Shown one piece after another: positions 1 to 64,000 of a stretch of DNA of 64,000 nucleotides (the first letter of the stretch is position 1; the number at the start of each line of letters is the position of its first letter). The position numbers were made by a program, and so were the translations under genes. A model generated the notes under the pieces. The model did no database searches. It saw only the letters and a program-made list of their open reading frames with translations, and was not told the DNA's origin. Origin of the DNA: Sialis fuliginosa (Eukaryota > Arthropoda > Insecta > Megaloptera > Sialidae). The stretch covers positions 9,992,701 to 10,056,700 of the forward strand of contig OY540816.1 of NCBI GenBank assembly GCA_961205875.1, read 5' to 3'.

Positions 1-790
1 CTGTTTTATTGAATTGTTAATAATGGAATCATGCTTGTCTTTAATTAACAAAAAAAGTTTTTGTAAAACCTTTATTTTTGTACAACTGTTTATATGTGTT
101 CTCAAAGACTTATAATATAATTGATTCCCACCATAAAAAAGTAAAAATTTTCAATTCTTTGGCAAATGGTAACACTAAATTCTTATTGTTGAGTTTTTTT
201 AAATTTTAAACCAATTAAATTGTTTCATAGAACCAGAAATATTAAAAAAAAAATAGCCAAGAACCTGCTCTGAATTATTTATCTATTGGTGAAAACCGCA
301 TTAAAATCGGTCCCATGGTAAACTCCTGTCGCGGACAACCAAAATCGGAGCAAAAGGGTATTTTTTTACACCACTTTTGTAACATATCCTGTAAGTATTA
401 AAACTGTATGCAAAAATGTTTATTTCAGGTACTTTTTAGCCTAGCCAGCCTGGACTAAAATGAGCGTTATTATTTTCATATTAAATAATATACAGTAATA
501 CATTAACTTGATATTTTCAGTTTAAATAATATTTCGGATATGTACCTAATGCAAATATTTATATTGTGAAAATGTTTTTCAACTGATTTTGACATTTTGT
601 TGAAATATGTAGTGTTGGTGTTGAATTGAATATGGCGGGTGGGTAGGGATACGACGTGTCTCTAATTCTATCAATCGAATATGACGAGGGCAACCTTAAA
701 AATCTCAGTTTATATTTTATCATGACACTTATATGATAAATTCAAGTAAAACAGTATCGATGTTAACATTTATATGTATTTCGTGAGTAT
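1..790. other. AT-rich sequence without a gene
   Basis: About 250-345 (AATAGCCAAGAACCTGCTC, then GGTGAAAACCGCATTAAAATC) is shared with 10942-11045 and, in part, 50036-50070, and is a fragment of a dispersed element. Nothing else is recognisable. Confidence 0.5.
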
Positions 791-1541
791 AATACCGGGA
801 TATATCCCACCATTTTTCTCCGGTATCAAGATACCGGTAATGGTGCAAATAATACCGGTATTTCGCTTTTTATAATTAGTATAAAAGGGTGTTAATTTTT
901 TACACTAAAAATCGTATTATTAATTTTGATATTTCCCGATATGTGATAGATTTTCTTTGGGAAACTTTTTAATTTTAATAAAAATACTAATTTTGTATAA
1001 GACTGGCAGTGACGAAAGCTGGGCTAATACGGAGAATATGGGTGTACCGACGTCACAACTGTGATAAACACGTGTGTAGTTATTCAGAATAGAATTGATG
1101 CTTTAATAATACACACTTTAACTGTCCTTGGTTAGGAGACTCTATTGGGGCGAAACGGGGTTAATATTGTATAAAAACGGGGATTCAATCTTCGCCGGAA
1201 CGAACTGTTTTTATTAAATAATTGTGAAATAAAAATTCCTACGTGTTACAATAGATACAGCAAATTCTACTCTATTATAACACATCAACACGTGATTTTT
1301 GATAGTAATGACGCCATATTCTGACTGATATCATATAAACATCTGTTTAGGAAGATATAGCCAAAATTTTATTAAATTCATTCTCATGTCAATTATGATT
1401 TCTTGGAACTTGTTTTAATAAAACATAATAATATGAATATTTAGTAAATAAAGAAGTAGGTACTTACTTAATTTGAATTTTACTAAAAAAAGTTAAGGAA
1501 AAAAATACCGTAATACAGGTAGTAGGATTTTTGTCCGGTAT
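791..1541. mobile_element. Possible MITE with AATACCGG termini
   Basis: Begins AATACCGGGATATATCCCAC and ends in the imperfect inverse GTAGGATTTTTGTCCGGTATT. Further TACCGGTA words occur near 822-865. No clear target duplication was found, so the ends are approximate. Confidence 0.35.
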
Positions 1542-1822
1542 TGTATTCATTATTTATATTTTATGTTTTTCTCTTACATCAATAGTGGCACCTAAAATGT
1601 ATACATAAATATATTTATACTTTTCAAAAACCCTCTCATTGCAACAGATATATACATTTCCTCATCAAGTAATTAGACAGAAAATACAGACATATGTTAT
1701 GTCCATGTGCCAACTTGGCTTATTTAAGTTTATTAATTATTATTGATAGCTGAGCGCGGGAACATGCCGCGATGGTTTGACGAATGCTAACTTGCCGTTT
1801 GGAATTCAACAGTCTCTCAACA

Positions 1823-1848
1823 TACACACACACACACAAACACACACT
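1823..1848. repeat. CA microsatellite
   Basis: Run of CA dinucleotides interrupted once by AAA. The surrounding 1542-2231 is AT-rich with no gene; a C10 tract lies at about 2140-2149. Confidence 0.8.
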
Positions 1849-2231
1849 TGGACATACGTAATACATACATGATTAATGCGTTGCTATTTGATGAAGTAAA
1901 AAAACCAAGGACATGACATGTTAGTTGTCTATCATTTACTGATGCAGCCCCGGGCACTGCCTATAAACACCGCGAACTTTTGTAGTGGGTAACAAATCTG
2001 CACTAACACAGGACCGGAATAAGTGAGGATATTTCGTTCTAAACTTTGCATGTCTAATTTATATTTTTATTGTAATGTTCCATGCAGTGGTGTAGCAAAA
2101 AAAAATATATTTTTATATTTTTTGTATTAATTGAGTAACCCCCCCCCCCACTCCTCAAAAAGGTAATATTTTTATTATGATAACAAGCCTATATGCAATA
2201 AAAAAAATTAATGAACAGAAGTCTCATCTCG

Positions 2232-2455
2232 GCATCCCATGTAGGAAATTACAAAGAGGCCACGATTGCGCCAATGTTAGCCAACACTGGGCCAAGATAC
2301 AAATGATAACTTCGTTCGTTCAAGAGTTGGTCAAATCTTGGGTAAAGAATAGGCTGGCCTAAACTAGTACCAATATCGAAAAAGCTACACTGATAACCCA
2401 ATATTGGGCCAAACTTGGGCCCGTCGTCAAGGCTGGCATTTCCTACATGGGATGC
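2232..2455. mobile_element. Short MITE, 224 bp, perfect 18-bp terminal inverted repeats
   Basis: GCATCCCATGTAGGAAAT at 2232-2249 and its exact inverse at 2438-2455. The interior has TGGGCCA and CCCAATATTGGG motifs. A diverged copy lies at 5158-5411. No target duplication is clear. Confidence 0.75.
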
Positions 2456-3118
2456 TGCCTTTGTGTTACTTTATGATTTCTATAATCTATATCTACATAT
2501 TATATCTTTACATATTATAAAATGCAACGTCTCTCTATCTGTATGTCTGTCCATTAGTGCGCTTATCACTCGGGAACCACTTATCCGATGTATATATATA
2601 TATTTTAAATTCATAGATATGTTCTTTGCCCAGGTTTGAGTATAATTTTGTTACGGTAGGTAACATAAGGAATAAGCAGTGACGATAATAGTAAATCAAA
2701 TTGGAAAAAAAGTTTACCGTCATTATATGTATAATGTATAATAATATAATTATAACCTATTTGGTTATATGTTTATATAAAATATTATTTTAAGTTAAAT
2801 GATCCGTTCAGAAGCCAAAGAAATCCTCGATTGTTTATTCTTAAATCATTTGATTAATGGAGTACTTATAAAAATAATAAAAAAATTACTCAATATGTAT
2901 TTCACTTATATAATCATATATTATATACAGTTATTACAATTTTACTTCTTTAGTTCTTTCGCAGTACACCCGTTGATTAATCGATCCGTATTTATCACTG
3001 AATCTTCTTATTTTACAAAGTTATTTGCTTTAGGGCAATAACTATCATAATATTTTATAAAGGAAAATTAATATCACACACAAATATTTAAAAATATACA
3101 AAAAAAGTTATATTATAT

Positions 3119-3488
3119 CAGGGCTTCGAACCAGAACTGAACCGAAAACCAGAAAAACCGTTATTTTTTGCCGGAACAAAAACCGGAACAGAACCGAAAT
3201 AAAAATATCGGTTTTATGGTTCAGTACATGTTAAAATACGCGCGTTAACATGATCCCACTTCAATTGTCGTTCGGACTATCATACAAGTACCATAAAGTA
3301 TTCTAAATTATGGTAGAAAAAAATTTTTTAACACAAATAATTTGTTTTTTATTTAATCACGGAGCTGAAGCAAAAACCGAAAAAACCGTTATTTTTTGCT
3401 GAACGAAAATGGAACCGAATCGAAATATATATTTTTACTCGAACCGCAACGAAACCCGAAACGAAAAAAATAACGGTTCGAAGCCCTG
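3119..3488. mobile_element. hAT-type MITE, 370 bp, with 8-bp target duplication
   Basis: CAGGGCTTCGAACC at 3119-3132 and its inverse at 3475-3488, flanked on both sides by TATTATAT (3111-3118; 3489-3496). The interior is rich in GAACCGAAA words. A CAGGG terminus and an 8-bp duplication fit the hAT superfamily (established). Confidence 0.9.
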
Positions 3489-3496
3489 TATTATAT

Positions 3497-4171
3497 AATA
3501 TATTATATCATATCATATAAATAATTTCGAGTCAGTAAATTTACCCTATCATTTTTTCTTCATAAAAATAAAAAAGATTCAGTGAAAAATACGAATTGAA
3601 ATCACACGGTATATGCGATAGACAGGTAAACTGTATCTTCTAGGTTGTCAGGTTTTCATCACATATTTTAGTGAACATTTTAGGTGTTCAAACCAATATA
3701 CGTTTAACACTGATCGAAGATTCAACAATGAAAATGCGGTTAGTTCGCATAAACCAAAATACTCAACAGAACTTTTGTTAGTTGGGAAATATGATAAAAT
3801 CGATTTGCTATACACTAACACTAAACTATTTGTTACTATATTTTACTAGTTCGAAACTCACTGCGTAGTTTGTTGTTCGCTATTTTAGTACAACACAGGT
3901 AAAATACATCAGAATGCTAATGTATTTTATTGTGTAACAAATTTTAAAATCTTGTTATTAAAAAGTCAATTACTTTATTATTTTATAATGTTGTGATAAT
4001 GAGTTGGCAGTTTTTTTTTACAAAAATACTTAATTAGCGAATAATTTTTGAAAAACCGTTCATTATTTGTCATCATGTATTTGAAATAACATTGATTACT
4101 TTCTGGTTAAACTGCTTGCATTCATCTCTTCAATTGTTAATTAAGAAGACTTATTGTTAGTTGTTTAGTTT
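3497..4171. other. AT-rich sequence, no gene or repeat recognised
   Basis: Many stops in all frames; no paired termini seen. Confidence 0.4.
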
Positions 4172-4383
4172 AGTTTGCACACTGGATCTCCGTGCTCCGG
4201 GTTTGGGTGCAATTTCTCCGGGTTTTGCAAAAAATGACGACAAAAAAAAAGGTCGTCAAAAATAGAGCAGGGGACATAACAGTGCAGATTATGGTAACAA
4301 ATTTTATGAAAATAAAAATAAAATAAAAAAGGGGTATTCATTTACATCTCAGGGTTTGCCAAAACTAAAATCTGGTCACCCTA
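4172..4383. mobile_element. MITE fragment related to 38525-38797
   Basis: Shares CTGGATCTCCG, ATTTCTCCGGGTTTTGCAAA, GTCGTCAAAAATAGA and AAACTAAAATCTGGTCA with the other copy. The right end is CTGGTCACCCTA, the inverse of the TAGGGTAACCAG start of the other copy; the left end is truncated. Confidence 0.75.
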
Positions 4384-5157
4384 CTTCTGAACGAATCTTA
4401 AAATATCTGGTTGATTTATTTTGCAAAAATGAAAAAAAATTTGAAAGCTTGATAAATTTTATAATAAGTAATAAATTAAAGTAGAATATTTAATTTTGCA
4501 TATAAATGGAAACCTTGACATTGAACAAGTTTAAAAATTCTTCATAGTTTTATGTCTGCGAAATGCAATATAATGAACTAATTACAAATACTTACCTAGG
4601 TACTTATTACTAATATTACAATTTTACCATTACAATTTCTTCAATAATATTGCTTTGATTTTCTAAATATTGAATTTTATTGATTATTTCGATCATTAAT
4701 AATAATAATTTTATTCAATCAAAGTATATAGTATATTCGTAAAGCTACGTTTTTTGCCTTTTTATCTTCATTTAGAAATTTTCAATTTCTTGGTTAACAG
4801 AGATTACTCGTATCTTTATATAAAATAAATTTTAAGTCAAACCAGATTCAAATTATTAAAAAAAATATACTTTACTATTATAAATGACCGATGGTAATTA
4901 AAGGTAATAAACGCGACAATTAATTTTAAATTTACCGCTAGTTTGCACACATAAACAACAATAGAATGTCTCACATGAGTGCGCATGCGCTCAACAGAAT
5001 GCACTGTAGACCAAACGTGGCTGATTTTATCATTTTATTTTTTATAATAAACACAATTGTTAAATGTAGGCCAGTACAGAATTGGTTATATTATTAAACA
5101 CTTAAATCAGGAAGGAAAATTGTGGTTTCATTTTAAAAATTTAGTATAGAAATACAG
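4384..5157. other. AT-rich sequence with one NRF1-like palindromic site
   Basis: No gene seen. TGCGCATGCGCT at 4980-4991 matches the NRF1/Ewg-type core in otherwise very AT-rich DNA. Confidence 0.4.
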
Positions 5158-5411
5158 TATCCCAAGTAGGAATAACGGTTTGCCCAGACTTGCGTCAAAG
5201 CGAGCCAACACTGGGTCAAGATACAAATGACTCGACCAAGGCTTATCGTACCAAAGCTGACCCAAAGTTGGCCCAATCTTGGGTAAAGAATAGGATACCA
5301 AAACTTGGAATCTGATGTTTGGTCTAGACTGGGACCAATATCGAAAAATAAGCATTTGGTAACCCAATATTGGGTCTATCGTCAAGGCTGGGATTTTCAT
5401 ATATGGGATAT
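5158..5411. mobile_element. Second, diverged copy of the 2232-2455 MITE
   Basis: Shares GCCAACACTGGGTCAAGATAC, TCTTGGGTAAAGAATAGG, GACCAATATCGAAAAA and AACCCAATATTGGG with the first copy, in the same order. The termini are TATCCCAAGTAGG and a degenerate CATATATGGGATA. Confidence 0.7.
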
Positions 5412-6940
5412 ATAAATCTGCTGAAGAGTTTTGAGGACATTCTCTTTGTAATGGTATTACACCAAACAAAATCAAAATACAAACACGGTGTTTTTAAAAT
5501 AATTCGTATTTAAATTTGTAGATATAGATTTTGTTGCCATTTTTACAAAAAATACCGTGTTGGTGTTTTTTATCTATATGGTGTAAAATCACCGTTATAG
5601 ATATTATATAAAATTAATTGACTTTCTTTATTAATTGATTTTAAACTGTAAAATTAGGTTCCGTATCAGGGTATCCTTATAAGATGTATTGCAGCTATAA
5701 TAACAACTACTTAAAAACTCTAATACACATAAAATATTTCAATTATAATAAAATAATTATAAATTATTGTTATCTTTATCTTAACTTTTGCACAGGTGAT
5801 AAATACAAAGAATTTCGACGTGTTAAAAAAGTGCTGATAAAAATAAAAGAAATTTGATAAAAAAACTGTTTTTTTATCACAAATATCAAGATATATATTA
5901 GTATAGGTTAGTGGTATAAGAGTGAAAAACCCTATAATTCAACTCGGAGCCCAAAAGCCAAAAATTCTCTAATTGTGTTGTAGTATTTTATAATAATACC
6001 TAAAATTATTGCATTTTTTTGTTTTATTTAAAAATTATATAGATGTACAAATGCCTTTATTGTTCGCTGAAAGTTTCCTTTTTTTACTCACAAAAAAATT
6101 TGAGATACCATTTTTTAGGATAAACAGAGGCTAATTTGATGTAGGTACCTAGATATAATACAATTAACACTAAACAAAATTTTCATTGTTTATCATCTAT
6201 TCGGTCTATTTGGTTAAACTCACAACTGCTGATTACGAAAAAAAATCATAGTTTCAAAAATCACGTTAAAAACTATTGCCATAATTAGAAAAAGCCCCCC
6301 CCCCCCTCCCTTAAAAAATGCAACAATTTTTCTTATATTAGCTACTTTTGATGTCTATCTAATATTCCCAAATATATGCTCTACATATCGGACAAATAAA
6401 TTAAGCATATAAGTTTCCTGTTTGGCAACAAACTATTCTGAAACTATAAATCATAGATAAACTACAGTATGATCTTAAAATGTTTAATTTATAAGAACAT
6501 ATTACAATTTCAAATCATAATGATAAATTGTTGAGTTGTCATAACCCTTTAATTGTAGTAAATTAAAAACACCAGGCCAATTAATAAATACATATTTTAA
6601 TTTTATAGTTATAATTTTGACAGTAAGTATTATAACTTTACTTGATTAATTCATTCCTTAATTTCTTCGAACACTTTAGTTCAGAAATCTTAAATGATGT
6701 ATATTCGCTGTTTTAACACTAATTTTGATCAGAATTGATATACAGACGTTTAAAACTCAATCCCTACACAATAAACTGTATAAACTTGGTTTGAGGATTT
6801 AATGTTTAAGAAGCTATTCTTCTATAGGCCCATTTACTCTTCCGATACCAATATTTTTGATGTAGGTACTTTAGTTAAAGGGCTGTAACTATAAAATAAA
6901 TAATCGAATCAGTTCTTTTAATACTTGAAACAATATTATA
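5412..6940. other. AT-rich sequence without a gene
   Basis: Only a C12 tract at 6295-6306 stands out. No paired repeat ends or coding-like composition. Confidence 0.4.
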
Positions 6941-7346
6941 CAGTGTATTCCAAGATGATTAAGACATAGGAAATTTAACATGGGGACAATTAGAAATGTT
7001 GTAGTAACCTTTGGTCATATTTAACGATGTGTGATTGGTGCATTTTGAAATACCGCCTCGAAACTAACTGATAAATTTTAAATTAATCAACAGTATTTTG
7101 TTTTCAACTTTAATAAAGAATAAAATACATTAATAAAATTAAAGTAAGCATCCTAGATAAAATTATAATAATATTTTTTGGCAGATATAAATTTGAAAAC
7201 AAAATACGAATTACTATTTTATTAAATTTTGTGGCGGCATTTCAAAATGCACCAATGACACATCGTAAAATTTGACCAAAGGTTACTACAATACTAATTG
7301 CTCCCATGTTATATTTCCTATGTCTTAATCAACTTGGAATACACTG
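6941..7346. mobile_element. Mariner-type MITE, 406 bp, flanked by TA
   Basis: CAGTGTATTCCAAG at the left and its inverse at the right, with similarity extending inward through TTAAGACATAGGAAAT, ACCTTTGGTCA and GGTGCATTTTGAAAT and their inverses. TA flanks both ends (6939-6940; 7347-7348), as expected for Tc1/mariner-type insertion. Confidence 0.85.
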
Positions 7347-7348
7347 TA

Positions 7349-7814
7349 TAACGAACATTTTAAGATCATTCCAAAATTTGTTATCAAGGTTACTATGTCG
7401 CCAAACATTTATTTGCAACCCATAAAACCCTTACTATCATTAACTTCTGGATGAAAATATTTAATAGAAGATGCACCTACGAAAAAAAAATGTTACCATA
7501 ATAATTGACGCCACTGTTAGAAACGTCAACTACGTTTACATATCTGAACTATCACCAATTAATCTTTTCACTTAAAAAAGAAAACAAATATAAAAATCAC
7601 ATAACCTACAGTATGTAATACTTAACATATATATATAACAAGTGTTAATACATAATAAAATACATTACATTACACGGTGTATAACAAATAACATGTAATA
7701 TATGCAAATCAGTCCCGTGTCATCGTCGCGTCAAATAATAAAAATTAACAACGAGATATTAAAATAAAATAAAAATATGTGAATCTGTATTTCACAACAA
7801 CAACAACAATAACA
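7349..7814. other. AT-rich sequence, CAA repeat at its end
   Basis: No gene seen. The last 20 bp are CAA/CAACAATAA repeats abutting the GC-rich segment. Confidence 0.4.
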
Positions 7815-7978
7815 ATGTGTTGCGAATCCGGGCCGCCAGGAGGAAGTGGGTTGGCTGAAGGCCGACGGGTCCTGGGTTCAAACTACAGCCGCGTCTGCCG
7901 GCGATTACATCACCTCGGTCACAGAGCGCGCCAGCATCGGTAGCAGCAAAATCAACAAGGAAATCTTAAATGTATTTG
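7815..7978 (+). other. Isolated GC-rich segment with an open frame: possible exon or gene fragment
   Basis: After a CAA repeat at about 7797-7812 the composition changes abruptly to GC-rich and stays so to about 7950. One + strand frame is open from after a stop at 7810 through CANPGRQEEVGWLKAD-like residues, then VTERASIGSSKINKEIL, to a possible donor (TTTG then GTAGGT at about 7979). There is no ATG and no convincing acceptor. I do not recognise the peptide. It could be a small exon, a retrocopy fragment, or part of a transposon. GGTTCAAAC within it resembles a Pol III B box, but no tRNA cloverleaf forms. Confidence 0.25.
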
Positions 7979-8229
7979 GTAGGTATTGTTTGTTATTGCC
8001 ACGTGTGTGCATATTGATTTGGCCGTCTTGTGTGCCTTTGTATGCTTTTATTTGGTCATTATATTAAAGGCAAATTAAATAATATTAAGGAGATGATATC
8101 CGCAAATTCTCGAACAAAAATGCGCTGAATTTCGCGCCTGTACAGGTTACATACGCTCTTATGTGTCCACGGGGATCGGGACAAAAGGCAGACAAAGACG
8201 AAAAGCCGACATGGATAAAAGGCAAACTA

Positions 8230-8700
8230 AAAATTTATAATATCTTAGAGGAGGGGCTTATCCAATATGCTCCCCTCCCTCAAATTATTGTATTATTTAA
8301 TTTGCTTTAATGATATAATTTTTTTTGGTGGGGGGAGTAACGTGATCCATATAACCCCCCCCCCCCCACCCACAAAAAAATAATTATTGAATTATTTAAT
8401 TTGCTCTAACGTTATAACTTTTTTTGAGGAGGAGGGGGGCATGTGGGTCATGTAAATTATTGTATTATTTAATTTACTTTAACGTTATAACACAGACAAT
8501 AATTATTTTTTGTGAGGGGGGGATTATATGAATCATGCTCCCCCTCCCAAAAAAAAACTAATAAAAGCAAATAAAAAAAATAGAAAACTATATACCCTTC
8601 AAAACAAAAAAAACAAATATAATGTTAAAGCAAATTAAATAATACAGTTTCTTTTAGGGGGCGCATATTGCATAACCCCCTCCCTCAAAGATATTAATTT
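8230..8700. repeat. Diverged tandem repeat with alternating G-runs and C-runs
   Basis: Three to four copies of a roughly 100-bp unit containing ATTGTATTATTTAATTTGCT, ACGTTATAAC and a G-run or C-run, including C14 at about 8357-8370. The same words (ATTTAATTTGCTTTAAT next to G-runs) occur in the MITE at 28611-28805. Confidence 0.6.
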
Positions 8701-10027
8701 ATATACATTTTTTGTCTGTCTTTTGTCGGAAACCCGTGTCCACAATAAAAATGCATGGTGAACAAATATATCCGGGTACAGTACAGTCTGTTATAAGCAC
8801 GTACAAATGTATGTACCCCGTGCGGGTGCGTGTATACCAGCTACGAAATCTAGTGTTTTTTTACTCGGGCAAATTAGGTAAGTTCGAATTCCCCTCCATC
8901 GGAGGAGATGTTGTTTCCCTCACTCCTTACACATGCGCAAAAATAATTATTAAAGTGGTTTTACAATTATATAAATGGAAATATATGTACATAACGTTAT
9001 TAAACAGACGAAAAAAAAACAAATACTTACATTAGTATTCAAATAAAACTCAAATATAGTCACTATACCTTTTTCTGAAGACGCCATATATTACAAATGA
9101 TGAACTGTCAAAGAACTTTTCAATTTTACCAACAGGGAATTGTGTTAGATCGCTCTGAGTCGTTCTGAATAAAGTGTACGAAAGAGAGAGAGAGAGAAAG
9201 CTATTCCCATCTCATTTCATTAGATCGGTATTGTAATAGAAGGTGTACCCTGTAAGTTCTAATTCCGAGAATTTTTGGTCCCGAAGCTTAGAACTCATAG
9301 GAGTTCTACTGTATAAAGTAAGACTACTGGTCCGCGAATAAATTGTATTTGATCCGACCCTGTGTCAAAAATAATTGTCCATCCCTGTATAAACTGCGAT
9401 TCTAAAGAGCAACAACTAAGCCATATAATTTGATTGGAACGTACTACTTTGTACTATTTGTACGTATCCACGATTCTTTGTGTATATAAGTACATTTGTA
9501 AAATGTTTTAGTAGTTTTCCGTAAACGAACAAGCTTCTGATGCAAGATATTTAAATCAATCGATCCATCATATTTCTTATTTAATAAATCAAAAAAACGT
9601 CGACAATTATAAGCAATTACAGTTTCTAATAAATTTTTAGCATTGCCATTAAACCTTTTAATGTAAACGTAACAAATTTACATCTGAATAGAAAGGACAG
9701 GTGCATTTATAATTTTGACTTACATACATTGAATGTTTCCTATTAAGTCTGGCATTGCAACAGTGTTCTGTGTGTGTGTCTGTATGTGAAGTGTCCTTGC
9801 CGATCAAGGATTGCGAGTTTAAATTTCGCTACTTGGTTGTTTAGGTCGAGAATGTTAATACCAAATCTTGTTTTTTCATAATGTTTTCCTGTTTTTATAA
9901 ATGCAATTTGTTCTTAATATTTAAATTTATTTCTAATAAAAAATGTAAATATGTTGTCTCTATTAATCTATTTATATATGAATGCATATTTTGTGTTTAT
10001 ACATATGCTTTTATAACAAAATATCTG
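8701..10027. other. AT-rich sequence, GA tract, no gene
   Basis: A GA tract lies at 9183-9197. The frames at 8712-9035 and 9881-10075 have no protein-like character. Confidence 0.4.
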
Positions 10028-10610
10028 CCATGGGAGCCACGGGACTTTCTTATACGTAATCCTAACAGTGAATAGTATACGTGATTCTTTATTAAAACAT
10101 ATTTCTGACAAACTAATAAAAGATGAAATAAAACTATGTATACATAATATTATTGTCTATATACATAAGTATCAAATGAATTTTTTAACCGAAAATGGAT
10201 ATTTACTCTTGTCAATTTTTAAATTTTCGAATTATTTTTGAAATAAGAAAAAAATTCTTTAGTTAATAAATTTCTATAATTTATTCCCCATACATTTTTT
10301 TCCAACATTTATGATTGTCAGAAAGAATTTTTTAAATTAATTATTTAGAATCACTCACACTGTTCACTCTCAGTATTACAATGTTATATAAAAGTCCCAT
10401 GGTACCTATGGCAAACACGCACACTGTTCGATCTATGTAATACGTATAAGAAAGTCTCATGATACTCAAGGTAGATATTTCTTCTCTGTTATGAACCATT
10501 TAAATTATAATAATTTTTTTTTTTTTTTTTCGAAAAAATGAATAGAACATAAATTATAGATTAATATTAATATTAACTACAATTTTTAACTTGACCATTT
10601 TTCTCAATTT
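10028..10610. repeat. Copy A of a dispersed repeat (CACGGGACTTTCTTATACG family)
   Basis: Matches copy B (41425-43180) in order: CACGGGACTTTCTTATACGT, ATACGTGATTCTT, GTCAATTTTTAAATTTTCGAA, GGCAAACACGCACACTGTTC and GAAAAAATGAATAGAACATA. The first and last parts are partly inverse (TTTCTTATACGTA near 10040; TACGTATAAGAAAG near 10440), so a MITE is likely. This copy lacks the two hAT insertions of copy B. Confidence 0.75.
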
Positions 10611-11690
10611 CGCACTGTTTCAAAGTAATTCGAAAAATTCAAAAATCGACGTAGGTAAACATCCGTATCCGGTTGAATGATCGTTTTCAAAAATAGGATG
10701 TTTTTTCCCCAGATAAAAATTATTCTTAAATATAAAATTTCACTCTTCTATGATTTGTTGTATTTGAGTTACAACGCTTACATACCGACCGACAGACAGA
10801 CGGACACACAGACATAGTCAGAGTGGATTCAGGAGAGGTCAAAATGGATAATTCCATCAACATCTGGATTTCGAAAAAAATCGGTTTCACTATACTTTAT
10901 TTATACTATTGTATATTTCATATACATAGATATAAGAAAGTAAAAATTATAATAGCCAAGAACCTGCTTTGATAAATTATTTACTACTGGTGAAAACCGC
11001 ACTTAAATCAGTTCTGTAGTTTTCGAGATTAGCGGTAAAAGATACAAAAAAAAGCTTCCTTTCATGTAGGTAGAGTTAATTAATTGTACAAAAATCAATT
11101 TTTGTGAAAATTGTGTAGTGTGTAATAAACCACCGCGGTGAAATTTTTTTAAGCTATCCTTCGAGCGAACATTTACTAATTTTAATTTTGAAATACATGT
11201 GGGCGAAGAAACCTAAAACTCTTTATTTCTGGGCTTTTTGTGTTTCATTGTAACATGAATTATATTAGTTGGTTATTATAGCTATGAAGAAAAACAGGAA
11301 GATAAAAACAAAATTATATATTGATACTTTTTCTTAAGTTTTACCTTTTAGACGTAAAAAATTAAGTAATAACAAGGAAAGGGTCACTTTCCTCCATTTA
11401 CAACTTCACCCGTTTCCATAAGGAATAACCATCCCTAAAAAGAATAAAAACAATGTATCGTTCAGAAGTTCACAAAACTAGATTTATATATTTTTATTTG
11501 AAGAGAGCTAGCGAAGGATTGTAGGAGACTTTCGACTAACAAAATAATAAATTTACCAAAGTTTTTAGTTAGGTACAATTTCGTGCAATGTTAAAAAAAT
11601 AACTAGAATATATCTTTGTGTGCACTTAAACAATCTAATTAACTTAAAGTAATAAATAATAGATAAGCATGTAAGGGGGTTGCGCAAGAG
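10611..11690. other. AT-rich sequence with a dispersed-repeat fragment
   Basis: 10787-10815 is a GACA/GACG run. 10942-11045 repeats the block seen at 250-345. No gene. Confidence 0.4.
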
Positions 11691-11694
11691 ATAA

Positions 11695-12065
11695 GGGTTT
11701 TTAGTTTTTAGTTTTTAGAAATAAATTCGTCTTGGTCTCAAATTTTACAACTGACAGTCTCTCGTTGATCTCGTCTCATAAAAATTAAAGCTATCTCGTC
11801 TTATAAAAAATTCTGTCGGTCTCGTATCGATCTCGTCTTGTATACATGACCAAAACCAAGACAAAATAGAGAAACCGAGAAAATACTACAACGTAGTTTT
11901 GAAATATAACAGAGTCCTTATATTTCAAAATTATTATTATAATAAATTATGTACCTATTTTATAATAATTATGTATTTTTTTAAACTCGAAACTCTCAGC
12001 AAAACTCTCTACGAGAGATAAATAATATTGGTATCGTCTCGATCTCGATCTCGTTTTAAAACGGA
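11695..12065. repeat. GTCTCG/GATCTCG-rich repeat, copy 1
   Basis: CTTGGTCTCAAATTTTACAA, CAGTCTCTCGTTGATCTCGT and CTCATAAAAATTAAAGC match copy 2 (36936-37230), with further TCTCGATCTCG at 12030-12055. Confidence 0.65.
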
Positions 12066-12079
12066 AAAAAAATCTTCTA

Positions 12080-12345
12080 TAGAGTCGCATGGAGAAGTGG
12101 TCAACCAGTTTTCATTCAAATTCGCTTATCACAAACTTAGTAGGCTCCTCCCATTAGATTATTATAATATTTAAATATTTTCTCCATGTACCAAACAAAG
12201 ACAAATATTTTACAACTTATTTAACTATTTAAGCTCCGCCCTAGAAAAAGATAACCGATGTGTTTGTCTTAATATTTTAGAATCTGTTATAAGTGATTCT
12301 GACCTTTGCTGTGGCAGACGACTTCTGCCCATAGAATACAAAAAA
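12080..12345 (+). repeat. AGAAGTGGTC repeat family, copy 1 (internally deleted)
   Basis: Shares AGAAGTGGTC, TTCGCTTATCACAAACTTAG, CTCCATGTACCAAACAAAGA and CTAGAAAAAGATAAC with copies at 51119-51545 and 61262-61695. Confidence 0.75.
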
Positions 12346-12360
12346 TACTTAATATAGATA

Positions 12361-13078
12361 TTTTCACAAAGCTGCAATTTATTAATAGTAATTATATTTT
12401 TATGGATTCAAATTATTTTTTTCGTTACGAGGCGCTACTGATCATAGTTAAAGCGTATGTGAAACGTTCTATAACTGTCGTATAAAATTAAAGCGCAGAA
12501 AAAAGTGATCAATACTCAGAAATAACCTCACATAGGAGAATTGAACTAATTTTTTAAGGTTGTTCGTAGACATTTCAAATGTTCTATATTTTTATTTAGA
12601 TTTTCATAACATAAGTTTAAATTGTTGGATATTACATTTTTATTTCCAGTACCCCATTATAATTTTACACTTACGATTATTTATTATAAAAAAAGTATTA
12701 ATTTCGTTTTATTATTAAAAATTAATTTATTTTGAGTTGATCCATTTTGATTTATTAAAATAAGTATATTTCCCTTATCCAAATAAAATCAACCCCATTG
12801 AATTTGTTTCAGAATTATAAGTAATGCGTACAGAAATAGGTATCGTATTTTATATATTCTATAAATATTTTTTTTTTATATTTTCATATGTGGAAAATAT
12901 ACCATTACATTTTTTGATGAACTGATTGAATTTAAAAAATAATTTTCCAATTCACATTTCTAATATATACTAGTATTTATTTATAGATAAAATAATTATG
13001 TATCTTTTTTTATATTAGTTTATACGTTGGTATTAGTTTTTTGTCACAAAATTAAAAATTTTATCAGAATAGTACAAT
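12361..13078. other. AT-rich sequence, no gene
   Basis: Nothing recognised. Confidence 0.4.
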
Positions 13079-13789
13079 TGCTTCCTCGCAATATCGAAGA
13101 TACGAGAAGCTATGTGATCGTTTCAGATTGAGACAAAATAAATGTTCTCCGATTTCAAAATTTTAAATTGATTTATCCGTTTCACGTCAAGGTAAACACT
13201 TTTCGTTCCGTGTCTGTCTGTCTGTGTGTCTGTCCGTGTGTCCGTGTGTCCGTGTGTCCGTGTGTCCGTCTGTCCCCTGAATCCTTGTCACACGCATAAC
13301 TCATGAACCACTGAACCGATATTATTGAAACTTGATCGGATGATTGGGCCTGGCTTGAGGACGGTCCCATTTCAAAATCGTATGTAAGGGGGAGGGGTGA
13401 CACCCCAAAATATTAATTTTTTCAAGATATCTCAAGAACGACACATGTTACGTGAAAATTTTATAGAATATTTTTTGTAGAGCATTAAATTTCTTATAAT
13501 ATAGGTCTACAACGTTTGTTGTAAAATATTTCCTTACAAAGATTTATCTCAATTTATTTTAAAAAATCGTGTTTTGTTTTTCTAAATTGATATTTGCTTG
13601 GATATATTAAATGTCATTTTGACGTTTTAAATGTCATTTTGACATTTGCAAAAAATTAGGTTTAGATTGAAATTGTCAAAAAATTAAAAATATATGGTTA
13701 ACCAATTCCAGGCAATTTATATAAACACTATCGGTTTTTATTTAAATTGAATAATTAACTACCTTTGGTGAATTTATCACGAGGAAGCA
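13079..13789 (+). mobile_element. TTGCTTCCTCG element, copy 1, about 711 bp
   Basis: Begins TGCTTCCTCGCAATATCG and ends CGAGGAAGCA, a 10-bp terminal inverted repeat. It contains a CTGT/CCGTGTGT run at about 13210-13270 and CATGAACCACTGAACCGATA. Copy 2 is at 52963-53687 and a fragment at 15884-15942. The minus-strand frame at 13182-13403 is the CTGT run. Confidence 0.75.
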
Positions 13790-14919
13790 CTGTGCATTTA
13801 CTTGGCAGATGTTTTTTTCCTTACCATTATCTATAATTATTTAAATAAATTAATAACTACTACCACAAAATTAGGCATCTATCTTATACATATATATTAA
13901 GGATTATAAAACACTGTACTATAATTAAAACGTATCGAAGTATTATGAATGTAACCATGCGCATATATATATATGTATGTACATACATACATATAACAAA
14001 CTCGATTCGCAATCATCTGAAAAAATAAAATGTAAAAACACATACCTAGTGTACATAAGGACCAAAATCTCCGAGCTTGCTATGAGCTTTCCGGCAAATA
14101 TGAGCTGTAAGAGCACTGTTTTCCCAGCCGCTTTTAATATTTTTATAAAGGAACAGATCTGGAGATAGAAAATATAAATTGTGCTTTCACACACCACTGT
14201 ATACATATATGTACAAAGCGTTTATTATGAAATATTATATAATATAAATATATATATTTATATATAATATATATGTATGTGTGTGTATGTATCCATATAT
14301 ATATTATACGAGAAAGAACTGACTAAACTTTTCTTATGATTTCGTTTCGTCCAATTAGGTCTCTGTCCGACTAGCTGATAGTTGGGGATTTATTACATTT
14401 AATACCATTGAATGTTCATGCTGGCTTGTTCTGGACGATTAAAAAAACTCAATCTTACGCAAATGATACCATCATCTTGCTTTGTCAGTGTAATGCAGGT
14501 TTTTTACATGAATCTTTCTTGGACTGGGTACAGCAATATTAACCATAATTTTCAGTAGTTTCCTTCATTATTTTTAATAAGCATTCAATTATTTGCTAGA
14601 AACTACCACTTAAAATATATTCACTATGAATTGTCTATAAAGTTTAACATGTTCTTTCCACTAAAATGTAAAAGTTTTGGTTGACTAAATTAAAAAATAT
14701 ACGCCTATTGAAAAATGCTTCATTTATGTACCTTTTAGTATATCTACATATTGTTTAGTTATTATTACACGCTTAAATCTAGTTTAATATCTTTTTGCTA
14801 CTACTGAAGTATGTTAGCTAAAGCGTCCTTCAGTCCATGCATACAAAGAAACTAGTTTATTGAAATATCGTTAATTGTATCATTTGTAAAGAATTTTTGT
14901 GATAATTTAATTACTAACG
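13790..14919. other. AT-rich sequence with AT/TATG microsatellites
   Basis: Short ATATATGTATGTACATAC runs at 13962-13993 and 14240-14310. Overlapping frames at 13943-14206 on both strands have no protein-like features. Confidence 0.4.
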
Positions 14920-15467
14920 TAATAGGCATGATGCCAATAACAAAGTATCACTGAAATTATGATTTTAAATAATGAAATAGGTTAAAAAGATTCTAAAAAA
15001 TATATGTTTTTTTATATTAAAAGCGATATTTATATAATTTTTGTTAAAATAAATACACAAAATACAGCAATCCGCCATGTTTGATAAAACACCAGTCAGA
15101 GTGGGTGACGTCACGGCTAAATAAACGTCATTTTTGTTTCATTAATATCTGCACTGTTTATAAATTATTTTGTGGTTTTAAATTATCAATTTGCTCAGTT
15201 TTGTGTTACCAAACTAAAACCGAGAAACATTAGCTATGGAACAAGGATTTATTATTGTTGACAATGAGTGTTTACATAGGCGTGACGTCAAAAATGCGCC
15301 ATGGCACCTGCGAGCGTTTTGGCGTCAAATTCAAAATTAGTTTTAAAAGAGTCAATTTTAGTGATTAAACCTTTATTTTCTGCAGAAATATGTATTTTTT
15401 TGGAAATTGGAGACCCGTAAGATCATAATAGAATAGTTTTTTTTTAAATTAGGCATCATGCCTATTA
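14920..15467. mobile_element. MITE, 548 bp, 16-bp terminal inverted repeats
   Basis: TAATAGGCATGATGCC at 14920-14935 and its exact inverse at 15452-15467. The interior has two CRE-type TGACGTCA cores (about 15106 and 15283) and CGCCATG words in a second, looser inverted arrangement. Confidence 0.75.
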
Positions 15468-15496
15468 TACACATCTCGGGATCAAGATTTATTACT

Positions 15497-15575
15497 TACT
15501 AGCGCATCCGTCCCGGTTTCGCACGGGAATTAATATTTCACCCCCTGTCACGTATGGAGGGTTGTAATTGTTGTT
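15497..15575. repeat. Dispersed repeat fragment sharing TGTCACGTATGGAGGG
   Basis: ATATTTCACCCCCTGTCACG and GTATGGAGGG recur at about 42020-42050. The GCGCATCCGTCCCGGTTTCG start is typical of insect Helitron-like or retroposon ends, by general resemblance only. Confidence 0.4.
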
Positions 15576-15883
15576 TTAGCTGACCCAATAAACGTTCTGC
15601 CCAAAAATAATTTGTTTAAAAATCAGATCATAAATACACATTTTCCTAAATATCTCTACTCCAGCCGCAACTATCGGGTCTATTTTTTGTAAAAATATTT
15701 TTTTCCACGTATAGGTTATAACATATATTCTGAATATGAGCCAAATAATAAAAAATAATACACATTCTTGATATATATACATATAAATAAATACACATTC
15801 TTGACCCTAGCACTACCCTGCAAAAGTCTAGAACCACCTGAAAAATCTTGAGTGCAAAACTTTTTATAATAAAAAACATTTTG

Positions 15884-15942
15884 TGTCTCATTCTAGAACG
15901 ATCACTAAGCTTCTCGTATCTTCGATATTGCGAGGAAGCAAT
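15884..15942 (-). repeat. TTGCTTCCTCG element, terminal fragment
   Basis: CTTCTCGTATCTTCGATATT and GCGAGGAAGCAA are the inverse of the first 60 bp of the other copies. Confidence 0.7.
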
Positions 15943-16752
15943 ATATTAATATCAATAAAATTGAAAAGCCTGTCTATTAATTTAAGGAATAACGCGTTTA
16001 CTTTTTTGCAATTTGCTCTTTGTTTTCGTTATTTATTATGATTTGTACAAACAGAAAAAAGTGAATATTCACCATTTGTTTTATTCATACATATTTTAAA
16101 AACTTTAATTAAAAAATTTTAATTGTCATTGCATAGAGAATATATTCTAACATACTGTTATTTTTGTTTCAATTAAATTAATTAATATTTACAGGCGAAA
16201 TCGTGGAAATACGAAATGTATTTTTTTTTATTGTATGAAATTTTTCACTCATTAAAACTGGTTAAATGTTTTAATTTCTACTATGTACCTTGTAGATCTA
16301 ATATACTATAACAATAACTTGAAACCAAAACTATACTGATTGTAATTTACACTAGCGCGTAAAATGATCGCTGCGTGTTTAGCTCCCCTCCAATCGTATC
16401 ACATTTCCACGGGGGTGGCTCAATTTTTAGTCGATACGGTACTATACGTTGTTTTGAATTTTAAAATTAATTAATAATAAATGTTTTATATTGTCTTTAA
16501 ATGTATTTCAGTGATAATTGATTAACAGAGAAATGTCTATTTGGAACGATCATCTCTCATACATACTAAATTCAATTGTTATTTAAAGCATATTTGCATA
16601 TTATAAATTTTCAACTGACGCCTCTGGGATAATATGCGATTTTGACAATTAAGAAAAGATGGCCGCCGTAAAATTTTGGTAATTTTTATGTTTAATTGTT
16701 ATGTATCCATAGTCTTTCTTAATCAGTCGGACTTTCAGTTTCTGGGTTATTC
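15943..16752. other. AT-rich sequence before the foldback element
   Basis: No gene recognised. The last 9 bp are the left target duplication. Confidence 0.4.
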
Positions 16753-16996
16753 ATGTATATAAAGTTAGCAGGGTACTTTTAGCAGGATCAAAAAAAAAGT
16801 ATTTGTCATTTTGTCACTTTTTTGTCGCTATTTTGTCCCGCCAGAATTAATTTTGTACCTTGAGCCGTTTTCAAAAAACTAAGACCCTGCTAACTTTAAT
16901 CTAAAGTTAGCAGGGTTCGCGATATCTCAGCCACTATTAAAGCTAGAGTAAAAATTTTTGTGTCCGAATTTGTTACTTGGGCAGTTCTTTCGGCTC

Positions 16997-17067
<71 letters not shown>

Positions 17068-17169
17068 GTTAGAAATGTATGTACATGAAGGTTATAGCCA
17101 ATGCATCCAGTACACATTTATGAGTTAATTCTGATGAAAATTAGTGACTAATTACAACTCAACTTAAAT

Positions 17170-19455
17170 TAAAGAATATTCTATCTATTTTACATAAAAC
17201 CTCCATAAAAATAATTTGATTCCGGAAACAAATTATTTCAGGCTCTCGACTATTTAAATAAGGTCTAAAAAAGATAATGATACACATTTGAGTAGGGTCT
17301 GCTGAGAGTAACAAATTAAAAGTTCGTTTTAATATTTAAAATTGAAAAATATTCTATCTATTTTACATAAAACCTCCATAAAAATAATATGATTCCGGAA
17401 ACAAATTATTTTCTGCTCTCGACTATTGAAATAAGGTCTAGAAAAGACACTGACACTCATTTGATTAGGGTCTGCTGAGAGTAACAAATTAAAAGTTCGT
17501 TTTAATATTTAAAATTGACGAAAATTCTATCTATTTTACATAAAACCTCCATAAAAATAATATGATTCTGGAAACAAATTATTTTCTGCTCTCAACTATT
17601 GAAATAAGGTCTAAAAAAGACAATGACCCTCGTTTGAGTAGAGTCTGCTAAGAGTAACAAATTAAAAGTTCGTTTTAATATTTAAAATTGACGAATATTC
17701 TATCTATTTTTCATATAAACCTACAAAAAAATAATATGATTCTGGAAACAAATTATTTAAGGCTCTCAATTATTTAAATAAGGTCTAAAAAAGACAATGA
17801 CACTCATTTAATTAGGGTCTGCTGAGAGTAACAAATTAAAAGTTCTTTTTAATATTTTTTTTTTTTTTTGCGTTAGAAATGTAAGTACATGAAGGTTATA
17901 GCCAATGCATCCAGTACACATTTATGAGTTAATTCTGATGATAATTAGTGACTAATTACAACTAAACTAAAATTGAAGAATATTCTATCTATTTTACATA
18001 AAAACCATAAAAATAATATGATTCCGGAAACAAATTATTTCAGGCTCTCGACTATTTAAATAAGGTCTAAAAACGATAATGACACTCATTTGAGTAGGGT
18101 CTGCTGAGAGTAACAAATTAAAAGTTCGTTTTAATATTTAAAATTGAAGAATATTCTATCTATTTTACATAAAACCTCCATAAAAATAATATGATTCCGG
18201 AAACATTTTATTTTCTGCTCTCGACTATTGAAATAAGGTCTAAAAAAGACAATGACACTCATTTGATTAGGGTCTGCTGAGAGTAACAAATTAAAAGTTC
18301 GTTTTAATATTTAAAATTGACGAAAATTCTATCTATTTTTCAAATAAACCTACAAAAAAATAATATGATTCTGGAAACAAATTATTTAAGGCTCTCGACT
18401 ATTTAAATAAGGTCTAAAAAAGACAATGACACTCATTTGAGTAGGGTCTGCTGTGAGTAACAAATTAAAAGTTCGTTTTAATATTTAAAATTGACGAATA
18501 TTCTATCTATTTAACATAAAACCTCCATAAAAATAATATGATTCCGGAAAAAAATTATTTCAGGCTCTCGACTATTTAAATAAAGTCTAAAAAAGACAAT
18601 GACACTCATTTGAGTAGGGTCTGCTGAGAATAACAAATTAAAAGTTCGTTTTAATATTTAAAATTGAAGAATATTCTATCTATTTTACATAAAACCTCCA
18701 TAAAAATATTATGATTCCAGAAACAAATTATTTCCTGCTCTCAACTATTTAAATAAGGTCTAAAAAAGACAATGACACTCATTTGAGTAGGGTCTGCTGA
18801 GAGTAACAAATTAAAAGTTCGTTTTAATTTTTAAAATTGCAGAATATTCTATCTATTTTACATAAAACCTCCATAAAAATAATTTGATTCCGGAAACATT
18901 TTATTTTCTGCTCTCGACTATTGAAATAAGGTCTAAAAAAGACAATGACCGTCGTTTGAGTATAGTCTGCTGAGAGTAACAAATTAAAAGTTCGAAGTAA
19001 TATTTAAAATTGACGAATATTCTATCAATTTTTCATATAAACCTACAAAAAAATAATATGATTCCGGAAACAAATTATTTAAGGCTCTCGACTATTGAAA
19101 CAAGGTCTAAAAAAGACAATGACACTCATTTGAGTAGGGTCTGCTGAGAGTAACAAACTAAAAGTTCGTTTTAATATTTAAAATTGACGAATATTCCATC
19201 TATTTTTCATAAAATCCTACAAAAAAATAATATGATTCTGGAAACAAATTATTTAAGGCTTTCAATTATTTAAATAAGGTCTAAAAAAGACAATGACACT
19301 CATTTTATTAGGGTCTGCTGAGAGTAACAAATTAAAAGTTCGAATAAATATTTAAAATTGACGAATATTCCATCTATTTTTCAAATAAACCTACAAAAAA
19401 ATAATGTGATTCTGGAAACAAATTATTTAAGGCTCTCGACTATTTAAATAAACCT
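17170..19455 (+). repeat. Left tandem array of the 173-bp unit (about 13 copies)
   Basis: The anchor ATTCTATC recurs at 17178, 17351, 17524 and 17697, exactly 173 bp apart, then after an insertion at about 17981, 18152, 18326, 18499, 18672, 18845 and onward to about 19367 (the last few with C for T). Each unit contains GGTCTGCTGAGAGTAACAAA and CTCGACTATTTAAATAAGG. Copies differ by scattered substitutions and by a two-version polymorphism (ACATAAAACCTCC versus CATATAAACCTAC). Confidence 0.9.
17852..17985 (+). repeat. Internal copy of the foldback subterminal block inside the left array
   Basis: A shorter poly-T run followed by GCGTTAGAAATGTAAGTAC and the next about 110 bp repeats the sequence just inside the T66 block at 17066-17170. 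It interrupts the 173-bp array once in the left arm; I see no equivalent in the right arm. Confidence 0.85.
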
Positions 19456-19484
19456 CCATAAAAATATTATGATGTCTTATGTCT

Positions 19485-21510
19485 TTTTTAGACCTTATTT
19501 CAATAGTTGAGAGCCTTATAAAAATTTGTTTCCGGAATCAAAATATTTTTATGGAGGTTTTATATAACAAAGATAAAATATTCGTCAAGTATAAATATAA
19601 AAAACGAACTTTTAATTTGTTACTCTCAGCAGACCCTAATCAAATGAGTGTCATTGTCTTTTTTAGACCTTATTTCAATAGTCGAGAGCCTTAAATAATT
19701 TGTTTCCAGAATCATATAATTTTTATGAAGGTTTTATGTAAAATAGATAAAATTTTCGTCAATTTTAAATATTAAAACGAACTTTTAATTTGTTACTCTC
19801 AGCAGACCCTACACAAATGAGTGTCATTGTCTTTTTTAGACCTTATTTCAATAGTCGAGGGCCTTAAATAATTTGTTTCCTGAATCATATTATTTTTAAG
19901 GAGGTTTTATGTAAAATAGATAGAATTTTCGTCAATTTTAAATATTAAAACGAACTTTTAATTTGTTACTCTCAGCAGACCCTACACAAATGAGTGTCAT
20001 TGTCTTTTTTAGACCTTATTTCAATAGTCGAGGGCCTTAAATAATTTGTTTTCTGAATCATATTATTTTTATGGAGGTTTTATGTAAAATAGATAGAATT
20101 TTCGTCAATTTTAAATATTAAAACGAACTTTTAATTTGTTACTCTCAGCAGACCCTAATCAAATGAGTGTCATTGTCTTTTTTAGTCCTTATTTTAATAA
20201 TCGAGAGCCATAAATAATTTGTTTCCAGAATCATATTATTTTTATGGAGGTTTTATGTAAAATAGATAGAATTTTCGTCAATTTTAAATATTAAAACGAA
20301 CTTTTAATTTGTTACTCTCAGCAGACCCTACACAAATGAGTGTCATTGTCTTTTTTAGACCTTATTTTAATAGTTGAGAGCCTTAAATAATTTGTTTCCT
20401 GAATCATATTATTTTTATGGAGTTTTTATGTAAAATAGATAGAATTTTCGTCAATTTTAAATATTAATTCGAATTTTTAATTTGTTACTCTCAGCAGACC
20501 CTAATCAAATGAGTGTCATTGTCTTTTTTAGACCTTATTTAAATAATTGAGAGCCTTAAATAATTTGTTTCCAGAATCATATTATTTTTATGGAGGTTTT
20601 ATGTAAAATAGATAGAATTTTCGTCAATTTTAAATATTAAAACGAACTTTTAATTTGTTACTCTCAGCAGACCCTAATCAAATGAGTGTCATTGTCTTTT
20701 TTAGACCTTATTTAAATAGTTGAGAGCCTTAAATAATTTGTTTCCAGAATCATATTATTTTTTTCTAGGTTTATATGAAAAATAGATAGAATATTCGTCA
20801 ATTTTAAATATTAAAACGAACTTTTAATTTGTTACTCTCAGCAGACCCTAATTAAATGAGTGTCATTATCTTTTTTAGACCGTATTTAAATAATTGAGAG
20901 TCTTAAATAATTTGTTTCCAGAATCATATTATTTTTTTGTAGGTTTATATGAAAAATAGATAGAATATTCGTCAATTTTAAATATTAAAACGAACTTTTA
21001 ATTTGTTACTCTCAGCAGACCCTAATTAAATGAGTGTCATTATCTTGTTTAGACCGTATTTAAATAATTGAGAGTCTTAAATAATTTGTTTCCAGAATCA
21101 TATTATTTTTTTGTAGGTTTATATGAAAAATAGATAGAATTTTCGTCAATTTTAAATATTAAAACGAACTTTTAATTTGTTACTCTCAGCAGACCCTAAT
21201 CAAATGACTGTCAGTGTCTTTTTTAGACCTTATTTCAATAGTCGAGAGCCTTAAATAATTTGTTTCCGGAATCATATTATTTTTATGGAGGTTTTATGTA
21301 AAATAGATAGAATATTTTTCAATTTTAAATATTAAAACGAACTTTTAATTTAGTTTAGCAGCATTTAGTTAGCAGACCCTACTCAAATGTGTGTCATTAT
21401 CTTTTTTAGACCTTATTTAAATAGTCGAGAGCCTGAAATAATTTGTTTCCGGAATCATATTTTTTTTATGGAGGTTTTATGTAAAATAGATAGAATATTC
21501 TTCAATGTAA
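19485..21510 (-). repeat. Right tandem array of the 173-bp unit in reverse orientation (about 12 copies)
   Basis: The inverse anchor (GATAGAAT or close) recurs about every 173 bp at about 19570, 19745, 19917, 20091, 20265 and on to 21490. Both sub-versions of the unit found in the left array occur here, so the arms diversified together or were homogenised. Confidence 0.9.
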
Positions 21511-21606
21511 GTTTAGTTGTAATTAGTCACTAATTATCATCAGAATTAACTCATGAATTTGTACTGGATGCATTAGCTATAACCTTCATGTACTTACATT
21601 TCTAAC

Positions 21607-21667
<61 letters not shown>

Positions 21668-21920
21668 GAGCCGAAAGAACTGCCCAAGTAACAAATTCGG
21701 ACACAAAAATTTTTACTCTAGCTTTAATAGTGGCTGAGATATCGCGAACCCTGCTAACTTTAGATTAAAGTTAGCAGGGTCTTAGTTTTTTGAAAACGGC
21801 TCAAGGTACAAAATTAATTCTGGCGGGACAAAATAGCGACAAAAAAGTGACAAAATGACAAATACTTTTTTTTTGATCCTGCTAAAAGTACCCTGCTAAC
21901 TTTATATACATGGGTTATTC

Positions 21921-24251
21921 AGTGATTTTAGATCATCCTGAAAACGTTACATTGAGTTTATGAAATAACCCCCCCCCCCAATATTTGGCGTGAAACACTA
22001 GACGTTATTCACGTCAAAAATAACCATATTCGTTTTTATTAACTAAAATTTTAATTATATAATAAAAAAGTTTGTATTAATCCTTTTTTATTCCACGATT
22101 AAAACCAAAAAATACATTACACTTAAAAAGAAGACAGAATTTAGTCGACAAGATAATTTAAGGAAATCTTTTAGAAAAAATGATACATTGGTACTTGTAA
22201 TAAGTAGTAGTAAGTACATGTCTTAAAATCTCAGTGCAAAACCTTAAAGTTTCAGCATTTCATAATTCAAATAAATTTAATATGTTAAATATTAATACAA
22301 CAAATAATCCGTTATTATTTAAAACAAATAAACTCTGGCGGGTGGTTTGGAGATATTCGTAGTTTAATTTTAATATATGACATCTCTACAACGTTAACTG
22401 TTAATTGTGATAAAATTATCATTTCAAAAAAATCATTATTGTCAAAATCACTAATCATAAAAATATTGTTTATAATTTTTGTATAAAATGTGTATTTTTA
22501 ATTAGCAATATATTATCAGAAACATATTAGTATGAATAACTATTTTAATTAGTTACTATTTATAGTACATACTCTAATTAATAATAATTGATAAAAAATA
22601 AACAATAATTAACAAAAATAATAATGCTATTATTTTAATCTAAATAAATGAACTAATAGTAGTAAAGAATATTTTTTTTAATTTCGATTATATTTGCTTT
22701 TTATTATAATTTTTTATGCACAAAAGTGTATTTTTGCAGAAATATTTAACTTTATCAAAAGGGAAAAAATTAAACGCGCACTATTTTAAATGAAATGAGA
22801 AATAGTGAAGAACATTAAATAAACTATTCTAACACTTAATAAACTATTATAGCATTTGTAAACAATATTGAACAGTATTTTTTGTGTTTCAGCAATAGTT
22901 AATTTAAACTAGCGTTAAAAAAATACTTTTTGTTCATTAAAGATATAAAATAACACATTAAAAAAAATGCTCCTTAAAATAGCTAAATGAGTATTAGGTT
23001 GGTGAGATTTGTACTAAATGAGCAATATCATGTATTTATACAAGTAATATTTTATCAATCGTACAGAGTTGATATTCTAATAAAATATAAGTTAACATAA
23101 ATCGAGTTGATTAGTTTTGGGTTAGGTTAGGTTAAGTCTATTCTAACACATGAACACATGATATTGTAATGGAACATCCACCCCCAAAAATAGAATTAAA
23201 ACAAATTAAATTATACAATAATAACGAACGCAAATATTATTGCGAAATACAAAATTTTAATGCTCAAAATGGAAAATGTTATTGCTCAAAAAAAAAAAAA
23301 ATTATGTCACACTTTATGTTTAATATAATGCTCAGAATTTTAAAATTTATTACTCAAGTATAATATTTTTAATGATCTTATTTATATATGTATTAATTTT
23401 AAAAATATAGTATTTATCTCAATTTGAAAATAATAGTTTTGTATACACTAAAAATATTAGTTACGGCCCTGGCGAAACACTACTTGGAGCATTGATAGTA
23501 TTCTATATAAAGACGTTTCACTATTAAGCAATATAATAATTGCGTATACATAAGCACTATGACCTGTTAATTTAATGTATAATTAACATGAAGGTAATAT
23601 TTAAGCATATCTTCTGCCGCAAGTAGAATCTATGTGAGAATGACAGAACCACACTCCGTGTCCTTGTTTAGCCAGACCTCTAAGAGCCGTATGTTTTCTC
23701 TCACAACATTTTCAAAATGGAAAAATAACAGACGTCGTATTTTTTCTACTCTCCACCGCGCACAAATTTTTCTGTTTGTGTTTTTTTATCATCTCTTCTT
23801 CCAGAATAAATGTTTGAAACGCACGGTTTGTTTAAAATAAAATAAATAATTTCTTCCCACGCCCCTTCCCAGCTGAGGTAGGTTTTATATTAGATAACGA
23901 GAATTAAAAAAATATATAGGCGGAGATGATTTAATTTTTTATTTATCTTTTCATTTGCATCAACTTGCTATAGGCACGTGAATAGGGGTATACGCAAATT
24001 AAATAACGCAAATTAATTGAGAGAAAATTACACAAAATATACACATATGTGTTTACGGATGGATTCTTCACGATTTATGTTTTTTTAACAAGTTTTATGT
24101 ATTTAAATCTAAATCAATGAACTTTAATAATTTTACTCACCGCAAACTGTATTTTAATTCCCAATATGAACCACATAAAAAAATAAAGTAAATGTCCTTT
24201 AAAAGTTATATTATTATATGTATATTACTAAAAATTTAATAACTATGTATA
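21921..24251. other. AT-rich sequence, no gene
   Basis: C10 tract at about 21970-21979. The frames at 23169-23363 and 23634-23840 lack protein-like composition. Confidence 0.4.
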
Positions 24252-25104
24252 ATAGACCAAGCTCCCATGACATTTAGTCTACCTCAAATGACTACTCTGT
24301 GAAATTTGGTTTAATTATAGCAAATATTCCCAGTAATAACAATCCGGTGGCAGACCGATAGGTTTACGTTAATTAATATTTTTAATTCATTTTTGAAGTT
24401 GCTCAAAAAAAGGGGTTACTTACCCTGCTGAAATTTCGTAATATAAACAAAAATGATATATAATTTAAGAAAAATTTTATCTGCCTCGTGATTGTCGTTA
24501 TTAAGTACCTGGCAGACCTAATTCAATTAATTCATTATATCATGTTACTTACCTCATATGACTACTTGTCCATTTTTTCCCCATTGAATGATTATATTTA
24601 CTTCTATATAAAAAAAATTGTCTGCCTCAAAAATTTCGTTATTAAATACCTGGTAGACCTAATTCAATTAATTAATTATACCATGTTACTTACCTCATAT
24701 GACTGCTTGTCCATTTCAACACAGTCGTGCCAATTTGAAAAGTAAATTGAGAAAAATATTTTAAACAAAAAACATTAAATGAACATATGTCCGAAAAATT
24801 TTTGTGAGGGGACTGCAGCTATTTCACTCAAAATTAGTTTTTATTTAATATCTTGAGAACCCGTTGTGCTACAGTTATGAATTTTGATACAAGGTTTAGT
24901 ATGAATTAATGTTATCGGTTTCCAGTATCATCCAATAGTAATTTAGACAAGGGTTGTATGGGCCCGTTGGGTCCATCAATATTTATCCAATGTATTTTTG
25001 TTCTTTAATTTCTTCCTGAATTGGGCATATATTTGCTATAATTAAGTCAAGTTTCACAGAGCAGTCATGTGAGGTAGACTAAATGTCATGAGAGCTTGGT
25101 CTAT
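24252..25104. mobile_element. Inverted-repeat element, 853 bp, about 55-bp termini
   Basis: ATAGACCAAGCTCCCATGAC at the left and its near-inverse GTCATGAGAGCTTGGTCTAT at the right, extending inward through TTTAGTCTACCTCA and the CTCTGTGAAA inverse. Inside, a roughly 140-bp unit (CTGCCTC, GTTATTAA, ACCTGGCAGACC, CATGTTACTTACCTCATATG) is duplicated at about 24480 and 24623. This duplication explains the repetitive frame at 24488-24745. Confidence 0.75.
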
Positions 25105-25578
25105 AAATACTAGTAGTTCTACTAGTTACTAAATACTACTTCAAAAACAACGAACTGCAAGTGGCAGTAAAACTACCCGTCAAGGAGTGTAGAGTAATGT
25201 AGGGAGATATTATCCACTACAGAGATCCTTTAAAATGTATGAATGTCGCACTAATTTTCTTTACACAATTAGTCATTCGTGTTATGCGTACAATATATTT
25301 CTTTTAAATTTAATGAAACTATAAAAAGTTAGTATGTATCAAAATTTGACGTTTTTGATTTTTATTTTTGATTGGTATGGTTAACATTGTATTCAAATTA
25401 AAATAAATTAAATAAACTGCGAATTTATTTTTTAATTTTAAAATATTTTCGATATATTTTACTTTAATCTATGATACGTTTGCAACAATTGCGTTTTTTC
25501 TAAATGTATAATAAAAATTACTATTCTAGTTTTGGTAATTGAGTGACTTACAGAAAAATTGTAATGCGCATTGAAAAT

Positions 25579-25850
25579 TTTATTATTAATATAGTATTTT
25601 TTACAATTTAGCATAGTAAAATTTCAAATATTAAAAAATAACATTTTCCTTGTCTATAAATAAACGCATATAATATTAAAGTATTATTACACTAGATTAG
25701 TAAGGCAACTAGTATTATTTTATTATTAATATAGTATTTTTTACAATTTAGCATAGTAAAATTTCGAATATTAAAAAATAACATTTTCCTTGTCTATAAA
25801 TAAACGCATATAATATTAAAAATTAGTAAGACAACCAGTATCACCAAACT
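25579..25850 (+). repeat. Tandem duplication, period 150 bp, nearly identical
   Basis: TTTTATTATTAATATAGTAT through AACGCATATAATATTAAA occurs at about 25579 and again at about 25729 with a single visible substitution (CAAATATT versus CGAATATT), followed by related TTAGTAAGRCAACYAGTAT. Confidence 0.9.
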
Positions 25851-27607
25851 AAAGCTATTCTTTCTGAAGCTTGTTAACTGTGCATGCGCAGAATTAATAC
25901 AAAACGTCATGTGTGCAACTCAGGTCTGAAAACTTTCAGAAACAAACAAAAGATACGTTCCAATCGTCTTTCAAGGTTATAAAAGTCGTCAATTAAATTT
26001 TGCCAAGATTATACATAGACGCATTTGCATATACACAGATGTTATAACTAAAAATATATAGGTACATTTATTCTTTAGAAAGAATAAATATTATTATCAT
26101 TTATAAATTAAAAATCTTTATTCTATGTTTTAAGAATTATTTTTTTAATATTTTACTTCAAAAATATATGATGTGTGGTTCAGATTATGGAAGTTAAAAT
26201 ACGAGTAAGTGATATATTTGTGGTATAAAAACTGATTTAAAAAAAAATAGAGTTTGGTGTTTTAAACATTGCTAAATATTGGTGTCATATATACTTATAT
26301 TTGTTAATGTTATATGTATGTATTTGTATAGTCATAAAATGGACCCAAGATTAAAATCCTATTCATATATTTAAGTAGAAACATTCAATTAATGAAGAGA
26401 AAAAGTCTTAACCAATTAAAAATATGCTTAAGAAATAGAGTTTTCCATTTAATAGAACCTACTTTACCTGGCAAAGCCAAAATTGGAACAAGAGTGGAAA
26501 TTAAATTTATATATTTGGATGGAAAAAATCTGAACTAAAAACTAAAAAGTACAAATTATATTTGAAAAAATGGACTTGGGCCTTACAAGGCTCAAATAGG
26601 GTCCTGGACACAAAATATAAGCCACCTTTAAAATTGTTAACCTCAAACTTTACAAAGTTTGTTATTGATATTTTTGCTAAAATTTGATTATTTCAAGTTA
26701 TTTCAAGGTCCCGATTAATAATGTACAGCCTGTTTATAAAATATGAATGACGTATATGGAAATAGTACACCCTATTTCCCAAGTTATGCTACGCTACTGA
26801 TTTATACCAAGTTTTATGAAAATCAGAAAGAAAGGTAAACGTCGCCAACTTCCCATATCCTAATTAAAAATACCGCATATATCAATTTATACAAAACAAT
26901 TCAAATAAATTAAAACATAATTACCTTTAATGATTATCATAACGGTTATTTTATACATAAAACTCTTATATCACACGTTGTTTTCATAAAAAAAATCTTA
27001 AACAAGAACTAGTTTCGTAGGTATAAGGGCATATCTCTCACTCTCTCTTGTCAAATACTAATAACGTACAACTATCTTTCTCTTTTTTATTATTTCGCTA
27101 GTCTGTCTAGCCCAAGTCTAGCCAATGTTATTGATTATATTATCCATCCTTGTCTTTTTATACACTTTTTTATATATTTTTTTCTTCTTTCGAGTCTTTT
27201 TATAGTTGTATTATGTTTCGGTATTTTCTTTGCAGATTTTTTATAAGTATTTTTTTCTTGAGTACATAGAAAACATTTTTTAAGTTAGGAAATGAGACAT
27301 GTTCAGTATTTGGATATTATTATAATGTACATAGCTTTCATATATATACAGAATCTTGTAGGTTCGAATTTTATACAATATCCGAATTAAACTAAACATT
27401 TGCTGAAATGGTTGAAAATATATAAAAATATTTCATGCAATTTATTAAATATAAACTCTTCATAATTTGTATTATATTTTTTTTATATTTCAAAAACTAA
27501 AATTATATAAAAAAAATTCACGTCAATAAATATATATTTGTATATTAAAGTGGAAAACTTCTGAATTTTTAGAATCTTTAGTATAGTATACTTTAATAAA
27601 TGTAATA
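25851..27607. other. AT-rich sequence, no gene
   Basis: GTACAGCCTGTTTATAAAAT near 26723 looks like a lone mariner-type end without a partner. Confidence 0.4.
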
Positions 27608-27888
27608 CAGTAGAACCTCGTTAGTACGCTTTTGAAGGGACTGAGGGGAAAACACGTACTAACGAAAAAACATACTAAATAATGTTTTAACATGGGGTTT
27701 TGAATAAAATAAAAACGTATAGGGCCTAAACACACGACATCTTTTGTACAAACAGATGACGCGCGTTTTTATGGAACTTTTCAGCGCTATTAACGCGCGT
27801 TCATGAAACGCGCGTCGCGTCGCTTGCTTGTATAAAAGACATCGTGTGTTAAGGCCCTAAAATAAAACGTACTAAAGAGGTTCTACTG
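27608..27888. mobile_element. Pogo/mariner-type MITE, 281 bp, with a nested GC-rich insertion
   Basis: CAGTAGAACCTCGTTAGTAC at the left and the inverse ending GAGGTTCTACTG at the right, flanked by TA (27606-27607; 27889-27890). CAGT(A/T)GAACCTC termini with TA duplication are typical of pogo/Tigger-like elements (established). A second inverted pair lies inside at 27721-27858. Confidence 0.85.
27721..27858. mobile_element. Nested MITE with AGGGCCTAAACACACGA termini
   Basis: AGGGCCTAAACACACGACAT near-inverse to ATGTCTTTT-side ATCGTGTGTTAAGGCCCT. The interior has several overlapping ACGCGCG words. No target duplication seen. Confidence 0.65.
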
Positions 27889-28600
27889 TAATCGATTTTT
27901 TAGTCTACAAGTCTACACTATTCCTTGAAGCCCTCCATAGCCACCTAACATATGAAATAGTTTTATTAGATAGCGATGTATACTGTATACTAGTAATATA
28001 TTGTTTTGATTTTGGGACATTATATAAATATTTTTCTGTATTATACTGGATATTCAAAATAAAACGTTACGAATTATTATTTAGAAAAGTACCTAAGCTG
28101 TGTACAGAAAAACTTATCAGACAAAAATTACTCAGTTTAAAGGGGGAAATAACATAATGATTTTTATTTTTTATTTGCAGATGTTTTTTTTAAATTAAAT
28201 TTTACATAAAAAATAAGGAACTTTTATAAAAACATTATTTTTATTCGAGGTTCTTTAAGTTTTGTTTAGAAAATGAACATACGAAGCGCGTGTTTTGCCA
28301 TTTAAAATAAATTAATTTAAATAAAATGTACACCAGAAAGAATGTGAACTTTTTTTTTTATTTTGACTAAGTTAAAAAGATAACACTACAAAAAAATTAT
28401 TTTTTTTAAATTAAAATTAAATTCTTTTTTTTCACGTAGAATCAAATACAAAAATACCTATCAATAAAAAATATCATTCGCTCCCTCCAAACGACTTTTG
28501 TCTGAAAACATTTTTTCCAAATAGCTTACTTTTCGAAAAAAAAATCTTAAAGTTTTATTTTGAATACCCGATATAACTACATAGATATACTACTTACTTA
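27889..28600. other. AT-rich sequence, no gene
   Basis: Nothing recognised. Confidence 0.4.
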
Positions 28601-28610
28601 TGCAACAGAC

Positions 28611-28805
28611 CAGGCGCGGATCTAGGTTTATAATTCGGGGGGTCATGGTCTGAGAAATGATAATTTGGGGAGGATCATGGACTGTTACATGGACAAAAAA
28701 GTTACTTTAGTATATTTAATAAACATTTTTCTATTTAATTTGCTTTAATTTTTGAGGTTTTTTGGGGGGGGGGTATGTTCCCCATGACCCCTCTGGATCC
28801 GCGCT
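28611..28805. mobile_element. Short element, 195 bp, with 10-bp target duplication
   Basis: TGCAACAGAC is present at 28601-28610 and 28806-28815. The element begins CAGGCGCGGATC and ends GGATCCGCGCT, a short inverted repeat. The interior has G-runs. A related copy is at 56062-56243. Confidence 0.85.
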
Positions 28806-28815
28806 TGCAACAGAC

Positions 28816-30880
28816 ATATTAACGTAAACTAAAATAAAAATAAATTGTTAAATAAAACTCGTTTAGATAGAAATTTGCATAAGGTGATTGGAAATGTATT
28901 GTCTTAGAAGAAATAATTACTGAAAGACAAATATAATTCTATGAACTCTCGCCAGAGGTCATCGCGTAGAAAATTTACCCCTGTTTTCCTTTTTACTCAG
29001 CATCAGAGAACATATAGATTATTTCATGTTAATTAAGATTACTTTAGAATAGACTTTGATAATAAATTAATTTTCTACTTACTTTGTATTATCCAGTAAC
29101 AGTAATTTTAAATTATTATGTGTGTTATCAAATCTGCTTTTTTGCAGCATTTCAGCACTTAATATAATTTGATGTAAAATTTTTCAATGTATTCTATAAT
29201 TATATCTCTCAATAGAATTTTAATTTTATTTTTAACAATATTATAAAAAAATATTTATATTTATTTTGTTGTGATTTTGTCATGAGTTACACTTCGATAA
29301 TTTTCAATATCTATATGTATTTTCTTCTTTTTTATCAATTATGCCAGTTAAATTCCTTGTAAACATCTCCTTTGAATGTACATTTTATGATTGATAAAAA
29401 CTTACAAATTGTTGTAACTTATTCAAAGAGAATTTTTCATTTTTATACAAAACACTCCTACATATTAATGCAGTAGGTATCTAATTACTCGTATAATGAA
29501 TAGTTCTTTAAACAGTAGAGCATAAATAAATAAATGTCAAGTTTAAATTATTTTTTATAATCAATAATAATATAATATATAAATCTATATGATATGTATG
29601 TCAGTAGAATTAAAATATTAATATTAATCAAACGATTGAATTGTTTATAAAAATTCTGTCTGTTCCGACTTGACATGAAAATTACTGAACCGATTTTGGT
29701 GGTTTTCACTAGTAAAAAGGCTAAGATATCATGAGAATTGAATTAAGGCAGGTCCGTATTTAAAAAAATTAATAATTGATATTTTTTAATGGCAGGAAAA
29801 CTACTGAACCAAATATTATAAGACTTTAATCGATTTAAAACTAAAGATATAATATGATAATTACCTATGATAAATACAATTGGTATTTTATAATAAAAAA
29901 ATTAATAATGAAAAAAGGCACGTATGCAATTAAAATTTTTGAATAAAATGTATAAAAATGAAAAGGACCTGAAGAAAACAATTTACATTAAAAACCGTTA
30001 TTTTGATTTTTTTTAAATTTTCATTGTCATATAGTATAGTCTATTTTTCTGTACAAAATTCACGTTTATAATAATAATATGATGTATTTAGATATACATG
30101 CCATAAACGTAATGAAATATTTTAAAGTAGTCTGTATGTAGTTGTGGTATTTATTTTTCTTTTATTGTAATTCTTGTTTATAACTATGTATCTACATATT
30201 GTGTAGAAAACGACATACCTATTATATGCATATAATGTCTATCTACAGACATAAATATGATACCATTAGAAGATTCTTTATTTGCTGTTTACCGTAAACC
30301 AGTCATTATATTCTTTCTTATAAAATACAACATAGAAATATTCACACATTTTTTCTATACTAGAGGTGTTACCGCAACATTCTTATTTAAATTTTATTAG
30401 TCTCGATTTGAACTGATCCAAACCAATTGCGGTAGCTAACAAAGAATATATTTACAAATAAATAAACAAATACAATAAGCCCAATAGTGCATTTTACTAT
30501 TATGAACCAAATGTGGTTTGTAATAAAAATGCAAAACCCGTATAATACATTTCTAATAGCAGGTACGAATATTTGCATATGATATGTCCTTATTTAAATT
30601 ACCCTTCCTACCCATGCGTTGTGAGAATGTATGGTATTAGATATCTAGTGAGTTGTAGAGAGTAGCTTCTGATGCGATTATTACTAAAGATGCTGGCTGG
30701 TGTATGTAATTATTTAGTCCGTTAAAATCACACCGTGTTTTAAATTTTTTCTGCATTATTTATTTAAACATGTAATGTAAATTGTACATTGTACATACTT
30801 AGATTCTAATATGTTAAATGGTTAAAATAATTAGATTATAATTATTATACATAAATGTATTATCTTATTATTGTTATTGA
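28816..30880. other. AT-rich sequence with a dispersed-repeat fragment
   Basis: 29650-29730 contains TACTGAACCGATTTTGGTGG and TTTTCACTAGT, the inverse of the GGTGAAAACCGCAT block seen at 290, 10990 and 50040. No gene. Confidence 0.4.
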
Positions 30881-30935
30881 TATTCTAACTAGCTACCCGT
30901 TTACGACTTCGCCATCATTGTATTTATTTTGATGT
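30770..30935. repeat. Repeat fragment duplicated on both sides of the TGGCACCAG element
   Basis: ACTTAGATTCTAATATGTTAAA through ACTAGCTACCCGTTTACG and TATTTATTTTGATGTA recurs at about 31480-31600 as ACTTAGATTATAATATG, ACTAGCTGCCCGTTTGCGG and TATTTATTTTGATGTA. ACTAGCTGCCCG followed by GGCTTCG is the inverse of a very common insect repeat end (compare 42066-42092). Confidence 0.7.
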
Positions 30936-30942
30936 AATGTAC

Positions 30943-31477
30943 TGGCACCAGTTATGACCGCTATAAGAGCAAGGTTTACTGTTTTTGTGATTAACGGGCT
31001 TCTTTTTTGTAATTCTCATGTTACTAATAAAACAAGTAACTTTTTATTTAATCAATTTAATTCCAAAGTCCGCAATATAGTTTTTTTTTAAATTATAGCC
31101 TTTTATTTTGTTTATGTTTTTTCTCCAGTAATGGATAAAGTTAAACCAGTAACGAGCACACAGTGATGGACACTTGCTAATGATTACAAAATGATAAGTA
31201 CTACGACACAAAATATATAAAAGAAATAATCGTTTTTGAAACAATGTAAATCAGTGTCTATGATAATATAATAATTAATAAATAAATTATAATAATAATA
31301 GGTTATATGCCCACCATTTTCACACCTATTGGCCGATTGTCATCACATCACGCTATAAGACAGTTAAATAGATTAATATTCAGAAATGGTAGTAATCAAA
31401 TATCAACAAATATTTCTAATTCAGTACATTTAATTTAAATATAACCATTACAGGGGTCATATTCAAGACTGGTGCCA
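30943..31477. mobile_element. TGGCACCAG element, copy 1, 535 bp
   Basis: Starts TGGCACCAG and ends CTGGTGCCA. The interior from CGCTATAAGAGCAAGGTTTA to CAGGGGTCATATTC matches copy 2 at 57181-57646 in order. The flanks GTAC (left) and GCAC (right) are close to the GTAC pair of copy 2. Confidence 0.75.
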
Positions 31478-31670
31478 GCACCTTACTTAGATTATAATAT
31501 GTTAAATATAGTTATTATAAATATCTTATTGTTAAGTTATTGATATTCAAACTAGCTGCCCGTTTGCGGCTTCGACCGTGTTATATTTATTTTGATGTAC
31601 CAACGTTTTATAATTATAAATCTAATACCATTTAAACTGTTAATCTGGAACAACGTTTTTCTATTAGATT
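31478..31670. repeat. Second copy of the 30770-30935 fragment
   Basis: See the partner entry. Together they suggest that the TGGCACCAG element sits inside, or mediated, a local duplication. Confidence 0.65.
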
Positions 31671-31674
31671 GACC

Positions 31675-32100
31675 TTTTTAGAATTCCGTAGAAAACTAGG
31701 ATCCCTATAGTTTTGCTCTGTTCGTCCATCTGTCTGTCTATATAAATTTTATACCGATTAAGATGAAATTTGGTATACGGACGTAAATTGATAACCCAAA
31801 ACATGGTTTTTGAACCCCATTCCCATTGACTGAAAAAAATTCACTTAATCCATTAAGTAGGGTGTCTTTAGATAGGTCTCTTAAAATTCAACAATGTCGT
31901 CCTCAGTGAACCCCCCTCCCTCTATTTTCTATACTATCGATATAAAAAATCTGAAAAAAATCCAGAATGTAGCTTTTAATTAGTACCTTCTTTCAATGAG
32001 AATTATAACGAACACTGTACCAAAAATAGTGTATGAAAAATTATGAAATAACTCTTTTTTATAAATCGTAGTGAGAATGACTATGGACCCAATCATGCTG
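31675..32100 (+). repeat. TTCCGTAGAAAAC repeat family, copy 1
   Basis: Shares TCCGTAGAAAACT, TATAAATTTTATACCGA, AAATTTGGTATACGGACG, ATTGATAACCCAAAA, TTAGATAGGTCTC and ATCCAGAATGTAGCTTTTAA with 58832-59582. Confidence 0.7.
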
Positions 32101-32338
32101 TTTTATTTAATTTTAATAGTAGAATATTTTGCTTGAAAATTCATCTAAAATACAAGCAGTTATGCAAATAAACATATTCAAATAAAAATAATTGAACGTC
32201 CTTCCCCCTCATAGGGGTTAAATTTCGGAAAAACCCTTCTTAATGGGTGTTTACGTCATAATAGGAGGGAGGGACACCCGTAAAATTTCACATTTCTAGG
32301 TCTAATGGTTCGTGTTGGGCGTTGATGAGTCAGTCAAT

Positions 32339-32657
32339 AAATAAGTTAGTTTATGACTTAAAATAAATCCTCGCCGAAGGATTACCCTATAGTTAAATTT
32401 TAAAAGGTGTCGCAAAGGGGGGTTCCGTTTTCCATTTAAATAACATAGGGAAATGATTCTTTAATACTAGTTGGTATTACTAATTCATGGTAATACTTGA
32501 AAATCTTTTAAGGACATCATTTTGCATAAGATAAAATTCTCTATAAAATTATTAAATCGGAAACGGGACCCCCCCCCCCTTTAAGGCACCTCTTAAAATT
32601 GAACTACAGGGTAATCCTTCTGCAAGGATTTATTTTAAGTCATAAACTAACTTATTT
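32339..32657. mobile_element. Foldback-type MITE, 319 bp, about 95-bp arms
   Basis: AAATAAGTTAGTTTATGACT and its exact inverse at the ends. The arms continue through TAAAATAAATCCT, AAGGATTACCCT and GGTTCCGTTTTCC, each matched by its inverse. A C10 run at about 32570-32579 faces a G6 run in the left arm. Confidence 0.85.
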
Positions 32658-34439
32658 CGTAATGAGAGCGAAAAAAAAAATATTGCCTTTTTTTGACACA
32701 CCCTGATACACAAAAAATATTTCTATATATGTACATACATATACATAAACTAACAATAAGTATAATATTCTTATAACCTAGAACAATATTTTCTATTCCT
32801 GATTCTGTATTCTAACCTAATTTAGTCAACTGGATGACCGAACGCTTGGACAAACTTTTCCCATCACTGACCTTTGCAATAGAATGTTTGTTGTAGCTGA
32901 GTCGACAAATTGACTTGTTTGTTTTTGTACGTTCACACTTGTTACAAGTTTTCTAAATAAAATACTCGCTACTCCTGGATAATGTACATATTTTATATGT
33001 ACGTTGACTATAAACTAAATAATTTATATTATTTTATTTTAGTTCAAGATATTTAAAAGCAGTTTTTCTTAATTACTCTTTTATATATTACGATAAAACG
33101 GGGAAACTGTGGTTTCTTAGTCACTAAATATATACATACACCTTTACAACAATAAAATAATATTACTCAACGCATGTTTTCACTACAAGAAGCCATCTTC
33201 AGGAGTTTAATATTTCCTAGATCTCTTAGGCTCTTGGTGAGGAATTCTTGTGCAGACGAAACACATGTCGAGTGTAAATTGAGGAATTTAGTCATTATAA
33301 TAATTGACGTCAAATATCTCATATATAAAATAATATAATCTAATATTTGTATATATATACATTTATATTTTAACAAAATCATGTAAATATGTTTGTTTTT
33401 TTTTTAATCATATTAATCAGATTCCTCGCGTAATATCAACTGTTGATTTGAAAAAAAATTTTATAGAATATATTATATACATTAATAAAAATAAATATTA
33501 TGTAAAAAATGCAAACTTTTAGAAGCAATTTAAAAATGGGACTGCTCCAAATCCCTAGGATATAATAAACATTACAGAAATAAAGATACTTTCTTCATAC
33601 TCTTTCATTTACTAATTAATCTGTGTGAAGTAAAATCTAGTCAGAACTGTTTAATTTTTAATTTGAATATGCAATTATTAACAATCCACTTTTGTCTTTA
33701 TGTTTATAAATTGAGAGTCAATGAAAGCTTAACAATAGTAACAAATCTAATTTGGTACATGGGTTAATGTAATTTTACATATACTTTTGTAAACTACGAA
33801 ACACTAATAAGGATTCATTGATATTTTCGATAAGTAAAATTCATTATTATGAAGATCTCTAGAATTTTGCTTATGGATACGCAAACAACAATATCTATCA
33901 GTCGCAACAAGAGGTCTTCAATATCAGGGGCGTATACAAGGGGTCGTAAAAAATTATATATGATAATAAGTTACTTGACACGTAGAAATGAAGATGGACA
34001 TACTATTTTAAATTAATATTGAGCATGATCACTAAAGTAATGTTTTTATATGAGTTATAGGAAATTGATTTAACTTCATTTTTAGTTTCCTTGTTGTACA
34101 TCTCTCTCTACTATCGTTTATTGCAAAATTCGAATTTTTAAAATAAACAATTAATGAATTTGCAGTCAAGATAATGTTTATTAACAAATATCTCGAAAAC
34201 AACAGTTTTTTCTGTATACTGTTCTGTATTTTAATTTTTTTGCAAACATATTTTGAGATTTATTATACTACGTATTTTTTTCGATTATGTTTTTTCTGTA
34301 TGACCCCCTCCGAGAAGACTGTATACGCGCCTGTTCAGTATGTTTTCCATCCAAATTAATCACATTTAGTTAGTATAATTATTTGATGAAATATCGGTAC
34401 TCAATGGACTCTTTGCAATAGTTAGTTTGGTTCATTGCA
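32658..34439. other. AT-rich sequence, no gene
   Basis: Nothing recognised; short frames at 33167-33382 and 34174-34359 are not convincing. Confidence 0.4.
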
Positions 34440-35209
34440 CATTGGTGCTCACAGTTATACATTCTTCAACGAGACTAGAATGCATCTTCAGGTAACTATT
34501 TATTTATATACACATGCATATACTCATATAACCGTAGCCACCCCCTCCTTCCGCCCGAGTAAGTACGATATTTTCTTTATTGAAAAATAAAATTATCTTT
34601 GTCTGCTCATATATGTGTCGTGCATCCCTTTCTAGCTCCGTCGCTTCCTGTAATAAAGCAAGCGACATCTATCAGTTTGCATCCTTTTCTGGGACGTATG
34701 TGCACATGCAATACCCACACGGCGCCATTTTCTTACAAGGAACTATGTTTTTTGCGTCTACATGCATGTATGTACGCCTCAAGTTTTCATCGTTGTACAA
34801 TGCATCCTTTCGGTCATGGCTTTTGGTGTACATGAAATATTTTTTTCAGTAAAATATCTAATGATTTGATAATTTCGAAAAATATATCCAGCGTTACTTA
34901 GTTTATTATTAATTATAAATTCGTTGTTATTTATTTAAAAAATAAATATCAGAAAAGGTACATGTACTTTTTTACTACGAGTTATAAAGTTGATCTAGAA
35001 AACTCTACTCAGTATGTTTTTTAATGAATTAATTAAAATCGATGTATTTATTAAATTGTTTATTTAATTACTTATATTTAATTAAGACAAGTTATCTTGA
35101 CAATTTAACTTATGTAACGTCATGCCATGTGGTGTTTATCTGATATTGTTTTATTATGATAACAATGAATTATAATTTGTTTAGTATTTTCTGATAATAT
35201 TCCATCTTC
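34440..35209. other. Moderately GC-rich then AT-rich stretch upstream of the probable promoter; no gene assigned
   Basis: 34530-34850 is less AT-rich than its surroundings and contains CCACCCCCTCCTTCCGCC and repeated CATCC(C/T)TT words. Two overlapping frames (34580-34852 and 34599-34835) are open but in different phases with no convincing protein character. It may be regulatory. 34860-35209 is plain AT-rich sequence. Confidence 0.3.
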
Positions 35210-35780
35210 CGCAATTCTCTTGTGAGACGTACTGTACACACCATCACCGCCACCAACGGCAACGGCATATAGAATACAGACTCACACATGCACATACGTA
35301 TACGGATTGCACATGTAGTTTTTACTGCACTTTTTTGATGCCCCAGTTTTTCCAAGAGAGTCTCTCTCTCCGCATGCATCGCGCTACTAGTGCAGTGCCC
35401 CTGCACCCGCCTGCACCTTGTGCACCCCCTCGACCCGCGCGCACCCCCGCCGCTGCCTCCGCCGCGGCCCTGCATCGTGTTCGATTTGAGCAGCACACAC
35501 AGCCAGTCTAAGAAAAGCATTTCCCAGATCAACTTCCTTGTTGAAGAAAAACCGGTAGGATACGACAGGATAAATATTAACCGCTATTATGACCGCCACA
35601 CGCGTACCTCACGCGCGACTTGCAGCCAAACAAACGCACCCACGTGTTTTCGTTAATTAACAAGTGAGAGTAGATGTGTGAGAGCGAGAGAGAGAGACGG
35701 ACAGACCCGATGGTGCCGCATGTTAATTAGTGTTGGAGAAGGACAAACGACGTGGTGATGAATGGTGCGTTTTATTGCTA
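35210..35780 (+). promoter_or_regulatory. GC/CpG-rich block upstream of exon 1: probable promoter or 5' leader
   Basis: About 35385-35480 is dominated by C-rich, CpG-bearing sequence (CGCGCGCACC, CCGCCGCTGC, CCGCCGCGG), and 35590-35620 adds CACGCGTACC and CACGCGCGAC. A GAGAGAGAGAGAGAC tract lies at about 35682-35697. GAGA tracts are bound by GAGA factor in insects and are common at developmental promoters (established knowledge), but binding here is inference. No TATA box or unique start site can be chosen by eye. The 600 bp between this block and the ATG is AT-rich and would be 5' UTR or a leader intron. Open frames on both strands through 35170-35656 are a by-product of GC-richness. Confidence 0.45.
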
Positions 35781-36347
35781 GCGCCGAAGCGAAACCATCG
35801 GAAATAAGTGTAAATAGTTCCTCTTGAATGTGGCTTATCAAATAATAATAATATAATAAACAGTGAAGTATTTTTTTTATTAAAATCAATAAACACTGTT
35901 CAAATTATAGATATATTTTTTTAAAGAAAATTGTTATTCCTAGCCTAACGGTTCCTATAAATTAACAAATACATTCCTAATAATTGAGTTCCTATTTTAA
36001 TTAGAAAAGTGTGAATGTGCTACAAGAAATAAATAATTAGTATTTATATATATATTTATTACCTCGCACAGTTATAAAATATATCGTTTTGTAAAAAGTT
36101 ATGCCAAATGTAGTATAGTGTATACGAATTACAGCCAAAATTAATATACTCGATATACATTAAATTATATAATATATTAATAACTAGTACTTAAGAAATT
36201 AAAGACTTTTAATACTCGCAATGCAATAAATAAATATTCATTATAAATTTCGATTTCCGGTATTTAAAATACAACATATTTATAAAATATAAAAATGCAA
36301 TAATAAATAAAACAAGTTAAAAGTGTTATACATCAAACAAAGGGAAA
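35781..36347 (+). other. AT-rich probable 5' untranslated sequence before exon 1
   Basis: Contains many stops in all frames, an AT repeat near 36040-36060 and several TATAAA-like words, none of which can be chosen as a TATA box. The ATG at 36348 is preceded by a purine-rich AAGGGAAA. Confidence 0.35.
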
Positions 36348-36677
36348 ATGACAGCTTCAAGTTCTTTAATAGACATCGATTCTTGTACAACAGACAGCTC
36401 CACAGAATATTCGAACAACAATTTCGAAGAAAAAATGACGGACAACGAATACAACAGCAGTGCCAAAGACAGATTCGAAGCAAAAGAAAAATTAGAAGTC
36501 ACCAAAACGGACTCCAGTGTTAGATCGGTGGACAAAGGTTTTGAATCAACTGCTACGGGTTTTAACAACCCTTTCTACCTACCAGCAAACCTGTACAAGA
36601 CTCTATTAGCAAAGGCCGTGCTCGCGAAAAATGATTGCGCTTTTAATTATTTCGAGAATGGAGTTCCATGTGACAAG
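36348..36677 (+). CDS. Exon 1 (start codon to donor) of an unrecognised transcription-factor-like gene
   Basis: Encodes residues 1-110, starting at ATG 36348 in the context AAAATGAC. The reading frame runs past the exon to a stop at 36684, but a splice donor (CAAG then GTGTGT at 36678) ends the exon exactly on a codon boundary. Residues 1-75 are rich in Ser, Thr, Asp, Glu and Lys and look disordered. Residues about 75-105 are more ordered and hydrophobic, with PFYLPANLYKTLLAKAVLA followed by a Cys/Phe/Tyr patch ending GVPCDK. No signal peptide or membrane segment is visible. Codon use is balanced and base composition is clearly richer in G+C than the flanks, which supports coding. The joined protein with exon 2 reads in phase 0. 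I do not recognise the family. The composition and very long introns suit an insect developmental regulator, and a posterior Hox (Abd-B-like) N-terminus is an untested guess. Reverse-strand frames over the same bases are shadows. Confidence 0.8.
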
Positions 36678-36935
36678 GTGTGTTGATAAAAATTTTGGGA
36701 TACAATACTGAAATGTAAAGCATGTCAGTTATAGTTGGTATACTGAACTACATGAAATTGATCTATGGACGGCCATATGCAATATTCTTTTTATTATACA
36801 AATTTAATAAAATAAATTCTGGAATGTACATATTTTGAAAAAAAAAAATTTTTTTTTAACATAATTGTTTTGATTATAATTTTTTTTTGTAATATTGGAG
36901 ATAAAATATTAAGGGGTGCATATCAGACGCAACAG

Positions 36936-37230
36936 GGCGATAGTCAGATCAGTCTCGTCTTGGTCTCGAATTTTACAAATAACAGTCTCGTTTCGATCTC
37001 GTCTCATGAAAATTAAAGCCTTCTTATCTCGTACACGTGACCGAGAGAAATCACTTTCTTTTATAAAAGATATTTTTTCTATTTATTCATCTGATAGTAA
37101 ATTTTTACTAATCATTATCTGAGCAACTCAACGATACTGAATTTAAGCCAATGTCATCTCGTCCAAACTTAAGGCACTTTTGTATCGATTTCGATCTCAT
37201 TTTGTGATCTTATCTCTGCGTGCAGTACTT
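36936..37230. repeat. GTCTCG/GATCTCG-rich repeat, copy 2, in intron 1
   Basis: CTTGGTCTCGAATTTTACAA, CAGTCTCGTTTCGATCTCGT and CTCATGAAAATTAAAGC match copy 1, followed by ATCGATTTCGATCTC near 37187. Confidence 0.65.
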
Positions 37231-37679
37231 AAAATATTAGATACATCATTGTATTAACAGAATTAGTCTTCTAGTAAAATCAAAATTTAATATTTTTATT
37301 TTATTATGTCGCTATGATAAGACGCATATATGTATAGAAAAACAAATCTCAGAAGTAACATACAAAAATAAATGTTTTTGTTCCATCGGACTTTTAAATT
37401 TTAATGATATACCTATGTAATATAATGTAAGGTAATGTAGGTTATAATATTTGGGTATTGTTGATAGGTTATATTTAAATTTTAATATTGAGTATCATTA
37501 TTAAGTATAATTATTTTATTATAATTAAGAATATATATATTCAAGATTATATTAAATATTTATATATTATTATTAATTTACAAAATATAATTTTAACACA
37601 ATCTTAAGCTTCATATTAAATAAAATTTAAAATGTTTAACCATTTTTTTATTAAGTTCTATATACATTAAGTCATGGGG
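37231..37679. other. Very AT-rich intron sequence
   Basis: Nothing recognised. Confidence 0.4.
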
Positions 37680-37895
37680 CTTCCGCGGTGATCTTGATAT
37701 GTATCTTGGCTTCTGGGTGTAAGCCGCGTCGATTTTGTCGTGTTATCGGCCAACGTTTCGTCACACATTGCAGTGGACATCTTCAGGGCTCTTCTAAAAG
37801 TACTTTTAGAAGAGCCCTGAAGATGTCCACTGTGACGAAACGTTGGCCGATAACACAACAAAACCAACGCGGCTTACACCCAGAAGTCAAGATCT
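37680..37895. repeat. Near-perfect palindromic foldback centred at about 37800, with hammerhead-like motif
   Basis: Read outward from AAAAGTACTTTT at the centre, both arms give AGAAGAGCCCTGAAGATGTC, then CCACTG, GACGAAACGTTGGCCGATAA and, farther out, CGGCTTACACCCAGAAG. CTGAAGA followed by a small stem and CGAAACG resembles a hammerhead ribozyme core with one extra base. The sequence resembles the repeat ends of Penelope-like elements, by general similarity only. Copies: 44697-44850 and, broken, 55985-56360. Confidence 0.75.
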
Positions 37896-37899
37896 ATAT

Positions 37900-38524
37900 A
37901 CATTAACTTTATTCAGGTACATCTATATTTTATTAAAACCTAATAAAGTAAAGTGTTTAGTGTATTACATATAAATACCTGCATTATAAAAATGTTTTAA
38001 TTATAATATAGGAACTACATAATAAATATTATAATGTGGCTTTTGTAGCTATAGGTCCTAAAATGTCTTTGTTCTTTTTTTTAAATAATTACTCTGAACA
38101 AATATCTATATTTATCACATTCGTATAGTATACACATATGTACGTTATTCAATTCTCTATTATTATATTTGTCAATATTATTTAATTTAACATTTTTTCT
38201 GGGAATTTATTTATATGTAATTTTACACATTTTTATATGTTTTTGTATAATATATACTCTTACAGTGTACGTTGATTATTTATTTGATTAAATTCTTGGA
38301 AATAGTAATGTGAAACAAAAAAATGTCACAAAAGTGTAATGTACGTATAATGTATACAAATATATTTAACATATTCAACATTTTAAAAATTTTGTAAAAA
38401 AAATATGACGTACTCAGTATTCTATATTAACTGTAAATTAGTTTCAAATTAATATTGAAATTAAACCGAGATGCGATTCTTAAAAATAATGTAACTTATT
38501 AAACATTATACATATGTATGTAGG
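37900..38524. other. AT-rich intron sequence
   Basis: Nothing recognised. Confidence 0.4.
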
Positions 38525-38797
38525 TAGGGTAACCAGGTCTCAGGTTTTAACCCGGAGTATCAGGGTTTGCATACTGGATCTCCGGGCTCAAAGTTTTGGT
38601 ACAATTTCTCCGGGTTTTGCAAAAACTGATGACGAATAAAAAGGTTGTCAAAAATAGACCAGAGAGCGCAAAAGTGCAGATTAGGGTAGTAAATTTTATG
38701 AAACTAAAAAAAAAAAAGAATAAAATAAAAATAAAAAAGATAAAAAAGGTGTCTTCGTTTACATGTCAGGGTTTAAAAAAAACTAAAATCTGGTCAT
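38525..38797. mobile_element. MITE related to 4172-4383, within intron 1
   Basis: Begins TAGGGTAACCAGG and ends AAAATCTGGTCATA. An A-rich block interrupts the interior; the open frame at 38596-38805 is Lys-rich noise from that block. Confidence 0.7.
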
Positions 38798-39384
38798 ATC
38801 AATAAACAAACTTTAACAGTTGGTCAAGAAAAATATTTAAAAAACAAATTTTATATGAACAAAATAATATTTTTCTCAATCAACTTTTTATTTGACTCAC
38901 CTGTATATTATATGTTATATAAATACTAATATCCCATTGTTTTGTTTTAAAGGTGGGAAAAAAATATTTTGCAAAATAATTAAATATATTTTCAACATTT
39001 AAGATGCTATAAATTAAATTAATACAATTTGATTTGCTCTTGAATTCACCCCTGCCCTACATTATCACTTGTTGCAGCGCCACAATTAGTACGAACATCT
39101 AACAACTTGTGCAATTTGTAGACCAACAGTTTACAAAGATCAATTGTACTATAGTGACCCTTATTTTACTATGACGTTTGTTTTTTCAATTATCTAATAG
39201 GAAAGATATTTCTATCAGTAAGCACTGGTAGGTAGTGTCCTGAATTAGCTTATGATTAATTAAATAAAGGAATTCGGTTTGTTCAACTAAAGTTTGATGA
39301 GGAGGGGGGTAAAATATTTTTTGGGGCCCCACTCCCAATTTTTTTAGTAAATCCAACCCAATGTTGTCTTCATTATAGTCAGAC

Positions 39385-39615
39385 TAGCGTATTAGACCCG
39401 GTGTTACTTGGGGATATAAATTTAATCTGCAATAAACCTATTAAACATTGTTGTCACATATCGCTCGATATACTTCTTCGACTATTGTTTTTTACCGACT
39501 TCATTAAATTTACACAAAATATTTATAAAATTTACACAAAATATCCATAAATTATACACTTAAATCTTCCACGTAAACATTCTATCCATTAGTAAAAACC
39601 AGAATAAAATCCGTT
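39385..39615. repeat. Fragment of the CCGACTTCAT/ACACCGGGTC repeat
   Basis: GACCCGGTGTTACTTGGGG, TTACCGACTTCATT and ACACAAAATATCCATAAATTATACAC match the arms at 45893-46385 and 49480-49845. Confidence 0.6.
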
Positions 39616-40369
39616 AAGTACTTACTGAGAAAATCGTGCACAGTTTGTTTTATGTCCGGTATTATAAAGGAGCTAGCAAGCTCTTTCAAATGAGGTTTCT
39701 AGCCTATCTGACAGTTCTCCTTTAGTTTAATCACTGCTCTAAATTTCATAGCTAATCCATAGATACTATCACAGAATTAATACCCCATTTGAAAGTGCTT
39801 GCTAGCTAGCAAATTTGCTAACTCCTTTATAGATACATGTGATAAGCTATCTCCCAAATTCCAATTTTACAACTCTATTATTGACAAATTAACGTTTACT
39901 GATTTCAAAATTCTTAGCTATTATCACCTCTTTACTGGTAAGGTTAAATTTACGTTCGATGCGGTCATACTATTATATTGTAAGCGACACGGAAAGTAAC
40001 CTAAGTACAGTCCTGAAGCTTTTCATTAATATTTCTTTTTACCTACGTCTAACAAATTTATCAATAAGAAGCTAGTGATACATGTCTATTACAAAATTTC
40101 TATCATACTGAAATATCACACTCGAGATTTAAAGGTACAGACATGGGTGTACGCAGAGGGAATGAAACGGGGAATTCCTCTCCTGGAATCGAGTAAATTG
40201 ATGCAATACTGTATTCTATAATCTATAAATCAAAATAAGTGTTTATTAGTTATAAACTATAATTTTATGATCATTGATATTTTTGAACTGTTTATAATTT
40301 TTTATATTTATATTTTATATGAATGCACCCTAATACAAAATAAGATAGTTCATGACAGCTTATAGTACT
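39616..40369. other. AT-rich intron sequence
   Basis: A short inverted word pair, GGAGCTAGCAAGCTCTTTCAAAT (39670) and ATTTGAAAGTGCTTGC (39786), suggests a small MITE of about 160 bp. No exon seen. Confidence 0.4.
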
Positions 40370-40390
40370 CAGTGGCGTCGGAGCCAGGGT
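40370..40390 (+). mobile_element. Lone CAGTGGCGTCGGAGCC hAT-type terminus
   Basis: Sixteen bases identical in type to the 55264 terminus. No matching right end was found. Confidence 0.45.
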
Positions 40391-40398
40391 CAGAATTC

Positions 40399-40920
40399 CG
40401 AAATTCAAGATGGCGGATCAATATGGAGGACACCAACATTTAAATCTTCGAGAATATTGATAAAAATGTTTATTCAGGGGTTTTTGGGTTCACTAATTAC
40501 AAATCCAATGTCAGATTCATGTAATTCAAAATGGGTAATCTAATATGGCTGACATCAATACGTAAATTTGAAAAATTCGATTAGATTTCGGAAATTCACT
40601 GTTTTTTTAGCACAAGTCGACACTTATTTCCACATAACTCTATATAACGGACAAAAAGAAAAAAAAATGAGCTAGAACTCTTCACGTCCTCGTCGTTAGC
40701 TCTGGGTTGTGCCGAGAAAGAGTGAATTTTCAAAATCTTATCGAATTTTTCGAATTTACGTATTGATTTCAGCAATATTGGATAAACCATTTTGAATTAC
40801 GTGAATCTGACATTGTATTTGTAATTAGTGAACCCAAAAACCCCTGAATAAACATTTTTATCAATATTTTCGAAGATTTAAATGTCGGTGTCCTCCATAT
40901 TGAATCCGCCATCTTGAAAT
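40399..40920. repeat. Large inverted repeat, arms about 210 bp, just upstream of exon 2
   Basis: The left arm (AAATTCAAGATGGCGGATCA, TATGGAGGACACC, GTTTATTCAGGGGTTTTTGG) is matched in reverse by 40709-40920 with few differences; the loop is about 95 bp. It starts 29 bp after a hAT-type end (CAGTGGCGTCGGAGCC at 40370). The outer tips hold AAGATGGCGG, a YY1/Pho-like word. It could form a hairpin in the pre-mRNA of the gene. Confidence 0.85.
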
Positions 40921-41035
40921 CACAAAAACCCCCAAATGAGAATTTTCACGATCATGTAAATGTATGCTTCAAAGAGTTAATTTGTACTTGGCTATTTTGA
41001 CCTGAGCCCATATTTATGCGTCTCATTGTTTACAG

Positions 41036-41359
41036 AAGGCGTTCGTCGGCTGGGGTGCAAGCAGTGCTGGTGACGTTGGCCAACAATCAAGTCCGGGCGG
41101 ATGCGGATCTGGCGCGGGCGGCGGCACAGACTGTTCTCTGAGCGGCCAAGCGGCACAACAACAGCAACAGCAGCAACCAGGCGGCGGACAGCAGCTCAAC
41201 ACCGGCGGAGGAGCTCAGCAGACCACGCCGACGTCAAGTCTAGCTCACTGGATGTCCGTCATGGCGGAACACATGGGCCACCACGCTCATCACGCGGACC
41301 CCGCGGCCGCTGTGGGCGTGCACTACATGGCCGCGGCAGCGTGGTCCACCAACCAAGAG
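41036..41359 (+). CDS. Exon 2 of the same gene; Gly-, Gln-, His- and Ala-rich segment
   Basis: Encodes residues 111-218, phase 0 at both ends. The acceptor is a pyrimidine-containing TTGTTTACAG ending at 41035 and the donor is GAG followed by GTAAAC at 41360. Order of segments: KAFVGWGASSAGDVG at 111-125; a Gly/Ser-rich stretch; seven consecutive Gln at 151-157; a second Gly/Gln stretch; TPTSSLAHWMSVMAEHM at 174-190; a His cluster (GHHAHHA); VGVHYM and AAAAW at 203-213; then STNQE. This is the most GC-rich 300 bp in the window, in sharp contrast with the AT-rich introns, and the frame is fully open. The Trp/Met-containing block between low-complexity stretches may be a short conserved interaction motif; that is inference. 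No DNA-binding domain is present, so further exons must lie more than 22.6 kb downstream, outside the window. Overlapping frames on both strands (41101-41421 and 41259-41528) are shadows. Confidence 0.8.
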
Positions 41360-41468
41360 GTAAACAAACTCTTATATCTCTGTGTCTTAAACTAACTTCT
41401 CTCTTTTCATTCGTAACGTAATTTGGAAACCACGGGACTTTCTTATACGTAATCTTAACAGTGTATAG

Positions 41469-42203
41469 CAGGGTTGGCTCCCCACTGGGTAACCCAAAAA
41501 AACCCACCCGGGTTTTTTGGGCAAACAACTTAAAAAAAACCCGTTGGGTTTTTTTCTTTTTTAGGTATATTTAAAGAAAATATAATATTTTATAAGGAAA
41601 TTAAAGAAATATTTTTTGGTCGGATTTACTTGAAACTTAAAATAAATACTCTTCAATACAAACAATGAAACACGTATTTCAAGCTTTTCCAAAATTAACT
41701 CCTTAAGGGGGTGGATAAGTTTGTATAGGAAAAATATTTTTTGGTCAGATTTACTTGAAACTTAAAATAAATACTCTTCAATACAAACAATGAAATACGT
41801 ATTTCAGCATTTTCCAAAATTAACCACTTAAAGGGGGTTGTAAGGGGGTGAAAAAGTTTGTATAAGAAAAACATTTTTTTTGTATTCACTCGAATGAAAC
41901 TAGACACAGATACTTTTTTCGATGTTTTTATACTGTAGGTTATAACTATCTTGCATAGGAGCCGATATATTTACGATTTTGTATAATCAATAAAAAACAA
42001 ATAAAGGAAAAATTAAATATTTCAGCCCATGTCACGTATGGAGGGTAATTAGTTACGAAATCCACGCGAGCGAAGCCGCGGGTAGCAGCTAGTACCTTAT
42101 GTATATGTTACTAAATAAAACCCAAAAAAAACCCGGTAATAAAACCCAATAAAACCCGGTGGGCTGGGCTTTTTTAAAAAAACCCGGGTTTTTTCCAACC
42201 CTG
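41469..42203. mobile_element. hAT-type element, 735 bp, with 8-bp target duplication
   Basis: CAGGGTTGG at the left, CCAACCCTG at the right, GTGTATAG at 41461-41468 and 42204-42211. The outer 100 bp are runs of AACCCAAAAAAACCC and AACCCGGG in inverted arrangement. Inside, a block of about 135 bp (GGTCGGATTTACTTGAAACT) is duplicated at about 41615 and 41740, and 42020-42092 is a separate repeat end. Confidence 0.9.
42020..42092 (+). repeat. Helitron-like or retroposon 3' end inside the hAT element
   Basis: GCGAGCGAAGCCGCGGGTAG then CAGCTAG, followed by T. A GC-rich hairpin 10-12 bp before CTAG fits the CTRR terminus of Helitrons. The assignment rests on that motif alone. Confidence 0.45.
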
Positions 42204-42288
42204 GTGTATAGTACTATACGTGATTCTTAATTTATTAAAACATTACTGACAAACTATAATAAGATAGAATAAAATGAATAATATAGAT

Positions 42289-42710
42289 TAGCGTTTCTCA
42301 ACCTTTTAATATTTGCGACCCAATTTTCAATCACAATTCTCACCCCCCCCCCCCCCCCCTCCTACAATAATTTTCACTGATATCGTGATGTAATTGTAAT
42401 TAATTTTAAATTTAATTATATTTTCTTTCGAAAAACTTTACTCTGCTAGACAGGCCAAAGGGAGTCACTAATAATTATTAATCTTGTTTTTAATTTAATA
42501 TTGATAAGTTAATTATTGAATACATTGTGTAGTACTGACTACTGATACAATCCTATTTTTAGGTGTATTATATCAGTGTAAATGTAAACGTGTATTTTAT
42601 TTTTTATTATGTCAGAATGTATTTTATTGCTTTTCTTTCAGTAAATTAAATAAATTTTTTAATATTATTTTTTCTCGATATGCTCGCGCCCCACAAGTTG
42701 AGAATCGCTG
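42289..42710. mobile_element. hAT-type MITE, 422 bp, with 8-bp target duplication
   Basis: TAGCGTTTCTCAACC at the left and AAGTTGAGAATCGCTG at the right; ATATAGAT at 42281-42288 and 42711-42718. A C-run of about 17 lies near 42344. The (C/T)AGCGNTTCTCAAC terminus is a familiar hAT type. Confidence 0.9.
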
Positions 42711-43184
42711 ATATAGATAATATTATTCTCTACATTATATAACAAATTAATTTTTTGAACGTAATAACTGAAAACAGATGTTTACTCTTGTCAATTTTTG
42801 AATTTTCGAACTATTTTTGAAATAAGAAAAAAATATTTTAGATAAAAAATGTCGAGTATGTTATTATCTATAATTTATTTCCCATACATTTTTTTCCAAC
42901 ATTTATGATTTAGCCAGAAATAATTTTTTTATATAATTACTAAGGTTCACCCACACTGTTCACTCTCAGTACGACGTATAAGAAAGTTCCATGGTAACTA
43001 TGGCAAACACGCACACTGTTCAATCTCTTTAATACGTATTAGAAAGTCCCATGACATATTTCTTCTCTGTTATGAACCATTTGAATTATAATTAAAAAAA
43101 AAATTAAATTCGTTTTTTCGAAAAAATGAATAGAACATAAATTATAGATATTGATATTACCTATAATTTTTAACTTGACCAAAA

Positions 43185-43250
43185 AATAGTTATTTCTCTT
43201 CCACTGAAAATTTTGAAGGGGCAGCTGCCCCCTCGGCTCCGGTGCCACTG
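43185..43250 (-). mobile_element. End of a CAGTGGCRCCGGAGCC hAT-type element
   Basis: Read in reverse: CAGTGGCACCGGAGCCGAGG, then GGCAGCTGCCCCTTC and AAAATTTTCAGTGG, parallel to the left end of 55264-55910. The other end was not found. Confidence 0.6.
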
Positions 43251-44207
43251 CATATCGTACCTAACTCTTAAAAATAATATTGTATTGTTTTGATTAACAA
43301 TTTTTATTTTTAATAATTTTTTTATTATTATTAAGGTAATATTTTTTTACTTTCTCCATATCTCCTAGTGTTTTTATATGTCCTATAAATCTGTCACTAA
43401 CCAACTCTTGAATAATGTATTAATATATTAAACTACTGACATAAGAACAAAATTGCTAGACTTATCATGTCTAATCTAGAATTCTTCAGAAAGACCCTTT
43501 GAAATTGCAAATTATATTATGATCATTAATATGTCTACAGAAATATTCATTTTTTAATAAATGTTCTTTCCATTCATTATTTAAAATTTGCATATCCCTT
43601 AAATTTATTTTATAAAATAACCCAGCACATAACGAAGCAACTGAAATTCACGTTTTTTTTCGATGACCGAAAAAAATCTGTGAGAAAAAAGTTCACCATG
43701 CTTGTTTTTTTTAAATAATCTATCCATTATTTTTAACCCTTCTCCGCATTTAAATGAGGTGCAGCACAGAAAACAGTAAGATGTGTACGCATTAACCCTT
43801 TCATACACGCAAGCGTATGCGTGTACATGCCTAATTAAATATTATAAATAAACCCTTTACCTGTTACCCCGTACACTGTTTTTACTGCCTGCGAGGCATT
43901 CGGATCTTTTTTGTCTACGAAAAAAATCTCTTCCACTGTGATTGTGCATATGTCAAAAAATATAAATTATATGTTCTTATGGAGACTTGAATAAAATTAA
44001 TGAAAAAAAATTATCTGCCTTTCTTTTCATCTCATCTCAGTACATAAGAGCAAAAAATATTTAAAATGCTATTATGAGTATGTTTCATTTAAATAATTAA
44101 ATAATTTTACATTTTACTGGTATTTTAATGATCTTATTAATAATAAATAAAATATATATAAAGCAATAACAGCAATATAATTATTTTTTAGTATCATTCA
44201 CATCTTA
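43251..44207. other. AT-rich sequence, no gene
   Basis: GCGTATGCGTGTACATG near 43814 is a short alternating Pu/Py stretch. Frames at 43039-43248 and 43605-43808 are not convincing. Confidence 0.4.
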
Positions 44208-44347
44208 TGCCTTGTTTAGACCAAAGACAACAAAACAGCAACACGGTGTTTGAAAACACATCGTATTTAAAAATGCATAGGGTTTATTGCACTTTTGTCA
44301 AAAAGACAGGATGTTGCTGTTTTGTTTTTTCGGTCTAAATACGGCAT
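44208..44347. mobile_element. Small MITE, 140 bp, about 35-bp inverted ends
   Basis: TGCCTTGTTTAGACCAAAGA and AACAAAACAGCAACA at the left; TGTTGCTGTTTTGTT and TCGGTCTAAATACGGCA at the right. Most of the element can fold on itself. Confidence 0.7.
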
Positions 44348-44696
44348 TTATACTTACTTAAAGACCCTGATAGATGCGGGGGGGGGGCATATCAATTTTA
44401 GGAGCCCCGAAAATTATTTACGTTTTACATAAATATTTATAATATATATTATCATATATAATATGAGTTCAAACAAAATTTAAGGATAATTTGTTTAGAA
44501 AAAATTTCCTTAAGCTCGCGAAACGGAGAGGTATAGACCTCCCGAAATGTTGTTTAGCCCGGGCCCCATTGAAGCTCTCTCAGGGCCTGCTCACCTGTAT
44601 ATAAGTTTTATATATAGATAAAGCATTTATGTTATAATCAAATAATTTATTTCTATATTATTTTTATTATTATGTAATGTTAAGGTACAAGTCTTG
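44348..44696. other. AT-rich sequence with a G10 tract
   Basis: G10 near 44379; CGGGCCCCATTGAAGCTCTC and CAGGGCCTGC near 44560-44590 suggest another transposon end, unpaired. Confidence 0.35.
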
Positions 44697-44850
44697 AAGC
44701 TTCCGCGGTGATCTTGATATGGATCTTGGCTTTTGGGTGTAAGCCGAGTCGATTTGGTCGTGTTATCGGCCAATGTCACACATTGCAGTGGACATCACTA
44801 TAACACGACCAAATCGACACGGCTTGCACCCAGAAGCGAAGACCCAAATA
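44697..44850. repeat. Second copy of the palindromic foldback, centre deleted
   Basis: AAGCTTCCGCGGTGATCTTG, CGTGTTATCGGCCAATG and CACATTGCAGTGGACATCA, then directly the inverse of the outer arm (ACACGACCAAATCGAC, CACCCAGAAG). The central GAAACGTT portions are missing. Confidence 0.75.
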
Positions 44851-45892
44851 CATACTGTATTTAAAATAGATATTTTATTTATTTTAATAAAACTTCACAT
44901 ATACATATAACCTTTAAATGAATAAGAGAAACGGTAATGATTTTTTTACAAGATAAAAATTATAAACTTTCATTGAAAATATAAATTATGATAAAACTAT
45001 CGAATTGGTAGGTACCTAGTACCTACTTACCTAGTTATTTGTTGTAAAACTAAAGAGAAATACAAAAGAATGAACAATAACTCATTGAAAGATATCCGAG
45101 TTGTGTAATGTATGCAAAACACAGCTCTTTAAAACACGTCGCAAAGAGATTACAAGTGTCCCGCTGCGCGTAAAGGGTTAAAGAATGTGTGAATTGGTTA
45201 AGTGGTTGGGGAAAAGGTTTACGCATCTTCCTTTAGGGATTACCAGCATCGTTGCATAAATCTAGTAAAACTATGTTAAATATTTTAACCGTGAAAATAT
45301 TCAAATGTCATCACTTATTTATATTCTTTTTTAGGTAAAAGAGTTCAATCTTGAATTGAAACAGATGGGAAAGTATCAAGGAAAAATATTTATTGATAGA
45401 GATTGGAAAAATAGTTTTTCAACTTTTGCGTAAAAATGCATTTATTGTAATTTTTATTACATATCTCCACTGGTTTTATTGAACACAATTTGAAATCAAC
45501 TATTTGCAACTACCTTTCCAACTATTTTTAAACTATTTGCGACACTTTTTACTGCGTCGTTTGCACTAATCATTATTGAATCGTAAAAAAAACTATTTAT
45601 CAACTATTTTCCGAAAAAAAATTCAACTAGTAACAATTTCATTGAAAGTAACAACTATTTTTCCAATGTATATTTATTGAAAATTTTTCCACTGGAATGT
45701 TTACGGTGCATTTTTTCATTGATTTTTTTTCGCAAATATTTTGTCTGATTAGTTTTGGTATGCCCGACATTAAGAATAATTTGCTCAACAATAAAAGCAA
45801 AACATCTGTTTACATGGTACCAAATTTTATTTGTATTTAGCGTAGAAATCCAGTTGTTAAAAATTATAGACAATCTATTTATTTTAATCTCT
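44851..45892. other. AT-rich sequence, no gene
   Basis: Nothing recognised beyond short ACTATTT repeats near 45500-45660. Confidence 0.4.
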
Positions 45893-46330
45893 TTCAAATA
45901 TTTTGTCGATTAAATAGATGATTTTTGACACATGCTAACAATTAAATATTTTGAAATATATTGATTGAAAATTGAAATATAAAGAAACATTTTACTTCCA
46001 AGAAAGATAAAACATCGAAATTAATTATTATGATTGTTGCTAACCTATTTATTTATTTATTTATTTTTGATTTTCATTCAAATTCTAAGACAAGACTTAG
46101 TGTTTCCTGGGAGTTTGAAAATATAATTTTACATCATTTTCTCAATAACTACTGAAAGAATTTTATTCCGGTTTTCACTAATGGATTGGTAAAGTGTAGG
46201 TGTATAACTTTTTAATATTTTTGTGTAAATTTCTTTCAATTTTCAGTCGGAAAAAACAATTTCCAGTGAACCGTGTGTTGTGAACATGTTGGGTGGGCAT
46301 GTCGGGTGGACATGGTTACTTTATGTTTAA
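45893..46330 (-). repeat. Left arm of a long-range inverted repeat
   Basis: ATTTTGAAATATATTGATTG, AATATAAAGAAACATTT, GTCGGAAAAAACAATTT, GAACCGTGTGTTGTG and CATGTTGGGTGGGCATGT are matched in inverse order and orientation at 49480-49845. A TTTA/ATTT tract lies at 46046-46068. Confidence 0.8.
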
Positions 46331-47746
46331 TTAAATTAATATCCCCGGGTAACACCGGGTCCAATGCACTGGTTTTTAATAAATCTTGAAAAACCAACCC
46401 CTATTTACAAAAAAAATAAAACTCTGCTAACTGTACTGTTAATATATCATTTCTATTTCATATGTTGTGTTTATATACTTTAAAACCTTATGACACTCTT
46501 ATATCCATATCGAGTGGAAAAAAATGTGTGAACCAGTCACTGACTGAAGATATTTTTTACATATGGTCGTAATACAGTCACATACAAACACACAACATGC
46601 ATGAATTCCGTTTGGGATTTCGTCTTGCCCATTAGTTTTTTTAAAAACACATGTTTTTTCTTAGTTTCATATTACTCCCCCGTCGTCTATCGTCAGATCA
46701 TCTGCGGTCCTCGCCATCAGTAACACATGTGCAAGTGTGTGTGAGCGTGTATGTATGTACATATGTCTGCAAGTATATATGTGTGGTGAACGCGGGAGAA
46801 CGACTAATGATTATTCTATTTTATTAGAACATTTACTTTCTTCTACTGTAGTTTTTTTTCTATACAGGATAGTTCAATATTCAATAGTGCGTCCGGATTT
46901 CCTAGCGCACTTCTCGTAGGAGATAGAAAAAATAGTTTTATACATAATATTATTAGTTTGAAAAGATGTACGTCGTAAAATTATTTTCAACAATACAGGG
47001 TGTCCCATTTTTGCGCTATAACAAAAACAAAGTTTTTTTTAAACGAAATACCATGTAACGTTTTATGTCTTCCGATGTCATTTTTTAACCTCTACACTAA
47101 CGTCTCTTCATTTTTTTTTGATTTAGTGACAGTGTTGCCAAATTATAATTTTTTTTTCCAAAAAAGAATCCATATTTCAGGCTCAACCATAAAAAATCGT
47201 AGCGACCTTTTTTTAGCAACAGTGTTAGTCCTGGTAAAGAGTAACATTTTGATAATAAACAATTTTAATTTAGTTCTACAGGGTGTTAATAAAAAAATGT
47301 CAAAGTTTGCAATCTTCAAAATGATAAAACTCATTTTTTTCAAATGTGACTACCCTTTTTTATTTCACTATTCGATGTGTTTCTGAGATATTCAATAATT
47401 TTCACAAAAGTAACCATTTCATCACATTCTTATGCACCAAAGTATACTGCGCTGATGCAAAACAAATGCCAAAATGTAAGTACTTAAGTATCAATGTAAC
47501 ATTTGATTAATTTTATAATTAAAAAGGATAATATTTATCTAAAAAATTATTTATTTTCTTCTTCAAAAACTATGATAAGTAACAAATATATAGAGATATG
47601 ATATTATTTGTATGTTTTTAAATATCATTAAAATAAAACAATGATTTATTTTTAATTTTATTATGAAGGTTACCTAAAACAAAATAGGTACCTAAATTAT
47701 AAAATTTAATTATTATAAAAAATGTATATTCATCATTAATCATTAT
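46331..47746. other. AT-rich sequence between inverted-repeat arms, no gene
   Basis: CAGGGTGTCCCATTTTTGCG at 46997 is a lone mariner-type end. CCGGGTAACACCGGGTCCAA at about 46345 belongs to the repeat also seen at 39397. The frame at 47000-47386 begins in that transposon end and is not convincing. Confidence 0.4.
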
Positions 47747-47748
47747 AT

Positions 47749-48403
47749 AGGGTGGGGCATTTAAAATGTTACCGATTTTTATCTCAGAACCATCGCATAT
47801 TTGAAAAAATGTTTTAATCAAAAAATGTTTGGTTGTGAGAGGGTTATCGAATAGTAATATTTAATTTTATTTTTACGTAACGTAATAACCTAAACTTTAC
47901 AAGATACCTATCTAACAAAATAATTTCGAAAGAATTTTTTACTCAGAAATCATTATCTTTAGAGAAAAAGTACAAGATATAAAAAATCTTTATTTTGGTG
48001 TTGTTAAACTTGGTGAATTGTTCTAGATTTTGTTTTACTATTTCGTATTTTTTTATTTTTATTTTTTTGTTTTTGCTTAAATAAAATAAATGGAAATCGT
48101 TTTTAAAATAAGAGTTTTATTAGATCAAAATAAACATTTTTTCTATCTTGTACTTTTTTCTAAAGTTTATGGTTTCCGAGTAAAAATTTCTGGAATATCT
48201 AAAATTTCGAATTATTTTGTTAGATATCTAGTAAAGCTTAGGTTGTTCAAAAAAGGTTTCAACGAAAGATTACTAAATAGAAACTATAGGTTCTTATTAA
48301 AAATACGTATTTAAAATACGAATAATATTACTATACCGAACATTTTTTACAAATATGCGATAGTTCTGAGATAAAAATCTGTAACACTTTCAATGCCCTG
48401 TAT
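47749..48403. mobile_element. Full-length hairpin element, about 655 bp
   Basis: TAGGGTGGGGCATTTAAAAT at the left; ACACTTTCAATGCCCTGTA at the right. Symmetry continues inward: ATTTTTATCTCAGAACCATC, GTACAAGATA, CAAAATAATTTCGAA and TTACTCAG each have an inverse partner. TA-type flanks suggest mariner-type insertion. The frame at 48090-48314 lies in the right arm. Confidence 0.75.
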
Positions 48404-49479
48404 TAGTCGAAATTAAGGACAAAAAATTAATGTACATTACAATAATTGTAATAATAATTTATCCAAAAACTTCTCACCAAAAATTACTACCACATACATA
48501 AGTACATACCTATCTATGTAAATAAAAACGTTACTGAAAAAAGCATGAGCAAAAAATCACACCTAAATATTTTAATAGCAACTACAAACATTACATAAGA
48601 CGAAAAAACACTCACACATATAAAAACTTAATGTTGTTATTGACTATATTGCACTTTACATGTAACCTGTTGAGTGTTGGAAGTTGTAGAAAACGAAGAC
48701 AAAAAAGGCAATGCTTTACGCATATATCTTACACTATCTCTGTCCCCTAGGCACCAACATCCCTCAGGTAGTACCAACGCAAGGGTGATGAATCCTGGGT
48801 CACAGAAATATACACACGTTCGTTCAAGTATGCAAATACGATTAAGGATATGACAATAGAGCGAAAGGATTAAACAAAAAACGCATTGTGATCAGATACA
48901 GGGATAGTCCTGCCGTAATGATAAATGATTCTTCATATTTGCATGCGTTACTATTCGTGGGAAAAGGTCCTTTTTTCTCAAGGCGTTTTTTGATCATTAG
49001 CTCTTTACCCACATTAGTTTCTAGGTGGATTTGCATATAGGGATGGAATAAAAAATAGATACCGCATTTTTTTTCTCAACTTCTTTTTATACTTTGTCTT
49101 ATTGCTATTGTATGGTTAAGACAAAAAAAAATGTACGTAACCGTCGGAAGATTTTTTTTGTTATTTGTGATCTAGCTTTACGTTAGGATTTGCATTGTAT
49201 AATCGTAAGTAAATTATTTTTTTCTTTTATTACCGTTAGTTTAGAATAAATTATAATTAGAAAATAAAATACCGGTAGATAGAAATCGTTAGTTTAAGAA
49301 ACTTCCTACTTATATATGTATATTTTAACAAAGCGTACAAGAACCATATTATGATTTAATTTATAAATTTATACTCATTTGAAATTTTTATTTTCTGGAT
49401 TATTATCCACAAAATTATAGTGACCTAAATAATTCAAACTATGTTCTTTGATATTATTAAATCCATGTATTTTTTTTGA
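48404..49479. other. AT-rich sequence, no gene
   Basis: Nothing recognised; the frame at 48842-49036 on the minus strand has no supporting features. Confidence 0.4.
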
Positions 49480-49845
49480 AGTTATCCACCCAACATGTTC
49501 ATTAAAAATATCCGCTCAATATGCCCACCCAACATGCCCACAACACACGGTTCACCGCAAATTATTTTTTCCGACTTCATGTTTGCACAAAATATCCACA
49601 AATTATACACATAAACCTAAACTATATCGTGTAAAATTATATTTTCAAACCCCCAGGAAACCCCAGGTTCCATCTTAGAATTTGTATGAAAATCAAAAAT
49701 TAAATATAAATAATCATAATCAATTTCGATATTTTACCTTTCATGGAAATGAAATGTTTCTTTATATTTCAATTTTCAATCAATATATTTCAAAATATTT
49801 AATTGTTAAAATGTTTCAAAAATCATCAAATTGTTCAACAAAATA
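49480..49845 (+). repeat. Right arm of the long-range inverted repeat
   Basis: ACATGCCCACAACACACGGT, TTTTTTCCGACTTCATG and ATTTCAAAATATTTAATTGT match the left arm in reverse. The arms are about 3.1 kb apart. Confidence 0.8.
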
Positions 49846-49899
49846 TAGAAACCGTAAATTATAAAATTCTTGATTCCAAGGCTACTTTGTTTTTATATA

Positions 49900-50128
49900 A
49901 ATGACAGTTTTATGCTGTGACATCATGGAAACAAAACACGACTTGATAAAGATATTTTTAATCTTTTGATATGAAATCTTAGATTTTTCATAAAATATTA
50001 AAAGCCACGATACTAGACAGAAAAATAATCTAACTATTGGTGAAAACCGCATTGAAATCGGTTCAGTAATTCCCGAGTCTATAAGTCTCATACAAACGAA
50101 CAGTCATTTTTATATATAGAGATTACTC
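49900..50128. repeat. Dispersed repeat with GGTGAAAACCGCAT and TATATATAGA end
   Basis: TATTGGTGAAAACCGCATTG, AATCGGTTCAGTAATTCCCG and a terminal TTTTTATATATAGAGATT. Sequences of this type are common in insect genomes; related blocks are at 290, 10990 and 29690. Confidence 0.5.
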
Positions 50129-51118
50129 ATCCTTCTCCCACAAATTAGTAATTAAACAATAAAGTATAAGAATATATATGTATATATACTTGAATGTAAT
50201 ATTACACACGCAATATTTTAATTTTTTACTTTTGTTCTTATCATGATCGTTAGATTTGGTATTATTGGCTTTTTGATGACACTTACTTTTATTTGTACTA
50301 ATTTTATATTTAGATCTATTCACGTAACTTTTTCAAAAATTATAATTAAACAAAGTTCGAATCAGAAGGTCTTAATATAAAATATAATAATTTTAATAAT
50401 GAGTATGTATTTTAAATTTAATCATATTATGACCTCTGAACTTTCAAGGTTGAAGATAAACTAAATTTTAAATAATAATGTGTGTGTTATTTTAAATTTA
50501 GAGCTATTAGAAAGAAAGATAATTAAATTATTTTTTGAATATGTTTTACGTATACCTACATACACAAAAATATACTTTATATACCAGGTGGATAAATAAA
50601 AACGTCTCCTATTTGACGACATAGTACTCTGGAATTATAAACCAAACATGCATTGGAATATTCTTAAAATTAAAGTCTAGTTAACATACTCAAATTTCAA
50701 AATTCGAGTAAACCGTTTATTAACTATAGTATTTTTAGTAAAGTACATCAAAATGTATGATATCGAAGAGTAAATGGGCTAATTTTCTAAATGGTGGAGT
50801 ACCAAAAATTACTTACTCATATATTATTTGATCAATATTCATGTTGAACAACAACGTTTCAGAACTAAAGTTTTCCGTTTGAAAATAAAATACAAATAAA
50901 AAAATTAATTAATTTGAAATTTAATATTTGCTGCCAACATTTGTTAATAGATCTAATCAATTTTACTTAAAAGGTTGTAAATTTTATTACGAAAAACTAT
51001 AGACTTTATAACACACATTTTAAGACTATAGTAATCTGAATTTTGTGTAATTTACAGTTCCGAAGTACTACGTTGACAAACTTGAAACGTTTTTTATCTA
51101 CCCGTACGTACAGTGAAA
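50129..51118. other. AT-rich sequence, no gene
   Basis: Nothing recognised. Confidence 0.4.
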
Positions 51119-51545
51119 TGCAGAAGTGGTCGTACAGTTTTAATTGAAATTCGCTTATCACAAACTTAGTAGGCTCTTACCATTTGATTATTATAATATT
51201 TAAATCATTCCTCCATGTACCAAACAAAGACAGATATTTTGAAACTCATTTATAGATAAAGAAATACTCTTCATTTATAGTACAATATTATATTTGTGCG
51301 ATTAAATTATTATGTAATCTATTATAAATATTGAGGGCAATAAATATTTGATATTCCAAATTTTAGTATTTAAATATGTTAAACTTGATATAAAATGAAT
51401 TAATGAAATGGACGCATATTTGTGTTTTTATTTAAAATGATGTAACTATATAAGATCCGTCCTAGAAAAAGATAACTGATGATGTTCATCTTAATATTTT
51501 CGAATCTGTTGTAAACGATACTGACCTTTACGATGGCAGACGAGT
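51119..51545 (+). repeat. AGAAGTGGTC repeat family, copy 2
   Basis: Same block order as copy 1 but with about 160 bp more in the middle. Starts at CAGAAGTGGTCGTAC and ends near ACGATGGCAGA. Confidence 0.75.
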
Positions 51546-51980
51546 TCTTGTATATATCATGATAAAAGCGCCTGGTTTTACCAAGTTAAACTAAATGCTC
51601 CTTTAACTAACTGTCAACAGAACGAAGCATAATACATTTAATTAAAGCAATTTTTAATTTTCTGCGCTTATATTTTTACAATGCATATTTTCATAAATAA
51701 TAAAAAGTCCAATCTTAAATTTAGTGGGCCTAATTATCCGTAAGGTACTACGATATATTTTAATTTTTTTTATAAAGCAAAAACTTAAAAACAATAGAAA
51801 TCAAATTTTTACCATGAACTTTAAGGATCGAACTATTACCTGAATAAATAAGAAACATATACCTAATACATAAAAAAAATTAACAAAAATTGAGATTATT
51901 TGTTGGTTGTTTTTTTTTATATAAACTTAAGCATTCGTCACCATCTCTCGCAACAAACTCAGAGACTAGTCGGTGTGTTG

Positions 51981-52107
51981 TTAGCTTTGTATAAGTACCT
52001 TCTATGTGTATATAAAAATCCAGACCGATCCAACTATTGCAAATGTGATTTTTTTCACATGAGCCTTATTACACCCTGGGCCTTATTTGTCGCAGGTACC
52101 TTACAAA
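51981..52107 (+). repeat. Direct duplication, copy 1
   Basis: TTAGCTTTGTATAAGTACCT through AAAAATCCAGACCGATC and CGCAGGTACCTTA recurs at 52276-52384. Copy 1 carries an extra 18 bp around ACACCCTGGGCC. Confidence 0.85.
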
Positions 52108-52275
52108 ATAAAAATATCAATCCTAAAAAACAATATACTTTGATCTTAAAGCGTTCAAGACTGGTGCCAATATCTTATGACAGGAACCCGAAAGTTGTAT
52201 AGTTTACACCACTGACTTCATTACGCATGTAGTAGATTATATAATAATAATAATGAGTGCACTGTCAGTGTGTAG

Positions 52276-52384
52276 TTAGCTTTGTATAAGTACCTTCTAT
52301 GTGTATATAAAAATCCAGACCAATCGAACTATTGTAAATGCGTTTTTTTTTCACATGGGCCTTATTTGACGCAGGTACCTTATA
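52276..52384 (+). repeat. Direct duplication, copy 2
   Basis: Same as copy 1 without the insertion. The spacing between copies is 295 bp. TCAAGACTGGTGCCA at about 52153 is the end of a TGGCACCAG element. Confidence 0.85.
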
Positions 52385-52519
52385 TATTGTAACTAGGCAA
52401 CACGCAATCGTCTTGTTGCACGCTGATAAACATATGACTGTCTGAGCCTCCACATATATTTAATAATAAATACGAACACAGACATATACCAGCACACGTA
52501 AAGTCGAAGGGTGGTGGTG

Positions 52520-52700
52520 CAAACACACACACACACGCGCGCATTGGTACGGGGTAGGTTATTAGACGTGGTATTTTTTCGACGGCCTCCCCGCGACGGG
52601 GGAGGGGGTGATTTCGTCTGGTTGCTATGACGACGGCCCGAAGGTCGTCTGCGTTGTGCCGAACGCCAACGCGGCCGCGGGAAACCTCCGCAGACCTTAG
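52520..52700. promoter_or_regulatory. CpG-rich island inside the presumed long intron
   Basis: A CA/CG dinucleotide run at about 52526-52540 leads into sequence with many CpGs (CCCCGCGACGGGGGAGG, GACGACGGCCCGAAGG, GCGGCCGCGGG) to about 52690, surrounded by AT-rich DNA. It includes GGTTGCTATGACGACGG, which resembles the X-box bound by RFX factors (two half-sites of the GTTGCYATGRCAAC type). A minus-strand frame (52393-52719) is open through it but is Arg/Pro/Val-Cys repetitive and not convincing as protein. Candidate alternative promoter, enhancer, or first exon of another transcript. Confidence 0.35.
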
Positions 52701-52962
52701 TCAGCAACTCTAAACACATTCTAATACTAATTCAAATTGTGTGTTGGTACATATATACAGATAATTAATACTAGACGTAATGTAAATATTAAACACATAA
52801 TGCGGGAAAACAAAGTGAAAATTAATTATTCTCCAATGTTACACATTTTCTTTCTACAGGGTGATATGAAAGGCCTAATTCTTTTCAATACTTTTTAACT
52901 AGATTTTTTACTCCCCATTTCATGAAAGCAGAAGACATAGATACTATTCACCTACAGTATTT

Positions 52963-53687
52963 TGCTTCCTCGCAATATTGAAGATACGAGAAGCTTTGTG
53001 ATCGTTTTTGAATGAGACAAAAAAATTGTTCTCCGATTTCAAAATTTTAAATTGATTTTTTCGTTTCTCGTCAAGACAAACACTTTTCGTTCCGTGTCTG
53101 TCTGTCTGTCTGTTCGTCCATATATCTGCGTGTCTATCCCTTGAATCCTTGTTACACGCTTAACTCTTGAACCACTGAACCGATATTAATGGAACTTGAT
53201 TGGATGGTTGAGTCTGGTATGTAAGGTGTGTAAGGGGGAGGGGTGACATCCCAAAATATTTATTTTTTAAGATATATCAAGAATGACAAATGTTACGTGA
53301 AAATTTTATAGAAAATTTTTTGTAGAGCATTCAATTTCCTATAATATATTTCTATAACGTTTGTTGTAAAATATATATTAAAAATATTTATTTCAATTTG
53401 CTTTAAAAATTCGTCATTTGTTTTTTACTTTTTTTAAATTGATATTTACTTTGACAAATTAAGGCCTCTATACACCACCCTATCTACAGGGCCAATTTGT
53501 TCGGAGGTAGAGGGGGGATACTGCATTACCCAATCTGCAGTACCTCCACTCTACCTCCCGACAAATAGGCCTTGCAGATTGGGTCAAAAAATTAAAAATA
53601 TACGCCAATTTATCTGAACATTTTACCGATTTTTATTTATATTGTTCAATAATTAACTACTTTTGGTGATTTTAGCACGAAGAATCA
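52963..53687 (+). mobile_element. TTGCTTCCTCG element, copy 2, with a hairpin insertion
   Basis: Follows copy 1 from TTTGCTTCCTCGCAATATTG onward. Between GATATTTACTTTGACAAATT and CAAAAAATTAAAAATATACG it carries an extra hairpin (53466-53586) in place of the corresponding section of copy 1. The right terminus is degenerate. Confidence 0.75.
53466..53586. repeat. Long imperfect hairpin, arms about 49 nt, loop about 10 nt
   Basis: TTTGTTCGGAGGTAGAG pairs with CTCTACCTCCCGACAAA, ACCCTATCTACAGGGCC with GGCCTTGCAGATTGGGT, and GGATACTGCA with TGCAGTACC around the loop TTACCCAATC. The size suits a miRNA-like precursor or a very small foldback MITE. It is absent at the matching place in the paralogous element at 13079-13789, so it is probably an insertion. 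Confidence 0.6.
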
Positions 53688-54004
53688 CTGTGTATTTATT
53701 TTGCAGATGTTTTTTCTCACAGCTTGTCTATAGTTGTAAAAATTTGTAACCTACGTTTCAGATTATCCGTATTTTTAGTTATTTGTACATCAACGCCTCT
53801 CCATTAACCTAAATAACCAAGAGTATAATGTAGAATATATGCATCGTTCGGATTATCCAATTTCCAATTCTTTGTACATCCACTCGCCTTTATCAGAATC
53901 AGACCAAATAATCGAGAGTACCTACACTGCATAATACATTCTCAAATAGAGAAAAACAAATCTAAAATCAATTTTCTGCTCTCCACGAACTAGATACATA
54001 TACG
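53688..54004. other. AT-rich sequence, no gene
   Basis: CAGATTATCCGTATT and CGGATTATCCAATTTCC words repeat about 90 bp apart; nothing else. Confidence 0.4.
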
Positions 54005-54006
54005 TA

Positions 54007-54779
54007 CAGGGTGTCCCAAGACTGTGTCAAAGTTCAATATTTCATTTATTATAACAAATGGAAAAAAACTTTACGTACAAAAGTTGTCAGGTTAGACAAG
54101 CCGCATATTTTAAAAATAGTTACATTTATATAGATGTCCCATAAGTGCGTTACAAATCAAAGTTATGTTTTTTTAAATACAATGTATATTTTTTTAATTG
54201 ATAATCTTAAATCTTATATAGGCATGTGTGGAATTATACTAAGCGGTTTAGAAATTATGACCATTTTTATAAGAAAATTTACATATTTTCAACACCTTGT
54301 TATTTTCGAATTACAATAAAAAAAATTTTTTGACTGCTAAAAATAGTTTTGGCATATGCTCTATTATTGCGATATTACATCAAACATTTACAAAATTGTA
54401 TTCTTTGTACAGGGAGTATCAAAACTCTGAACTTAATTTTTTTCAAAATTTTCAAACGGAACAACATATATATTTTCACATTTTCGAATTGCCTATTCAA
54501 GAAGAAAATAACAAAGTGTTGATAATATACAATCCCACACATGCTTATATCAAAATATCCAAAAAAATAAATGCTTTAAGATTATCAATCTAAAAATATA
54601 CATTGTATTTAAAAAAACATAACTTTGATTTGTAATGCACTTATGGGACACCCTATATAAATGTAACTATTTTTAAAATATGCGGCTTGTCTAACCTTAC
54701 AACTTTTGTATTTAAAGTTTTCTTCCATTTGTTATAATAAATGAAATTTTGAACTTTGACGAAGTCTTGGGACACCCTG
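54007..54779. mobile_element. Mariner-type foldback MITE, 773 bp, about 190-bp inverted ends
   Basis: CAGGGTGTCCCAAGACTG at the left and its near-inverse at the right, flanked by TA (54005-54006; 54780-54781). The arms include a second, internal transposon-like terminus (GTCCCATAAGTGCGTTAC near 54137; GCACTTATGGGACACCCTAT near 54636). Frames inside (54134-54319, 54297-54593, 54653-54916) are not transposase-like. Confidence 0.9.
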
Positions 54780-54781
54780 TA

Positions 54782-55255
54782 CATCGCTCGTTGCCCTATT
54801 TCGGGATTTACCCGTAACATACGTACTAGGTTATACATAAATATGTATATAATGCATATTATACAAAATGATGCTGTCTGCACTAGGATAAATACCATTT
54901 GTTGTGAGGGTCGCATAAAAAGCGTAACCTGGTATTATCCGATGTCGGTCTAACCCTTGAGACAGGTGATACGATTTATTTGTCCGTGCTCTCTAATAAC
55001 ATTTATTTGTAACTTGTAACTATGGGTTCATTGTTAACACCAATGCACAAATCGATGATTACCTATATATATAACTATAACACGAACACATGCCTTTGGA
55101 TTTTGATAAATATTAATATTATTTGGTTAGTCTACTGCAAAATTAGGATAGGCCACGCGTTTAGTAGGGAATGCATAATATGTAAATCGATATTTTGCTA
55201 TAATTAACTCATAATCCTTCTTGAGATATGATATTTTTATAATAAATATTTTACC
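54782..55255. other. AT-rich sequence, no gene
   Basis: Nothing recognised. Confidence 0.4.
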
Positions 55256-55263
55256 TCTATAGA

Positions 55264-55910
55264 CAGTGGCGCCGGAGCCGGGTGGGGAGAGGGAGGGGGG
55301 GGGGAATACTGCCCCTTATAATTTTCAGTGGGGTGGCAATGACTACTTTTTGCCTCCCCCCACCAAATTTTGATCCTATTTTTTTTAATTCTTTAATTTT
55401 GGTAAACTGATCAGTCAAAAATAATGTAAATCTATACTCTATTTCATTTAAGAATGCAGTGGTTGCCGACTGCATTCTTAAATGAAAGAGAACCATGTGT
55501 TTTATTGAACTTTTACCGTCAATACACCATTCTGCCATAAGAGCCCATGTTAATTTAAAAAAATAATAACTTTCAAACCATGTTGTAAAACCTTTTGAAA
55601 TTTTGTGTGGATACTAAAGATTTATAAAGGAATAACTTCTCCTAATTTCAACTATTTCTCGTTGAAATTAGATACCTGTCATACATCCTTAACGCCCACA
55701 AACAAATTATAAAATGTAACTACGAGTCTAATCAGAGACAAAAAAAAATTAAATGTTTAATTATTTTTTTAACAAATAATACGATATTAAGCAAGTTAAA
55801 GAAAATTGAAGTCAATTTTGAATTTTAAGAACGCTAAGTAAAGGTAGGTCATCTTATTTTTGAGGTTCGTATTGCCCCCCTCCCAGAAAAAAATGGTTCC
55901 GACGCCACTG
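55264..55910. mobile_element. hAT-type element, 647 bp, with self-complementary 8-bp target duplication
   Basis: CAGTGGCGCCGGAGCC at the left and GGTTCCGACGCCACTG at the right, flanked by TCTATAGA (55256-55263; 55911-55918). The inner side of each end has a G-run or C-run (G11 near 55297). A perfect 19-bp hairpin lies at 55442-55487. Confidence 0.92.
55442..55487. repeat. Perfect 19-bp hairpin inside the hAT-type element
   Basis: TTTCATTTAAGAATGCAGT, loop GGTTGCCG, ACTGCATTCTTAAATGAAA. Confidence 0.95.
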
Positions 55911-55984
55911 TCTATAGAACGTACTCCAACTGTTGGATATTTTAATGTATAGGTATATTAAAATATCAGAAAAAGATTTTTGGC

Positions 55985-56360
55985 TACTAGGTATAAGACG
56001 CGTCAGTTTAGTCGTTATATCGTTCAACATTTCATCGAACATTGCAGTGGACATCAGAATCAAGCGTGGATCTAGATTTACAATTTGGTATGGAAGGGGA
56101 TAAGTAGGTTTGCCCATAAAGTGGACAAAAAATAGTTTTAATGTTCGAAACAAAATCAATTTTTTAATTAACTTTGCTTTAATTTTATATCTTTGGGAGG
56201 GAGGGTCACGTCCCCCCCGACTCCCCAGCTCGGACCCGCGTTTATAAAAGTACTTTAGTACAAGAGCCCTGTTTATGTCCACTCCAATGTACGACGAAAC
56301 GTTGGCCGATAGAACAATCAAACCGACGCAGCTATGCAAAGCCAAGATTTATATCAAGAC
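55985..56360. repeat. Third, degenerate copy of the palindromic foldback, split by a MITE
   Basis: The left arm (GCGTCAGTTTAGTCGTTATA, CATTGCAGTGGACATC) ends near 56061. The right arm resumes with AAAGTACTTTAGTAC, AGAGCCCTG, GACGAAACGTTGGCCGATAG and AACCGACGCAGC to about 56360. Confidence 0.65.
56062..56243. mobile_element. Second copy of the GCGCGGATC element, inside a foldback remnant
   Basis: AAGCGTGGATCTAGATTTAC at the left, CTCGGACCCGCGTTT at the right, with AAAGTGGACAAAAAATA-type interior words and TTAACTTTGCTTTAATTTT. It splits the remnant described at 55985-56360. Confidence 0.7.
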
Positions 56361-57176
56361 CACAACAAAAGCCTTAAAATATTAAACCTTTTTTTTAATT
56401 AAGTAAAAATTTTGTTATTCGAGATTATATTTATTTATAAATAAATAAAAAAAACATTTTATTTTTCAGATGTTACGAAATTCTTTCATCTATGAATCTT
56501 TATTTATTATTATTAAAAATGAACTAAATCAGTTTTAATTTGTATGCACGCAGACACGAAATTTAAAACATATGACGTATTAACAAAGTCAATATTAAAA
56601 TCGTATTTACTTTTCTCTGTCCTTTATATTTGATACCGCGTAAAGTTATCTTTTTATTCACTGCCTAAAAACATATACCAGTACGTAACATAGTATCACA
56701 TGTTAACCACATGTCCACATATGGGACGTATTTTTTAAGACATGGATTTCAGTAATATATCATATTCAAACCAAAGCTGCATTTTTGTAGGCGTGTTTTA
56801 AAAATAAAAAATAACTTTATGCGTGTGCCTACCTAAATATATGAAAAATAAAATAAAAATACATTTATAATAATAAAATACAAAAATAAAATAAAATAAC
56901 AAAATACATAATAATATATGTATTTTTATATTTTCTAAAGCACGTACCTATCGAGTATAATTTTTGTGACAGATCAGCTAATATTAAAATGAAGACAAAG
57001 AAGATGACATAAAATTTATGTCAAAAAAAGTTCACCTGAATTATTAATCAAAATATCACAATTTTGGGTTAATAACACACTATTTTTTTTCCTTTATCTT
57101 ATCATAAAATATCATTGTAACTTTTAACCCTTCACCCCTTTCTTAGATACACGAAACTTTATTATTTTACTATAAG
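56361..57176. other. AT-rich sequence, no gene
   Basis: AATAAAATAAAATAC runs near 56840-56900; nothing else. Confidence 0.4.
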
Positions 57177-57180
57177 GTAC

Positions 57181-57646
57181 TGGAATTTGTTAAGGCCGCT
57201 ATAAGAGCAAGGTTTACTGTTTTTGTGATTGACAGGCTTCTTTTTTGTAATTCTCATAATAAAATAAGTAACTCTTTATTTAATCTATTTAATTACAGAA
57301 GTCCGCAAATACAGTTTGTTTTTTAAATTATAGCATTTTATTTTGTTTATGTTTTTTCTCCAGTAATGGATAAAGTAAAACCTGTAATGAACACGCAGTG
57401 ATGGACACTTGCTAAAGATTACAAAATGAGTTTTACGACACAAAAGATATAAAAGAAAGAATGCCGAATTTGAAACAATGTAAAGCAGTTGCTATGATAA
57501 TACAATAATTAATAAATAAATTATACCTAGTAGGTACTAATAATTAGTTTAAATGTTCAAGACAGTTAAATGTATATACATAGATTAATATTCAGAAATA
57601 GTCAAATAATAGCCATTACTGGGGTCATATCCAAGACTGGTGACCA
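57181..57646. mobile_element. TGGCACCAG element, copy 2, about 466 bp, GTAC on both sides
   Basis: Starts TGGAATTTGTTAAGGCCGCT (a diverged terminus) and ends GACTGGTGACCA. GTAC lies at 57177-57180 and 57647-57650, a candidate 4-bp target duplication. Confidence 0.7.
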
Positions 57647-57650
57647 GTAC

Positions 57651-58831
57651 ATATTTTTTTTATTTATAGTCTTCATTCCCAATTTAAATATTTATTTCTA
57701 TCGACTATTAACACTTTTCAATTACTGTTCTATGTTACTAGGAACTAGGAGTGTAGGTAATCATTTTCGTATTAACAAACGATTTTTATCTGCTTTCAAT
57801 AAATAAATAATATGTACTCAATTACATTTAGCTTAACATAACTTACAGTTGATGATAAACTATGAATAAGGTCGTTTTCAGGTGGGACGATTTTTTTCTC
57901 TTGGCGAATTATTTGTTGTTATAGATTTTTGTTAGATGTATTATTTATTTATTTTTTGGATGTTGACGGGAATATAAGAAGGATTGGGAAGTTACTGATG
58001 GGGCGATCATCGCAGGTCTTAACAAATGGGTGGGGGGTGAATATAAGAGGGGTCACTTAGGATTTGGGTGTACATAAATAAAATTTATATAGATTTAATT
58101 TGCAGTTACTTATAAATACTATGATATGCTTTGCGTTTTTTTGTTTGATATTAGTTGATGGTAGTCATTTTTACAGTTTATATTATGTTTATTTAAATCA
58201 TTTCACAATTCTTTTCTCTGGTACGATTTACCAATCAGAATCTTTAAAAAATATATGAGTAAAGTCAAAGTAAAAAAAAATCATATAAAAAATGTGTTAC
58301 TCTAACGAATTTCTTTTCAGACCACTTTCCTAATTAAAATTCACACGAGATATTTGACAATGATATTTTCAAGTAAGAAAATGCAGTCATCCCAACCCCT
58401 TCACATTGTTTATTCATCTATTACACACTAGTAACCCTTTACTTGTTTCTTTTTTACCATTCAAACATTTTTTTTACCTTTCTCCGTGTGATAATTTTTT
58501 GTGTGTCTTTTTATTTATGCACCCTAATCTACAGTGACTAGGCATTGTTTTGAATTGGCAATGACAAAAACCTAACCCGTTGTGTGTCATTCAGACTATT
58601 GTGTACTTCTAAATGATTTTTTGATAGTTTCATTCATAATTGTTTTCTTTTTTCAAGGTTTTGATTTTAACGCGTTGGAAAAAAAGTAACCGATTTAATT
58701 TTTTTTTAAGTAACACATGTAATGAGTAAGTGAGTTTACTTACTGTTAGATAGTGATACATTATGATGCAATGACATATAGATATATATACACACATTTT
58801 TTAGTCCAAAGAACTCATTTTTTTATTTTTA
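57651..58831. other. AT-rich sequence, no gene
   Basis: Nothing recognised; the frame at 57570-57806 overlaps the end of a MITE. Confidence 0.4.
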
Positions 58832-59582
58832 GGGTTCCGTAGAAAACTGTTCTGTCTGTCTATAAATTTTATACCGAGTTAGATAAAATTTGGTATACGG
58901 ACGTAAATTGATAACCCAAAAACAGAAATGGTGAGATTTTTTAAAAACAACATTTTTGGACCCCCTTTCCATAGACTGAAAAGTATATTAAAAACAATTT
59001 TTTTCACTTATCCCATTGAGTGGGTTTTTTTTTAGATAGATCTCCTAAAATGTAACAAAAAATGTTTCTAGGACCTTTTGATTTTAACCCTTCAGTCACG
59101 ACATATTTGTGTTATAAGTCAGAGCGCGCTCCCCACCCTCTATTTAACCCTATCGATTCAAAAAAACATTCCAAAATGTAGCTTTTAATTATTACTTTCA
59201 TTGAAAATTATAACGAACACTGTCAACAATTTTTTGGACCCTCTTCCCATAGACTGAAAACTCTACTCACTTTTTTTTTCACTTACCCCATTGAGTGGGG
59301 TATCATTAGATAGGTCCACTAAAATACAACGAAAAATGTTATATGACCTTTTGATTTTAACACTTCAGTCACAATATATTTGGTTTTCAATGTGGTTAAC
59401 AAAGCGTCCCACCCCTCCTCTAATTTCTGAACTATCGATGCAAAAAAATCTGAAAAAAATCCAGAATGTAGCTTTTAATTAGTACTTTCAATGAAAATCA
59501 TTACGAACACTGTAGCTAAAATACTTTATGACAAATTTTGAAATAACTATTTTTTATCGTAGTGAGAATGACAACGGAACCC
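58832..59582. mobile_element. AGGGTTCCGT repeat family, copy 2, 751 bp, inverted ends
   Basis: Begins AGGGTTCCGTAG and ends AACGGAACCCT. A block of about 270 bp (GGACCC, CATAGACTGAAAA, CCCATTGAGTGGG, CCTTTTGATTTTAAC, CTTCAGTCAC) is present twice inside, at about 58960 and 59235. Confidence 0.7.
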
Positions 59583-61261
59583 TATCACACAATCAATTTG
59601 ACAGCTGTCAAATGTAGAGAATTCACAGTGTGGAAAGTAACGTTGCTCCAGGGGTTATTTTAAGGAAATTTTAGAACTGCACAATTTGAGGCAAAGCGAG
59701 TAAGAAAAATTCTCAGGCTAGGTTACCATAAATGTAAGAGCTTTTTTCAATCTTTCAATATAAAAAAAATCGTTGTAATTGAATGGCCCTTTTTGATCTT
59801 CACTTTTATTCTTAAGTACTGCAGAAAATGACTTTTAGAACTGCAAATTTCAATTCAAAAACAAGCTAGAGCTGCACACTAAAATAACCCAATCGAATTC
59901 ACAGTATAGAACGTCTACTGTATACAAATTTCATGATATATGAATGATAAAAATTCGAATAGTGAAAGTCCCATCAAAATCGGTTCAGTATAATTTTTTG
60001 TGTCAAATCGGAATAAATAAACAAACAGACAAAAAATAAAAAAGTACACTACCAAAATACATATTATAAAATTACCCGTGAGCCTATATATAAATTTATA
60101 TTCTACAATAATATTGATTTTGATTGTCTTGAAAAACTATAAATTTAAATTTTTTTAATCAATAATTAGTATAAGAACTTTTTAGTAAAATTGTAACATT
60201 TATTATATATAACGAATACAAATATGGGAGATATTTGTAATTTAAATAGGCCCTATTTTTTACAATATATAGGGTACTAATTATGTGTATTTAAAATAAT
60301 TTAAAAATATAAAGAAAAATTATGTTAGTAAATATGATTTTAAAATGAACATATTCATTGATTTTTAATTCCAATTAATACTTGTATTATAAACAATAGA
60401 TTTTTTACATTTAGAAAACTAAAAAATACATTCATGGAATATTTCACACCGTTTTAAACATTGCTACATCTACGTTGATTTTCTTTAGTTATATACCTTG
60501 GAAGAAATTTCAACAAAATGTATTCGACAATAACAATTTTTATGTGAAAAATTCCAACTAGACGAAGTTTTTCGCAAGTTTTCTTTTTTTCACGGGCACA
60601 GCATTTTCCTTGCCCCACTTTGCCCCTTTTCTGTCTGGCATTATTGATTTTCCAATGCGTGCATCTTTTTCTAACGTATAATAAACTTGAGTATTTTCAT
60701 CTCATATTTTTTTCGTCTGAAAAAACCTGCAACGTACGGACATATCAGGATTCTCAACTATTTAAATAATTTATGTGCTCTCACACCAATGTTCTTTCTT
60801 AATTATTCATAATTATATATATTATTAAAATAGATTTCTACGAAACTAAATTTTTATTTTACTAAAATGGCTTTATATTTAATGTTATGAAAATCAAATA
60901 AATAAGTAATATGGGTACATATTCCAGCTTTATTAATGTTTTTAATGGTACATTAAAATAGTAGATAATTCAGCTAGATGTTTTATATATTTACTTTTAT
61001 ATTTTCAATAAATAGATGTCTACTCTGTAATTATAAACTTAAATAAACATTTGTATATGAACACAAACGTTCTTTTTCTTAGAAATATGCGTATTAAACT
61101 AATTTTCATTATTATTCTAATGTTTTAATTTAATTAGATTTCCGTTTGTTTTTTAAATTAATGTTAATATATTAAATATAATTTCGCTTAAAAATATGTT
61201 TGAATAATGCAAAGCTTGCTAACATAGAAATTAAACAATAAAGAAGGTACTATGGGTTTCA
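59583..61261. other. AT-rich sequence, no gene
   Basis: TTTTAGAACTGCA occurs twice (59669, 59834) and ATCAAAATCGGTTCAGTA at 59972 is a dispersed-repeat word. Confidence 0.4.
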
Positions 61262-61695
61262 GAAGTCATATGCCACCGTAAAAATCAAAATCGGTTATAG
61301 CAGATTCTGAATATTAAGACAAACATCATCTTTTTCTAGGGCGGAGCTTATATAATTACATCATTTTAAATAAAAACACAAATATACCTCCAATTCATTA
61401 ATTAATTTTATATTATATTAAGTTTAACATATTTAAATACTAAAATTCGGAATATTAAATATTTATTGCCACATTTATTTATACAATTTTCAATAGATTA
61501 CATAATAATTTAATCGTACAAATATATATGAGTACTATAAACGAAGAGTACTTCTTTATCTAGCAAATAATATCTGTTTTTGTTTGGTACATGGAGAAAT
61601 GATTTAAATATTATAATAATCAAATGAGAGGAGCCTACTAAGTTTGTGATAAGCGAATTTGAATGAAAACTGGTCGACCACTTCTGCATGCGACA
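61262..61695 (-). repeat. AGAAGTGGTC repeat family, copy 3, reverse orientation
   Basis: Read on the minus strand it matches the longer copy 2 throughout. The open frame at 61604-61801 on the minus strand is a by-product. Confidence 0.75.
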
Positions 61696-62016
61696 CTACA
61701 ACGACTAACTCCCTTTCTGTTGATTTTTTTAATTTTGATACCTGAATAGTTTTACTTACTACAAAAGTGTACAATTTTTTTTCGCCACATTCAATTACCA
61801 TTCTACAAGTACCTATCTCTGTAAAAACATTGATTTTTTAGTTTGGTTGTTTCTAGGGATCCGTACGTCTATGACCCGAACCATATTTTTATTACGAATG
61901 GCGGTATGATCGATTAAATTATTAATCTCACTTTGTCGACTGTCCGTCCTTCCGCCCGTCACAGGAAAATATTTTGTAAATTATATAAGCTAGAAACTTG
62001 ATTTTTTCTAACAATA
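61696..62016. other. AT-rich sequence, no gene
   Basis: A GACTGTCCGTCCTTCCGCCCG run near 61940; nothing else. Confidence 0.4.
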
Positions 62017-62347
62017 AGGGTCGATTCAGACTATTATGATATTTAGATTAACGAATCGGTCTCGGTCCGGTCTCGGTTCGATCTCGGTCCGGTTTCGCTC
62101 CAATCAAATCTTATGATATTTACATTAACGAGCCGGTCACGTACCGGTCTCGCTCCGATCTCGGTACAATCCATGCAAGGTTTGATCACACTCCAATAAA
62201 ATATTATATACACTATGCTGTATCGGAGCGAGATTGGACCGAAACCTGTCTGATACATATAGTGTGAATATGATACCATTGTTTATTTTTTATTTATATT
62301 TGATTGGAGCGAGACCGGACCTAGACCGGCTCGATAGTCTATGACCC
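62017..62347. mobile_element. MITE rich in GGTCTCGGTCCGG, about 331 bp, inverted ends
   Basis: Left AGGGTCGATTCAGACTAT, right ATAGTCTATGACCCT. CGGTCTCGGTCCGGTCTCGG near 62057 is answered by GAGCGAGACCGGACCTAGAC near 62305. A block of about 70 bp (ATTAACGA, CCGGTC, CGGTCTCG) is repeated at 62045 and 62122. Confidence 0.7.
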
Positions 62348-63813
62348 TCAAACATACATTTTAAAATTTTTTATTTTTTCAGGGGTGGCACAATAGAGCT
62401 AAACTTAGGTTATTTTTTTTTTATACCTAGCAAGAGACTTGAATAATTATTAAATATAATTCACCCTCCCCCCCTCTATCTCGGTAAGCACTAGCTCAAA
62501 AAATCTGAAAAATTCAAGATAGCAGGCTTTTGGAAATACTATCAATGGCAAATATTAAGGGAGGGAGACCACTGTAGGCAGCCGAAAATAAGCGAATTTT
62601 AAATATTTTTTGTGTCGAAACTATTAATTCTACATTATTAAAGTTTTAGTTTAAAAAATATACTTTTTTTAATGTTTAAAAATGGCGGTTGTAGGACACT
62701 TGCTTCAGAGACGGTTACCGCTTGACTTGTTCCATTACGTGCATCCTTGCGTCTGCTGCATTGATCGGAAAAATCAGAAACAAGAAATATTAAATTTTTT
62801 AATACCAATACCTTCTATATGAACTTAAAAAATCCAAAAAAGTGAACATTCTTAAAATGATACGTGTTTGAATAAAACGTTCGATTTTTCATTAAATATT
62901 TACTATATTTGTTAATAAAAAAGTAATTTATTTTGTAAAATTTCAATGAACTTTAGATTCACATAGAAGGTAATTAATAAGTAAAATAGTTTTTGAGTTA
63001 TCTTGCATGAGATTCACGAAAAAGTGGTTTTCAGAAAAACGCGTTTATTGTTAATTTAAAAATATAGAATTTCGCTTTAAAATTTTAGAAAGATATTCTA
63101 CACATATTTGACTAAAATTTTATGCAAAAATATGAAATATTTGAAACGGTTAAAGTGGTCTCCTCCCTTAAGATCAACAATATCATATTTTTTTAAAACT
63201 AATATAATTAATATTAATATTAATATTATTTACATTCCTTCCACGTACTCGGTAAGTAGGTACCTACCTACAGAACCCTAATAACATATGCAATGCATGG
63301 GGATTTCCTAAACTGTAAGGGATACAGATTTGGTTAAATGAGATGAATTATTTGTAAGGAAGGGGTGAATATTACTACATCAAAAAATATTAATAATTCT
63401 ATGTGGTTTAGGCGATATACCCAAAAGTCTTAAAATTCGGAATTTTTTTAAATGATTATAACTTTTTTGTCAATGTAGAAAAGTACTTTTTGTTTACGAT
63501 TTCTTAAAGTGCCTTTTATTGATTGGTGTATTTAGAATTTTTATATCACTTTTAGTTTCTGAGTTACACGCCCTAACTTTAGTATATGCCGTGACCATTT
63601 TTTTATTTTTTTTATCACTTAAACTTTTTATATAGGTACAGCTACTAAAAGTTAGTTAGTACTATATTTGTTTCTTAATAAATTAAGTGATAACATTGCC
63701 TTCCCCGTTAGTTTGTAGAATAAAATCGTTTTTGCTTCTGAATAACTATATTTAGTGCTAAACAATTACAGTCTAAGTATAGTTCCAGATAAATTTAATT
63801 GTGTAGTTTATAA
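62348..63813. other. AT-rich sequence, no gene
   Basis: CTCCCTTAAG near 63163 and TTAAGGGAGGGAGACCACT near 62556 suggest an inverted pair of about 620 bp; other features not recognised. Confidence 0.4.
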
Positions 63814-64000
63814 CAGGGCTTCGAACCGGAACTGAACCAAAAACCGGAAAAACCGTTATTTTTTGCCGGAACGAAAACCGAAACCAAACCGAAATAAAAA
63901 TATCAGTTTTTTCGGTTCAGTACATGTTAAAATACGCGTGTTAACATGATCTTATTTCCCATTTAATTGTTGTTCGAGCTATCATACAAGTACCATAAAA
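63814..64000 (+). mobile_element. Second copy of the 3119 hAT MITE, cut by the window edge
   Basis: Starts CAGGGCTTCGAACCGGAAC and follows the first copy through AAACCGTTATTTTTTGCCGG and ACATGTTAAAATACGCG, in the same orientation about 60 kb away. The right end lies outside the window. Confidence 0.9.

Follow-up and report, generated by a model that had tools for sequence, protein, structure and literature searches.

The window analysed here is a stretch of 64,000 nucleotides from the alderfly Sialis fuliginosa, and it contains a foldback element of 5159 bp (16753-21911) that lies between two exact copies of the 9-bp sequence GGGTTATTC. These two copies of the target site duplication (TSD), at 16744-16752 and 21912-21920, are the only occurrences of GGGTTATTC in the whole window. 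The element begins with ATGTATATAAAGTTAGCAGGG at its left end and finishes with the reverse complement of ATGTATATAAAGTTAGCAGGG at its right end, and each arm consists, from the end inward, of a 246-bp terminal inverted repeat (TIR), a poly-T tract, a spacer of ~100 bp, and an array of 173-bp units. The left TIR (16753-16998, plus strand), which begins with ATGTATATAAAGTTAGCAGGGTAC, is 100% identical to the right TIR (21666-21911, minus strand), and the arms are also nearly identical in the spacer that lies inward of the poly-T. When the whole arms (2711 vs 2448 bp) were aligned end to end, 2276 of 2425 positions were equal (93.9%).

On the left, a poly-T of 66 T (17000-17065, plus strand) is followed by the inner spacer (17066-17165, plus strand), which falls inside the first copy of a repeat family termed D4; on the right, these are mirrored by a poly-A of 56 A (21609-21664, minus strand) and a spacer at 21507-21608 (minus strand). 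TRF placed the left-arm array in two parts on the plus strand (17166-17857 and 17968-19451), interrupted by a second D4 (spacer) copy at 17843-18003 (plus strand, 94% to the first), and the inverted right-arm array at 19480-21506 on the minus strand, and both arrays meet head to head at the centre (19452-19479). An earlier reading of this DNA from its sequence alone had described both arms as tandem 173-bp arrays; the arrays are indeed present, but TIR, poly-T, and spacer precede them, and the left array is interrupted. With long and internally repetitive TIRs making up most of its length, the element has the build of a foldback-type TIR transposon. AAAGTTAGCAGGGT occurs three times without mismatch in each TIR, once near the end and twice, in opposed orientation, within a 33-bp near-palindrome assigned to repeat family D5 (16884-16916 in the left TIR and 21748-21780 in the right TIR), and these copies are candidate transposase-binding sites. 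Pfam returned no match for five open reading frames (ORFs) of the window, and scanning the window for Rfam families and tRNAs was likewise without a match.

Searching the 392-Mb assembly (20 contigs) with the 29-bp terminus at up to two mismatches gave 79 matches as compared to 0 for a reversed control, and the terminus is therefore not a chance sequence. The 22-bp terminus at up to three mismatches gave 136 matches vs 18 for the control, with termini of a sister family (described below) among those listed. Facing termini were paired by eye among the matches listed for both searches (100 of the 136 for the 22-bp terminus), resulting in at least 35 pairs, while at least nine termini without a mismatch, plus others with mismatches, were unpaired among the 22-bp matches listed; four of the unpaired termini were fetched in part. 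The 35 pairs were examined as 21 whole copies (the window copy and L009-L028), nine copies read by their ends, and five small copies read whole. An exact 9-bp TSD was found in 29 of the 35 facing pairs (20/21 whole, 8/9 end-read, and 1/5 small copies), and every one of the 29 sequences was different. As for the others, L012 has an 8-bp TSD, a 24-kb pair has flanks that agree in 8 of their 9 bases, L063 shows a 9-base flank match after a 4-bp offset, and no TSD was seen at the three small copies L062, L064, and L066. TSD length alone is not sufficient to assign a transposon to a superfamily.

For the 21 whole copies, the flanks were also joined with one copy of the target and compared with the fetched DNA, and a related empty site in which the target is present once (with or without mismatches) was recovered for 4 of them. 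The empty site of L014 lies in L074 (91% over 211 bp) and that of L022 in L073 (75%), and those of L015 and L023 were found within the window itself (82% and 79%), with the L023 match extending just 21 bases past the junction. Dispersed copies, exact TSDs in 29/35 pairs, and empty sites for 4/21 copies characterise the family as mobile. The sequence-only reading had proposed that the whole structure moved as one unit, which is borne out by the TSDs, the empty sites, and arm-specific marks common to sibling copies (below). It had looked to other copies with different 9-bp flanks for support and had regarded the lack of any second copy as fatal: with 29 distinct exact TSDs among 35 pairs, such copies exist, and the element stands. 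Its expectation that elements of this kind are usually lost or fragmented in assemblies does not apply here, because at least 35 facing pairs have been assembled.

The copies vary considerably in form around a conserved plan. A junction at which one array ends at ~63 (56-63) and the other at ~130 (115-130) of the unit was present in 19 of the 21 fetched copies, and the same kind of centre was also found in L072, L077, and L078. Arms in the 19 centre-keeping copies range from 4 to 38 units in length, and a tract of at least 15 T occurs in one or both arms of 20/21 copies. L015 has lost the inversion and consists of 21 units in a single direction, L024 is a deletion form of 986 bp, and L010 carries an extra TIR-related stretch in each arm. 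No ORF of at least 100 aa (stop to stop) was found in any of the 21 whole-fetched copies. Two of the pairs are much longer: a 17.4-kb pair, read in part, turned out to be an ordinary foldback in which one arm contains ~10.5 kb of DNA that does not belong to the family, and the parts read were free of ORFs of 100 aa; the 24-kb pair has decayed, with TIRs at 88-94% and units at 71-84% identity to the modules, in which ORFs of at least 100 aa (103, 142, and 139 aa) were found in about 14 of the 24 kb examined.

Substitutions in the TIRs were then counted for 20 copies, leaving out L024. Of 86 variant sites, 60 were private to one arm of one copy and 26 common to several copies, while no substitution was confined to a single copy and present in both of its arms. 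A diverged stretch is found in the right arms of L015 and L022, and these two arms account for 38 of the 60 private substitutions, and the remaining 38 arms hold 22 in ~9.3 kb. Half of the copies (10/20), including the window copy, have no private substitution at all. The window insertion is very probably recent and the family is mostly young, if not uniformly so: besides the decayed 24-kb pair, it includes diverged small copies such as L063. TIRs within one copy differed at 2.44 positions compared to 4.39 for shuffled pairs (means for 18 copies, with L015, L022, and L024 left out), and 0 of 2000 shuffles gave a value as low. I put this likeness of the arms of one copy down to shared descent, because the copies include sibling groups, though it could hint at some arm homogenisation.

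These sibling groups were defined post hoc from the sharing of identical 173-bp units. L012, L023, and L028, which lie on contigs C1, C4, and C5, have the same TIR substitutions at positions 87 and 144 in the 63-side arm and at position 188 in the 130-side arm, and identical units number 15-18 between their long arms and 3-5 between their short arms. Their long arms contain 38, 23, and 30 units, respectively, and their short arms 5 each (6 by another filter). The pairs L017/L021, L013/L017, and L019/L020 likewise have units common to both arms (among the 8 of 22 within-group pairs listed), as compared to a mean of 0.007 and a maximum of one identical unit for the 149 pairs outside the sibling groups. 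Since arm-specific marks are kept in place in siblings, the foldback is transposed in its entirety, and its arrays gain or lose units, such that the array length of siblings differs by whole units. The window copy has 4 and 5 units in common with L027, covering both arms; with L016, however, it has 9 units in common on one arm and 0 on the other, which suggests that an arm was exchanged between copies, and that some copies do not descend simply from one whole copy.

A sister family was identified by its terminus ACGTATATAAAGTTAGCGGGGA, which gave 56 matches with up to two mismatches vs 0 for the control, and all three of its fetched copies (2545, 2287, and 1261 bp) are flanked by a 9-bp TSD. 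In the longest matches (103-127 bp), the sister TIR is ~71-75% identical to that of the window family. L039, a member of the sister family, has arrays of 149-160-bp units in both arms, and L040 showed the same pattern by self-comparison. These 149-160-bp units match the TIR of their own family, from which they were probably copied, going by this similarity. In contrast, the 173-bp unit of the window family showed short and weak matches only to its TIR, and no clear origin of the unit emerged from them.

A transposase that could mobilise the window family was sought at the 10 loci in the assembly with a MULE domain (PF10551). The terminus was not seen in ~3.2 kb around all 10 loci, nor in 8 kb around three of them, 7 kb around two FLYWCH-MULE copies, 5 kb around L035, or the short other loci, where the best terminus matches were short or mismatched (at least three mismatches in a 14- or 15-mer). 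Comparing the TIR with the MULE loci also gave short and weak matches, the best being 30 bp at 83% in L030 (E 1.8e-4 in a single-locus search). A search for a third TIR variant with ATATAAAGTTAGCNGGH gave 6 matches, most of which were variants of the sister terminus. No autonomous copy was found among the 10 MULE loci, the 21 whole copies, and the TIR-variant search. The TSDs fall within the range of ~8-11 bp given for MULEs (PMC6446971), and the combination of a 9-bp TSD with satellite or minisatellite repeats at the termini agrees with what is described for Rehavkus (PMC6446971, PMC10218199). A MULE transposase between the same TIRs was not found, neither in the 21 copies, all lacking a 100-aa ORF, nor at the 10 loci, all lacking the terminus, and for this reason the family can be said to work like a MULE rather than to be one. 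As 21 copies contain no ORF of 100 aa, I infer that a helper acts in trans, and TSD length and architecture together point to MULE/Rehavkus as the most likely helper class (PMC6446971, PMC10218199, PMC4079207, PMC3169594).

Taken together, the element is very probably a recently inserted, non-autonomous foldback DNA transposon that belongs to a multi-copy family and would be mobilised by a MULE/Rehavkus-type helper in trans. Insertion involves the whole foldback rather than a single arm and produces the 9-bp target duplication. A transposase supplied in trans, probably Mutator-like (MULE/Rehavkus), would bind the repeated AAAGTTAGCAGGGT copies of the 246-bp TIRs. The array length may change because units undergo unequal exchange or slip during replication, and an arm may at times be exchanged between copies. 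The helper could instead come from another cut-and-paste superfamily, with the foldback form having arisen independently as in Galileo; foldback elements are known from different superfamilies, and Galileo is assigned to the P superfamily (PMC4079207). No transposase was found with the window-family TIR at 10 MULE loci and in 21 copies, which leaves room for this option, but I consider it unlikely, given that the 9-bp TSD of 29/35 pairs is in line with Rehavkus and with many MULEs (PMC6446971, Table 1) and that Rehavkus is described with a minisatellite near its TIR (PMC6446971). A further alternative is that the inverted structure is an assembly or long-read foldback artefact; foldback artefacts are known from long reads (PMC12870357). 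An artefact should, by reasoning, mirror its flanks and leave no TSD, whereas the 35 pairs observed here differ in flanks and array length, 29 of them have exact 9-bp TSDs, and empty sites are present, so that this explanation deserves practically no credence.

How the arrays came to differ in length, and whether their units ever leave the transposon, are separate matters. Growth of the arrays might be coupled to transposition, for instance if hairpin intermediates were copied during gap repair, and would then not be due to later unequal exchange. Siblings at different sites, whose TIRs have hardly changed although their arrays differ by many units, are in keeping with such coupling; the same pattern is nevertheless predicted if unequal exchange or slippage takes place between insertions or after them, and 0 of 86 variant sites were private to both arms of one copy, which makes coupled growth improbable. 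The sequence-only reading had also called the element a seed for satellite DNA, which would mean that 173-bp units left the transposon as free arrays, like TIR-220 from Tetris (PMC4079207). This precedent and the arms of up to 38 units are in its favour. The 173-bp unit gave 894 matches in the 32 scored of 56 candidate places, and among the 150 of these 894 matches that were listed, at 27 places, every match lies in or adjoins a foldback copy; L077 and L078, which lack a paired terminus, have the usual centre and TIRs and hence are foldback copies too. Among the matches listed from assembled DNA, no free 173-bp array was seen, and on this sample satellite seeding is very improbable for this element. 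From the sequence-only reading also comes the prediction that an RNA copy would form a hairpin and may give rise to small RNAs.

The window family belongs to a known kind of element, within which it is best regarded as a new family, and it was set against known elements by their published descriptions, with the literature searched by words. In Drosophila melanogaster, FB elements resemble the window family in their 9-bp TSD and long, internally repetitive TIRs, and differ from it by their short repeat units, and are not known to have a 173-bp array. Overall, this is a real, mostly young, non-autonomous foldback family whose closest relatives in form, going by descriptions rather than sequences, are Tetris and Rehavkus-1_TC. 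Tetris of Drosophila virilis is likewise a non-autonomous foldback for which the description drawn on here reports no transposase, has TSDs of 8-10 bp and TIRs that combine an outer flanking domain with a variable number of ~220-bp tandem units, and was assigned to Mutator by its authors from TSD length and form (PMC4079207). Compared to Tetris as described there, the unit is shorter (173 vs ~220 bp), the copies are more numerous (at least 35 facing pairs vs three structurally complete copies in the D. virilis assembly), and the arrays meet directly at a fixed centre, with no separate middle domain seen (PMC4079207). Moreover, TIR-220 has 37 bp in common with the outer TIR of Tetris and forms free arrays (PMC4079207), whereas the 173-bp unit shows short, weak similarity to its TIR and no free arrays among the matches listed.

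Rehavkus-1_TC of Tribolium, with its satellite TCsat23, is described as having inverted termini with short arrays of ~160-bp units, which resembles the build seen here, the TCsat23 unit being 164 bp long and mostly present as five and eight monomers (PMC10218199, PMC6446971), and the Rehavkus TSD of 9 bp is the same as that of the window family (PMC6446971). Rehavkus-1_TC is, however, 9.5 kb long and belongs to a group listed with a PHD-finger transposase (PMC10218199, PMC6446971), while 21 copies of the window family lack a 100-aa ORF and the searches described above found no such transposase with this TIR. Tm1 Mutator/Foldback elements of Meloidogyne (PMC3169594) and Muta1 of Aedes (PMC5225508) also have composite TIRs with tandem units, TSDs of 8-10 bp, and, like the window family, many non-autonomous derivatives, but are described with units of 12-15 bp and with known transposase-coding copies.

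The family provides a mostly young and well-sampled example, in a chromosome-scale assembly, of transposon arms built from satellite-like units. A related TIR combined with a different unit in the sister family points to repeated acquisition of tandem arrays by related transposon ends. A bolder proposal, which I regard as a long shot, is that the arrays renew themselves, with each transposition cycle rebuilding or resizing them while TIRs and centre stay fixed, and with the two sister families having gained their arrays independently; if this were true, arrays would grow through the mechanism of transposition itself, as opposed to decay at a later time. Matching siblings unit by unit makes the growth and shrinkage of foldback arms directly testable.

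Long poly-T tracts separated the terminal inverted repeats (TIRs) from the spacer in the foldback element of the window (17000-17065 and 21609-21664), and such tracts recurred among copies of the family, reaching up to 80 T. In two copies, L015 and L022, positions ~196-245 of the right TIR were diverged, in that arm alone, and many of the substitutions there were common to both copies.

The foldback copy at L066 (G000:C14:2370680-2372526) measured 1727 bp, and its flanks were mutual reverse complements (TGTCACAC / GTGTGACA) with no direct duplication. The foldback copy at L072, L067 and L073 (G000:C3:33342340-33359788) had an exact target site duplication of 9 bp and contained ~10.5 kb of non-family DNA in its right arm. 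Compared by eye, the target site of the window element (16735-16752, AGTTTCTGGGTTATTCA) and that at locus L052 (G000:C7:8860749-8860829, AGTTTCAGGTTATTCA) looked alike, which may mean either that both belong to one repeat or that the element prefers such targets.

An ORF of ~480 aa encoding FLYWCH and Mutator-like (MULE) transposase domains was present in two copies that were 95% alike, L031/L043 (C7:18231595) and L034/L042 (C8:1324415); matching inverted ends were not seen. A 134-bp tandem array adjoined this ORF in L031, and for aphid Phantom elements Table 1 of PMC6446971 mentions a minisatellite that follows the ORF. In L075 (G000:C12), a RING-finger ORF and a fragment of a MULE domain were a few kb away from a 162-bp tandem array (7448-7863). 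Within the window, two open frames were exon-like in appearance (41006-41395 and 36321-36686), one of them rich in Q, G and H; a Pfam search of both returned no match.

Loci L039, L040 and L041 (one of them at G000:C4:30500600-30503650) represented a sister foldback family with an outer TIR related to that of the window family, and its termini numbered 56 genome-wide when ≤2 mismatches were allowed. The array unit of this sister family, at 149-160 bp, differs from that of the window family and is copied from the sister family's own TIR.
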